From assembly GCA_902589725.1 (NCBI GenBank), contig CACITU010000005.1:24119-88118 (forward strand): a stretch of DNA of 64,000 bases, written 5' to 3'. Position 1 is the stretch's first letter. Every line of letters begins with the position of its first letter. The position numbers were made by a program, and so were the translations under genes. The notes under the pieces are model-generated. The model ran no database searches and was not told the origin of the DNA. It saw nothing but the letters and a program-made list of their open reading frames with translations. Source of the DNA: an uncultured Pelagibacteraceae bacterium. GTDB lineage: Bacteria > Pseudomonadota > Alphaproteobacteria > Pelagibacterales > Pelagibacteraceae. This document shows, piece after piece, positions 1 to 64,000 of the stretch.

Positions 1-1
1 C

Positions 2-289
2 TCTTATGAAGAAATGTTTGAGTCTTTGAACAAAATTAAATTATTACCAAAAGAGACAAAAATTTATTGTGGTCATGAATACACTCTTAATAATGCAAAA
101 TTTTGTAAAAAATATGATTCTGAAAACAAAGATTTACAAAAAAAAATAGAAAAAATAGAAAAATTAAGAGAAAATGGAATTCCTACCATACCCTCAACTT
201 TAAAAGAAGAATTGGATTGCAATATATTTTTAAGAGCAAAAGATCTAAAAACCTTTTCAAAATTAAGAGATTTTAAGGATAATTTCTAA
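2..289 (+). CDS. gloB: Hydroxyacylglutathione hydrolase (glyoxalase II), C-terminal part; 5' end truncated by window
   Basis: Open frame from window edge (SYEEMFESLNKIKLLPKETKIYCGHEYTLNNAKF); GHEYT and C-terminal region typical of glyoxalase II. Confidence 0.85.
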   Translation, partial: SYEEMFESLNKIKLLPKETKIYCGHEYTLNNAKFCKKYDSENKDLQKKIEKIEKLRENGIPTIPSTLKEELDCNIFLRAKDLKTFSKLRDFKDNF

Positions 290-299
290 TTAATTCGGC

Positions 300-327
300 T
301 TGACTAAAGGCTGACTACAACTATATT
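300..327 (+). promoter_or_regulatory. Putative sigma70-type promoter of the rplU operon (TTGACT-N16-TATATT)
   Basis: TTGACT at 300-305, TATATT at 322-327, upstream of rplU ATG at 354. Confidence 0.45.
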
Positions 328-353
328 GCGGTAACTTTAAATTAAACCATACA

Positions 354-752
354 ATGTCATACGCAGTAATAAAAACAGGTGGAAAACAGTATAAAGTAAA
401 ATCTGGAGAAATTCTAAAGATTGAAAAACTACCAGATTCTAAACCTGAGACTAAGATAGAGTTTAGTGAAATTTTGGCATACGGTGATGACAAATCAATT
501 GAAATTGGAACTCCAAATGTTGAGGGTGCAAAAGTAGAAGCTAATTTAATTAAAAATAGTAAAAATAGAACTATTTTAATTTTTAAAAAAAGAAGACGAC
601 AAAATTCAAGAAGAAAAAATGGGCATAGACAAGAATATTCTATGATAAGAATTAACAAAATTTTTTCAAAAGATGGTAAAGTGTTATCAGAAGCTGAAAA
701 AATTTCTAAAACTTCAAAAAAAGAAGAAGTTAAGGAAGCAGTAAGCAAATAA
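354..752 (+). CDS. rplU: 50S ribosomal protein L21 with C-terminal extension
   Basis: MSYAVIKTGGKQYKVKSGEILKIEKL; followed by rpmA. Confidence 0.95.
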   Translation: MSYAVIKTGGKQYKVKSGEILKIEKLPDSKPETKIEFSEILAYGDDKSIEIGTPNVEGAKVEANLIKNSKNRTILIFKKRRRQNSRRKNGHRQEYSMIRINKIFSKDGKVLSEAEKISKTSKKEEVKEAVSK

Positions 753-766
753 TTATTAGGTAGATT

Positions 767-1021
767 ATGGCAACAAAAAAAGCAGGTGGATCATCACGAA
801 ATGGACGAGATAGTGCCGGTAGAAGACTTGGTGTAAAAAAGTATGGTGGTGAAACAGTAATTCCTGGAAACATAATTGTTAGACAAAGAGGAACTAAGAT
901 TTTTCCAGGTGAAAATGTTGGTATGGGTAAAGATCATTCAATATTTTCAGTTGTTAAAGGAAAAGTTGTATTCAAAAAATCTAAATCAGATAGAACTTTC
1001 GTTTCTGTAAAGCCCAATTAA
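767..1021 (+). CDS. rpmA: 50S ribosomal protein L27
   Basis: [29 protein letters not shown]. Confidence 0.97.
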
Positions 1022-1037
1022 TAGTACAACCAATTAA

Positions 1038-3132
<2,095 letters not shown>

Positions 3133-4383
3133 ATGATTAAATATATGAATTTAATTGGAAGAAAAGCTCGAAAAGCTAGTGAGTATAAAATTACAACTAA
3201 GGTAAAAAATAAAGTTTTAAATGATTATGCGAAATTAATTAAGAATAAAAAAAAATTTATTATTAATCAAAATTCAAAAGATATTGATTTCGCAAGAAAA
3301 AAAGGGTTAAAGGAAAACTTAATCAAAAGACTTCATTTAAATGAAGATAAATTAAATGGAATTATAAATTCTATTTTAAAAATAGTTAAACTAAGAGACC
3401 CTATAGACAAAACTTTAGACAAATGGAAAAGACCAAATGGTTTGAATATAAAAAGAGTATCAATACCAATTGGAATAATTGGGGTTATTTATGAAAGTAG
3501 ACCAAATGTAACTTCAGATGTTGCTAGTCTTTGTTTTAAATCCGGAAATGTAGTGATTTTAAAAGGAGGCTCTGAAGCTATAAATTCTAATAAAGCTTTA
3601 GCTAAGTTGTTTAGAAAAGCACTTAAAAAAAATAAAGTTGATGAAAACTTTATACAGTTTATCGATTCAAAACAAAGGAGGCTTGTAGATATTATGCTTT
3701 CTAAGATGAAGAAATATATCGATGTCATCATACCTCGTGGTGGAAAAAATTTAGTTAAAAAAGTTTTAGAATTGTCCAAAGTACCTATAATTGGGCACCT
3801 AGAGGGACTTTGTCATACTTATATAGATAAAGATGCAGAATTGAAAATGGCTAAAGAAGTTGTCTATAACGCTAAATTAAGAAATACAAGTATATGCGGT
3901 GCAACTGAAACTATTCTTATACATAAAAATATAGTCAAAAAATTTAGTAATACTATTTTGCAGGAACTTGAAAATAGTGGTTGTAAAATAATTGGCGATA
4001 AGATTTTGAAGAATTATTACAAAGGTCAAGTTTATCCTGCAAAAGAAAAAGATTGGTCAACTGAATATTTATCATCAATTGTATCCGTTAAAATTGTTAA
4101 AAATTCCGAAGAGGCAATTAAGCATATTAACAAATATGGAACTATGCACACTGACTCCATAATTACAAAAAATAAAAAGACAGCAAAATATTTCTTAAAA
4201 AATGTTAAAAGCTCAATTGCAATGCATAATACCTCGACTCAATTTGCTGATGGTGGTGAATTTGGATTTGGTGGAGAAGTTGGAATTTCTACTAATACTC
4301 TACCACCAAGAGGTCCTGTAGGTTTAAATCAATTGATTTCATATAAATATGAAATCACTAGTAATGGTAGAATAAGAAATTAA
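3133..4383 (+). CDS. proA: Gamma-glutamyl phosphate reductase
   Basis: GVIYESRPNVTSDVASLCFKSGN, GGEVGISTNTLPPRGPVGL. Confidence 0.96.
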   Translation: MIKYMNLIGRKARKASEYKITTKVKNKVLNDYAKLIKNKKKFIINQNSKDIDFARKKGLKENLIKRLHLNEDKLNGIINSILKIVKLRDPIDKTLDKWKRPNGLNIKRVSIPIGIIGVIYESRPNVTSDVASLCFKSGNVVILKGGSEAINSNKALAKLFRKALKKNKVDENFIQFIDSKQRRLVDIMLSKMKKYIDVIIPRGGKNLVKKVLELSKVPIIGHLEGLCHTYIDKDAELKMAKEVVYNAKLRNTSICGATETILIHKNIVKKFSNTILQELENSGCKIIGDKILKNYYKGQVYPAKEKDWSTEYLSSIVSVKIVKNSEEAIKHINKYGTMHTDSIITKNKKTAKYFLKNVKSSIAMHNTSTQFADGGEFGFGGEVGISTNTLPPRGPVGLNQLISYKYEITSNGRIRN

Positions 4384-4384
4384 A

Positions 4385-4906
4385 TTGAATAACACAAAAA
4401 TAAAAATTGGTGTATTGGGTGGATCATTTGATCCCGCTCATAAAGGACACTTAGCAATTTCGAAAGAAGCAAAGAAACGATTCAAACTCAAAAAGGTTAT
4501 TTGGGCAATTACAAAAAAAAATCCATTTAAAAAAGATAGCAAAACTTCAATTGCTCAAAGAATTAAATATTGTAAAAAAATAATTGGTACAAATTCATTT
4601 ATTAAGATCAAATTTTATGAAAAAATTATTAAATCAAATAAAACTATAAATTTAATCAATTATTTAAAAAAAAATAAAAGCATTGAAATTTATTTTTTAA
4701 TGGGTGCCGACAACCTTATTAATTTTCATAAATGGTATAAATATAAAATAATTTTAAAAAAATGTAATATTCTAGTTTTTGACAGGCATGGATATAAAAA
4801 AAATTCTTTAAAATCAAAGACATTTAAGCAAATGGGTAAGGCCAATCTAGAGTTTATTGAGTTTAATAAAGTCAACATTTCATCTTCTCAATTAAGAAAA
4901 ATTTGA
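4385..4906 (+). CDS. nadD: Nicotinate-nucleotide adenylyltransferase (TTG start)
   Basis: GVLGGSFDPAHKGHLAIS; ISSSQLRK. Confidence 0.93.
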   Translation: MNNTKIKIGVLGGSFDPAHKGHLAISKEAKKRFKLKKVIWAITKKNPFKKDSKTSIAQRIKYCKKIIGTNSFIKIKFYEKIIKSNKTINLINYLKKNKSIEIYFLMGADNLINFHKWYKYKIILKKCNILVFDRHGYKKNSLKSKTFKQMGKANLEFIEFNKVNISSSQLRKI

Positions 4907-4923
4907 TAATCTAAAATCAATCA

Positions 4924-5274
4924 ATGGACAAAATTTCAGATTTAAAAGAAATTGTAATCAGCACACTAGATCTCAATAAAGCTCAAGACATTGTAACTAT
5001 TGATCTTAAAGACAAAAGTTCTATGGCTGATTACATGATCATTGCAAGTGGAACTTCATCTAGACATATCCAATCTTTATCTGAGCAAGTTTTAGAAAAA
5101 CTAAAAAATAATGGTGTAAAAGATTCTAAAATTGAAGGCAAAGAAAGTGCTGAATGGAAACTTGTTGATGGGATTGATTTGATTATTCATATTTTTCATC
5201 CAGAAAAAAGAAAGTTTTATGAATTAGAAAAAATTTGGTCAGAGTTAATTCCAAAAGAAAAAGTGATGATATGA
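4924..5274 (+). CDS. rsfS: Ribosomal silencing factor RsfS
   Basis: Length and KSSMADYMIIASGTSSRHIQSL ... WKLVDGIDLIIHIFHPEKRKFYELEKIW. Confidence 0.94.
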   Translation: MDKISDLKEIVISTLDLNKAQDIVTIDLKDKSSMADYMIIASGTSSRHIQSLSEQVLEKLKNNGVKDSKIEGKESAEWKLVDGIDLIIHIFHPEKRKFYELEKIWSELIPKEKVMI

Positions 5275-6410
5275 AAAAAATTAAAATTTTATTATTGATT
5301 TTATTTTCTATTTTTTACTTAAACAAAAACGTTATTTCAGCTGAAATTGATATTTATAAAAAAATTGATCTTTTCGGTGAAGTTCTAGAAAAGATTAATA
5401 AAGAATATGTTGATGATTTTAATCAATCCGACAGTATGGACGCTGCAATCAATGGACTTTTACAATCGTTAGATCCTTATTCATCCTACATGTCCCCTAA
5501 AATTTTTGAGGAAATGCAAACAGAAACCAGTGGCGAGTTTGGTGGATTAGGAATTGAGGTCAGTATGGAGGCTGGTGTGGTTAAAGTAATTTCGCCAATA
5601 GATGATACACCTGCATCAAGGGCTGGATTAAAAGCTGGTGATTACATAGTCAAAATAAATGATGTTCAAGTTCAAGGAAAATCATTAAGTGAAGCTGTTG
5701 ATTTAATGAGGGGACCTGTGGGTTCCGGTATAGAATTAATAGTAAGACGAAGAGGTGAAAAAAAAGCATTAACATTTAATATAATAAGAGAAGTTATTCA
5801 GGTTAAATCTGTAAAATCTGAAATTATAAATGAAAACATTGGATACATCAGGCTTACTTCGTTTAACGATAACAGTAGTGATCAAATAGAAAAACAAATA
5901 AAAAAACTTAAAAAAGATAAAAACGTAAATTCATTTATTTTAGATTTAAGAAATAATCCTGGAGGTCTTTTATCTCAGGCAATAAAGATCTCAGATTTTT
6001 TTCTAGAAAATGGAGAGATAGTTTCAACAAAAAGCAGAACAAAATCTGAAAATAGAAAATGGTTTGCAAAAAAAGGAGATATTACTGACGGAAAAACATT
6101 ATTGGTTTTGATTAATTATGGCTCAGCATCTGCATCTGAAATTGTTGCTGGAGCTTTAAAGGATCACAAAAGAGCAATTATCATTGGTGAAAATAGCTTT
6201 GGTAAAGGTTCAGTCCAATCGATTATTCCTTTAAAAAATCGTGGAGCTATAAGATTAACTGTCGCAAAATATTATCTTCCTTCTGGAAAATCTATCTCTG
6301 AAGTAGGTGTTAGACCAGATATAGAAGTAAATGAAGAAGGTGATGATTTTAGAATAAAAACTGATACTGACAATCAATTAAACTACGCTATTAAGTTACT
6401 TAACGGATAA
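5271..6410 (+). CDS. ctpA: C-terminal processing peptidase (S41); start moved to ATG at 5271
   Basis: PDZ plus S41 core (YGSASASEIVAGALKDHKRAIIIGENSFGKGSVQ); signal peptide starts at MKKIKILLLILFSI; ATGA overlap with rsfS. Confidence 0.93.
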   Translation: MKKIKILLLILFSIFYLNKNVISAEIDIYKKIDLFGEVLEKINKEYVDDFNQSDSMDAAINGLLQSLDPYSSYMSPKIFEEMQTETSGEFGGLGIEVSMEAGVVKVISPIDDTPASRAGLKAGDYIVKINDVQVQGKSLSEAVDLMRGPVGSGIELIVRRRGEKKALTFNIIREVIQVKSVKSEIINENIGYIRLTSFNDNSSDQIEKQIKKLKKDKNVNSFILDLRNNPGGLLSQAIKISDFFLENGEIVSTKSRTKSENRKWFAKKGDITDGKTLLVLINYGSASASEIVAGALKDHKRAIIIGENSFGKGSVQSIIPLKNRGAIRLTVAKYYLPSGKSISEVGVRPDIEVNEEGDDFRIKTDTDNQLNYAIKLLNG

Positions 6411-6411
6411 T

Positions 6412-6885
6412 ATGAATAAAAATTTTAAAGATTTACCACTGAGAAGTGGGGTCGGAATAGTATTATTGAATAACCAAAATAAAGTATTTGTTGCAAAAAG
6501 AATAGATAATCCTAAAAATTTTTGGCAAATGCCTCAGGGCGGTGTTGATGAGGGAGAGGATTATTTAAAAGCAGCATTTAGAGAATTGGAGGAAGAAACA
6601 AGTATCAAAAGTGTAGAACTTATAAAGGAACTCGATGGTACATTGACTTATGATTTACCTGATCGATTACTAGGTATTATTTGGAAAGGTAAGTACAAAG
6701 GTCAAAAGCAAAAATGGTTTTTAATGCGATTTATTGGAAATGATAATGAAATAAATATTAATACATCTAATCCAGAGTTTTTGGATTGGAAGTGGATTGA
6801 CTTAGATTTAATTACTGATGTTGTAGTTGATTTTAAACATCATGTTTACAAAGAACTTAAAGAAAAAGTTAAAAAATTAATTTAG
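6412..6885 (+). CDS. rppH: RNA pyrophosphohydrolase (Nudix)
   Basis: Nudix box GGVDEGEDYLKAAFRELEEETS; WQMPQGG. Confidence 0.92.
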   Translation: MNKNFKDLPLRSGVGIVLLNNQNKVFVAKRIDNPKNFWQMPQGGVDEGEDYLKAAFRELEEETSIKSVELIKELDGTLTYDLPDRLLGIIWKGKYKGQKQKWFLMRFIGNDNEININTSNPEFLDWKWIDLDLITDVVVDFKHHVYKELKEKVKKLI

Positions 6886-7268
6886 AGATTTTAAAACTTC
6901 AACTTTTTTATCTGCTAAATACTTAGATTGATCATTAATATCGGTTTTATTAGCCTCTTCTTCTGCCTCTTTAAGTAAATCTTGTTGCTTTGATTTATCC
7001 ATATCCGTAAGATTAAAAATTGTACTTGTTAAAATAGATAAATTATTATTTTTAAACTCAACAATCCCATCTTCAACATAGTAGTTTTCGTCACCTGATT
7101 TTGATAAAATCTTAATTATCCCAGGTTTCAAAAATGAAATAATAGAAATATGATCCTTCAATATTCCCATCTCTCCTTCAAAAGCAGGGACCACAACTTC
7201 TGAAACATCATCTTTTACTAAAAAAGATTTTTCAGGATTTACTATTTCAACTTTAAACTCTTCGCTCA

Positions 7269-7269
<1 letters not shown>
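6877..7269 (-). CDS. atpC: ATP synthase epsilon subunit
   Basis: Position after atpD; VPAFEGEMGILKDHISIISFLKPG. Confidence 0.93.
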
Positions 7270-9562
<2,293 letters not shown>

Positions 9563-9568
9563 AAATTA

Positions 9569-11104
9569 TTAAGATTTAAAATTTCCTTTTAATTGAGTGA
9601 CTACCTCAACAAGTAATTTTTCTTTATCTTCCTCAAGTTTTCCTGAAGTTAAAATTGACTCTATAATTTCAGGCTTATCTGATTTACATTTTTCAATAAT
9701 CTTACTCTCAAATTCGGCAACATCTTTTAGATCAATATCATCTAGATAACCTTTTACTCCGCAAAATACTGAAATAACTTGTTCCGCAACAGTCATAGGT
9801 GAATATTGTTTTTGTTTTAAAAGTTCAGTTAATTTAGAGCCTCTATTTAAAAGTTGCTGAGTAGATGCATCTAAATCAGATCCAAATTGAGCAAAAGCTG
9901 CCATTTCTCTGTATTGTGCTAACTCTAGTTTCATTGAACCAGAAACTTTTTTCATCGCTTTAGTTTGAGCTGATGAACCAACCCTAGATACTGATAAACC
10001 TACATTAATTGCAGGTCTTATTCCCTGGTTAAATAGTTCTGTTTCAAGGAAAATTTGTCCGTCTGTAATTGAAATAACGTTAGTTGGAATGAACGCAGAT
10101 ACGTCTCCACCTTGTGTTTCAATAATTGGAAGAGCAGTAAGTGATCCACCACCATGTTCATCACTTAATTTTGCAGCTCTCTCAAGCAATCTGCTATGAA
10201 GATAAAATACATCTCCAGGATAAGCCTCACGTCCTGGAGGTCTTCTTAATAGCAATGACATTTGTCTATAAGCAACTGCTTGTTTAGATAAATCGTCATA
10301 AATTATTAACGCGTGCATTCCATTATCTCTAAAATACTCACCCATAGCACAACCTGTATACGGTGCTAAAAATTGTAAAGGAGCGGAGTCAGATGCAGTA
10401 GCAGCAACAATTGTTGTGTACTCCATAGCTCCAGCTTCTTCTAATGTTTTTTGAATTTGTCTTACTGTTGATCTTTTTTGTCCAACTGCAACATATATAC
10501 AATACAGTTTTTGTTTTTCATCTCCAGATTCATTGATTTTTTTTTGATTAATAATTGCATCTACTGCAACTGCTGTTTTACCGGTTTGTCTGTCACCAAT
10601 AATTAATTCCCTTTGCCCTCTTCCAATTGGGACCAGACTATCAATTGATTTAAGGCCAGTTTGCATTGGTTCACTCACTGATTGTCGTGGAATAATACCA
10701 GGAGCTTTAACTTCAACCCTGCTTTTTTTAATTCCTTTATCTAATGGTCCTTTTCCATCAATAGGATTTCCTAAACCATCCACTACTCTTCCTAATAATT
10801 CTTTTCCAACTGGAGTGTCAACAATATTACCAGTCCTTTTTACTACATCACCTTCTTTAACATTTCTATCATCACCAAAAATTACAACACCAACATTTTC
10901 ACTTTCTAAATTTAGAGCCATACCTTTTGAACCATCTGCAAACTCTACCATCTCACCAGCTTGGACATTATCTAAACCATAAATCCTAGCAATACCATCC
11001 CCAACTGATAAAACTTGACCAACTTCTGTGACTTCTGCTTTATCACCAAAATTTTTAATTTGTTCTTTTAATATTTTTGTAACTTCTGAAGGATTTATTT
11101 CCAT
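9569..11104 (-). CDS. atpA: ATP synthase alpha subunit
   Basis: [11 protein letters not shown]; full-length F1 alpha. Confidence 0.98.
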
Positions 11105-11662
11105 TTATGCCTCTATCATTCTATTTTCGATTTGTTGTAATTTATTTTTAATAGAGGTGTCAACCATAGTGCTTCCAACTTGTACCACCAAACCTCCTAT
11201 TAAACTTTTGTCATGTTTGTAGTTTAATTTTATTTTTGAGCTAAAATTTTTTGTTAACTCCTCTGTAATTTTTGAAATTTCTTCATTAGATAATTCTTTT
11301 GCTGACTTTAATTCTGCCTTAAGTTCCCCTCTTTTTCTTGAACAAATTTCAATAAAACTTTTAAGGATTCGCTCAATAAAAAAGAAACGTCTTTTTTGAA
11401 TTAAGAAACTTAAAAAATTTTTAAATAAAGACTCAAATTTGTTATTTTCTGAGATTGTGTTAATTACTTGTAATAAATCTTCTTGGCTTGTGGTTGGATC
11501 TTTAATCAAACTAGAAAAATCATCACTTTGTTCAATTAAACTAAGAATAGATGAAGACTGATCTTCGATCTGACTTAAAAGGTTGTTTTCTTCTGAAAGT
11601 TCAAAGAGGGCAAGAGAATATCTTTCAGCAGAAGTTATTGAAAATCCGGTGTCCTTACTCAA
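11105..11662 (-). CDS. atpH: ATP synthase delta subunit
   Basis: Position before atpA; C-terminal LIGGLVVQVGSTMVDTSIKNKLQQIE. Confidence 0.94.
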   Translation of the reverse strand: MSKDTGFSITSAERYSLALFELSEENNLLSQIEDQSSSILSLIEQSDDFSSLIKDPTTSQEDLLQVINTISENNKFESLFKNFLSFLIQKRRFFFIERILKSFIEICSRKRGELKAELKSAKELSNEEISKITEELTKNFSSKIKLNYKHDKSLIGGLVVQVGSTMVDTSIKNKLQQIENRMIEA

Positions 11663-11770
11663 CTTGGTTCCTCTGTAATGTTGATGATTATTTTAAAATC
11701 ACGCCCTGAATAACATATGACCCTAATGTCTTCAAGTAGCGGATTCGCAAAAAATGCCTCTTTTTTGTAG

Positions 11771-13726
11771 TTAATTGAAGTTAATTGGGTCAACATCAAC
11801 TGAAAGTTTTATTCCAGATGAAAATTTATAATTTGGAATAATTTTAGCAAGAGAACTCTGTAGTTTGATAGATTTTGAGCCTCTTATTAAAAATCTGATT
11901 CTAAATTTTCTTTTTAATCTAAATAATGGAGCATTCACTGGACCTAGTATCTTTCCTTCTACTTTAGTTTCAACGAATGCTTTAAAATTAATAGCTTCTT
12001 TTTCTAATTTAATTTCATTATCTCCCGTTAATATTAAAGAAATAAATCTTTGAAATGGAGGTAGTTTATTTTTTTTTCTTATCTCCAGTTCTCTTTCTAA
12101 AAAAATATCTGGGTTTTTATTTGTAATTTCTGAGATCATCTTAGTATTATTTTCATAGGTTTGAAAATATACGGTTGCTGGTTTTCCAGTTCTACCTGCA
12201 CGCCCTGATAGCTGATGATAAAGCTGTAAGTTTTTTTCTGCACCTCTTAAATCGTGTCCTTGAGATGAAAGATCAATATCAACAACTACAATGCAATTTA
12301 AGCTTGGAAAATGAAAACCTTTTGAAATTAACTGGGTTCCAACTAAAATGTCTATTTCATTTTTGGTAATTTTGTCTATTTTTTCTTTAGAGTCTTTTTT
12401 GTTCATAGTGTCGCTTGAAAAAATTTGTATTTTTTTTCCAGGAAATTTTCTTTTTACTTCCTCTGAAATTCTCTCAACACCAGGACCACTGAAAATGAAT
12501 TCACAGTTTCCTTCTTTTGTACAATTTCTTTTAAGATCAGATCTGTAACCACAATAATGGCATAATAAGTTATTTTTATTTTTATGATAAACTAAATTGA
12601 TGCTGCAATTTGGACATGTAAAACTTGTAAAACACTTATTGCATAAGGTATTTGGAGAAAAACCTCTTCTATTTAAAAAAAATAAAACTTGATCTTTTTT
12701 TTTCAAATGTAAATTTACTTTTTCAATAATTTTAGTTGATAGCCATGACTGCTTTTCAAGTTTTGTATTATTTAAATTAATAATTTCATAATTAGGTAGA
12801 GGTGCGTTTTGATATCTTTCATTTAATCTAGAAAACTCATATTTACCTTTTTTAATATTTTCAAAAGTTTCTATAGAAGGTACAGCAGTAATTAAGTTTA
12901 TTGGAATATTTTCAAAAGAAGCTCTAGAAATTGCCATATCACGAGCATTGTAAGTTATACCTTCATCTTGTTTAAATGATTGATCATGTTCTTCATCGAC
13001 AATTATTATTCCTAATTTTTTAAATGGTAAAAACAGTGAGGATCTTGCGCCAATTATTATTTTTATTTTACCGTTTGAAACTCCACTCCAAATTAACTCT
13101 TTCTTTTTTTTTGAAATACCCGAATGCCAAACCGCAGGTTTAAAACCAAAGAAATCTAAAAATTTTAATTCAAACTGACTAGTCAGACCTATTTCTGGTA
13201 ATAAAATTAATCCTTGAAAACCCCTTTCTATCAAAGGTTTTAATGCCTCAAAATAAACTAAAGTTTTGCCTGATCCAGTTGTGCCTTGCAAAACATGAAC
13301 TCTAAACTTTTTGTTTGAAATATTCATTTTTTTTAAAGATTTTTTTTGATCACTAGATAACTTGATTAAATTTTCTTTAATTTTGCTATCAAATATTTGA
13401 TAATTTTGAGTTTCTTTATTCTCTATTGCTTTACTGCTCAAGAGTACCAATTTTAATGCCATGCCCTTTGGTATAAGATTGTATTCTGCAAACCAATTTA
13501 AAAAATTTATTGTGTTTTTTTTTAATGGAGTTACGTCTAATTTTTTTATTATATTTTTAGTTTTAAAATTTTTATTTTTGTTTTTTTCAAATTGATCCCA
13601 AACAACACCAATAATTTTGGATTTTCCAAAAGGCACCATGACATAATCACCAACATTAAGACTTAAACTGCTCTCATAAGTGAAAGGATGATTAAAAATA
13701 TTAGGTAAAAGAATCGGATATTGCAT
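11771..13726 (-). CDS. priA: Primosomal protein N' (PriA helicase)
   Basis: TGSGKTLVYFEAL, DEEH box, zinc motifs CNKC/CPNC/CHYCG, GTQLISKGFHFP. Confidence 0.95.
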   Translation of the reverse strand: MQYPILLPNIFNHPFTYESSLSLNVGDYVMVPFGKSKIIGVVWDQFEKNKNKNFKTKNIIKKLDVTPLKKNTINFLNWFAEYNLIPKGMALKLVLLSSKAIENKETQNYQIFDSKIKENLIKLSSDQKKSLKKMNISNKKFRVHVLQGTTGSGKTLVYFEALKPLIERGFQGLILLPEIGLTSQFELKFLDFFGFKPAVWHSGISKKKKELIWSGVSNGKIKIIIGARSSLFLPFKKLGIIIVDEEHDQSFKQDEGITYNARDMAISRASFENIPINLITAVPSIETFENIKKGKYEFSRLNERYQNAPLPNYEIINLNNTKLEKQSWLSTKIIEKVNLHLKKKDQVLFFLNRRGFSPNTLCNKCFTSFTCPNCSINLVYHKNKNNLLCHYCGYRSDLKRNCTKEGNCEFIFSGPGVERISEEVKRKFPGKKIQIFSSDTMNKKDSKEKIDKITKNEIDILVGTQLISKGFHFPSLNCIVVVDIDLSSQGHDLRGAEKNLQLYHQLSGRAGRTGKPATVYFQTYENNTKMISEITNKNPDIFLERELEIRKKNKLPPFQRFISLILTGDNEIKLEKEAINFKAFVETKVEGKILGPVNAPLFRLKRKFRIRFLIRGSKSIKLQSSLAKIIPNYKFSSGIKLSVDVDPINFN

Positions 13727-13740
13727 ATTTTTATAATATG

Positions 13741-13781
13741 AAAAAAAATTAAAGGTGTATTTAACTTTTTAACTTATACAC
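13741..13781 (-). terminator. Putative intrinsic terminator for the pilin gene run (before priA)
   Basis: Inverted repeat GTGTAT(13755-13760)/ATACAC(13776-13781) followed in minus direction by a T-rich tract (13741-13750). Confidence 0.45.
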
Positions 13782-13830
13782 TTAAACATTGAAACAAAAG
13801 AATTTAATTAATAAATTTCTATTAAGTATA

Positions 13831-14331
13831 TTAATCGGACCATTTCACTTCATCGTAAATTAATTCAGTATCAGTTATATATGTTGAGAAAGTACAAAAA
13901 CCTCCAGTCTTTTGCCAAACGTAAGTCCATCCAATTTTTCCATAATTACAACATTTTCCAGCCCAAGCCTGATTATCTTGATCTTTTCCTATTTCAACTG
14001 AAGTGGCATAAGGAGATTTAATTTGTTTAAAATGGTGCTGAAACGCTGGACAATCAAAAGCTGAATTTTTAGTACTAAAAGTTTGTAAATTGCCTCCATT
14101 AATTTTTCTACTTATGCTTCCATTTATATCAAATGCAGTTACCATTACCTGAAACTCCTTTACCATCAATTTATGATTTTGTTTCGCAACATTCTTTTTT
14201 GCACTTGTGGTATACCCATTATAAGCAACCACACCTACAGCAGCCAAGATACCTATTATTGCTACAACAACTAGAAGTTCTATGAGTGTGAAACCTTTAT
14301 GTTTTATCGAGTTAATCAAATGTAACTTCAT
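13831..14331 (-). CDS. Type IV pilin-like protein (paralogue 1)
   Basis: Prepilin signal KG|FTLIELLVVVAIIGILAAVGVVAYNGYTTSAKK. Confidence 0.9.
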   Translation of the reverse strand: MKLHLINSIKHKGFTLIELLVVVAIIGILAAVGVVAYNGYTTSAKKNVAKQNHKLMVKEFQVMVTAFDINGSISRKINGGNLQTFSTKNSAFDCPAFQHHFKQIKSPYATSVEIGKDQDNQAWAGKCCNYGKIGWTYVWQKTGGFCTFSTYITDTELIYDEVKWSD

Positions 14332-14773
14332 AGTTTTTCCCCCTACACCTTGTTCTTATGTAATTGTCATAAGTTGATAACATGCCATCTTTGTATGGTA
14401 CTCCATTCCAAGTTACATACTCAACATTGCCATGATAAGTTGGGTTATATGGATCTTTTACAATATTGGTAAGATGTTGCCCAACTGCCGCTATCAATTT
14501 TTTAGGACTTGTGGCGTTAGAACAGTTATACTTAACTTTTGCTCCAGGTGTATTTTTCCAATATTGTCCTTTTAATTCGATTTCGCTTTCAATTTGACAT
14601 AATGCATATTTCTCATTGATTAACTTAGACCACAATTGAAAGTTATTTTTACAAACAGACTCTTTTGCGCTCGCCGTATACCCATTATAAGCAACTACCC
14701 CTACTGCAGCTAGAATACCGATGATTGCTACAACAACCAAAAGCTCAATTAATGTGAATGCATTTTTTTTCAT
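14312..14773 (-). CDS. Type IV pilin-like protein (paralogue 2, Ala at -1)
   Basis: MKKNA|FTLIELLVVVAIIGILAAVGVVAYNGYTASAKE. Confidence 0.9.
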   Translation of the reverse strand: MKKNAFTLIELLVVVAIIGILAAVGVVAYNGYTASAKESVCKNNFQLWSKLINEKYALCQIESEIELKGQYWKNTPGAKVKYNCSNATSPKKLIAAVGQHLTNIVKDPYNPTYHGNVEYVTWNGVPYKDGMLSTYDNYIRTRCRGKNYEVTFD

Positions 14774-14795
14774 AAAAAAATTCTATCACTTTACA

Positions 14796-14951
14796 CTATG
14801 GGCTGCTATATTTTGTGTTTGATCCGGTATTGACAGAACTATAAGTAGTATTAGCTCCTGTATTAACTGAAGTCCAAGTAGTGTTACATCCTGTATTTAC
14901 ATTTGTATATTTTGTATTACTTCCAACTTTCACTGGCGTCCATGTAGTCCC
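14796..14951 (-). repeat. 33-bp-period tandem repeat coding the pilin C-terminal tail
   Basis: GSNTKYTNVNT / GCNTTWTSVNT / GANTTYSSVNT / GSNTKYSSP, preceded by the degenerate GTTWTPVKV. Confidence 0.85.
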
Positions 14952-15371
14952 CATGTTTGTAGTTACAATTTTTTTCTGAGGAGCAGAGTAAAAGCTAACA
15001 GAATAATTACCTTTGGAAGGGCTACTGATAGAAACAGATCCTTGAGAACACGGAGATTTATTTATCAAAGTAGAACCATAAGGGTTGGACATTTTTAAAT
15101 TATTTGTGATAAAGGCGCTTATTGTATTAATGGATGGAGAGTTTGAATTACCGCATTTATGATTATTAAATACCGTAGCAGAACTATCTAATTCACACTT
15201 CATAAACTCAAACATTAGAGCTTTATTGATATTTGTGTAGTTTAATTCAGCTGTCTTGGCTTTTGCACTTTTTGTATATCCATTATAAGCAACTACTCCA
15301 ACTGAAGATAATATTCCAATGATTGCTACTACAACTAGGAGTTCAATTAAGGTAAAACCTTTTTTATTCAT
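14796..15371 (-). CDS. Type IV pilin-like protein with C-terminal tandem repeats (paralogue 3)
   Basis: MNKKG|FTLIELLVVVAIIGILSSVGVVAYNGYTKSAK; C-terminus of repeating G-x-N-T-x-[WY]-[TS]-x-V-N-T units. Confidence 0.9.
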   Translation of the reverse strand: MNKKGFTLIELLVVVAIIGILSSVGVVAYNGYTKSAKAKTAELNYTNINKALMFEFMKCELDSSATVFNNHKCGNSNSPSINTISAFITNNLKMSNPYGSTLINKSPCSQGSVSISSPSKGNYSVSFYSAPQKKIVTTNMGTTWTPVKVGSNTKYTNVNTGCNTTWTSVNTGANTTYSSVNTGSNTKYSSP

Positions 15372-15934
15372 TACTTAAATGGTATCTTAATAGTATCGGT
15401 AATTTTAGTTGTTTCATCCATTAAATAACTTGTAAGCGTAAGAATTCTATATCCATCTATCCATTTATGTTCAATCCAAGTTTTTCCAACCCAATAGGCA
15501 GGATGATATTTGGCTTCTTTTCTAGGCGCCCCCCACCAAGCAGCTCCTGCATCATTAGGTAAAACTGTGCCATTATGAGTCCATGGTTTATAAAAGCTAA
15601 AACTTTGAATTACAGGATCTCTTAATCCTAAAGCCAAAAAATGCACTTGAAGTTCGTTACTAAATGCTGAACGACATCTTATTTTTCTTTCTCTAAAAGT
15701 TTTTCCCCCTGATCTCTCATATCTTATAACTTCATAATCTCTGCCACCTGATAAATGACAGTCAGCGATTTCAGCTTTTATTAATTCTTTTATTTTTTGA
15801 TGATTTGATTTAATAATCGCATTTTTAGCTCCATCAGTGTATTTTCCATATGCAACAATTCCTACTGCAGATAGAATACCAATGATGGCTACAACGACTA
15901 AAAGCTCAATAAGAGTGAAACCTTTTTTATTCAT
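15371..15934 (-). CDS. Type IV pilin-like protein (paralogue 4)
   Basis: MNKKG|FTLIELLVVVAIIGILSAVGIVAYGKYTDGAK. Confidence 0.9.
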   Translation of the reverse strand: MNKKGFTLIELLVVVAIIGILSAVGIVAYGKYTDGAKNAIIKSNHQKIKELIKAEIADCHLSGGRDYEVIRYERSGGKTFRERKIRCRSAFSNELQVHFLALGLRDPVIQSFSFYKPWTHNGTVLPNDAGAAWWGAPRKEAKYHPAYWVGKTWIEHKWIDGYRILTLTSYLMDETTKITDTIKIPFK

Positions 15935-16134
15935 ATAAAAATTTTATAATAAAAATATACAACCCAAAGAAAAAAAGTAAATAAGCTAGAAAATATTAAA
16001 GCTAAACCAACTAAAGTATCTTGATTAACTTTTTTTCTCCATTTTTTCGGAAAAAAATTTAAAGAATATGCATAAATAATTATAAAAATATTTAATCCTG
16101 TAACAATAATATTTAAATATAAAAATATTTTCAT
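15931..16134 (-). CDS. Small two-TM membrane protein, unknown
   Basis: Two hydrophobic segments; overlaps the start of the next pilin gene, so translationally compact with the pilin run. Confidence 0.6.
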   Translation of the reverse strand: MKIFLYLNIIVTGLNIFIIIYAYSLNFFPKKWRKKVNQDTLVGLALIFSSLFTFFLWVVYFYYKIFI

Positions 16135-16143
16135 TAACTTACT

Positions 16144-16530
16144 TTAACAATTTGAAGTAGTTAACTTATTCTTTTCGTTTAGAGTTAAAGTACAATTTGA
16201 AGATTTATGTTTTGCTTGGATACTTAAAGTATCACTAGAGGCATTACCAGTTATAGTATAATTATAATTTTGGTCTGATAAATCATCAACACCATCAAAA
16301 AGTTCATTGATTATATTATTTAATGATGAGTTGTAATAATAACTACCATTATTAGACTTATACTCTTGTTCTGCTAAATATATTGAGCTGAGACTTATTT
16401 CTGCTTGTTTTTTTTCTGCTGAAGTTTTGTATTTTCCGTATGATACTATACCTATTGCAGAGAGAATTCCTATGAGTGCAACTACAACCAAAAGTTCTAT
16501 TAATGTAAAACCTTGGCTGTAGCGCCTCAT
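16144..16530 (-). CDS. Type IV pilin-like protein (paralogue 5)
   Basis: MRRYSQG|FTLIELLVVVALIGILSAIGIVSYGKYKTSAE. Confidence 0.9.
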   Translation of the reverse strand: MRRYSQGFTLIELLVVVALIGILSAIGIVSYGKYKTSAEKKQAEISLSSIYLAEQEYKSNNGSYYYNSSLNNIINELFDGVDDLSDQNYNYTITGNASSDTLSIQAKHKSSNCTLTLNEKNKLTTSNC

Positions 16531-16536
16531 TTAAAT

Positions 16537-16974
16537 TTAATCTACGCTTATCGTAGCAGTTAGCTGATCAGATGAACCACAACCTGTTTTCGTACAAGTT
16601 TTAACTGTTATAGTTGAACCAGATGAGCTTAAGCTAACCTGACCTGCAACAAATCCACCAGCTTCTTTAACAGCTGGCTCAGAAGTGTTGTAAGGATTTT
16701 TGTCAGTCATTGTATTTTTTGCTCCAGTAACTGCTTTTGCAGCTGTTGCAGGACATTTCTGATTAGTTCCCATAAATTCGTCTTCGCCTAAAGAACATTT
16801 TTGAATTTCTGCTGAAATATATTTAACAGCTTGTGAATGCATTGTTTTTGCTGCATTTGCTTTTGCAGATGCGGTATAACCATTGTAAGCCACAACACCT
16901 ACTGCAGCTAAAATACCTATTATCGCTACAACTACTAGTAGCTCAATAAGTGTAAAACCTTTGTTTTTTTTCAT
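16537..16974 (-). CDS. Type IV pilin, candidate major pilin (paralogue 6)
   Basis: MKKNKG|FTLIELLVVVAIIGILAAVGVVAYNGYTASAK; own near-consensus promoter and GGAG RBS. Confidence 0.92.
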   Translation of the reverse strand: MKKNKGFTLIELLVVVAIIGILAAVGVVAYNGYTASAKANAAKTMHSQAVKYISAEIQKCSLGEDEFMGTNQKCPATAAKAVTGAKNTMTDKNPYNTSEPAVKEAGGFVAGQVSLSSSGSTITVKTCTKTGCGSSDQLTATISVD

Positions 16975-17004
16975 GCGACTCCTATTCTTAAAAATATGAG
17001 GGTA

Positions 17005-17033
17005 ATTCTAAAATCTATGGTTTTAAATGTCAA
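17005..17033 (-). promoter_or_regulatory. Putative strong sigma70 promoter TTGACA-N17-TAGAAT for pilin gene 16537-16974
   Basis: TTGACA (complement of 17028-17033), 17-nt spacer, TAGAAT (complement of 17005-17010). Confidence 0.65.
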
Positions 17034-17061
17034 ACACCAAAAAGTCTTAGATATTGGTAGT

Positions 17062-18294
17062 TTAATTAATAATTGCACCAACGTTGAATATTGGGGCATA
17101 CATAGCAAGCATTAAGCCACCAATAGTAATTCCCATAAATACGATCATTATGGGCTCAATTAAGCTTGAAAGATTACCAACCGCTACATCAAATTCCTCT
17201 TCATAATAAGTTGCAACAGAACCAAACATATCGTCAAGACTACCTGTTTGCTCTCCTACTGCAATCAATTGACTAAAAGTGGAAGGAAAAATTTTTTCTT
17301 TTCTAAATAAATCTGTCAATGTTTCTCCAGAAAAAACACCTTTCTTAATATTTTCAAGTGACTCGACTACAATAACATTATCAGTTACTGATTTTGCAAT
17401 ATCAATACTTTCTATTAAATCGACACCTGCTTGATTAAGATTACCAAGAACCATCGAAACTTTAGCAAGAATAGATTTTTGCAATAGGTTTCCAAAAACT
17501 GGTAACTTTAAAGTAAATGCATGCCAAGATTTTCTAAAGTTATAACTTTTTGCTATGAAAAATTTCATTAATACAACAATTGCTATAATTGAAATAAACA
17601 TTATCAATCCACCCGCTGATCTTAGAAAAGTACTCATAGACATAATTACAGCAGTTGGAGTTGGTAAATCATCTCCCATACCCATTCCCTCATACATATT
17701 TACAAAGGTTGGAACAACATTCATTAACATAAAAATTGTAACACCTATTGCAACTGTGAACAAAACTCCAGGATAAAAAAAAGCACTTTTAATTTGAGAT
17801 TTAATTTTTTCTTTTTTTTCTAAATTAAGAACAATTTTTTGTAAAAATATATCTAGTTTTCCACTAGCTTCTCCTGCTTTAATCAAATTAACCACAACTG
17901 TATCAAATACTTTTGGATGTTTTTCAAAACATTTTGATAATGCATTTCCAGCTTCAAGGTCTTTTTTTATGTTTTCTATGATTGTTTTCATTCCCTTAGA
18001 TGCTGTTTGTCCAATCAACATTTCAAGTGTATTTAATACTGGTAAACCAGCTCTTAACATTGTAGCAAATTGTTTACAAAAAACTAAAATATCTTTAGCT
18101 TTAACTCCTGTTCCAAATGAAAAAGAGGTTTTTTCTTTTTTTTTGATTTCTTTCTTTTTTTTTGTTTGAACTAATTTTGTAATGATTACTTTTTGTTCTT
18201 TTAATTTATGAGCTGCTTCAGAATTATTGAGTGCCTCAATTTCTCCCTCTACATATTTTCCATAAGATATACCTTTGTATTCAAAATTAAGCAT
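17062..18294 (-). CDS. pilC: Type IV pilus / type II secretion inner-membrane platform protein PilC (GspF family)
   Basis: Two T2SSF domains; FCKQFATMLRAGLPVLNTLEML, FSQLIAVGEQTGSLDDMF. Confidence 0.94.
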   Translation of the reverse strand: MLNFEYKGISYGKYVEGEIEALNNSEAAHKLKEQKVIITKLVQTKKKKEIKKKEKTSFSFGTGVKAKDILVFCKQFATMLRAGLPVLNTLEMLIGQTASKGMKTIIENIKKDLEAGNALSKCFEKHPKVFDTVVVNLIKAGEASGKLDIFLQKIVLNLEKKEKIKSQIKSAFFYPGVLFTVAIGVTIFMLMNVVPTFVNMYEGMGMGDDLPTPTAVIMSMSTFLRSAGGLIMFISIIAIVVLMKFFIAKSYNFRKSWHAFTLKLPVFGNLLQKSILAKVSMVLGNLNQAGVDLIESIDIAKSVTDNVIVVESLENIKKGVFSGETLTDLFRKEKIFPSTFSQLIAVGEQTGSLDDMFGSVATYYEEEFDVAVGNLSSLIEPIMIVFMGITIGGLMLAMYAPIFNVGAIIN

Positions 18295-19994
18295 TAATTC
18301 GATTGAAGTACTCTTTCAAATTCAGAATAACACAAATCTCCACTTAATAAGAGATCATGTCCCATTTCTTGCATAGTTCTAAAACCATTTTTTTTAGCAA
18401 TAGCATTTAGCTCTGCTTGACTCATGTCAGATAAAATTCCATGCTTTAGTTCTTTGTCAATTTCAAGAATTTCATAAATACCCATTCTTCCTTTAAATCC
18501 AGTGTTTCCACATTGGTCACAACCTTTACCTTTATAAATTTTTGCTCTTGCAGACTGTTCAGGTAAAAACCCAATCGCATTTAATAATTTTGGTGTAACA
18601 TTTTCATCTATAATTGCACACTCTGAGCAATTTTTTCTAGCTAATCTCTGTGCCATAATCAAAGTTAGTGCAGCTGAAATTAGGTAATTGGGTGTTCCCA
18701 TATTTAAAAGCCTAGTAATAGAACTTGGAGCATCATTTGTGTGAAGTGTACTGAATACCAAATGTCCAGTTAGAGATGCTTTTAACGCTATGTCCACTGT
18801 TGCTTTATCCCTTATCTCTCCAACTAATATCACTTCTGGATCTTGTCTAAGAAAAGATCTTAGTGCTGACTCAAAAGTAAAGTCTATAGCTTCTTTTACC
18901 TGAACTTGACCAACACCCTCTAATTCATATTCGACTGGATCTTCAGCTGTTAAGATATTCATACCAGGCTTATTGATATGTTTTAAAACACTATAAAGTG
19001 TAGTTGTTTTTCCACTACCAGTTGGCCCAGTTACTAAAACCATGCCCTGAGGAGAAGTTATAGCTTTAGTTAATTTTTCTAAATCTTTTGCCTCGAAACC
19101 TAGTTCACTTAATTTTTTTTCACCAGCCTCTTTATTTAAAATCCTCATAACAATTCTTTCATTATTTTTGGTAGGTAGTATCGAAACCCTTAAATCCACC
19201 TCTTTTGTATCTGATTTAAAAGTACTAGCTCCATCTTGGGGCAGTCTTCTTTCTGCAATATCTAATTTACTTATTATCTTCATTCTTGTTACAACTGCAT
19301 TATAATTTTCATAAAGAAATGAGGAATAATCTTTCATAACTCTTAAAATACCATCCACTCTAAATCTTACTTGCGCACTATCTCTAAAGCATTCAATGTG
19401 AATATCACTAGCACCTAAATTAATTGCTTCTGTAATTAATTTATTTCCAAACACTATAACTTCAGAACCTACCTCAACTAATTCATCTTTATTTTTTTCA
19501 ATTTTTTCAACTTTCACATTGGTAGATGAAATTTTTTTATTTTCTAATTTTTTAAGTCTAGCTATGAAATCATTTATATTAGAAATTGAAGCAGCATAAA
19601 GCTCTGGCTCCATCTGGGTCATAGTTTTTAAATTCTTCATCAAGCTCAATTTAGAACCATCTGGAATAGCTATTTTCAATGTTGATCCTGTAATTTCAAA
19701 AGGAACAATATGATTGTCCTCCACAAATCTTAAATCAAGAATTTTTTTTATTTTTTCGTCAATTTTTTTCTCATTTAGATCAACAATATCTAGTGAGTAT
19801 GAATTTGATAGCAATTTAAGAATTTTTTCTTCATTTGTAAGTTTCAATTCAATTGCTGTTTCAATTTTTGTTTTACCAATTTCTTTACTAGTATTATTTA
19901 TCTTAGATATAGAACTATCATTTAATGCATCGTGGTCTAAAAGCATATTTAAAATGCTTTGTTCACTCTTATTATCTAAATTAATTTTTGTCAT
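18294..19994 (-). CDS. pilB: Type IV pilus assembly ATPase PilB (GspE/MshE-like)
   Basis: Walker A GPTGSGKTTTLYS, RDPEVILVGEIRD, zinc motif CSEC...CDQC. Confidence 0.95.
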   Translation of the reverse strand: MTKINLDNKSEQSILNMLLDHDALNDSSISKINNTSKEIGKTKIETAIELKLTNEEKILKLLSNSYSLDIVDLNEKKIDEKIKKILDLRFVEDNHIVPFEITGSTLKIAIPDGSKLSLMKNLKTMTQMEPELYAASISNINDFIARLKKLENKKISSTNVKVEKIEKNKDELVEVGSEVIVFGNKLITEAINLGASDIHIECFRDSAQVRFRVDGILRVMKDYSSFLYENYNAVVTRMKIISKLDIAERRLPQDGASTFKSDTKEVDLRVSILPTKNNERIVMRILNKEAGEKKLSELGFEAKDLEKLTKAITSPQGMVLVTGPTGSGKTTTLYSVLKHINKPGMNILTAEDPVEYELEGVGQVQVKEAIDFTFESALRSFLRQDPEVILVGEIRDKATVDIALKASLTGHLVFSTLHTNDAPSSITRLLNMGTPNYLISAALTLIMAQRLARKNCSECAIIDENVTPKLLNAIGFLPEQSARAKIYKGKGCDQCGNTGFKGRMGIYEILEIDKELKHGILSDMSQAELNAIAKKNGFRTMQEMGHDLLLSGDLCYSEFERVLQSN

Positions 19995-19995
19995 A

Positions 19996-21555
19996 TTACT
20001 GTATTACTCTTGGAGCTATAAATATTAACAACTCTTTCAATTCATCAGTTTTGTTTTTACCTTTAAATAAATTACCTACTACAGGAACATCGCTTATACC
20101 TGGTGTTTTTGTGTTAGTATTATTTTTTGTATTTTTCTTTATTCCACCTATTACAACAATGTCTCCATCTGTAACTAATAATTTTGTTTTAATCTCATTA
20201 GTTGATATTCCTGGTTCATCTGCCCCAGCAATAGTTTTTGGAGCGTCATTATTAACTTGAATATCTAATAATACATTACCATCACCTATGATACTTGGTG
20301 TTACAGTTAAAGAAAGTGCCGCTTCTTTAAATTCTGTTGTTGTGGTTCCATCCGAAGTAGTTTGGTATGGAATTTGATCTCCTTGGGTAATAGTTGCTTC
20401 TTGGTTGTTTAAAGTGAATACACTTGGAGACGATAAAATCTCGTTTAATCCTAAAGACTGAAGCGCCTCTAATTCAATCTTTAATACATCTGCTCCCATC
20501 ATTTTAATAATTCCTATTCCACTAGTTGCACCTGTAATACTATTGTTTGTTACCGTTCCTGCTGCGGCGCCTAAAGTTACTCCAGCTGATGTTGTTGCAG
20601 CTCCACCAATTGTTCCTGAAATAGTAGTAGATGATGAGTCTCCTGTACCTTTCTTTGTCATGGCACCAATTCTACTACCCAGTGCTTTTGCAAAAGTAGA
20701 CGTTACATCAACTATGAATGCTTCAATTAAAACTTGTTTAGTTTTTACATCTATTTCCTTAATAACAGAATCAATAACATCTAGATCCTCTTTTTGACCT
20801 CTAACAATTATTGATCTAGTTGTGTCTTCTACTGTTATTTTTAAATTATTCATTACTGCTGCGCCCTCTTCTCCTTGGCTTGCAAATAGATCTTCCAAGG
20901 TGGTTTTTGCTTGCTCCGGACTGATATAATATAATCTGAAAATTTCAGCTAATATAGGTTCTACAGACTCTTCCAGTTCGATTTTTTTCTTTAAAACCTC
21001 TGCCCTTGCAGATTTTGCTGTTTCTTGCTCCGTAAGTTTTTCAGGTGTGTGAACTCTAATTATACCATCGGTAGCATTGATATCTGCAACAAGTGTTTTC
21101 ATATCAAGAATAGTTTGGAATGCTGTATCCCAACTCACACTATCAATTTTTGCAGTCACGGTTCCACTGACTTCATCACCAACCAATATGTTTATATTTC
21201 CTAGCTCAGCCATCAACGACATTACATAACTAAAATCAAGGCCTTGAAAATTGATACTAATTTTTTGTTTTAAATTTGTAAAATCATCAGGAATAGAGAC
21301 ATAATTTTTTACATTCTGGGTAGTAATTGTTTTTCTCTTAGTTTTAACATTATTAGAATTTTCTATTGGTTTAGGACCATCTTTTACTTTCTTCTCTATT
21401 TGTTTTTTTCCATCACTAATCACCTTGGAAGTATCAATTAATGGTTTTTCACCATGAACATTAACAGTAGGTTTCGTTGTTTCACATCCTACAATAAATA
21501 AAACAATAAAAAATAAGCTAAAAATTTTTATTACTAATTTCATTTTATCCATCAA
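19996..21555 (-). CDS. pilQ: Secretin (PilQ/MshL family), lipoprotein signal
   Basis: Lipobox-like FIVGC; secretin_N and secretin domain (LNEILSSPSVFTLNNQEATITQGDQIPYQT ... VPVVGNLFKGK). Confidence 0.92.
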   Translation of the reverse strand: MMDKMKLVIKIFSLFFIVLFIVGCETTKPTVNVHGEKPLIDTSKVISDGKKQIEKKVKDGPKPIENSNNVKTKRKTITTQNVKNYVSIPDDFTNLKQKISINFQGLDFSYVMSLMAELGNINILVGDEVSGTVTAKIDSVSWDTAFQTILDMKTLVADINATDGIIRVHTPEKLTEQETAKSARAEVLKKKIELEESVEPILAEIFRLYYISPEQAKTTLEDLFASQGEEGAAVMNNLKITVEDTTRSIIVRGQKEDLDVIDSVIKEIDVKTKQVLIEAFIVDVTSTFAKALGSRIGAMTKKGTGDSSSTTISGTIGGAATTSAGVTLGAAAGTVTNNSITGATSGIGIIKMMGADVLKIELEALQSLGLNEILSSPSVFTLNNQEATITQGDQIPYQTTSDGTTTTEFKEAALSLTVTPSIIGDGNVLLDIQVNNDAPKTIAGADEPGISTNEIKTKLLVTDGDIVVIGGIKKNTKNNTNTKTPGISDVPVVGNLFKGKNKTDELKELLIFIAPRVIQ

Positions 21556-21964
21556 TTTCTTGAATTAAATTATTCATGTATACTTGATAAAATTTGTTAT
21601 TTTCATCTTCTACAATTACATAAGATCCAAAAATTTCTACAATCGAAACATTTGAATTTAGTTTTTGATCCTCTTCAAATTTAAAAACATTTCCATCTGG
21701 TCTAGACAGAATTGCAAATTTTTTACTTTTACCAATTATTGTACCAACAAGTCTCATTCCATTTAAAATTCCAGCTTCACTATTTTGATCATTTGTATCT
21801 GTATCTATACTGTTTTGATTTTGGCCTACTGCAGCATTCCCTTGAAATGGATCAATCGCTGGTAGTTCTTCGTCATCTAACTTAACTTTTTCTTCTGACG
21901 ACACATTATTAAAGTTCAAAAGAACCAATGTTAGTATAAAAACTATTAATTTATTTATATTCAT
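21545..21964 (-). CDS. PilP/MshK-like pilus biogenesis protein
   Basis: Signal peptide, position between pilO-like gene and secretin, small periplasmic domain GMRLVGTIIGKSKKFAILSRPDGNVF. Confidence 0.75.
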   Translation of the reverse strand: MNINKLIVFILTLVLLNFNNVSSEEKVKLDDEELPAIDPFQGNAAVGQNQNSIDTDTNDQNSEAGILNGMRLVGTIIGKSKKFAILSRPDGNVFKFEEDQKLNSNVSIVEIFGSYVIVEDENNKFYQVYMNNLIQEIDG

Positions 21965-22613
21965 CTGGTAGACCTACTATTGATATTGTTCCTTTTGATA
22001 TTACCTTTCCTTGAACATCTTTTAAAACATCAATTTCCTCTTTATCAAAATTTATAACTTTTGACGAACTTGCTAAAGATCTTTTAAATTTTAAATAACC
22101 AAGAAAATTACCCATTATTTCATACTCAACTGGTATTTTGAAATATAATGCATTTTGCTGGCCATCATTATTCTCATTTTCACTAGAATTTTCAGTGTTT
22201 GAATTTGAAACTGCAACTGGATCTGCTTTTTTTAAATTTACTATTGATAAACCATTAGCTAAAGCAAAATTGCTTATATTTTGATAAAGGTCCTCCACTT
22301 CTTTTTTGCTATGAAAAAGTTTGCTATTTTTTTTGAATTCAGGTTCAAGCTTTTTAATAGTTTTTTTCAAAGTAACAATATTGGTCTTAAATTCTTCTAT
22401 TTTATTTTTATTTTCATTCATGATTAAAATTTGCTCATTTTGAAACTTCACTGTTGGTGAAACAAAAAAATAATAAATTATTAAAAAAATTAAAATTGAA
22501 AGAAAACCTATACCAAACTTGATGAGAAGCTTTTTATTGCTCATCAGATCCATTCCTTTTAGTTTTTCTACTAAATCTTTTACATCTAAATTTTTTAAAC
22601 TTCCTAAATCCAT
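21951..22613 (-). CDS. pilO: PilO/MshJ-like pilus assembly protein
   Basis: Single TM, coiled coil, ferredoxin-like PilO domain; position. Confidence 0.8.
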   Translation of the reverse strand: MDLGSLKNLDVKDLVEKLKGMDLMSNKKLLIKFGIGFLSILIFLIIYYFFVSPTVKFQNEQILIMNENKNKIEEFKTNIVTLKKTIKKLEPEFKKNSKLFHSKKEVEDLYQNISNFALANGLSIVNLKKADPVAVSNSNTENSSENENNDGQQNALYFKIPVEYEIMGNFLGYLKFKRSLASSSKVINFDKEEIDVLKDVQGKVISKGTISIVGLPDEYK

Positions 22614-22614
22614 A

Positions 22615-24852
22615 TTAACTTTGTTTTAATTTACAAAGAATTGTAAACCCTTTCTTGTTACTATTGCTATCCTGATTATCAACTTTCATTGCAACCAATG
22701 AGGCTTGATCTATCAAAGATTTTTCATTTAGATTAGAAATAAAATTTAAAATATCTTGATCTGAAAAAGCCATTCCTTCAATTGTTATATTTGATGAGCC
22801 ATCAAAACTCATTTTTGAAAAATTTACTCTTAATGGAACACTTCTAGTAATTTGTGCTAAAGCTTTATAAGAAAGAACTTGGTTTGAGTTTACAAGTTTT
22901 CCAAGCTCCAATGACTTATCCATTTCTCTTTTTTGTTTTATTAATTTTGAAAACTGGCCATTATAATTATCAAATTCCATTTGAATTGAATCAAACTCTG
23001 CTAAAATTTTCTTATTTTTGTTTATTTTTAATACTGATAGTCCTATCAAAGATATATAAATAACTGCTATTGCAATTGCTAAACCTTTAAATGCAAATCC
23101 AGAAAGAAATTTTAACCTTCCCTGTTGTCTAACTGCATCTCTATTAGGTAATAAGTTAATGTTCTTTACGGCTGTTACAAACTTATAATATCCAAATACA
23201 TCTAATTTTCGATAAGCAAGACCAATCACAGCAGCTAAGTTTGATCTATTATCTATATTAGTCTTTTCTGCATTGTAAGATGGTATTGCAACACCTTCTA
23301 AAGGATCAAAAAGAGAAAAACCAACAGTTGGCAAATTTTTTTTAAATGAAGGTATGATTGTATTGATATTTTTTAATGAACTAACAACTTGAATATTATT
23401 AATTTTATTTTCGTGTTTAGCTTCATAATCACCTATCGCCTGTTTAACTTGCATAGAGTATCTTCGAATGACAGCTTCAGATTCGTCGTTAGTTGGCCCA
23501 TCTGTAATGTTGGAAATTAAATCTTTTTCTGGCTGTCTTAAAAAAACATCAGTAATTACAGGTGTGTTGTTGTGAATAATCATCAAATAATTTTCATCAT
23601 CACTAATTTCCAATATTGCTGAATTACTATTTTGATCTATTGATTTAAATTTTGTATTGTCATGAGCATTTTTTAGAGTAAAACACTTCACATCAACAAT
23701 TACAGGATTCAAACCTGCTTTTTTTGCTATTGCAGAATATGCATTTACATCTGAAAGTTTTGAAGCTACAAATAATATTTCCATTGTATTTGTTTTTGAA
23801 TTTCTGTTAATTACTTGATGGAAAACTGAGTAGTCGTTTAAATTATCTGCTAACTGAACTAAATTTTCCCAAAGAGAATCGGTTTCAATTGCTTTTTGAA
23901 GTTCATCGTCACTCATAAGAGGACTTGTAACAACCCTGATAATTGCACTTGTAACCGGTATTGATAATGCAATATTTTTTGAGGTAATTTTTGCATTTGA
24001 CATGGCTAAAGATATTTCTTCAGCAACATAATCTTTACTCTCTAATATATTGTCTTGAACTTTGTCTTTGTCTAACAATCTGTAGGAAAATTTATCTAAA
24101 ATCCACTTTTCGTCTTTATCCTGACTTACTTGACAAACTCTAATTGCATCTTTTGATACATCTAATCCAGCTATTTCTTCACCTGCAACACTTAATTTAG
24201 AAACTCTTGATTTAAAAAAATTATTAAAAAAAGATTTTACTTTGTTTTTTGATTTTTTTTCTTGAGAGCTATCATTAGTGCTCTCTTGTGGATTATCTAT
24301 TTTAGATTTTCCCAATTTGATATTTTTTAATTTATCAAACATTGATAATTTAAATACTTTTTTAGAGCTTAAGTCATCATTTAATTGATTAAATGCGTCT
24401 GAAGACCTATCAAATGCTGATTCTTGATTAATATTACTGCCTTGTAACTGAATATTTTCATTTATCTCTTTTTCTTTAGCCTCTAATTCAATTTTGTTTT
24501 CATTTTGAGCTTCTATTTGAACATCATCAAACCATTTCTCTAAAATTGGGATAGCTTCATCTAAATCTTTAGTCCCAGATGAAGAAATTTTTTGTTTTCC
24601 ATTTATATAAAGTCTACCAACCCAGTTTTTTGACTTTAATTCGCCTTTATATTTGTCTTGTCTGACATAAATATGCAATCTTCCATCTTTTTTATGAATT
24701 ACCTCATTTAAATTTTTATCTTCTTGAATATTATCCTCTTGTTTTTTCAAGTTTGTATCATTTTCAACCTCTAATTTAACTTGTTCATTAGAATCATTAT
24801 TACTTTCAGCTGTATTTGTCTGATTTTCTAATTTTTTATCGTCTTCATTCAT
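22615..24852 (-). CDS. PilM-PilN fusion protein with extra N-terminal domain
   Basis: PilM actin-like part (EEIAGLDVSKDAIRVCQVSQDK) and PilN part (INLLPNRDAVRQQGRLKFL + TM); N-terminal ~110 aa extension. Confidence 0.9.
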   Translation of the reverse strand: MNEDDKKLENQTNTAESNNDSNEQVKLEVENDTNLKKQEDNIQEDKNLNEVIHKKDGRLHIYVRQDKYKGELKSKNWVGRLYINGKQKISSSGTKDLDEAIPILEKWFDDVQIEAQNENKIELEAKEKEINENIQLQGSNINQESAFDRSSDAFNQLNDDLSSKKVFKLSMFDKLKNIKLGKSKIDNPQESTNDSSQEKKSKNKVKSFFNNFFKSRVSKLSVAGEEIAGLDVSKDAIRVCQVSQDKDEKWILDKFSYRLLDKDKVQDNILESKDYVAEEISLAMSNAKITSKNIALSIPVTSAIIRVVTSPLMSDDELQKAIETDSLWENLVQLADNLNDYSVFHQVINRNSKTNTMEILFVASKLSDVNAYSAIAKKAGLNPVIVDVKCFTLKNAHDNTKFKSIDQNSNSAILEISDDENYLMIIHNNTPVITDVFLRQPEKDLISNITDGPTNDESEAVIRRYSMQVKQAIGDYEAKHENKINNIQVVSSLKNINTIIPSFKKNLPTVGFSLFDPLEGVAIPSYNAEKTNIDNRSNLAAVIGLAYRKLDVFGYYKFVTAVKNINLLPNRDAVRQQGRLKFLSGFAFKGLAIAIAVIYISLIGLSVLKINKNKKILAEFDSIQMEFDNYNGQFSKLIKQKREMDKSLELGKLVNSNQVLSYKALAQITRSVPLRVNFSKMSFDGSSNITIEGMAFSDQDILNFISNLNEKSLIDQASLVAMKVDNQDSNSNKKGFTILCKLKQS

Positions 24853-24876
24853 AGAAAGTTTTAAATAATTTATTTT

Positions 24877-24906
24877 AATTTACTTGATTTGGATAAGATA
24901 TGTCAA
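24877..24906 (-). promoter_or_regulatory. Putative promoter of the pilMN operon TTGACA-N18-TAAATT
   Basis: TTGACA (complement of 24901-24906), TAAATT (complement of 24877-24882). Confidence 0.55.
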
Positions 24907-24910
24907 TATA

Positions 24911-25147
24911 TTTGTGTTAGAGTTAATTATTTTGTGTTAGACTACTAATCAATTGTAATTTTTTTCTTAAATTAACAAAAAAGCATGTAAAATAGTGTAT
25001 TTTAAATATATTGGATATTTTTAATATTTTTGTGTTAGAGTAATTGAGCTTTGTGTTAGAGTTTTGAGAAACAATTAGTAAAAATTTAATATAAAAAAAA
25101 AGCTTAATTTTATTGGTTTTTTAAAAATATTATTTTTGTGTTAGAGT
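24911..25147. repeat. Five direct copies of TTTGTGTTAGAGT (minus strand ACTCTAACACAAA)
   Basis: Copies at 24911-24923, 24931-24943 (AGACT variant), 25029-25041, 25050-25062, 25135-25147. Confidence 0.92.
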
Positions 25148-25156
25148 TTAACCAAT

Positions 25157-28100
25157 TTAATAATTTTCAATCCATTTTTCAAGTTGGATTTCTGTTCCTG
25201 TATCTTTTGCCTCAGATTTTCCTGTAACTAAATTATCTTTTGAAGTAAATCCACTAATATTCTTATTAGCCTCTCCAGATATTCCAACGTATAAATTATC
25301 TCCTTGTTTTACAACTTTTGATAGAACTCCTTTACCAATATTTACATTTAATAATGATTTTCCACATTTTGAATCGTAAGCTGTTAATATTGCTTTTCCC
25401 GTATTACACACATTTGTGCTCGTTGTAGGTTCATAAATAGGGAAATAAACTCTATCTTTGTCTACTGTTGGTTCAGCAGTTAATTTTTGAAAGTTTTTTA
25501 AGTTCACATACCAACCAAGATCACTATTGCTAGGACAAGTTGGTGTTGTTTTACATTTTGAAATATCTCCTGGTGTTCCAACATCAACATAATTCGGAAA
25601 ATCTTTATCTTTAATGCCATAAACTCTATTTTGAACTTGATTTGATTGTTCATAAAGTTTTTGTGTGTTTCCTGTTCCAAAATATAACCAAAGATTGTTA
25701 TCATTATTAATTGTTACTTCTGGTCGTGTAAAAATGTATCTTCCATTATCTGACGTTGATTGAGAATTAAATAATGTCGTTGAAGAAATTTTTGAAATTA
25801 CATTATTTGTTAAAGAAAAATTTTCAGTTAAATTAATTTTAGTTATTTTTCCCTCGAGATCAGAAGCATAAATTATTGCCCCATCATAATTTGCTTTAGC
25901 AGTACTATCTGCTGTTATTACACTAAGGTCAGCAGGTAAAGCATTTATAATATCTGTTTTATTAACCTTGCTTGCAATAATTGTTACATTGCTAGGAGCT
26001 CTTTCAAAATTTAATTTAAGATTGGACATTGTATTTCCATTCAATGTTCCTGTTACAGTATATTTAATATCTCCAGCACCACTAACTCTAATCTTGCAAC
26101 AATTAACATCATAAGAATTTAATCCATACTGGCCTAAACTAAACTCAGTCTTAGTATTTCCATTAGGTATTCCAAAAACATAATTATGCATAACATTTAC
26201 TTGGTCTGATATATTTATTTCTTTTAATAATTTTCCCTCATTTTCAATATCCATAACATAAACTGCAGAACCTATATCAGGATTTACTGAAGCATTGTAA
26301 CCAGCACCAAACACAGCTACCCATTTATCATTTCCACTAACTTTAATTCTAATAATTCTTGGTGTTGACCAAGTCTCACCTAATTTACTATAATTTAAGT
26401 CAGCAGCTATACTTCCAGATCCATAACTATAAATATTTTTAGCACCTGTAGAGTCCCAGTGGCTTATTTCTCTATTTGATGGATCATTTTGAATTGCAAA
26501 TAAATGTTTAGGATTATTAACATCAGTTATGTCAATAGAATAAATTGCATTTCCACCTGCCCCTATTCCACCAATTAAAATGGTTCGCCATCTTGGATTA
26601 CTAGCTCCATCATTTGGAGTATCATCAAAGTAAATATCTTTAACGACCGGAGATCCATCAATACCATATATTGCATTAGTAACATTTGCTGTTGATGAAG
26701 GTATTCTTTCTAAATTTCCAAGAATTACAGGAGGTATGTATCCCCACAATTCTTCACCATCAGATGCTCGAAAAGCGTGCAAAATACCATTATTAGCACC
26801 TGCTAAAACAACCTCGGTTCTATTACTGCAAACTCCACCACAACTTGAGCCATTTTGAAAATTATTATAATTCTTTTGAGTTCTGTAATATGCATCGGTT
26901 TTATTAAAATTAGCATTTCCAGTATCTGATGTTGGTGCCTCAGGTGCTCCTACTACTACCAATTCTGAATGATAAATATCTGCAAGTTTATGCATACTCT
27001 CTGTTTTATTTCCATCTCCATCTTGATCGTAAGTATCAACCCCTCTGATAAAATTTATTAAATTATCTACTTCGGTATTTGTAGGTGACTGGCTAGGAAA
27101 CATTAAAGCTTTTAATTCATCTCTATTAGATGTTGTAAAATTATTAAAGCCAGTAGAACTTATTCCAGAGGTCCAAATTTTTCTTGATGATGCAGATTTA
27201 TTATTTAGTTTATCTCCAGCATCCCATTGTTCTGCACCAAATGTTCCATTTGTATTAAGTTTATATTTCTTAAGTCTGCCCTTCCATTGTTTATTTTTTT
27301 CGTATTCAAATGTTGCTTGATAAATAAAATTACCTCTAGTCACATCAGACATTACAGCGGGTGTTGTAAATGTAAGTCTTCCTGAAATAGCCTGCTTAAT
27401 CGCATCAGTAAGTTTAGCTAGTAGATCAGTCTCATTCTCTGCATACAATGGCGCTTTAGTCCCTCCTTTTTCTGCTAAAGTTTTGTAATTATTATTTGCT
27501 CCACCTAAAGCAAACCCTACTGCAAAAGTTTTTACGTTATCTGATTTATTTAGTATATTTGCTATTTGAAGAACTGAGCTATGGCTACGCCAATATCCGT
27601 CACTAATAACTATTAAAAAATTTTGAGAACATGTTTTGTCCCAATTTGCTACTTGACCACTCCTAAAATAATCTCTTGCTCTATTTAGAGCATTATTTAA
27701 ATTAGTTCCTCCACTTGCATAAATACCATCAACATTTGTATAAATCTCTTTTGCTCCAGTATCGCTAATTTTAACTCTTATTCTTGTTCTACTTGAATAA
27801 GTGCTTCCCCATTCCATTAAACCAAAATTTGCTCCAGATGTTAAATCTGTATTTGATACAATTTTTTTAATTACTTTTTTTGCAGCCTCTAATCTTGTTC
27901 TTGATCCTCCAACTGATAGGGTTTCTGATCCGCTGGTATTATATTTTCTAACTGTAAAATTGTAATAATCGGTTACATAAATATTATCACTTGAGTCTAT
28001 TTCAATTCCGTAAGGATATCTAAACCCTCCAGATGTTGACCATGATCCTACTAATTTACTTTCACTACAAGTATCTGGATTAATTTTATATACAGCGTGT

Positions 28101-28906
28101 TGAGATACTGAAGTATAATAAACATTGCCTGCACTATCCCATGCAGTATCCGTGGGTCTATTTGCATTGCAATTTCTTACTCTATTATTCGCATATGGAC
28201 TGTTTTGAGCGACTAATTGGTGTCCTGATCTATAGGCTATTCTAACTTGATTTTTACTATAATTTGCATAAGCAATTCTTGTTCCTGATCTATTCCAGCT
28301 CATACCCCATATAAAACTATTTCCTGCTCCTTCGTTGTTGTAGGCGTTTCTTCCTGGATTAGGGTACATGCTAGATTTGTAATGACTTGCAATCATTTCT
28401 ACACTTCTTGGTCCTCCACTTGCCCAAGCCCATCCTCCACCGACCGCCATAGCAGTCGGATAAGATCTTAAGAGCGAATTATGTCTTGTAGTTCTGCAAG
28501 CACCATCTAATGATAGGGTAACAAACCTACTATTGTTTGTATCTGAAATATAAATCAGATCTCCATCAATATCGAATTGTCTTGCATTTCTCCATTGAGA
28601 ACAATTACTCCCGTAACCACCAAAAGATTTTAAATATTTACCTGTGCTATCAAATTTTTTTATTCTATTATTCCAATATTCAAGAACATAAATATTTCCA
28701 AACCTATCCACATTTACATCTACTGGATAATGAATTTGAACAGCACCTGCTAATCTTGCAGACATACTGCCTGAATTATCAAGCATAATTAAAATGTTTG
28801 CTGGTATGTCAGATGTACCTGTTCCGGGTGGAGGATTTTTACCTTTCACCTCAGTAAAAAATAAAGATAAAAATAAACTAAATATTATTGTTGAGAGTCT
28901 AACCAT
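25157..28906 (-). CDS. pilY1: PilY1-like pilus-tip adhesin with vWA domain, NHL-like insert and C-terminal propeller
   Basis: Signal peptide, MIDAS LIMLDNSGSMS, NHL-like repeats, vWA remainder, PilY1 propeller (WRTILIGGIGAGGNAIYSIDITD). Confidence 0.9.
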   Translation of the reverse strand: MVRLSTIIFSLFLSLFFTEVKGKNPPPGTGTSDIPANILIMLDNSGSMSARLAGAVQIHYPVDVNVDRFGNIYVLEYWNNRIKKFDSTGKYLKSFGGYGSNCSQWRNARQFDIDGDLIYISDTNNSRFVTLSLDGACRTTRHNSLLRSYPTAMAVGGGWAWASGGPRSVEMIASHYKSSMYPNPGRNAYNNEGAGNSFIWGMSWNRSGTRIAYANYSKNQVRIAYRSGHQLVAQNSPYANNRVRNCNANRPTDTAWDSAGNVYYTSVSQHAVYKINPDTCSESKLVGSWSTSGGFRYPYGIEIDSSDNIYVTDYYNFTVRKYNTSGSETLSVGGSRTRLEAAKKVIKKIVSNTDLTSGANFGLMEWGSTYSSRTRIRVKISDTGAKEIYTNVDGIYASGGTNLNNALNRARDYFRSGQVANWDKTCSQNFLIVISDGYWRSHSSVLQIANILNKSDNVKTFAVGFALGGANNNYKTLAEKGGTKAPLYAENETDLLAKLTDAIKQAISGRLTFTTPAVMSDVTRGNFIYQATFEYEKNKQWKGRLKKYKLNTNGTFGAEQWDAGDKLNNKSASSRKIWTSGISSTGFNNFTTSNRDELKALMFPSQSPTNTEVDNLINFIRGVDTYDQDGDGNKTESMHKLADIYHSELVVVGAPEAPTSDTGNANFNKTDAYYRTQKNYNNFQNGSSCGGVCSNRTEVVLAGANNGILHAFRASDGEELWGYIPPVILGNLERIPSSTANVTNAIYGIDGSPVVKDIYFDDTPNDGASNPRWRTILIGGIGAGGNAIYSIDITDVNNPKHLFAIQNDPSNREISHWDSTGAKNIYSYGSGSIAADLNYSKLGETWSTPRIIRIKVSGNDKWVAVFGAGYNASVNPDIGSAVYVMDIENEGKLLKEINISDQVNVMHNYVFGIPNGNTKTEFSLGQYGLNSYDVNCCKIRVSGAGDIKYTVTGTLNGNTMSNLKLNFERAPSNVTIIASKVNKTDIINALPADLSVITADSTAKANYDGAIIYASDLEGKITKINLTENFSLTNNVISKISSTTLFNSQSTSDNGRYIFTRPEVTINNDNNLWLYFGTGNTQKLYEQSNQVQNRVYGIKDKDFPNYVDVGTPGDISKCKTTPTCPSNSDLGWYVNLKNFQKLTAEPTVDKDRVYFPIYEPTTSTNVCNTGKAILTAYDSKCGKSLLNVNIGKGVLSKVVKQGDNLYVGISGEANKNISGFTSKDNLVTGKSEAKDTGTEIQLEKWIENY

Positions 28907-29415
28907 TCTCCTACTTTTTCATTATAATTTTCTATTGTTGACAAATATAATTTATTTGTAATTTCAAGAATTTCGACATGACCATCATGTATGTCTGTAA
29001 CCATGTATTCAATTACTTCAATATTTTTATCCCAAATGTTATTTCCTCTCCATCTTGTTTTAGGCATTCCTTCTGGAAGATTAAATTTTCCGTATTTCTT
29101 CATAGCAAAATCCATTAAATTTCTATCTTCCATTAACGGACGATATAATTGAATTCTAGAAAGTTTATTATCTACATATAAATAAATTAATTTAGTTCCC
29201 CATAGTTTTTTACTTGTCTCACAAACATCTTCGATTGGTATAATTAAATTTTCACCACCAAATCTATCTGGCAAAAGTAATGGTGCTAGAGATGCACTAT
29301 TTAATTTGACTTTTTCTTTTGGATCTCCAAAGTTAGCAATTTTAAAATTACATGCCTCTGCAATAGATCCTAAAATAAAATAAATTATGAATATTTTTAA
29401 TAAATTTTTTTTCAT
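28885..29415 (-). CDS. Exported protein of unknown function within minor-pilin operon
   Basis: Signal peptide MKKNLLKIFIIYFILGSIAEA; overlaps pilY1 start. Confidence 0.75.
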   Translation of the reverse strand: MKKNLLKIFIIYFILGSIAEACNFKIANFGDPKEKVKLNSASLAPLLLPDRFGGENLIIPIEDVCETSKKLWGTKLIYLYVDNKLSRIQLYRPLMEDRNLMDFAMKKYGKFNLPEGMPKTRWRGNNIWDKNIEVIEYMVTDIHDGHVEILEITNKLYLSTIENYNEKVGEWLDSQQ

Positions 29416-29972
29416 TGAGAAGATATTGTAACTGTAGCTTCAAGAGAAACTATTTTGTTTTTATTATTTTTACATAAAATTTTTCGAGCATCACAACCAC
29501 AAGAATAAATAGTATAATATGTTTTATTTGTGCCTGGCTTTTTTATTGCAGAAGAGCTATTGCCATTTTTATCTGGTGCATAAGCTATAAAGTACTCAAA
29601 ACTAAAATTTTTAAGTCTACTTGTCTCTCCTGCCTCTGTACCTGAAATCATTTCACTCATCGTTTTTCTATTTGTTGTAAATCCTTTATTGCCATTAAAA
29701 TTCGGCAGAAAATCAGGAGTACACCAAATTAAATTTTTATTAAGATTTACTTGTGGACCTTGATTGAATGTGCTTATGTTACTTCTCATCCATCTTTTTG
29801 CATGGGCAATTCCACTTTCTGCTGCATAAAAAGTCTGTTGAGATTTATCTTTTTCGTCGTTATCTCGAACTTCTGATGTTGTAATACCAACTAAAGTAGC
29901 TCCCATCAGAGTCATTACTACTAAAAGTAAAAGAGAAATGGGTAATGCAAAACCTTTTTGTTTGTAATTCAT
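29412..29972 (-). CDS. pilX: PilX-like minor pilin
   Basis: KG|FALPISLLLLVVMTLMGATLVGITTSEVRDNDEKDKSQQTFYAAESGIAHA. Confidence 0.85.
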   Translation of the reverse strand: MNYKQKGFALPISLLLLVVMTLMGATLVGITTSEVRDNDEKDKSQQTFYAAESGIAHAKRWMRSNISTFNQGPQVNLNKNLIWCTPDFLPNFNGNKGFTTNRKTMSEMISGTEAGETSRLKNFSFEYFIAYAPDKNGNSSSAIKKPGTNKTYYTIYSCGCDARKILCKNNKNKIVSLEATVTISSQ

Positions 29973-30856
29973 TTATTGTATCCCGATCCAACTGATATGC
30001 TTTGTCCAGATGAAGCAACAGCAACTTGCGGTATAGCCAAATTTCTAGTGTGCACACTTACAAAATAAGTCTCACGATGATATTTGTCAGGATTTGATAT
30101 TGTAATATTACTTCCGTAAGGAATTTCACCATTTCTAATCACTAATCTTCTTGCTTTAGGATAGACCTCTTTTGGAGATCTCACAGTTAAATAAATTTCG
30201 ACAGTATGTACCTTTTTCATATTTTTTTTACTTTCAGATTGTCCACCTTTTGTATTTTCTAGATTACTGCATGAAGTACAAACAGGAAACACAACATTAC
30301 CCTCTATATCCTTAGGTATAACCTGAAAATCCTCTACATATGGAATTAAAAGCTCTTCATCTGCGACCATATTATAGGTTCTTGTCCATTGAGGACAACC
30401 TCTGGAAGGATCGTGCCCTATTGGATTTATTACAACATCTCTTATTAAATAAAAATCATTACTATCTTGGTATTTTTTTAACTCGTATTTTACTCTTTTT
30501 TGATCTTTAGCTGAGATTGAATAATAAAGATGTAAAGCATCTGCTTGTTTATGTTTTCCAGCTCTTTGATTTCTAATATCACCATGTGTAATTCCTATCA
30601 AATCAATTTGAGCATTATTTAATTTTGAACAATTGGCACTTTCAAAATCAACATGATAATAACCAGTGTTACGTAAATCAGCAGTAATAAGGGAAAGCGC
30701 TTCTCTTGCAGATTTATTAACAGTTACTTTTTGAGAAACAGATGCGTATGATTTATTATAATAGTTATAAGCTGAAAATGCTGCAACAATCGAAATTAAT
30801 CCTATTACCATTGCAACTAAAGTTTCTGTTAAAGTAAATCCAGATGTTTTTTTCAT
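29969..30856 (-). CDS. pilW: PilW-like minor pilin
   Basis: SG|FTLTETLVAMVIGLISIVAAFSAYNYY; large C-terminal domain. Confidence 0.85.
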   Translation of the reverse strand: MKKTSGFTLTETLVAMVIGLISIVAAFSAYNYYNKSYASVSQKVTVNKSAREALSLITADLRNTGYYHVDFESANCSKLNNAQIDLIGITHGDIRNQRAGKHKQADALHLYYSISAKDQKRVKYELKKYQDSNDFYLIRDVVINPIGHDPSRGCPQWTRTYNMVADEELLIPYVEDFQVIPKDIEGNVVFPVCTSCSNLENTKGGQSESKKNMKKVHTVEIYLTVRSPKEVYPKARRLVIRNGEIPYGSNITISNPDKYHRETYFVSVHTRNLAIPQVAVASSGQSISVGSGYNK

Positions 30857-31323
30857 TATTTAATTAAAACTCCTAAATATTTTTTTCTTTTACCTTTTCC
30901 TGTTTTAAATTTTAGTCTTCCAGCACCATCTTTAAAAAAAGTTTGTTTTGAATCACCGGTATAACACTTTGGTTTTTTATCTTTATAACCAGAGCCCGTA
31001 TCATATTTTATATAATTTTTTTCATTAAGTTTATTTCTCCATTTATCTTTATTTTTTTTATGCAGTTCTGATCCTCCTTGATTGCTGTAATAACAGTTAC
31101 TTTCATTAAATCCGCCATATGAAGATCTATTGTTGTAATCACCCAACATATCCTCAACAACCATTTCAGATAAAAAATTAATTTTGTTTTTTTCTATAGT
31201 CCTATCCGCAACATTAATTGAAAAGGATGAAAGCTGGAGCATTGCTACAAAACCTATGCCGATAATGACTAAACAAACTAAAGACTCTAAAATTGAAATT
31301 CCTTTTATATTTTTATCCATCAA
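30856..31323 (-). CDS. pilV: PilV-like minor pilin
   Basis: IKG|ISILESLVCLVIIGIGFVAMLQLSSFS. Confidence 0.82.
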   Translation of the reverse strand: MMDKNIKGISILESLVCLVIIGIGFVAMLQLSSFSINVADRTIEKNKINFLSEMVVEDMLGDYNNRSSYGGFNESNCYYSNQGGSELHKKNKDKWRNKLNEKNYIKYDTGSGYKDKKPKCYTGDSKQTFFKDGAGRLKFKTGKGKRKKYLGVLIK

Positions 31324-32008
31324 TTTTTTTCCATTTATTTGACTTTTTGTTATATTTATAAACTTTAATATTCACAAATCTGTCCCAAGTAATTCGATAC
31401 ATAATATCATGTTGCGCACCTTCTTTACAGTTTCGAGCTGTGGAATGATTTTTTGAACAAAATAAGTAGTAATCATAATATTTACCAGTTGAAGGGTCTC
31501 TTACATTAACATTTTTTGGATTATTGTTTTCATGTCTAATTGTGCCATCTTTGGTGATACATATTAAAGAAAAATGTTTTGGTGATGGATGATTTGAACT
31601 AGGATATACGTGGGAACTTGAGTTGTTATTCCTGCTGCCAATTTCTAGATTAGGAACTCTGCTAGTATTCTGAGATGTATTCGGTTGTTGATATCTGCAA
31701 ACTCTGTTGTTTTTAAAATAATTATTTGATCCAACTTTTTTGTAAGTATTAAAAAAATTTTTAGTAGACATTGAGTATGTGTGTACTCGTGTATTGAGTG
31801 CCACTTGATGCATTCCATACTCTCCACTCTGAATTTCATTTTTACGCTCATTAATATAATTGATGACATCATAAACATCTTTTTTAACTGCTCGATCATC
31901 TATCCATTTTGAAATATTAGGATAAGCAACAACCGTAAATATTCCTAAGATTGCTATAACAACTAATAACTCTAAGATTGTGAAACCTTTAATTGTTTTT
32001 ATCTGCAC
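31313..32008 (-). CDS. FimU/GspH-like minor pilin (GTG start proposed)
   Basis: IKG|FTILELLVVIAILGIFTVVAYPNISKW; GTG at 32008-32006 with upstream GGAG. Confidence 0.82.
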   Translation of the reverse strand: MQIKTIKGFTILELLVVIAILGIFTVVAYPNISKWIDDRAVKKDVYDVINYINERKNEIQSGEYGMHQVALNTRVHTYSMSTKNFFNTYKKVGSNNYFKNNRVCRYQQPNTSQNTSRVPNLEIGSRNNNSSSHVYPSSNHPSPKHFSLICITKDGTIRHENNNPKNVNVRDPSTGKYYDYYLFCSKNHSTARNCKEGAQHDIMYRITWDRFVNIKVYKYNKKSNKWKKIDG

Positions 32009-32999
32009 TTGAAATAACTCCTGTACCAACTAAATCCTCTATAGATTTTTCCATAGTCATCATGCCTTCTCTTTGTGCTGTTTGCATAACACTTGGGATC
32101 TGATGGATTTTAGCCTCTCTAATTAAATTTTTAATAGGAGCATTACAAACCATAACCTCGAAAGCTCCAACACGCCCTGAGCCATCTTTTTTCTTAAATA
32201 ATTTTTGTGTTACAACCATTTTAAGTGACTCAGCTATTTGAGCTCTTATTTGACCTTGTTGTTCAGGTGGAAAAACATCAATTATTCTATTAATTGTATT
32301 TGGAGCACCACTAGTGTGAAGTGTTCCAAAAACTAAATGACCTGTTTCAGCAGCAGTTAGAGCCATTCCAATTGTCTCCAGATCTCTTAACTCACCTACT
32401 AAAATAACATCAGGATCTTCTCTCAGAGCACCTTTTAGAGCATGTGCAAAACTTTCAGTTTGTTTTCCTACCTCTCTTTGAGAAACAATGCTCTTTTTAT
32501 CATTATGAATAAATTCTACTGGATCTTCAATTGTAATAATATTTGATTGTCGTCCCTCGTTAATCTGATTAATTATTGCTGCAAGCGTAGTGGACTTTCC
32601 AGACCCAGTTGGACCTGTAACCAAGACTAATCCTTTATGTGTATCTAACAATTCATATAAAATTGGAGGCAAATTTAAATTTTCCATTAGTGGAATTTTA
32701 GTTTCTATTCTTCTCAAGACAGAAGCAGTTCCATTTAAAGTTTTGTAAAAATTTGCTCTAAATCTAAGTTCACCTAGCATTACTGCTGTATCTAATTCTT
32801 TTTTTTTTTCAAATAATTTGATCTCCTCATCAGTGCAATTCTTCTTTAACAATTCATTTAAGTTTTCATCAGTAATTTTACTATCAGGTTCAATTATAAT
32901 ATCTCCTAATGCACGATAAGCTATATCCGATCCACCCCTTAAGTGAAAATCAGAAATATTTTTGTTTTCATTAGCTAGTTGTGTAATTTTTTCTAACAT
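31989..32999 (-). CDS. pilT: Type IV pilus retraction ATPase PilT
   Basis: GPTGSGKSTTLAAII, REDPDVILVGELRDLETI, GTLHTSGA. Confidence 0.95.
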   Translation of the reverse strand: MLEKITQLANENKNISDFHLRGGSDIAYRALGDIIIEPDSKITDENLNELLKKNCTDEEIKLFEKKKELDTAVMLGELRFRANFYKTLNGTASVLRRIETKIPLMENLNLPPILYELLDTHKGLVLVTGPTGSGKSTTLAAIINQINEGRQSNIITIEDPVEFIHNDKKSIVSQREVGKQTESFAHALKGALREDPDVILVGELRDLETIGMALTAAETGHLVFGTLHTSGAPNTINRIIDVFPPEQQGQIRAQIAESLKMVVTQKLFKKKDGSGRVGAFEVMVCNAPIKNLIREAKIHQIPSVMQTAQREGMMTMEKSIEDLVGTGVISSADKNN

Positions 33000-33046
33000 A
33001 CTTAATTTTAATGTTAATTATAATTTAATTATAAATTGAAATAAAT

Positions 33047-33823
33047 TCAAATAAGTAAAATTTGATAAATTTTATCTCCATAAAAATAGTAAAAACAAGA
33101 TGATATCAAAATATAGGGTCCAAATGGTATTTCTGCTTTCAAATTTCTAGTTTTGTTTATTAATGACGGAAGGACTATTAAAAGCGCTATAATTGACGAA
33201 AAAAACAATATTAATGGAATAGATTTTAAGCCAAAAAAGGTTCCAATTGCAGCCATAAGCTTAGCATCACCCAAGCCCATAGCATCAAGATTTTTTAATT
33301 TTTTATATAGAAAAATAATTATCCATATAGTTAAGTAACCAACTGCACCTCCAATTATGGATTGTTCAATATCATAATTAAAATTTAAATTTTTTATAGG
33401 AGTAAAATTTTTTAACAAACCAAGAAAAATTAAACTAAAATTTAATATATCCGGGATTATAAAGTGTTTTAAATCAATAAAGAAAATTATTAAAAATATA
33501 ATTAATATTAGATTAATTAAAACAAAATCAAAATAATTATTAGTGAATAGATAAATTACAATAAAAAAAACTCCTGTAATTAATTCAACAAAAAAATAAT
33601 TTGCAGAAATTTTTGTATTACAGTGTCTACATTTTCCTCTAAGTAAAATAAATGAAAGAAGAGGGATATTATCATACCAAGAGATTTTTTTTTTACATTT
33701 TGGACAGTTTGACCTTCCAAAAAAAATTGTTTTATCTTTCGGCAATCTAAATATGCAAACGTTAGCAAAACTCCCAAAAATTAATCCGATAAAAAAAACA
33801 GTAAATATTTCAAAAGTAAACAA
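33047..33823 (-). CDS. pilD: Prepilin peptidase
   Basis: CPKCKKKISWYDNIPLLSFILLRGKCRHC; GLGDAKLMAAIG. Confidence 0.95.
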   Translation of the reverse strand: MFTFEIFTVFFIGLIFGSFANVCIFRLPKDKTIFFGRSNCPKCKKKISWYDNIPLLSFILLRGKCRHCNTKISANYFFVELITGVFFIVIYLFTNNYFDFVLINLILIIFLIIFFIDLKHFIIPDILNFSLIFLGLLKNFTPIKNLNFNYDIEQSIIGGAVGYLTIWIIIFLYKKLKNLDAMGLGDAKLMAAIGTFFGLKSIPLILFFSSIIALLIVLPSLINKTRNLKAEIPFGPYILISSCFYYFYGDKIYQILLI

Positions 33824-33914
33824 AAGCTAAAGATTAATTAGTCCAACCAAATTTATTAAATTTGCGTAGCAATAAGAAAAAAACAACTGCCCATTTTCAA
33901 AAACTGCCTCTAAA

Positions 33915-34154
33915 TTATTTGTGTAAATTGCTATTTTCATTTTCATTATTATTGTAAAATATTTTTTTTATACTTTGTGGCTTCCATATGAAATAAAATA
34001 AATAAGGTGTAACAGCTGGTACAAAGCCAAACCATATCCATTCATCCCATCTAAAACTTTTATCTCCTTTAGAAATAATTCCATTTACCCATACTAAATA
34101 TCCAACTAGAACTATCCAAAAAAGAGAAATTGTTAAAAATATTTTAGATTTCAT
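33915..34154 (-). CDS. Small two-TM membrane protein, unknown
   Basis: MKSKIFLTISLFWIVLVGYLVWVNG ... GFVPAVTPYLFYFIW. Confidence 0.6.
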   Translation of the reverse strand: MKSKIFLTISLFWIVLVGYLVWVNGIISKGDKSFRWDEWIWFGFVPAVTPYLFYFIWKPQSIKKIFYNNNENENSNLHK

Positions 34155-34221
34155 ATGTAAAAATAATTTTAAACTAAAGAAATATTAAGACAAGTTTAAA
34201 GGCTTAAATAAATCATATCTT

Positions 34222-34761
34222 TTAAGGAACTATCAAATCTTTCCTTGAGTATCTGTTTGACCAATTACCGCTATAATCATTATCATGTCGCATTTCTAAT
34301 CTCATAATTTTAGGTGATCCAGAAACATTCGTAATAAATATGTAACCAGCTCGCTGAACTAATTTTGTTGATGGATATCCAGAATTAGAACAATGAAGAA
34401 CATATTCACTATCTTGATTATTCTTTATAAAATAATCATTATATGGATTTTTCCATTTCAAAGATTTAAAATGAGCTGTTAAAATATGACAGGCACCTAA
34501 GGGACTATTATTACAATATCCATTAGTAACATCTTTAGAATTTCCAGATTGATCATTCATAATAACTGGTTCACCTAAATCACATTTTGTATAATTTAAA
34601 GAAATAAAATTAACAATTTCATTAAAATTGTATTTAACTGCATTTTTTTTCGCACTGACTGTATACCCATTATAAGCAACCACTCCCACTGCAGCTAAAA
34701 TACCTATGATGGCTAAGACAACTAATAGTTCTATTAATGTAAAGCCTCTATTTTTCTGCAT
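34222..34761 (-). CDS. Type IV pilin-like protein (paralogue 7)
   Basis: MQKNRG|FTLIELLVVLAIIGILAAVGVVAYNGYTVSAKK. Confidence 0.9.
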   Translation of the reverse strand: MQKNRGFTLIELLVVLAIIGILAAVGVVAYNGYTVSAKKNAVKYNFNEIVNFISLNYTKCDLGEPVIMNDQSGNSKDVTNGYCNNSPLGACHILTAHFKSLKWKNPYNDYFIKNNQDSEYVLHCSNSGYPSTKLVQRAGYIFITNVSGSPKIMRLEMRHDNDYSGNWSNRYSRKDLIVP

Positions 34762-34767
34762 AGAAAA

Positions 34768-37482
34768 TTATTCATTTTTGATATTTTGGATTAATAATTT
34801 ATTTTCAGTTCTAAGTTTTTGATTATCTTTAATTAATTGTATTATTAATTCTTTCATTACTTGATTTTCTTTGTTTAACTTGTTTGCTATTAATGCAAGT
34901 CTTTCATTTTCTCTTACAACCTGAAGCTGATCAAATAATTTCTCAAGCTCTGGATCTAATTTTTCCTCTTCTTTTCTTTCCCTTGCTATTTTTTTGGCAA
35001 TTCTTTGAATTTTTTTACTAATTGATAAATTTATATTGTTACTCATCAAGTTATCCTGATTACTGTGTTCAAAATTCAAACTTATGCCAATATCCTCTGT
35101 ATTTTTTGTTAACGATAAACCAACTTTTTTTGTAACTGCTCCATTCATGCTATGATTTTGAGATATATCCTCTTTTAGTCCTGCACCATTAATATCATTC
35201 ATTTTTACTTTATCACTTAAAGTTTTATTGAAAGCTAAACCTATATAAGGTTTTAAAATAAAACCATTTTCATTATTAATCGAATAATTAACCTCGAAAC
35301 CACCTCCTAAAACTTGATCGATTGCCTCATCAACAGATAAATCACCATGAATAAACTTTGATAAATATTTTGGAAGTCTATGAGCTCCATATTCTCCAAT
35401 TATTGTCAAAGATAACTCGTTATTTTTTTGAACTTTTCTAGTTAGTTTATAATTGGAATGTAATGCTAAAAACTGACCTATAAAATTGTTTCTTATTATT
35501 TGATTAGACTCAGTTTCAATATCAGTAATTTTATTACTAGAAATACCAATCAATGGCTTTATTGAAAAATTATCAATATTTGTTTTTATATCATAACCAA
35601 AAGCTAAGTTTTCGCTTTTGCTTTTTTCTCTACTATTGAAATTAGCATTTTGCTCAAAATAAGTTAAAAAAGCTCTTGTCTTTTCCTCCTCATAATCATT
35701 TTTTAAAAAATAACCAGATATTCCTTTTGTAGTATTGTTATAAATATTATTTCTTTTAGATTGAGTATAAAATGTTGATCTTTCTTTTATATCACTTAAT
35801 GATTTAAAAATATTATTTATAGTATTACTAAAAATTTCTGTTCTGTATTTTTTATTATTACTTACAACATCTAATTCTTCTCCATAAATTCTTAAATAAC
35901 CATTGGTTTCTGAATTATCTGAGTCTAAATTTTTATTAGCATCTAATATTTGATATGTATCATTTCCACACAAATTGTTTGTTATTGTAATATTTGTTTT
36001 TCCATGTAATTCAATATCTTGATCTTTTGAAATACTACAATCTAATGTCATTGTGGTAGTGGTACTATTTAATTCAATTTCACCAACATAAGTACCCTCA
36101 CTTTTAGTAACTATTTCTAATCCTGTGTTATTTGAATTTGCCATGACAATAGAATTGTCACCTCCCGAAATAGTTCCAGAATTATTAATCGTTAAGCCAT
36201 TAAAATTTTTATTGTCGTGATAATCTCCAACTTTAATTCCATCTGCGTCACCATTGGATGCACTAATAGTTCCAAAATTATTTAGAACTACATTTTCACC
36301 AGCCTCTGCAGACGTAGAACTGTTTCCAAATCCTATACCAAAGTGATTCTGATCATGTTCACCTGTTACTGTAATGGTGCCATGATTATTTATAGTTAGG
36401 TTTTTTGTTCTACCAGCTCCTATACCGCCTGTTGTTGATGTTATTGTTCCTGTATTATTGATAGTTGTTCCGCCTGTATTTCTAGCTACTTGTATTGCTG
36501 CTCCAAATGCAGACTCTATAGTTCCACTATTAGTAATTGTATGTGAGGCATCACTATCTCCCTGTCTATCAATAAGAACTGTACCAGTGTTAGTGCCAGT
36601 ATTTGTCGAGCTAATTGTTCCTGAATTTGTAAAGGTAACGCCAGAACACTCTCTACAATAAATACTATTTCTATCTGAAGTTATCGTTCCACGATTATCT
36701 ATTGTAAGATTTGATCCAGATTCTGTGTCTATGCCATACCTGTTTGCACTTTCAATTGTTGCTCCTTGATAATTTATAATTTCACTATCAGTGAGAAATT
36801 TTCCTATTATTGGATGTGTGCCTGAGGTGGTTTCGATTATTCCACCATCATGGTTGTAAATTTTAACTCCTCTACTTTTTTTACCTTCCCCTCCACTACC
36901 TAACCAGATTGTATTATTTAGTGAAGTGATTGTTCCATAATTATTTAATATAAGTCCAACTGCAGTTGATCCTGATGTTGATAATGTAGATTGACAATTG
37001 CTATTGTTTCCACCCTGATCGCACCAACCAATATTTCGTCCTTCAATTGCATTAGCTCCCTCAGCACTTATTGTGGCCCCAGAATTATTTGTAATCGTAA
37101 CATTTTCTGCATAATCCAAATATATAGCTTCATTGTTATCTGAGTTGATGGTTCCACTATTAGTTATCGTAGTGTCAAGTGAAGACTCAGCATATATTGT
37201 TTTTTGCTTATTAGAATTATTGGCTGTTTCAATTGTTCCGTTATTTGTTATCTGTACTCCTTTTTCATCTTCAAGATCTACACTCTTATGATCATTAACC
37301 GATATTGATCCCGCAGATGTGACTATAAGAGTATCATTATCTTGACATGTTTGTTGACCTGTAATTGCTACAGATACAGTATCATCACAATTTAAAGCAA
37401 TACCAACAAAACCATATGAGGGATTTATAGTCAAAACTAAAAATTTAAAAAAGAAATAAAATATAAATATTATTTTTTTCAT
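34768..37482 (-). CDS. Autotransporter-like protein: beta-helix passenger, beta-barrel domain, C-terminal coiled coil
   Basis: Signal peptide; many 'ITNSGTI/INNHGTI' repeats; barrel-like alternating C-terminal region; last ~75 aa Lys/Glu/Leu heptad-like. Confidence 0.82.
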   Translation of the reverse strand: MKKIIFIFYFFFKFLVLTINPSYGFVGIALNCDDTVSVAITGQQTCQDNDTLIVTSAGSISVNDHKSVDLEDEKGVQITNNGTIETANNSNKQKTIYAESSLDTTITNSGTINSDNNEAIYLDYAENVTITNNSGATISAEGANAIEGRNIGWCDQGGNNSNCQSTLSTSGSTAVGLILNNYGTITSLNNTIWLGSGGEGKKSRGVKIYNHDGGIIETTSGTHPIIGKFLTDSEIINYQGATIESANRYGIDTESGSNLTIDNRGTITSDRNSIYCRECSGVTFTNSGTISSTNTGTNTGTVLIDRQGDSDASHTITNSGTIESAFGAAIQVARNTGGTTINNTGTITSTTGGIGAGRTKNLTINNHGTITVTGEHDQNHFGIGFGNSSTSAEAGENVVLNNFGTISASNGDADGIKVGDYHDNKNFNGLTINNSGTISGGDNSIVMANSNNTGLEIVTKSEGTYVGEIELNSTTTTMTLDCSISKDQDIELHGKTNITITNNLCGNDTYQILDANKNLDSDNSETNGYLRIYGEELDVVSNNKKYRTEIFSNTINNIFKSLSDIKERSTFYTQSKRNNIYNNTTKGISGYFLKNDYEEEKTRAFLTYFEQNANFNSREKSKSENLAFGYDIKTNIDNFSIKPLIGISSNKITDIETESNQIIRNNFIGQFLALHSNYKLTRKVQKNNELSLTIIGEYGAHRLPKYLSKFIHGDLSVDEAIDQVLGGGFEVNYSINNENGFILKPYIGLAFNKTLSDKVKMNDINGAGLKEDISQNHSMNGAVTKKVGLSLTKNTEDIGISLNFEHSNQDNLMSNNINLSISKKIQRIAKKIARERKEEEKLDPELEKLFDQLQVVRENERLALIANKLNKENQVMKELIIQLIKDNQKLRTENKLLIQNIKNE

Positions 37483-37985
37483 TAATCTAAAATTATATCA
37501 CCACTACAAAGGTGATTATCTTCTTCGCATCTAGTTCCAGAACATGGAGTTTGAACACAAGTCATTACTTCAATTTTTAATCCAGGTGATAACATTCTAT
37601 TATATCCAACGTGATCATCGATAGTTATTCCTCCACCATGGGTTACAGCCGGTTCTGATGGAAAATACGGATTTTTAAATCCTGATAAAGATTTTTCCAC
37701 AGCTTTTGCAACAAAGTCTTTCCAGTTGTTTAAACCTTGTTTTGAACAATCTAATTCATTATTCATTGCAGTTGCTGCACCTGTTGAACATTTCATAACT
37801 TCACTTGTTATATATTTAACTACATTTTTATGGTTCGTTGTTGCTGCCGATTTTTTTGCACTTGAAGTATAACCGTTATATGCAACTACACCTACTGCAG
37901 CTAAAATACCGATAATTGCCACAACAACTAGGAGTTCAATAAGAGTAAAGGCTTTAATTCTCATATATTTAATGAAATTTAACAA
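37482..37985 (-). CDS. Type IV pilin-like protein (paralogue 8, Ala at -1); likely start MRIKA at 37964
   Basis: MRIKA|FTLIELLVVVAIIGILAAVGVVAYNGYTSSAKK. Confidence 0.9.
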   Translation of the reverse strand: MLNFIKYMRIKAFTLIELLVVVAIIGILAAVGVVAYNGYTSSAKKSAATTNHKNVVKYITSEVMKCSTGAATAMNNELDCSKQGLNNWKDFVAKAVEKSLSGFKNPYFPSEPAVTHGGGITIDDHVGYNRMLSPGLKIEVMTCVQTPCSGTRCEEDNHLCSGDIILD

Positions 37986-38013
37986 ATTTTTGAAAGTAAA
38001 AAAAATTATTTTT

Positions 38014-39414
38014 TTAAGAGTGTATGGCTCTTTTATCTACTGATAAAGCGGCTTCTTTAACTGCTTCTGAAAAAGTTGGATGAGCATGACAAGTTCGGGC
38101 AATATCTTCTGCACTTGCACCAAATTCCATTGCAACACCGATCTCTGCAATTAATTCTCCTGCATGAGGCCCAATTATATGTGCTCCTAATACTTTATCA
38201 GTTTGTTCATCTGCCAGAATTTTAACAAATCCTTCTGCATCATCTATGGCCTTTGCTCTTGAATTTGCCATAAAAGAAAATTTTCCCACTTTATATGTTT
38301 TGTTTAACTCTTTTAATTGTTCCTCAGTTTTACCAATTGAGGCAACTTCTGGTGTTGTATAAATTACTCCTGGTATTGTATCATAATTAACATGTCCAGA
38401 CTGTCCTACAATATTTTCTGCAACTGCCATACCTTCATCCTCTGCTTTATGCGCAAGCATTGGACCAACAATTACATCACCTATAGCATAAATATTTTCT
38501 ACATTTGTCTTAAAATTTTTATCAGTTTTAATTCTATGGCTTTCATCAAGATTTACTCCTACAGACTCTAAATTTAAACCATCAGTGTTAGGTTTTCTTC
38601 CAACAGAAATTAAAACAACATCACACTCAAAATTATTTTTTTTACCATCTTTATCTATTGTTGAAACTACTGCGCCCGCTGTATTTTTTTCAATTGTTTC
38701 GACTTTATTTTGCATATTAAATTTCATTCCTTGTTTTTTTAAAATTTTCATAAATTCTGAGGAGATTTCTTTATCCATTCCTGGAGTAATATGATCTAAA
38801 AATTCAACAACTTGAACTTCTGCTCCAAGTCTTGACCATACAGATCCCATTTCTAATCCTATATAACCTCCCCCAACTACAACCATTTTCTTAGGTACCT
38901 TTTCTAACTTTAGAGCACCTGTTGATGAGACAATTGTTTTCTCGTCAATTTCTATTTTTGGTAATGAAACTGGTACTGATCCTGTAGCGATAACTATTTT
39001 TTCTGTTTGGATAATAATTTCTTTATTTTTATCATCCTTAATTAAAATTTCATTTTTAGATTTAAAACTTCCGTGTCCTTTAAAGTAAGTAACTTTGTTT
39101 TTTTTTAAAAGAAATTCGACACCTTTTGTAAGAACTGTTACAGCTTTATCTTTACTCTTCATCATTTTTTCTAAATTTAATTTAACTTCACCAACTTCAA
39201 TACCTTTGTTTGCTAAATGTTTAACTTTGTGAAATTCCTCAGATAAATTAAGTAAGCTTTTTGATGGGATACAACCAATATTAAGACAAGTGCCTCCCAA
39301 AGATCCTCTGGACTCTATACATGCTGTTTTTAATCCTAATTGAGCAAGTCTGATAGCACAGACGTAACCACCAGGTCCTCCTCCAATAACAACAGCTTGA
39401 AATTTTTCTGACAT
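38014..39414 (-). CDS. lpd: Dihydrolipoamide dehydrogenase
   Basis: [34 protein letters not shown]. Confidence 0.97.
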
Positions 39415-40713
39415 TTAAATATCCAAAAATAACCTTCTAGGGTCTTCTAAATTTTCTTTAATCATTTTAAGAAAAGACACAGATTCTTTTCCATCAATGA
39501 TTCTGTGATCATATGATAGTGCTAAATACATAATTGGTCTTATTTTAATTTCACCATCTATAACGACTGGTCTTTCTACTATGTTATGCATACCTAACAC
39601 ACCAGATTGAGGTAAATTTAGTATTGGAGTTGAAAGCATAGACCCATAAACACCTCCGTTACTAATTGTGAATGTCCCACCTTGAAGATCTTCGATAGTT
39701 AATTTTCCATCTCTTGCTTTTTCAGAGATTTCTTTAATGTTTTTTTCTATATCAGCAAAAGATAACTCATCTACATTTCTTAAAACTGGAACAACTAAAC
39801 CTTTTTCTGTTCCTACTGCAAAACTAATATTGTAATAATTTTTATAGATAATTTCATCTCCGTCTATTTCAGCATTCACTGCAGGAAAATTTTTTAAAGC
39901 AACTACACATGCTTTTACAAAGAAGGACATAAAACCTAATTTTACACCATACCGAGATTGAAAATCCTCTTGATTTTCCTTTCTCATTTCCATTACACTG
40001 CTCATATCAACCTCGTTAAATGTAGTTAAAAGAGCTGCATTCTCTTGGGCTTGTTTTAATCTTTTTGCAATAGTTTGTCTTAACCTAGTCATTTTAATTC
40101 GTTCTTCTTCACCGTATTGAATTTTTCTTTCAAACGGCTTTGGATTTGCACCCATCAAACTTATTAAATCTCCTTTTAAAACTCTCCCATCTTTTCCTGA
40201 ACCTTGAATTGAATTAATATCTATATTATTTTCAACAACAATTTTTCTCACTGCTGGAGACAAAGTTTGATTTATATCTCTTTTTACAGCAACTTCTGAT
40301 TTGATTTCCTCAGTTAAAACTAGTGGTTTTGATTTAGCTTTTTTGATTTTTTTTTCATCAAATATCTTTGGTTCTTTTTTGCTAGCATCTAATTTTATTA
40401 CATTACTTTCGTTAACGACTTCTTGATCTTTTTTAATTTTTTCTTTCTTCACTGAAGTAGTTTTTACTGACCCACCTTCTTCAGATACAGATCCTAATAA
40501 TGCACCAACTTCAACTACAGAACCATCTTGTGAATTTATCTCAATTAATACTCCTGAAATTGGCGATGGAACCTCTAAATTTACTTTATCTGTCTCAAGT
40601 TCTACAATTGGCTCATCTGCCTCAACTTTATCACCTAGATTTTTAAGCCATTTTGCAACAGTTGCCTCTGTTATACTTTCTCCTAGAACTGGAACTAAAA
40701 TCTTTTCACTCAT
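39415..40713 (-). CDS. sucB: 2-oxoglutarate dehydrogenase E2 (dihydrolipoyl succinyltransferase)
   Basis: Lipoyl domain [14 protein letters not shown]; catalytic [11 protein letters not shown]. Confidence 0.96.
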
Positions 40714-40718
40714 TATAA

Positions 40719-43637
40719 TTAATCAAATACTTTTTTAATTATTTCTTGTTGTTGAGAATTGTGCCTTTTAGCATATCCTGTTGCTGGAGTTGCATCTGGG
40801 CTTCTTCCTATATAAGAAATTTTGTTATTATTAGCCTTAATAGTGTCTAATGTCCATTGGATATAGTCCCTCACAGAAAACCATGCTCCCATATTTTTTG
40901 GCTCTTCTTGACACCAGAAAAATTTTGCATTTTTAGCATATGGTTTTAATTCATTAACCAATGCTTTTGCAGGAAAAGGATACAATTGTTCAATTCTATA
41001 CATCACAACATCATCTTTTTTAAGCTTTTCCCTAGCATCTAATAAATCAAAATATACTTTTCCAGAACAAAGAATTACTTTTTTAATCTTAGACCTATCT
41101 TTTAACTTAACAAATCCTTTGGACTTAGGATCAATGGCATGATCCCACAATACCCTGTGGAAAGTATTTTGTTTATTAAAATCCTCTAAATTTGAAACAC
41201 AATATTTATTTCTTAATAGTGATTTTGGTGTCATTATGACCAACGGTTTCCTAAAACTCCTATGCATTTGTCTTCTCAGAGCATGAAAATAGTTTGCAGG
41301 TGTTGTGCAGTTCATTACTTGCATATTATCGTTTGAACAAAGTTGTAAGAATCTTTCTAGTCTTGCAGACGAATGCTCTGGACCTTGACCCTCATATCCA
41401 TGTGGCAATAACATTACTATTCCAGATGCTCTATTCCATTTTCTCTCGCCAGACGCAATAAATTGATCAATTACTACTTGAGCACCATTTGCAAAGTCAC
41501 CGAATTGAGCTTCCCAAAGAGTAAGAGTGTTTGGCTCTACAAGACTGTAACCGTATTCAAATCCCAGAACTGCAAGTTCAGATAAAAAACTATCTACTAT
41601 TTCAAATTGTTTTTGATTATCTGAAATATTATTTAAAGGAACATATCTTGAATTATCTTTTTGATTTCTTAGTACAGAGTGCCTTTGACTGAAGGTTCCT
41701 CTACCAGAGTCTTGTCCTACAAGTCTTACTGGATATCCTTCGTCAAGCAAAGATCCAAATGCTAGAGCCTCTGCTGAGGACCAATCAATTCTAGTTCCTT
41801 TCTCAATATTTTCTTTTCTAGCATTAAATATTTTAGTGATAGTTTTGTGAATATTTTTTTCTTCAGGAATAGTATTTATTTTTTTTGATATAAATTTTAA
41901 TTTATCTTCCTCATAACCTGTTATTCCTCTTTTATCTTTTCCTCTTTCAGGTTTATATCTAGACCATGTTCCTTCAAACCATTCTATCTTAGGTTTATAA
42001 TCCTTTGCACTCTTGTATTGCTCATCAAGCAAATCTTTAAATGATTTGACATTTTGATTTAATAATTCCTGTGTTATAGAATTTTCATTTACAAGTTTAT
42101 TTCCGTAAATTTTATAAACACTTGGGTGTGATCTAATTTTTTTATACATCAAAGGTTGAGTGAATGAAGGCTCATCTCCCTCATTATGTCCAAACCTTCT
42201 ATAGCATATTAAATCTACTACTACGTCTCTGTTAAATTTTAATCTAAATTCTGTTGCTATTCTAGTCGCATAAACAACAGCTTCTGGATCATCACCGTTA
42301 ACATGAAGAATTGGTGCCTCTACCATTTTTGCAACATCAGATGGATAAGGTGATGACCTTGCAAATCTTGGACTAGTGGTAAATCCTATCTGATTATTAA
42401 CAATAATATGAATCGTCCCTCCAGTATTATGTCCGGGTAAACCAGACATTGCAAAACATTCAGCTACAACACCTTGACCTGCAAATGCTGCATCTCCATG
42501 AATGAGAATAGGTATAACTTTATTTCTCTCTCTGTCTTTGTGAAAAAATTGTTTAGCTCTTGTCTGCCCTAAGACAACCGGATTCACAGCTTCTAAGTGA
42601 GAAGGATTGTCCGTCAAACTTACATGAACGGAATTTCCATCAAACTCTCTATCTGAAGATGCCCCAAGATGATATTTCACATCTCCAGCACTGTCTTCAG
42701 CGTCTGAACTAAATTCACCTGCAAATTCATTAAAAATTTTCTTGTAAGACTTTTGTAAAACGTTTGCTAAAACATTAAGTCTACCTCTGTGAGACATTCC
42801 TATTTTAACTTCTTTTATATTATTCTGACCACCTATTTTTATAATTTGTTCAAGAGCAGGTATCAAACTTTCTCCACCATCCAAACCAAATCTTTTTGTT
42901 CCTACATACTTAGTAGCTAAAAATTTTTCAAATCCTTCGGCCTGCACTAGTTTATTTAAAATTGCCTCTTTTCCATTTTTGGTAAATTGAAGTGCATTTT
43001 TATCTTGCTCTATTCTATCTCTAAACCACATTCTTTCATCTGGATTAGAAATATGCATAAACTCATAACCTATTTTTCCACAATAGGTCTTTTTCATAAA
43101 TTTAAGTATTTCTCTTATATTTGCATACTTACGATTAATCACTCCATTAAGAAAAATCATCTTTTCGTAATTTTCTTTTTTAAAACCATAAAAATCTGGA
43201 TGGAGTTCGTCTAAATATTCAGACTCTCTCATTTCTAATGGATCAAGATCTGCTAATAAGTGTCCTCTTAATCTATACGCTCTGATTAATGCTACAGCGC
43301 TAATTGAGTCTTTATTTGAGTCAGCAAGTAATTGAAAATTAAATTTTTCAGAAGTATCGATTTTTTGATTGTCAAAATCGCTTTTGTCCTGTTCTTCTAT
43401 TTTTTTTTGTAATTCATCAATATTGATTTTTTTTTTAGCTGGTCCCCAAGAAGGACCATTAATTTCTTTTGCTATGACATTTAATTCTTCGCCAATACCC
43501 TCGAAATAGTTTGCCCAACTTTCTGGGAGATCTGCGTCTTTATTAATAAATTTTAAATACATCTCTTCTATAAATGCACTATTAGATTTGTTTAAAAATG
43601 AAGTTTTTTCGAAATCAAGATTTTTTGATGAAGACAT
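40719..43637 (-). CDS. sucA: 2-oxoglutarate dehydrogenase E1
   Basis: 972 aa; [29 protein letters not shown]. Confidence 0.97.
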
Positions 43638-43672
43638 CTTATTTATTTAATATATCTCTCTGATATTATTTT

Positions 43673-44548
43673 TCAATTAGACAGTTTATTGAATAAAGTT
43701 TTTCCAATAATTGATGGTGATTTAGCAACTATAATACCACATTCCTCCATTTTTTTAATCTTATCTTCAGCTCCACCTTTGCCACCTGATATAATGGCAC
43801 CAGCATGCCCCATTCTTCTTCCTGGAGGAGCAGTAATTCCAGCGATAAATCCAACTATTGGTTTTTTAATCTTATGATTTTTTATAAAGTCAGCCGCTTC
43901 TTCTTCGGCTGTTCCTCCAATTTCACCAATCATTAAAATAGATTCTGTTTCATCATCATTTAAAAATAAATCTAAACAATCTATAAAATTTGTTCCATTA
44001 ATAGGATCACCACCAATACCAATACAAGTTGATTGACCAAGTCCATTTTCAGTTGTTTGGGCTACTGCTTCATATGTCAATGTGCCTGACCTTGATACAA
44101 TTCCAACACTTCCTCTTTTGTGAATACTTCCCGGCATAATGCCAATTTTACATTCATCTGGTGTAATTATTCCTGGACAATTAGGTCCAATTAATCTGCT
44201 ATTAGAACTACTTAATTTTTGTCTTACCTTAAGCATGTCCTGAATTGGAATTCCTTCAGTTATACAAACAATAAGTTCAATTGATGCATCAATAGCCTCA
44301 ATGATTGCTGCTGCTGCAAATTTAGCAGGAACATAAATCATAGTAGCATCTGCTCCTACTTCATTTTTTGCCTCTAAAACACTATTAAAAACTGGTCTAT
44401 CTAAATGTTTTTGTCCACCTTTCTTTGGTGTAACTCCACCTACAATATTGGTTCCATATTTTATAGCCTGCTCCGAATGAAAAGTACCATGCGCGCCAGT
44501 AAATCCCTGACAAATTACCTTAGTATTTTTATTTACCAAAACTGACAT
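43673..44548 (-). CDS. sucD: Succinyl-CoA ligase alpha subunit
   Basis: [33 protein letters not shown]. Confidence 0.97.
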
Positions 44549-44549
44549 A

Positions 44550-45710
44550 TTATTTTATGGCCTCAACAATTTTCTTAGCAGCATCATCTAAATTTTCTGC
44601 TGAAATTAATTCTAATCCAGAATTATCTAGAATTTCTTTTCCCTCTTGAAAATTTGTACCTGCTAATCGTACAACTAAAGGTACACCAATATTAATTTCT
44701 TTAGCTGCATCAACCACTCCTTGGGCGAGCACATCACATCTCATTATTCCTCCAAAAATATTTATTAAAATACCTTTAACATTTTTATCTGAAAGAATTA
44801 TCTTTAATGCAGCGGATACTTTTTCCTTAGATGCACCGCCACCTACGTCTAAAAAATTTGCTGGTTCTTTTCCATACAATTTAATTATATCCATAGTTGC
44901 CATCGCTAATCCTGCTCCATTTACCATACAGCCAATACTTCCATCTAGCTTGATATATGCGAGATCATGCTTGCTAGCTTCTATCTCGGTAGGATCTTCC
45001 TCATTTAAATCTCTTAATTCAACAATTTCTGGATGTCTAAATAAAGCGTTAGAGTCGAAATTAACTTTTGCATCTAAACAAACAATTTTTTCCTCTTTTG
45101 TCAAAATTAATGGATTAACTTCAACCATATTTGCATCAGTACTCACAAACATTTTATATATTGATTTTATTAATGTTATTGCTTGTTTTTTTGAATTTTC
45201 ATTTAAATTATAAATATTAATTATTTTTTCACAATCTGACTCAGAAATATCATCATCCATATCAACTTTTGTAGTTATAATTTTTTCAGGTGAACTGCTT
45301 GCAACTTCTTCAATGTCCATCCCACCTTGATCACTCGATATAAATGCAATTTTAGAACTTGCCCTATCAACCAGGCACGATAAGTAAAATTCTTTTTCTA
45401 TATTTGACGATTCTTCTACGTATAATCTTTTTACCTCTCTACCTTCAGGACCAGTTTGATGAGTAACTAGTGTTTTGCCTAGTAATTCTTTAGCTGCAAC
45501 AGTCAGTTCCTCAATAGAGTTTAAAATTTTTACACCACCAGCTTTTCCTCTACCTCCAGCATGGATTTGTGCTTTGAGTACATATTTCTCAGTTTTTAGA
45601 GCTTTTGCTTTTTCAATTAGTTCATCGACTTCAAGCGCAAATACTCCTTCAGGTACTTCAGCTCCATATTTTTTTAATATTTGTTTAGCTTGATGCTCGT
45701 GAATATTCAT
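44550..45710 (-). CDS. sucC: Succinyl-CoA ligase beta subunit
   Basis: [32 protein letters not shown]. Confidence 0.97.
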
Positions 45711-45712
45711 TA

Positions 45713-46678
45713 TTATTTAGATAAATCAGGATCTATTTTACATGCAGCTTCCCATAAAGCTTTTACAGCATCTATTGAATGCATAAATTCATTTTTTTCT
45801 TTTTCATCTAAATCAATCTGTTCAATTTTTTCTGCACCATCTTTTCCAATTACAACAGGAACGCCCGCATAAACATTTTGCACACCGTATTCTCCGTTTA
45901 ATTGGACAGCACAAGGCAACATTTTTTTCTGGTCTTTTAAATAAGCCTCCGCCATTTGAACACCAGATGCTGCTGGTGCATAAAAGGCTGATCCTTTTTC
46001 AAGATATTTAACTATCTCAGCTCCACCATCTCTTGTTCTTTGATTAATTTCTTCAACTCTTTCTAAAGAAATCTTTCCCTCCTTTACAAGATCTAACAAT
46101 GGTTTGCCTGAGATTTTTGTAAATCTTGGCATTGGGACCATGGTGTCGCCATGTCCACCCATAACCATTGCCTCAATTTCTCTTACCGGCACATTTAGTT
46201 CTAATGATAAAAATAATTTAAATCTCGAACTATCTAAAATACCTGCCATACCAACAACTTTATTTGATGGTAAACCTGAAAATTTTTGAAATGCCATAAC
46301 CATAACATCTAAAGGATTAGTGATACAGATCACAAAAGCGTTAGAAGCATTTTTCTTTACACCCTCAGCAACTTGTTTAATAATTTTTAAATTTATTCCA
46401 AGAAGATCATCTCTACTCATTCCAGGCTTTCTCGGAACACCAGCTGTAATTATAATTACATCTGAATCTTTTATGTCCTCATAGTTATCGGTTCCTGAAA
46501 ACCTAACATTAAATCCATCTACAGATGAAGATTGTGCAATATCTAATGCCTTTCCTTTTGCAGTACCACTAGCTACATCAAATAAAACCACCTCATTTAC
46601 TAATTCTTTTGTTCCTATTAAATGTGCAAGAGTTCCACCTATTTGGCCTGCACCAATTAAAGATATTTTTGTCATCAA
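45713..46678 (-). CDS. mdh: Malate dehydrogenase
   Basis: [39 protein letters not shown]. Confidence 0.97.
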
Positions 46679-46684
46679 TTTCCT

Positions 46685-48178
46685 TTATTTCATTGTTGGC
46701 ATAACAAATTCCGCATTCGATCGGACACCTGAAGGCCATCTAGATGTTACTGTTTTAAGTTTAGTATAAAATTTAATTCCTTCCATACCATGCATTCCAC
46801 TATCTCCAAATAAAGATCTTTTCCAGCCACCAAAACTATGGAACGCCATTGGCACTGGGATAGGTACGTTAATACCAACCATACCTACTTGAATTTTGCT
46901 TGCAAAAGTTCTACCAGCATCACCATCTCTTGTATAAATACTAACTCCATTTCCGTACTCATGGTCGTTAATTAATTTTGCAGCTTCCTCAAAAGTTTTC
47001 ACTCGAACAACTGATAAAACTGGACCAAATATTTCTTCTTTATAAATTCTCATATCTTTATTTACATGATCAAATAAACATCCACCGATATAGAAACCAT
47101 TTTCATAACCTTGAAGTTTTAAACCTCTACCATCAACTACTAGCTTTGCACCTTCTTTAACACCTAAATCAACATAACTTGTAACTTTTTCTAAATGTTC
47201 TTTTGTAACCAAAGGTCCCATTTCTGAAGTTTTATCCATTCCAGGACCCACTTTTAACGCTTCAGCTTTTTTTGATAATCTTGATACAAGCTCATCTCCA
47301 ATTTCTCCAACTGCAACAGCAACTGATTGAGCCATACATCTTTCTCCAGCTGAACCGTAAGCAGCACCCATTAATCCATTTACAGCACCATCTAAATCAC
47401 AATCTGGCATAACAACTAAATGATTTTTTGCTCCACCTAAGGCTTGAACTCTTTTTTCATTTTTAGCTGAATTTTCATAAATATATTTTGCAATAGGAGT
47501 AGATCCAACAAAACTAATAGCTTTAATATCTTTATTTGTTAAAATTGCATCTACAGCTTCTTTATCACCATTTATTACATTAAACACTCCATCTGGAAGA
47601 CCAGCCTCAGATAGAAGTTCAGCCAATCTTAGGCCACAAGATGGGTCTTTCTCTGATGGTTTAAGAATAAAAGTATTTCCACATGCTATTGCTATTGGAA
47701 ACATCCACATTGGCACCATAGCTGGAAAATTAAAAGGTGTGATACCTGCAACAACTCCTAAAGGTTGTCTCATTGACCAACTGTCGACATTAGTACCAAC
47801 ATTTTCGGAAAACTCACCTTTTAATAAATGTGGAATTCCACAAGCAAATTCTACTACTTCAAGTCCTCTAGTTAAAGAACCTCTTGCATCTTCATAAACC
47901 TTTCCATGCTCTGAAACTATTAACTTAGTTAATTCATCAGAATTTTTTTCAATTAATTCTTTAAATTTAAATATTATTCTAGCTCTTTGTAGAGCAGGTT
48001 TTGAAGACCAAGTTTCAAATGCTTTTTTTGCTGCCTCAACAGCACTGTCTAAATCAGATCTTGAAGCAAGTCTCACCTCAGACTCTTGTTCACCAGTTGC
48101 TGGATTGAAAACTTTTCCCTTTTTATCTGAAGACCCCGGAATTATTTTACCGTTTACGAAGTGTTCTATTAAATTCAT
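46685..48178 (-). CDS. mmsA: CoA-acylating methylmalonate-semialdehyde dehydrogenase
   Basis: GVVAGITPFNFPAMVPMWMFPIAIACGNTF, GSAGERCMA. Confidence 0.93.
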   Translation of the reverse strand: MNLIEHFVNGKIIPGSSDKKGKVFNPATGEQESEVRLASRSDLDSAVEAAKKAFETWSSKPALQRARIIFKFKELIEKNSDELTKLIVSEHGKVYEDARGSLTRGLEVVEFACGIPHLLKGEFSENVGTNVDSWSMRQPLGVVAGITPFNFPAMVPMWMFPIAIACGNTFILKPSEKDPSCGLRLAELLSEAGLPDGVFNVINGDKEAVDAILTNKDIKAISFVGSTPIAKYIYENSAKNEKRVQALGGAKNHLVVMPDCDLDGAVNGLMGAAYGSAGERCMAQSVAVAVGEIGDELVSRLSKKAEALKVGPGMDKTSEMGPLVTKEHLEKVTSYVDLGVKEGAKLVVDGRGLKLQGYENGFYIGGCLFDHVNKDMRIYKEEIFGPVLSVVRVKTFEEAAKLINDHEYGNGVSIYTRDGDAGRTFASKIQVGMVGINVPIPVPMAFHSFGGWKRSLFGDSGMHGMEGIKFYTKLKTVTSRWPSGVRSNAEFVMPTMK

Positions 48179-48217
48179 GAATACGGTGTTTTAGATCAAA
48201 AATATCGAATAGTCTAT

Positions 48218-48997
48218 TTAAACATTAGCGGTTGCTAACATTTTTTTTATTTCAGCTATAGCTTTTGCTGGATTCAAGCCCTTTGGACAAGCATTTGTAC
48301 AATTTAAAATAGTATGACATCTATATAATTTTAATTCATCAGCAACTTTTTTTAATCTAGCTTTTCTCTCTTCATCTCTGCTATCAATAATCCATCTATA
48401 AGCCTGCAGCAAAACTGCTGGACCTAAATATTTATCGCCATTCCACCAATAACTTGGGCAAGATGTAGAACAACAAGCACACATAATACATTCATAAGCA
48501 CCATCCAATTTTGCTCTGTCCTCTTTGGATTGATAAATTTCTGTAGTTTCTTTTGTTGAATTATTTTTTAACCATGGTTCAATTGATTGATACTGTTTGT
48601 ACAATCCATCCAAATCACCAATTAAATCTTTTTTAACTTTTAAATGAGGTAATGGATAAATATCAATATCTCCTTCAATTTCAGCATGTGGAGTGGTACA
48701 AGCAAGGCCATTTTTACCCCCCATATTCATTGCACATGAACCACATACTCCATGAGCACAAGATCTTCTGTATGTTATAGTTGAATCAATTTCATTTTTG
48801 ATTTTATTTAAAATATCTAGGACCTTTGAAGGACAATTATCCATATCAACTTCATAAGTGTCTATTCTAGGACCTTCATCCGTGGACGGATCCCATCTAT
48901 AAATATTTACTTTTCTTAAATTTTTTGATCCAGTTTTGTCTTTGAAGTATTTACCTTTTTTAATTTCAGAATTTTTAGGTAAACTCAATTGAACCAT
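48218..48997 (-). CDS. sdhB: Succinate dehydrogenase iron-sulfur subunit
   Basis: [32 protein letters not shown]. Confidence 0.97.
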
Positions 48998-50772
48998 TAA
49001 TACACCCGTTCTTGAGGTGGAAAATATTGCACTTCATTAGTTAAAGTTGATTGATGAACTGGTCTATAACTTATCTTTGTATTTTTGCCATCACACCAAG
49101 CAAGAGTGTGTTGCATAAATTTTTCATCATCTCTTTTAGGATAATCTTCTCTTGCGTGAGCTCCTCTGCTTTCTTTTCTGTGATATGCAGAGTCTACAGT
49201 TGCTACCGCTTGTCTGATTAAATTATCAAATTCTAAGGTTTCTACTAAATCAGTGTTAAATACTAAAGATTTATCCTTAACAGAAATGGAGTCCATTCCA
49301 TCGTAAGTTTTGCCTATCTCATCAACCCCTTTTTTAAGATTTTTTTCTGTTCTAAATACTGCACACTTTGATTGCATTGTTTTCTGCATCGAGAGTCTTA
49401 ACTCTGCAGTACTATTATCCCCTTGTGCATTTCTAAGTTTATCAAATCTATCCAAACACTTTTGAGTTTCAGTTTCTGGTATTTCATCATGTGGTGTACC
49501 AGGTTTTACTAGTTCAGCCGCTCTTTTTGCAGCTGCTCTTCCAAATACTACTAAATCAATTAGTGAATTAGAACCAAGTCTGTTTGCTCCATGAACAGAA
49601 ACACATGCTGCTTCACCTATTGCCATCAAACCAGGAACTGTTTTTTCCGAACCATTCATTGTTAGAACTTCTGCTTTATAGTTTGTTGGGATACCTCCCA
49701 TGTTATAGTGAACTGTTGGAACCACAGGAATAGGATCTTTGGTAACATCAACATTTGCAAACAATCTTGCAGCTTCAGTGATACCTGGTAATCGATTTTC
49801 AATTACACTTTTATCTAAATGACTTAAATGTAAATGAACATGATCTTGATCTTTACCCACACCTCTTCCTTCGTTAATTTCTATAGACATTGATCGACTA
49901 ACAACATCTCTTGAGGCTAAATCTTTTGCGTTAGGCGCATATCTTTCCATAAATCTCTCACCTTTTGAATTTACTAAATAGCCTCCTTCACCTCTTACTC
50001 CTTCTGATATAAGTGTTCCATGTCCATAAATACCTGTTGGATGAAATTGTACAAATTCCATATCTTGCAAAGGTAGTCCTGCTCTTAAGACCATGGCATT
50101 ACCATCACCTGTACAAGTATGAGCTGATGTAGCAGAGTAGTATACCTTTCCATATCCTCCGGTTGCAATAATTACTGTATGTGCTCTAAATCTATGAATC
50201 GTACCGTCATTAAGATTCCATGCTATTAATCCTTTGCACTCTCCATCTTTCATCAGTAAATCCAAAGCAAAATATTCTATAAAAAATTCTGTATTATGTT
50301 TCAAAGCTTGTCCATATAATGTGTGCAATATTGCATGCCCTGTTCTGTCTGCAGCTGCACAAGTTCTTTGAACGATTCCATTACCATAATTTTTTGTCAT
50401 CCCACCAAATGGTCTTTGATAAATTTTCCCCTCATCTGTTCGACTAAAAGGAACTCCATACTTCTCTAATTCTAAGACTGCTTTGGGTGCCTCTTTACAT
50501 AAATATTCAATGCTATCTTGATCTCCTAACCAGTCTGCACCTTTTACAGTGTCATACATGTGCCATCTCCAATCATCTTCGCCCATATTTCCTAGAGCTG
50601 CTGATATTCCACCCTGTGCGGCTGACGTGTGACTTCTTGTCGGAAATACTTTAGAGATACAGGCTGTTTTTAAACCAGCTTCGCTTAATCCCACAGCTGC
50701 TCTTAATCCTGAGCCACCTGCTCCAAGCACAACAACATCGTACTCATGATCTATGATATTATAAGCTTTCAT
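48997..50772 (-). CDS. sdhA: Succinate dehydrogenase flavoprotein subunit
   Basis: [37 protein letters not shown]. Confidence 0.98.
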
Positions 50773-51098
50773 GTATTTAAGTTAAAAATAACAATTATTG
50801 TTAAAACTGGAATTGTTATAGCAAAAAAATTTAAGATTTTGTTTGCGGCATTTTTGATTTTCGTGTCTTTTATATAGTCCTCAAAAACCTCACTAATACT
50901 CAATGCTGAAAAAAAATAAATAAATACCAGAAACAGTCCCATTAAAAATTTAGATGGTTGAGATGTCAAAAAACCAACTATTTCTTGATAACTTTTATCA
51001 TAGAAATTTACTAAACTTAAAATAAACCAAAGCATTAGAGGTAACAAAACTAAAGAGCTAACTTTTAAAAACAACCATTTTTTTGTTACCGGTAGCAT
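50769..51098 (-). CDS. sdhD: Succinate dehydrogenase membrane anchor subunit
   Basis: Three-TM small protein between sdhC and sdhA. Confidence 0.85.
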
Positions 51099-51478
51099 TA
51101 AATAATTCCTCTTCCAAACATATAAACTAATATAGTTAAAAAAATTGAGCCAAAAATAACAAGCAAACCTGTAATTTTAGTTGTTTGTAACTCAAAGCCA
51201 TAACCCAAATCCATAATCAAATGTCTAATCTCACTCAACATTTGAAAACTGAAGGACCAAGTTATTCCAATTAATATAAATTTCCCTAAAAAAGATTCTA
51301 AAAAAATTTTTATTATTTGGTATTCTTTCTCTCCTAGAAGCATGAAAGCAAACCAAATACAAATTAAGGTTATTGCAAAAAAATTAATTATTCCTGTAAT
51401 TCTATGTGAAATGGATACTAAAGAAGAAATATGCCATTTATAAATTTGTATATGTGGTGATAAAGGTCTATTGTTCAT
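51098..51478 (-). CDS. sdhC: Succinate dehydrogenase cytochrome b556 subunit
   Basis: RPLSPHIQIYKWHISSLVSISHRITGI; RHLIMDLG. Confidence 0.94.
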   Translation of the reverse strand: MNNRPLSPHIQIYKWHISSLVSISHRITGIINFFAITLICIWFAFMLLGEKEYQIIKIFLESFLGKFILIGITWSFSFQMLSEIRHLIMDLGYGFELQTTKITGLLVIFGSIFLTILVYMFGRGII

Positions 51479-51481
51479 TTC

Positions 51482-52477
51482 TTATTTTGATTTAATTATT
51501 GTTTCCGCGATTTCAACAGAATTAAGTGCAGCACCTCTTAATAAATTATCTGAAACAATCCATAAATTAAGAGAATTTTTTTTAGTTTTATCCTCTCTAA
51601 TTCTAGATATATAAGTCTCATCATTTCCAGCTGCCTCAAAAGGAGTGCTATAACCTCCATTTTCTCTTTTATCAATAACATGACAGCCTTCTGCATTACT
51701 TAAAGATTCTCTAACATCGTCTAAATTAAAAGGTTTCTCAAACTCTATATTGACAGACTCAGAGTGTGATACTAGCACAGGAATTCGTACACATGTTGCT
51801 GTAAGTTCAATTGTTTCATCTAATATTTTTTTTGTTTCATTTGTCATTTTTAATTCTTCTTTTGTATATCCATCATCAGAGAAATCATCGATATGTGGAA
51901 TAACATTAAAAGCAATTTGTTTGGTAAAGTTTTTAGACTCTATTTTTTTTCCATCTAAATACTTTTTGGTTTGCTGAATTAATTCATCCATTGGACTTTT
52001 TCCACCACCTGAAACAGATTGATAAGTTGAAACTACAACTCTTTTAATTTTATATAAATCATGAAGTGGTTTAAGAACAATGACAAGTTGTGCTGTTGAG
52101 CAATTTGGGTTTGCAATAATATTTTTATTCATTTTTTTTATATCAGAAGAGTTTACTTGTGGAACAATCAGAGGTACATCTGGATCCATCCTAAAAAAAC
52201 TTGAATTATCAATTACCACTGTGTGTTTGGCTGCATTTTCTGCATATTTTTCCGCAATTTTTCCTCCAGCTGCAAAAAAAGTAATATCGGCTTTAGAAAA
52301 ATCATAGTTTTCTAAATTCTCAATTTCATATTCTTTATCTCTAAATAATATTTTTTTTCCTGCACTTTTTTCTGATGCAACTAGATATAAGTTATCAAAT
52401 CTAAAATTCTTTTTGTCGAAAACTTCAAGAGTTTTTCTACCCACATTACCTGTTGCACCTACTATAGCTATGTTCAT
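51482..52477 (-). CDS. asd: Aspartate-semialdehyde dehydrogenase
   Basis: AIVGATGNVGRKTLEV; IIANPNCSTAQLV. Confidence 0.95.
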   Translation of the reverse strand: MNIAIVGATGNVGRKTLEVFDKKNFRFDNLYLVASEKSAGKKILFRDKEYEIENLENYDFSKADITFFAAGGKIAEKYAENAAKHTVVIDNSSFFRMDPDVPLIVPQVNSSDIKKMNKNIIANPNCSTAQLVIVLKPLHDLYKIKRVVVSTYQSVSGGGKSPMDELIQQTKKYLDGKKIESKNFTKQIAFNVIPHIDDFSDDGYTKEELKMTNETKKILDETIELTATCVRIPVLVSHSESVNIEFEKPFNLDDVRESLSNAEGCHVIDKRENGGYSTPFEAAGNDETYISRIREDKTKKNSLNLWIVSDNLLRGAALNSVEIAETIIKSK

Positions 52478-52492
52478 ATTTAGAGTTTTATA

Positions 52493-53602
52493 CTAAATAA
52501 AAGGTAAATCGCAAACTTTACCCACACAAATTTCACCATTTATCTTGGCTTTTATATCCTGATCAACGTTCCAGTGAGGTTTTTTCATCATGGCAATACC
52601 AATAACTTTTTTAAAATGTGGTGAATAGCAAGCAGATCTCAAGTCTCCAATTATATTATCGTTTTGATCACTTAATTCTAATGATCCTGTAATACTTATT
52701 TTGTCTGTATCAAGCATTACTCCCATTAATTTTTTTTTAATTCCTTCAGATTTAATTTTTTTTAATTTGTCTTTACCTAAAAAATTAACTTCGCTGTCTA
52801 TGTTAATATATTTATCAAATCCACATTCATAGGGATTATCTCCATTATCAATATCATTTCCATATGATAATAATCCACTTTCAATACGTTCTATTAAATT
52901 TGGACAACCTGGCTTAATATTTAATTCTTTTCCAATTTCAAAAAGATGATCATATAATTTTAATCCAGAGTCATTATGTTCAACATAAATTTCATAACCA
53001 CCTTGTTTAGACCAACCAGATCTTGCAATTAAATGTTTATCACCACCAAATTCAAAATAATCAAAACCAAAGAATTTTAAATTAACTATCTTATCCCCAA
53101 AAACTTTTTCCATTAATTCAAATGACTTTGGACCTTGTATTGCCATTATATCAACATCAGGTTCAGAAATCTTTACGTCAAATTTATTTCCAATAGCTAA
53201 TCCTTTTGCAAATAATATTACATCTGAGTCAGCAAGAGAAACCCACCATTTATTTTCATTTAATCTAAGCACAACTGGATCATTAATCAGACCTGCGTTA
53301 TCATCAATTATTGGACAATAATAACATCTTCCATCTTTCGATTTAGATAAATCTCTACAGGTCATCAACTGAACTAATTTTGCTGAGTCTCTGCCAGAAA
53401 TTTCTACCTGTCTTTCAGCAGCTACATCCCAAATTTGAACATACTGTTTTAAGTGGTGGTATGAATCCTCAATTGAACCAAATGCAGCTGGAAGCAACAT
53501 ATGATTATATATCGTATAAGCTGTAACTCCTTGTTTTTCTATTCTAGAGGTATAAGGAGTGCCTCTTAGCCTTCTTGATTTTGCAATTGAAAAATTTTTC
53601 AT
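52493..53602 (-). CDS. dmdA: DMSP demethylase (GcvT family)
   Basis: [68 protein letters not shown]; adjacent dmdB and dmdC. Confidence 0.93.
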
Positions 53603-54375
53603 TATTTTAAAAATTGTAAAACCTTGTCTCTCATTTCAAATGCTTTTTCAATCATAATCATGTGCCCACAACCTTCAATTATATGTGTTGTTGAATTTTT
53701 AACTAAACTAGAAAACTTTTTACCTGCCTCTAGATTTACCATTTTGTCTAATGATCCAAAGATTAACAAAGAAGGACATTCTATTGATCTAGCAGCATCA
53801 GATCCATTACTATAATTGTTACATGCAATTAAATCGACTGCTAAAATTTCCCTAATATCTCTAGGTGATTGTATTATTTTTTCTACTGGATTACCTCCAA
53901 TAAATTTTTTTGAACCTTCATAGCCCCACTTCATCATTAATTTAACAGCATCAGAATCTCCATTTTTTGCTAAATCAATTAGATCTGGATGAACTGGCAT
54001 TCTATTTGAACCACCAATAAAAACTAATTTTTTTAACCTATTTTTATATTTAGATGCATATTCAAGTATCTCTAAACATCCTTGAGAATGTCCAACTATG
54101 AAAAGTTGTTTTAAATTTAATTTTACAAATACTTGCTCTAACCAATCAGCAATTTTTTCAATACTATCTAAACAGGGTCCATCTGAATTACCATGTCCAG
54201 GTAAATCAATAGATAAAACATTAAAATTTTTGTTAGAAAAAAATTGTTCAGTTAATGACCAAACTATATGAGAAAGACCACTTCCATGAAGAAATACTAT
54301 TGTTTGTTTATTTAAGTCTATTCCCTGTCCAGCATCTGATGCATGAATATTTTTATTTTCTATTTGAAAAATCAA
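53602..54375 (-). CDS. Alpha/beta hydrolase in dmd cluster
   Basis: [12 protein letters not shown], nucleophile elbow GHSQG, late GHMIMIEK. Confidence 0.88.
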
Positions 54376-54382
54376 AAGTTAC

Positions 54383-55999
54383 CTAAACTTGTTTTCTAAG
54401 TTCAAATTTTTGTATTTTACCTGTTGAAGTTTTTGGCAACTCACAAAAAACAACTTTTTTTGGAACTTTAAAGCCCGCTAAAGTTTCTTTACAAAAATCA
54501 ATTAATTCTTTCTCACTAACTGGTTTATCTTTAACTGCTTCAATAAATGCACATGGCACCTCACCCCATTTTTCATCTGGTTTTGCAACAACCGCGGCAA
54601 TCGAAACAGATGGGTGTTTAGATAGAGTATTTTCAATTTCAATTGAGGAAATATTTTCTCCTCCAGAAATAATTATATCTTTTGATCTATCTTGTATTTT
54701 AATATATCCGTCGGAATGCATTACTGCTAAATCCCCGCTATGAAACCAACCATTCTTCATGGCTTTGTCAGTAGCCTCTTTATCTTTAAAATATCCCTTC
54801 ATTACAACATTTCCTCTAATCATGATTTCGCCGATTGTCTTGCCGTCTCTAGGAACCTCTTTCATTGTCTCAGGATCTAAAACAACAACACCTTCTGTGT
54901 TAGGGTACTTCACACCTTGTCTTGCTTTAATCTCGTTTTGTTTTTCTTCATCAAAATTATTCCACTCCTCATTCCAAGCACACTGAGTGACATGTCCATA
55001 AGTTTCTGTTAAACCATACACGTGCATTACTTCAAATCCAAGAGCTCTCATTTTTTTAAAAATTATACTTGGTGGTGGAGCACCAGCAGTTAAAACATAA
55101 ACTTTTTGTTTTAATTTTTTCTTGTCAGTTTCTGAAGCTCCAGTAATCATATTCAATACTATTGGAGCACCACCAAAATGAGTAATTTCATATTTATCAA
55201 TAAGTTCAAAAATTTTTTTAATATCTATATTTCGTAAACATATTGTTCTTCCGTTAAGCATTGGTACAGTCCATGGATAACACCAACCATTGCAATGGAA
55301 CATTGGAACAACCGTTAAAAAATTTAATCTATTTGGCATATTCCAAGCTACTGAACTTCCTGTAGACATTAAATATGCTCCCCTATGATGATAGACAACA
55401 CCTTTAGGATTTCCTGTAGTGCCTGATGTATAACTTAGTGATATAGCCTGCCACTCGTCTTCAGGCATTTGCCATTGATAATTTTCATCGCCTGTATTTA
55501 AAAAACTTTCATATTCTAAATCACCAATTTCTTCCAATTTTGATTGGTCAGCATATTTATCATTTATGTCAATAATAGTTATTTTTTTATCAAGAGTTTT
55601 TAATGCTTTTTTTACTTCTCCATGAAGTTGTCTATCCACAACTAGCACTTTTGCTTCACTGTGATCTAAAATATAGGAAATTGTTTTAGCATCTAATCTT
55701 ATATTTATAGTATTAAGAACTGCACCAGTCATAGGTACAGAATAGTGTGCTTCAAAAATCTCTGGTGTATTGAAAGCTAAGAATGAAACCGTGTCACCTT
55801 TTTTAATACCTATTTTTGTTAATGCACTAGCAAATTTTACAACTCTTTTATAAACTTCAGCCCAGGTATAATTTCTTTCTTCATAAATTATAGCCTCATA
55901 ATTTGGGTAAATTTCTTTTGCTCTTTTTAAAAAAGTTAAAGGAGTTAGGGGTACGTGATTTGCTTTATTTTTGTCTAAATTTGTATCGTAATGGCTCAT
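54383..55999 (-). CDS. dmdB: Acyl-CoA synthetase, likely methylmercaptopropionate-CoA ligase
   Basis: SYTSGTTGNPKGVVYHHRGAYL; SGGENISSIEIE; context with dmdA and dmdC. Confidence 0.88.
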   Translation of the reverse strand: MSHYDTNLDKNKANHVPLTPLTFLKRAKEIYPNYEAIIYEERNYTWAEVYKRVVKFASALTKIGIKKGDTVSFLAFNTPEIFEAHYSVPMTGAVLNTINIRLDAKTISYILDHSEAKVLVVDRQLHGEVKKALKTLDKKITIIDINDKYADQSKLEEIGDLEYESFLNTGDENYQWQMPEDEWQAISLSYTSGTTGNPKGVVYHHRGAYLMSTGSSVAWNMPNRLNFLTVVPMFHCNGWCYPWTVPMLNGRTICLRNIDIKKIFELIDKYEITHFGGAPIVLNMITGASETDKKKLKQKVYVLTAGAPPPSIIFKKMRALGFEVMHVYGLTETYGHVTQCAWNEEWNNFDEEKQNEIKARQGVKYPNTEGVVVLDPETMKEVPRDGKTIGEIMIRGNVVMKGYFKDKEATDKAMKNGWFHSGDLAVMHSDGYIKIQDRSKDIIISGGENISSIEIENTLSKHPSVSIAAVVAKPDEKWGEVPCAFIEAVKDKPVSEKELIDFCKETLAGFKVPKKVVFCELPKTSTGKIQKFELRKQV

Positions 56000-57762
56000 T
56001 AATTGAACTTAAAATTCATTATATTTGAACTTCCTGAGATTGCTGATTTGTAATGATACTCAGCCCGAGGTAATACCTTATCAAAATAAAATTTAGCTGT
56101 GTTTATTTTATCTCTATAAAATTCTTTATTTGTATCAAAATCATTAAAACTAACATTTAATATTTTAATCCAAGCATAAGCAATTGAAACATAACCTAAA
56201 CTTTTTAAATAATCATTTGCTGCAGCACTAACATCATCTTTTTCGACTTTGTTTTTATCATTTATCCAGTCTGTGAATTTAGACAAAATATCTAGGTAAT
56301 TGTTTAGTTCTTTAGAAAATGTTTTTACTTTTTCATTTTTGCTATCACATTCAGATTTAATCATATCTAAAAACTTATTTATAACATCGCCGTTTTTGTT
56401 AGATAATTTTCTAAATACTAAATCTGCCGCCTGTACAGAATTTGTTCCTTCATAAATTGGTGTAATACGATTATCTCGATATAGTTGCTCAATACCTTGG
56501 TCTTTAGTATATCCGTATCCTCCATGTATCTGCATTGCATCGCTAGTAATTTCCATAGCTAAATCTGTAAAAAGAGATTTAACTACAGGCGTCATTAATG
56601 AAACATAATCTAAAGCAGCTTGTTTAATTTTTTCGTCTGGATGATAAAGACTTACTTCTGTTTGTTGAGAAAGCCAAAAACATAGTGCTCTTTCACCCTC
56701 AATTATTGATTTCATATTAAGCAAAGTTCTTCTAATATCTGCGTGATCAATTATAAAATCTGCACCATTATTAGATTTTGAATTATTTGTTTTTCCTTGC
56801 TTTCTTTCTTTTGCGTAAGAAAGTGAATTTTGATAAGCAATTTCAGAAATACCTAAACCTTGAATGCCTACAACTATTCTCTCTAAATTCATCATTGTGA
56901 ACATTGCACTAAGACCTTTGTCTTTAGTACCAATCATATAACCAGTTGCGTCATCAAAATTTAAAACACAAGTTGCAGAACCTTTAATACCCATCTTACT
57001 TTCAATTGATCCAGTTGAAATTCCATTTCTTGGACCAATACTACCATCCTGGTTTACAATATATTTTGGAACTAAAAATAAACTAATTCCCTTAGTACCA
57101 GATGGAGAGTCTGGTGATCTTGCCAAAACTAAGTGAATAATATTTTCGGTTAAATCATGGTCTCCAGAAGTTATGAATATTTTTTGACCACTGATTTTAT
57201 AAGTATCATCTGATTGTTTAATTGCTTTAGTTTTTAACAAGCCAAGGTCAGTACCACAGACTGGTTCTGTTAAACACATTGTACCACTCCACTTACCTTC
57301 AACAATCTTTGGCAAATATTTATTTTTAATTTCATCAGAGGCGTGATGATTAATACAATTATAAGCACCAATACTTAGTTCACTATATAATTTAAATGAT
57401 AAGCTTGCTGAAGATAGCATTTCATCAAAAAATGCACTTACTGTTTTTGGCATTCCTTGACCACCATATTTTGGATCACAAGACAATGAAGTCCAACCAT
57501 CCTCAATATACTTTTGATATGCTTCTTTGTAGCCTGGGGGTGTTCTAACAACACCATTTTCTAAAACTGCTGGATTTTCATCTCCTGATTTAGCAAGAGG
57601 TAAAATTAGATTTTGATTTATCTTGGCTGCTTCCTCTAAAATATCTTTCACTAGATCTGAACTAACTTCATTGTATTTTTCAAGTTCATTATAATTTTTA
57701 TTATCTCTAAGTTTTTCAAAGAGAAACATCATGTCTTTTACTGGAGCTGTATAACTTGGCAT
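55999..57762 (-). CDS. dmdC: Acyl-CoA dehydrogenase, likely methylmercaptopropionyl-CoA dehydrogenase
   Basis: CLTEPVCGTDLGLLKTKA; QIHGGYGYTKDQGIEQLYRDNRITPIYEGTNSVQA. Confidence 0.9.
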   Translation of the reverse strand: MPSYTAPVKDMMFLFEKLRDNKNYNELEKYNEVSSDLVKDILEEAAKINQNLILPLAKSGDENPAVLENGVVRTPPGYKEAYQKYIEDGWTSLSCDPKYGGQGMPKTVSAFFDEMLSSASLSFKLYSELSIGAYNCINHHASDEIKNKYLPKIVEGKWSGTMCLTEPVCGTDLGLLKTKAIKQSDDTYKISGQKIFITSGDHDLTENIIHLVLARSPDSPSGTKGISLFLVPKYIVNQDGSIGPRNGISTGSIESKMGIKGSATCVLNFDDATGYMIGTKDKGLSAMFTMMNLERIVVGIQGLGISEIAYQNSLSYAKERKQGKTNNSKSNNGADFIIDHADIRRTLLNMKSIIEGERALCFWLSQQTEVSLYHPDEKIKQAALDYVSLMTPVVKSLFTDLAMEITSDAMQIHGGYGYTKDQGIEQLYRDNRITPIYEGTNSVQAADLVFRKLSNKNGDVINKFLDMIKSECDSKNEKVKTFSKELNNYLDILSKFTDWINDKNKVEKDDVSAAANDYLKSLGYVSIAYAWIKILNVSFNDFDTNKEFYRDKINTAKFYFDKVLPRAEYHYKSAISGSSNIMNFKFN

Positions 57763-57788
57763 ATTTAAACCTTAAAATAATTCTAGTT

Positions 57789-58895
57789 TTATTGCAATTT
57801 TGAAATTATCGCATCACCCATTGCTGAAGTAGACGATTCTTTCATACCATCTGACATTATATCTTTTGTTCTTAAACCATCATTTAGAACATCTTGAACC
57901 GCCTTTTCTAAAACATCTGCTTCTTTATCGAGATCTAAAGAGTACCTTAAAGCCATAGCAAAACTTAAAATAGAAGCAATCGGATTTGCAATACCTTTTC
58001 CAGCTATATCAGGAGCTGATCCATGTATTGGCTCATACATTGCTCTCATCTCACCATCTTTATTTTTTGCACCCAAAGACGCTGACGGTAAAAGTCCTAA
58101 AGATCCAGTTAACATCGAAGCTTGATCAGACAGCATATCCCCAAATAAATTATCGGTTACAATTACATCAAATTGTTTTGGGTTTCTTAAAAGTTGCATT
58201 GCACAGTTATCTGCTAACATATGGCTTAATTCTACATCTTTATATTCTTTATTATGTAGCTCTTGAACCTCTTCTTTCCATAATTGTCCGGCTTCCATTA
58301 CATTTGACTTTTCACATGATGTAACTTTGTTAGATCTTTTTCTAGCTAAATCAAAAGCAACTCTAGCTACTCTTGTAATTTCACTAGTTGTATATGTATG
58401 GGTGTTAATTCCTTTTCTTTCACCATTTTCAATTGGTTTTATTCCTCTAGGTTCACCAAAATATATGCCACCCGTTAACTCTCTTACTATCATTATATCT
58501 AAACCTGAAACTACTTCTGGTTTGAGTGTTGAGGCACTTACCAATTGTTCAAAACAAATTGCAGGTCTTAAATTTGCAAATAATTTTAATTCCTTTCTAA
58601 GTTTTAATAATGCTCTTTCAGGTTTTTTTGAAAATTCTAATCCGTCCCATGTAGGGCCTCCTACAGCCCCTAACATAATTACCTCACTCTCTAACGCTTT
58701 ATAAAATACTTCATCAGTAATTGGGGTACCATGTTTGTCATAAGAACAACCACCTACAAGCTCTTGATCTAATTCAAAATCTAATGATTTTTTATCATTA
58801 AACCAGTTTATAATTTTTTTTACTTCAGCAATAACTTCTGGACCGATACCATCACCAGGTAATAATAATATTTTTCTTTTTTTTACTTTAATCAT
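57789..58895 (-). CDS. leuB: 3-isopropylmalate dehydrogenase
   Basis: [40 protein letters not shown]. Confidence 0.97.
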
Positions 58896-59493
58896 TAAAC
58901 ACCCAAGGTTTTTCGTTTTTTAGATTATTTTCAAATTTTTCTATTTTTTCTGATTTCTTTAATGATAAAGCAATATCATCCAGTCCTTCAAGCAAGCACT
59001 TCTTTTTAAACGGATCAATCTCAAACTTCAGCTCATTGTTTCCATAAACTATTTTTTCTTCATTTAAATCAATATGAATTTCTTCTTTTCTATTTGCATA
59101 CTCAGACAGCTCTTTTATTTTTTCTTCTTCAAGGATTATAGGTAAAATTCCATTTTTAAAACAATTGCTATAAAAAATATCTGCATAACTTGAGCTTATT
59201 ACACAAGTAATACCAAAATCTAATAGTGCCCAAGGAGCATGTTCTCTCGATGATCCACATCCAAAATTTTTTCCTGCAATTAAAATTTTTGACTGTTTAA
59301 AAGGATCATTGTTTAATACAAAATCATTGATTTCTTTTCCTTGGTCGTCGTATCGCATTTCAAAAAACAAATTTTTTCCAAGTCCAGTTCTTTTTATTGT
59401 TTTTAAAAATTGTTTTGGAATTATCATATCAGTATCAATATTAACTATCGGAAGATAAGCTGGAATACTTTTTAATTTATTAAATTTTTGCAT
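58888..59493 (-). CDS. leuD: 3-isopropylmalate dehydratase small subunit
   Basis: [36 protein letters not shown]. Confidence 0.96.
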
Positions 59494-60897
59494 TTAATTT
59501 TTATACTTTCTTACATCATCAAGATTGCCTGATATAGCGGCAGCAGCTGCCATTCCAGGACTTACTAAATGTGTTCTTCCACCTCGTCCTTGTCTACCTT
59601 CAAAATTTCTGTTTGATGTAGAAGCACATCTTTCTTCAGGTTTTAATTTATCAGCATTCATCGCTAAACACATAGAACAACCAGGTTCTCTCCATTCGAA
59701 GCCTGAGCTAACAAAAATTTTATCTAATCCTTCTTGTTCTGCTTGCTCTTTTACTAAACCAGAGCCTGGAACCACGATAGCATTTACATGTGAGGAAATT
59801 TTTTTATCTTTTAAAATTTTTGCTGCTTCTCTTAAATCTTCAATTCTACCATTAGTACAACTACCAATAAATACCTTATCTATTTTTATATCTGTAGCTG
59901 CCATGTCAGGCTTTAAACCCATGTAGTTAAGAGCTCTTTCAATTGAGTTCTTTTTATCCTGATCTGACTCATTGTCAGGATTAGGAACTTTTCCATCAAT
60001 TGTAATTACATCTTGAGGTGATGTGCCCCATGTAATCATAGGTAAAATTTCATCTGCATTTAAACTAATTTCTTTATCAAAACTTGCACCAGTATCTGTT
60101 TTTAAAGTTTGCCAATAATTTACAGCTTTCTCCCAATTTTCATCTTTTGGAGACATTGGTTTCCCTTTTAAATATTCAAAAATTTTTTCATCAGGTGCAA
60201 TTAATCCTGCTCTTGCGCCACCTTCAATTGTCATATTACAGATTGTCATTCTTTGCTCGACTGTCAAAGATCTAATTAAATCTCCAGCATATTCCACAAC
60301 ACATCCTGTTCCACCAGCAGTACCAATTTTTCCAATTATTTGAAGTATTACATCTTTAGAAGTAACACCTAGTGGAAGTTCACCATTTACATTAATCCTA
60401 AAATTATTAGCTTTCTTTTGAACTAATGTTTGAGTAGCTAACACGTGCTCAACCTCTGAAGTTCCTATTCCAAATGCTAAAGCACCAAACGCTCCATGTG
60501 TAGCTGTATGACTGTCTCCACAGACAATAACTGTACCCGGCTGAGTAAAACCTTGCTCTGGCCCAATTATATGAACAATACCTTGTCTCTTATCATCCAT
60601 ACCAAATAATTGTACTCCAAATTCTTTACAATTTGCTTCTAACGTATCAACTTGAATTTTTGACTCCTGATCAGAAATACCTTTTGTTCTATCTGTAGTA
60701 GGAACGTTATGATCTGCAACAGCTAATGTTAAGTTTGGATGTCTCACTTTTCTTTTAGAATTTCTTAGTCCTTCAAAAGCTTGTGGACTTGTTACTTCGT
60801 GAATTAAATGTCTATCTACAAAAAGTAATGATGTACCATCTTCTTGTTGATCGACTAAATGATCGTTCCAAATTTTATCGTAAAGTGTTGTAGACAT
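59494..60897 (-). CDS. leuC: 3-isopropylmalate dehydratase large subunit
   Basis: [44 protein letters not shown]. Confidence 0.97.
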
Positions 60898-60908
60898 TGA
60901 AAAAAAAA

Positions 60909-61478
60909 TTATTTTTTTTCTTTAGGGCTTTCTGATTTTTGTTCTACTTTAGAAGCCTCTTTTGCTTTAGGTGCTACTTCCTTAAGGGCCTCTGCTGCTG
61001 GAGCTGCTTCTGCTTTAGGAGCTTCCTCACTAGGAGCTACTGCTGGAGCTACATTTTCCTCTGTAACTGTTTCTGGTTTTACATCGATATCAATTCCAAT
61101 TTTCTTTCTAATTTTTTCTGCAATTCTTGCTGATTTACCAGTTCTATCTCTTAAATAATAAAGTTTAGCTCTTCTAACTTTACCAGATCTTATTACTTTG
61201 ATAGAATCAATTAATGTTCCATATAAAGGAAAAGTTCTCTCAACACCTTCACCAAAAGAAATTTTTCTTACTGTAAAAGACGAGTTTAGATCTCTACTTT
61301 TCTTAGCAATACATACTCCCTCAAAATACTGAATTCTTTCCTTTTTACCCTCTGTAATTCTCACACCGACTTTAACAACATCGCCAGGATAAAATTCAGG
61401 AATTTTTTTCTCTGAAAGTATTTTCTTTACGTTATGCTGATTTATTTCTTCAATTGTTTTCATGTTAATATTTATCAA
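60909..61478 (-). CDS. rplS: 50S ribosomal protein L19 with Ala/Pro/Glu/Lys-rich C-terminal tail
   Basis: L19 core ([32 protein letters not shown] ... [19 protein letters not shown]). Confidence 0.96.
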
Positions 61479-61479
61479 G

Positions 61480-62166
61480 TTAATTCTTCTTATATTTTTC
61501 CCATAAATCTGGTCTTCGGTCGCGTGTTATAGCCTCTGATTGAGATAAACGCCAGTGTTTAATTTTATTATGATCCCCTGATAATAGTACATCTGGCACA
61601 GCTTTTTCCTCCCAAATCTGAGGTTTTGTATATTGAGGATACTCTAGAAGGCCATTTTCAAAGGTTTCATCTAATTTAGAGTTTTCATTTCCCAAAACAC
61701 CTGGCAGTAATCTTAAAATACTATCTATCACTACATATGCTGCTGACTCCCCGCCAGATAAAACATAATCTCCAATACTAACTTCTTCAATGTTTCTTGT
61801 TGAAAGTATTCTCTCATCTACACCCTCGAAGTGACCACAAATTATAGACAGAGACTTTTCATCAGCTAGTTCTTTCGCTAAATTTTGATCAAATTTTTTT
61901 CCTTTTGGTGATAAGTATAAAATTCTCTCATTCTCATTTCTATTTTCATCTAAAGACTTTGCAAGAACATCTGCTTTTAACAACATTCCTGAACCACCTC
62001 CATATGGTGTATCATCTACTGTTTTATGTTTGTCATCAGCTGAATCTCTTATGTTTACAACTTTAAGTTTCCACAAATCACTAGATAAAGCTTTTCCATA
62101 AAGTCCTTTAGATAAAGGACCAGGAAAAACTTCTGGATAAAGTGTAAACACTTGAGCTTGCCACAT
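61480..62166 (-). CDS. trmD: tRNA (guanine-N1)-methyltransferase
   Basis: [44 protein letters not shown]. Confidence 0.97.
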
Positions 62167-62180
62167 AGATAATTTTTAAA

Positions 62181-62564
62181 TTATTTTTTTTCCTCAGCTG
62201 GAGCTTCTTCTTTAGGAGCTGCTTCTGCTTTAGGAGCTTCTTTATTATCTTCTTCTTTTTTATTTCTCTCTTTTTTTGGTACCGCTTTAATTGGATTATT
62301 TCCATTAGCAGGCATAGGCATTAATTCGTTCTCTCCTAAAATTCTTGCTACTCTAGTTGTTGGTTTAGCGCCTTGACCAAGCCAATATTTAATTCTCTCA
62401 GCTTCTAGGCCCACTCTTTCTTTTTTCTCTTTTGGTAACAGAGGGTTAAAGAAACCAACCTTTTCTATAAATCTTCCATCTCTTGCAAAACGACTGTCAG
62501 CAACAACAACCTTATAAACAGGACGTTTTTTTGTTCCACCTCTTGATAGTCTTAATTTTAACAT
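62181..62564 (-). CDS. rpsP: 30S ribosomal protein S16 with Ala/Glu/Lys-rich tail
   Basis: [34 protein letters not shown]. Confidence 0.97.
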
Positions 62565-62578
62565 TTCTTCTCCTTTTT

Positions 62579-63937
62579 TTACTTTAATTGGTTAAATAGC
62601 TCTGGCGGTATACCTTTATCAGACATACCTTTCAGATTTCCTTTTGACATCTTTTTCATCATTTCAGACATCATTTTAAATTGCTTAAGCAATTTATTGA
62701 TAGTGGCTGGATCTGTGCCAGAGCCATTAGCAATTCTTTTTTTTCTAGAACCGTCTATTATTTTTGGGTTCTCTCTCTCTTTTTTTGTCATTGATAAAAT
62801 AATAGCTTCATTTTTTGATATTATACTTTCATCAATACCTGCAGAGTCCATTTGAGATTTAATTTTAGATACTCCTGGCATAAAAGACATAATTCCTTCA
62901 ATGCCACCCATTTTTTTCATTTGTCTTAATTGAGATAAATAATCCTCCATGGAAAATTGACCCTTTTTTAAATTTTCCTCAGCTTTTTTAATATTCTCTT
63001 CACCTAAATCTTGTGCAGCTTTTTCAACAAGAGATACAATATCTCCCATCCCAAGTATTCTGTTAGCAATTCTATCAGGATGAAATACCTCGAGATTATC
63101 TATTTTTTCTCCTATACCTAAAAACTTAATTGGTACTTCAGAAACATATTTCATACTCACTGCAGCTCCACCTCTTGCATCACCATCGGCCCTAGTTAAA
63201 ATAATTCCAGATAAATTAACTGTACTTTTAAATTCTTTTGCGACTGAAGCTGCAACTTGACCTGTTAGAGAGTCAGCTACTAATAAGGTTTCTGTTGGAT
63301 TAATCACACCCTCAATTTGCTTGATCTCACTCATCATTTGTAAGTCGATTTGAGTTCTACCAGCAGTATCAAATAAAATTATTTCTGCTCCATTTAAATT
63401 AGCGGCGCTTATAGCTCTTCTACAAATATCAGCAGGTTGTTGACCTTCTATAATAGGTAAAGTTAAAATATTATTTTGTTCTCCTAGAGATCTTAGTTGC
63501 TCTTGTGCAGCTGGTCTATAAATATCCAAACTTACCATCATTACTTTTTTCTTCTTATTAATTTCTAAAAATTTTGCTAGTTTTGCTGTTGTTGTCGTTT
63601 TCCCTGAACCTTGTAATCCAACTAACATCATTGGTACAGGTGGGACTGCATTTAAGTTAATTTCATTATTTGTGGAGCCTAATAAATTTACGAGTTCGTC
63701 ATAAACAATTTTAACAACCATATCTCCAGGTGAGGTAGACCTTATAATTTCCTGGCCTAATGCTTTTGGCTTAACTTTTTCGATAAAATCTTTTGCAACT
63801 TCTAAAGAAACATCAGCTTCAAGCAAAGCTTGTCTAATGCCTCTCAAACCTTCATCTACTTGAGCTTCATCAAGCGAAGGTGCCTTTTTCAAAGAAGAAA
63901 AAATTTCTTCAAATTTATTTGTTAAATTTTCAAACAT
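62579..63937 (-). CDS. ffh: Signal recognition particle protein Ffh
   Basis: [25 protein letters not shown]-domain [12 protein letters not shown]. Confidence 0.97.
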
Positions 63938-63960
63938 ATTTATTACGCATAGCAGTAGCT

Positions 63961-63990
63961 CACTAGTGGGCGAACCCTCGCTGACTAGTG
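63961..63990 (-). other. GC-rich nested hairpin upstream of ffh (possible structured leader or end of an upstream RNA)
   Basis: CACTAGT/ACTAGTG 7-bp stem enclosing GCGA/TCGC 4-bp stem with GGGT loop (minus strand); 18 of 30 nt are G/C. Confidence 0.5.
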
Positions 63991-64000
63991 TCGATCTCTT

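Follow-up and report, generated by a model that had tools for sequence, protein, structure and literature searches.

Sequence comparisons indicate that PilMN, a membrane-anchored platform protein of a SAR11 (Pelagibacteraceae) type IV pilus, has probably captured the arm-binding domain of an integrase, with which it would bind an array of short repeats lying before its own operon, most likely in autoregulation. Five copies of TTTGTGTTAGAGT make up the array, in a 304-bp gap that separates pilMN from a PilY1-like gene. An earlier reading of the DNA (hereafter the sequence-only reading) had ascribed these repeats to a dedicated regulator not encoded nearby; our analysis points instead to the adjacent gene, whose product, PilMN, bears a fused integrase-type domain that probably binds them, and the repeats would then serve as operators for the product of the gene that follows them.

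The repeat array upstream of pilMN

The window (the whole 64,000-nucleotide stretch analyzed here) carries a type IV pilus gene set between about 34.8 and 17 kb, all on the minus strand, running from pilin, PilD, PilT and minor pilins through PilY1 and PilMN to PilO, a protein in the PilP position, PilQ, PilB and PilC. The pilMN gene (22615–24852, minus strand) codes for a PilM–PilN fusion of 745 aa with an N-terminal extension; both domains are recognized by Pfam (PilM_2, 9e-21; PilN, 1.3e-9) and the gene lies inside the pilus cluster, as expected of a PilM/PilN protein. Downstream of it, and presumably co-transcribed, are the genes for PilO, the PilP-position protein, the PilQ secretin, the PilB ATPase and PilC (17062–22613, minus strand); the upstream neighbor encodes a PilY1-like protein of 1249 aa with a VWA domain (25157–28906, minus strand). 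The closest named relatives are uncultured Pelagibacteraceae isolates, whose PilMN is 91–93% identical. A small pilin (16144–16530) matches ComP_DUS, the receptor for DNA uptake sequences, weakly and below the Pfam cut-off (E = 0.00055), and an ffh sRNA family match lies at the window edge (63953–63999).

The gap between the PilY1-like gene and pilMN is 82% AT, and all five repeats within it have the same orientation (given here on the plus strand). Copy 1 (24911–24923) is exact, reads ACTCTAACACAAA on the pilMN strand and lies just upstream of a putative −35 box; copy 2 (24931–24943), 20 bp from copy 1, is TTTGTGTTAGACT, with one mismatch, ending in GACT; copies 3 (25029–25041) and 4 (25050–25062; 21 bp from copy 3) are exact, as is copy 5 (25135–25147), which adjoins the stop codon of the PilY1-like gene. 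The start-to-start spacings are 20, 98, 21 and 85 bp, and the sequence-only reading was correct both in the five positions and in the two pairs set about two helical turns apart. The array is not a product of chance: over 2000 dinucleotide-preserving shuffles of the 304-bp intergenic sequence, the motif with ≤1 mismatch occurred 0.0025 times on average and at most once per shuffled gap, and in 200 shuffles the maximum for any 13-mer was 3 copies, against the 5 observed. With three mismatches allowed, the window as a whole holds 42 matches, equal to the chance expectation, so that only the tight cluster is meaningful.

No further exact copy of TTTGTGTTAGAGT was found elsewhere in the 1.2-Mb assembly, all exact and near-exact copies lying in the pilMN gap; scattered extra matches in the genome, counted at 1 mismatch and with the integrase variant of the motif (see below) included, number 3, against 7 for a reversed-pattern control. 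This confinement, together with the conservation described below, supports the earlier view that the array is dedicated to the pilus locus and is predicted to bind a protein. The two results that the sequence-only reading named as refuting it, a motif frequent elsewhere in the genome or missing from the corresponding gaps of relatives, were both looked for and did not occur. The confinement also bears on a reading of the repeats as DNA uptake sequences or as an RNA element, which we regard as scarcely credible. Pilus genes that could serve uptake do lie nearby, including that for the pilin with the weak ComP_DUS match, but DNA uptake sequences are abundant, with hundreds of copies across a genome, whereas here five copies sit at one locus; as for an RNA element, the sites occur in both orientations among relatives and upstream of the putative promoter, and an RNA family search found no match at the array.

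Co-occurrence of the array and the PilMN N-terminal domain

Among relatives, PilMN comes in a long form of 699–847 aa, which has the N-terminal extension, and a short form of 569–593 aa, which lacks it. In the orthologous intergenic regions at least four sites were found for all 52 of the 52 long-form loci with at least 300 bp of upstream DNA, mostly as 5–9 copies in both orientations, and for none of nine short-form loci was any site found; many of the genomes compared are incomplete single-cell or metagenome assemblies. The locus L063 has no site, but its contig begins 144 bp before the first in-frame ATG, inside an open frame. In one example of the recurring layout the sites stand, relative to the ATG, at R−344, R−323, R−238, R−217, F−192, F−76, F−53 and F−32 (R and F being the two orientations); the window clade is unlike the other relatives in that all of its copies point in a single direction. 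Neighboring same-direction copies are 20–23 bp apart in 184 cases, 21 bp being the commonest distance, and the two-turn spacing seen in the window is thus conserved; inverted R–F pairs are 25–26 bp apart in 40 cases. Over 391 copies from 59 loci the core TTGTGTTAGA is 98–100% conserved, with random A/T in the flanks; selection of these copies at ≤2 mismatches inflates the conservation of the core but does not explain its sharp edge.

The extension contains a domain of about 60 residues (VIHKKDGRLHIYVRQDKYKGELKSKNWVGRLYIDGKQKISSSGT to NLDEAIPILEKWFDD) that is almost invariant and is flanked by hypervariable low-complexity linkers. In the window this candidate DNA-binding domain, homologous to the N-terminus of tyrosine recombinases, covers PilMN residues 51–111 (24520–24702, minus strand); in L105–L107 it is found at the extreme N-terminus of PilMN. 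PilN is a bitopic membrane protein with its N-terminal side in the cytoplasm and the extension should, therefore, face the DNA. Apparent frame breaks were seen in the variable linker of two long-form pilMN genes (L068 and L138), either sequencing errors or real pseudogenes; in L138 the array is retained despite the break. The domain was detected in 43 of the 248 Pelagibacterales genomes searched, nearly all matches falling in long frames of PilMN size. In a tree of the PilMN core the short clade is nested within the long-form diversity, which requires two or more changes, with array and domain changing in step; two outgroup short rows in this tree are very distant, so that its root is unsure. 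Between the window clade and the main clade, the domain is 91.6% identical and the PilMN core 50%. These figures weigh against the array and the domain being a functionless relic of an integrated element, with the sites as old attP arms: both are indeed integrase-like, but site core and domain have remained almost unchanged while the PilMN core has fallen to about 50% identity, and the domain is in frame within PilMN in many genomes from three genera, which makes a relic very unlikely.

What lies upstream of pilMN varies by clade: the window clade has PilY1 there, L105 has a pilT operon in divergent orientation, and L053 and L059 have unrelated genes that run in the same direction as pilMN (regions compared: L105, 4083–5490; L012, 306–1450; L018, 307–1459). 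In the short-form clade a divergent pilT also lies upstream of pilMN, yet there is no array. The array follows pilMN and not its upstream neighbor. PilY1, examined as a possible partner of the array, was rejected, since only the window clade has it upstream of pilMN.

The same domain and a one-base variant of the site in tRNA-Leu integrase elements

The domain also starts a protein of 418–423 aa in two genomes, G107 and G243, these being the only two close integrases known. A tyrosine recombinase domain was recognized in the G107 protein (Phage_integrase, E = 1.3e-7), with which the G243 protein shares 69% identity; the domain of PilMN is 56–58% identical to the N-termini of the L103 and L104 proteins, the C-terminus of which is Phage_integrase. 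This homology to a tyrosine recombinase N-terminus makes the PilMN domain a candidate arm-binding domain. In the window PilMN, Pfam finds PilM_2 and PilN only and no tyrosine recombinase catalytic domain; PilMN uses an integrase-type domain but is no recombinase. Outside the Pelagibacterales, two credible profile matches (E 0.001–0.004) were obtained, both to recombinase-like N-termini, one of them in a protein with accepted integrase domains and the other in a protein with only a sub-threshold match. A third weak match, to an amidophosphoribosyltransferase-like protein, looks like chance. The domain alone returned nothing useful from Pfam, NCBIfam or PDB sequences, only weak families of unknown function from PHROGs, and only marginal matches, in Vibrio phages, from a phage collection. 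Its predicted structure (pLDDT 85) has the order b-b-b-b-a; the known arm-binding domain fold is a three-stranded sheet plus a helix. A fold search against the PDB gave no significant match, and assignment to the arm-binding domains is accordingly based on homology in sequence and on context; the best match of the model in a viral library was an intron endonuclease (E = 0.014).

Both integrases lie in elements of about 5 kb inserted in a tRNA-Leu gene, the insertion being read from the split tRNA at the two ends, and a second, intact tRNA-Leu is found inside each element just after the integrase. The L103 element occupies about 4540–9590 (reverse complement) and has a counterpart in L104; along with the tyrosine recombinase, both encode a second site-specific recombinase, which looks serine-type. 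Relatives of the element integrase were not found in the phage collection. The element ends carry the pil motif with one base changed, TTTGTGTAAGAGT; those of L103 carry ACTCTTACACTACTCTTACACAAA, the unit of which, ACTCTTACACAAA, differs from the pil motif ACTCTAACACAAA at a single base. The L103 end pair emerged as an exact direct repeat independently of the pil motif; the other shuffle tests on element ends use the variant taken from L103 and are partly circular, and the base that distinguishes integrase sites from pil sites is taken from one of the two integrases. The sites are present at both ends of the elements, just inside the att region, and look as arm-type sites should. In the G107 genome, 9 of the 11 matches at ≤1 mismatch fall in the pilMN array (6) or in the integrase element (3). 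Domain and site family thus occur together in two unrelated settings, which argues more strongly than anything else for recognition of the site by the domain.

PilMN and its array resemble the arm-binding domain and arm sites of tyrosine recombinases in the homologous domain, in the short sites repeated in tandem near a gene start and in the nearly identical site sequence; they differ in that PilMN lacks the catalytic part and the pil locus lacks an att core, and in that arm-type sites come as tandem pairs 11 bp apart, whereas the pil array has 5–9 sites 20–23 bp apart. With the PilM–PilN pair of type IV pili (as a GspL-like fusion) PilMN shares the PilM_2 and PilN domains and the order PilMN–PilO–PilP position–PilQ, but in the SAR11 long form an integrase-type domain is added at the N-terminus, which the short-form clade lacks; to our knowledge, the usual PilM has no such domain. 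No description of a pilus protein with an integrase domain turned up in a search of open-licence papers, which supports novelty only weakly. PilMN and the array would be a specific protein–DNA pair, made of a domain of about 70 residues and a 13-bp site, and, if the proposal is correct, a clear instance in which the arm-binding domain of an integrase and the site it targets together perform a cellular task.

Site placement and the putative role of PilMN at the array

The putative pilMN promoter (24877–24906, minus strand) is formed by TTGACA (24901–24906), an 18-bp spacer and TAAATT (24877–24882). This promoter, proposed in the sequence-only reading, stands in part: it is present and is kept in the three closest relatives, L045–L047, but the scan as a whole found 5 promoter-like sites against 5.0 expected, that is, chance level, and support for it thus comes from conservation and not from the scan score. 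The distance from TTGACA to the ATG is the same in the sister clade, L105–L107. The promoters of all clades were predicted from a weak consensus and the calls are tentative; on these predictions, the sites are adjacent to the promoter in the window clade, just upstream of the −35, and overlap it in L105–L107 (TTGACA-N17-TATTGT, with one site in the spacer and another overlapping the −10 region). In the main clade they are downstream of it: a −10-like box near −88 in many members puts the proximal sites at or after the probable start, and their orientation is reversed. Since placement relative to the promoter is not conserved across clades, the cooperative-activator geometry that had been suggested for the window fails, and activation accounts for the family as a whole no better than repression or looping does. 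An activating transcription factor encoded elsewhere that binds the array, with the PilMN extension unrelated to it, is accordingly improbable; the two-turn spacing beside the −35 in the window clade would suit an activator, but the variable placement and orientation, the strict co-occurrence of array and PilMN domain, and the joint presence of the same domain and nearly the same site in integrase elements all speak against it.

Autoregulation by PilMN appears to be the likeliest role of the PilMN–array pair, by analogy with the integrases themselves. Integrases commonly repress their own genes through promoter sites, as does KplE1 IntS, which represses its gene via attL sites overlapping its promoter (PMC2951348), and autorepression would thus be the most likely form. 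In both cases the promoter of a gene is overlapped or flanked by sites for the product of that gene, promoter and binding alike being predicted for pilMN; the pilMN case differs in having a pilus operon as target and a membrane-anchored machine part as putative regulator. From these comparisons we infer that the arm-type domain, borne on a flexible cytoplasmic N-terminal linker of PilMN, would physically recognize the core TTGTGTTAGA, that several PilMN molecules would occupy the 20–23-bp spaced copies around the operon promoter, with distal sites perhaps helping via looping or cooperative binding, and that bound PilMN would feed back on transcription of the pilMN operon, most likely by repressing it once there is an excess of PilMN. 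The streamlined genomes of SAR11 encode few regulators, and pilus use in this group is poorly known; if PilMN binds its own operator, it would form a one-protein feedback loop with no need for a dedicated regulator. ToxR and CadC are membrane-integrated one-component regulators, and PilMN would be like them in joining a DNA-binding domain (a candidate one in PilMN) to a bitopic membrane protein that extends into the periplasm; it differs in that the DNA-binding domains are unrelated and in that the membrane part of PilMN is a structural piece of the pilus and not a dedicated sensor.

The lack of a fixed promoter geometry would also suit a DNA tether, in which the PilMN domain, with no role in transcription, holds the pil locus or the chromosome at the pilus base, either for co-localized expression and assembly or as a centromere-like anchor. 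The attachment of the domain, through long variable linkers, to a machine part anchored in the membrane, the single array per genome and its many widely spaced sites are in line with this; against it, the sites cluster at the promoter region of pilMN itself and overlap the putative promoter in L105–L107, as an operator would, and there is no known need for a tether, which we consider unlikely. A broader proposal, to which we would give a little less than an even chance, is that an inner-membrane part of the pilus doubles as a sequence-specific DNA binder through an arm-binding domain domesticated from an integrase, and that the assembled base in this way physically holds its own gene cluster or reports its assembly state to it; if true, the pilus base would be tied to its own genes in one of the most abundant bacterial groups of the ocean. 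A second conserved block, about ACCCATTTTGAACAT, is found in the main clade (L048, L053, L016, L066 and L110), upstream of the proximal sites and about 100 bp before pilMN; it could be a promoter or another binding site.
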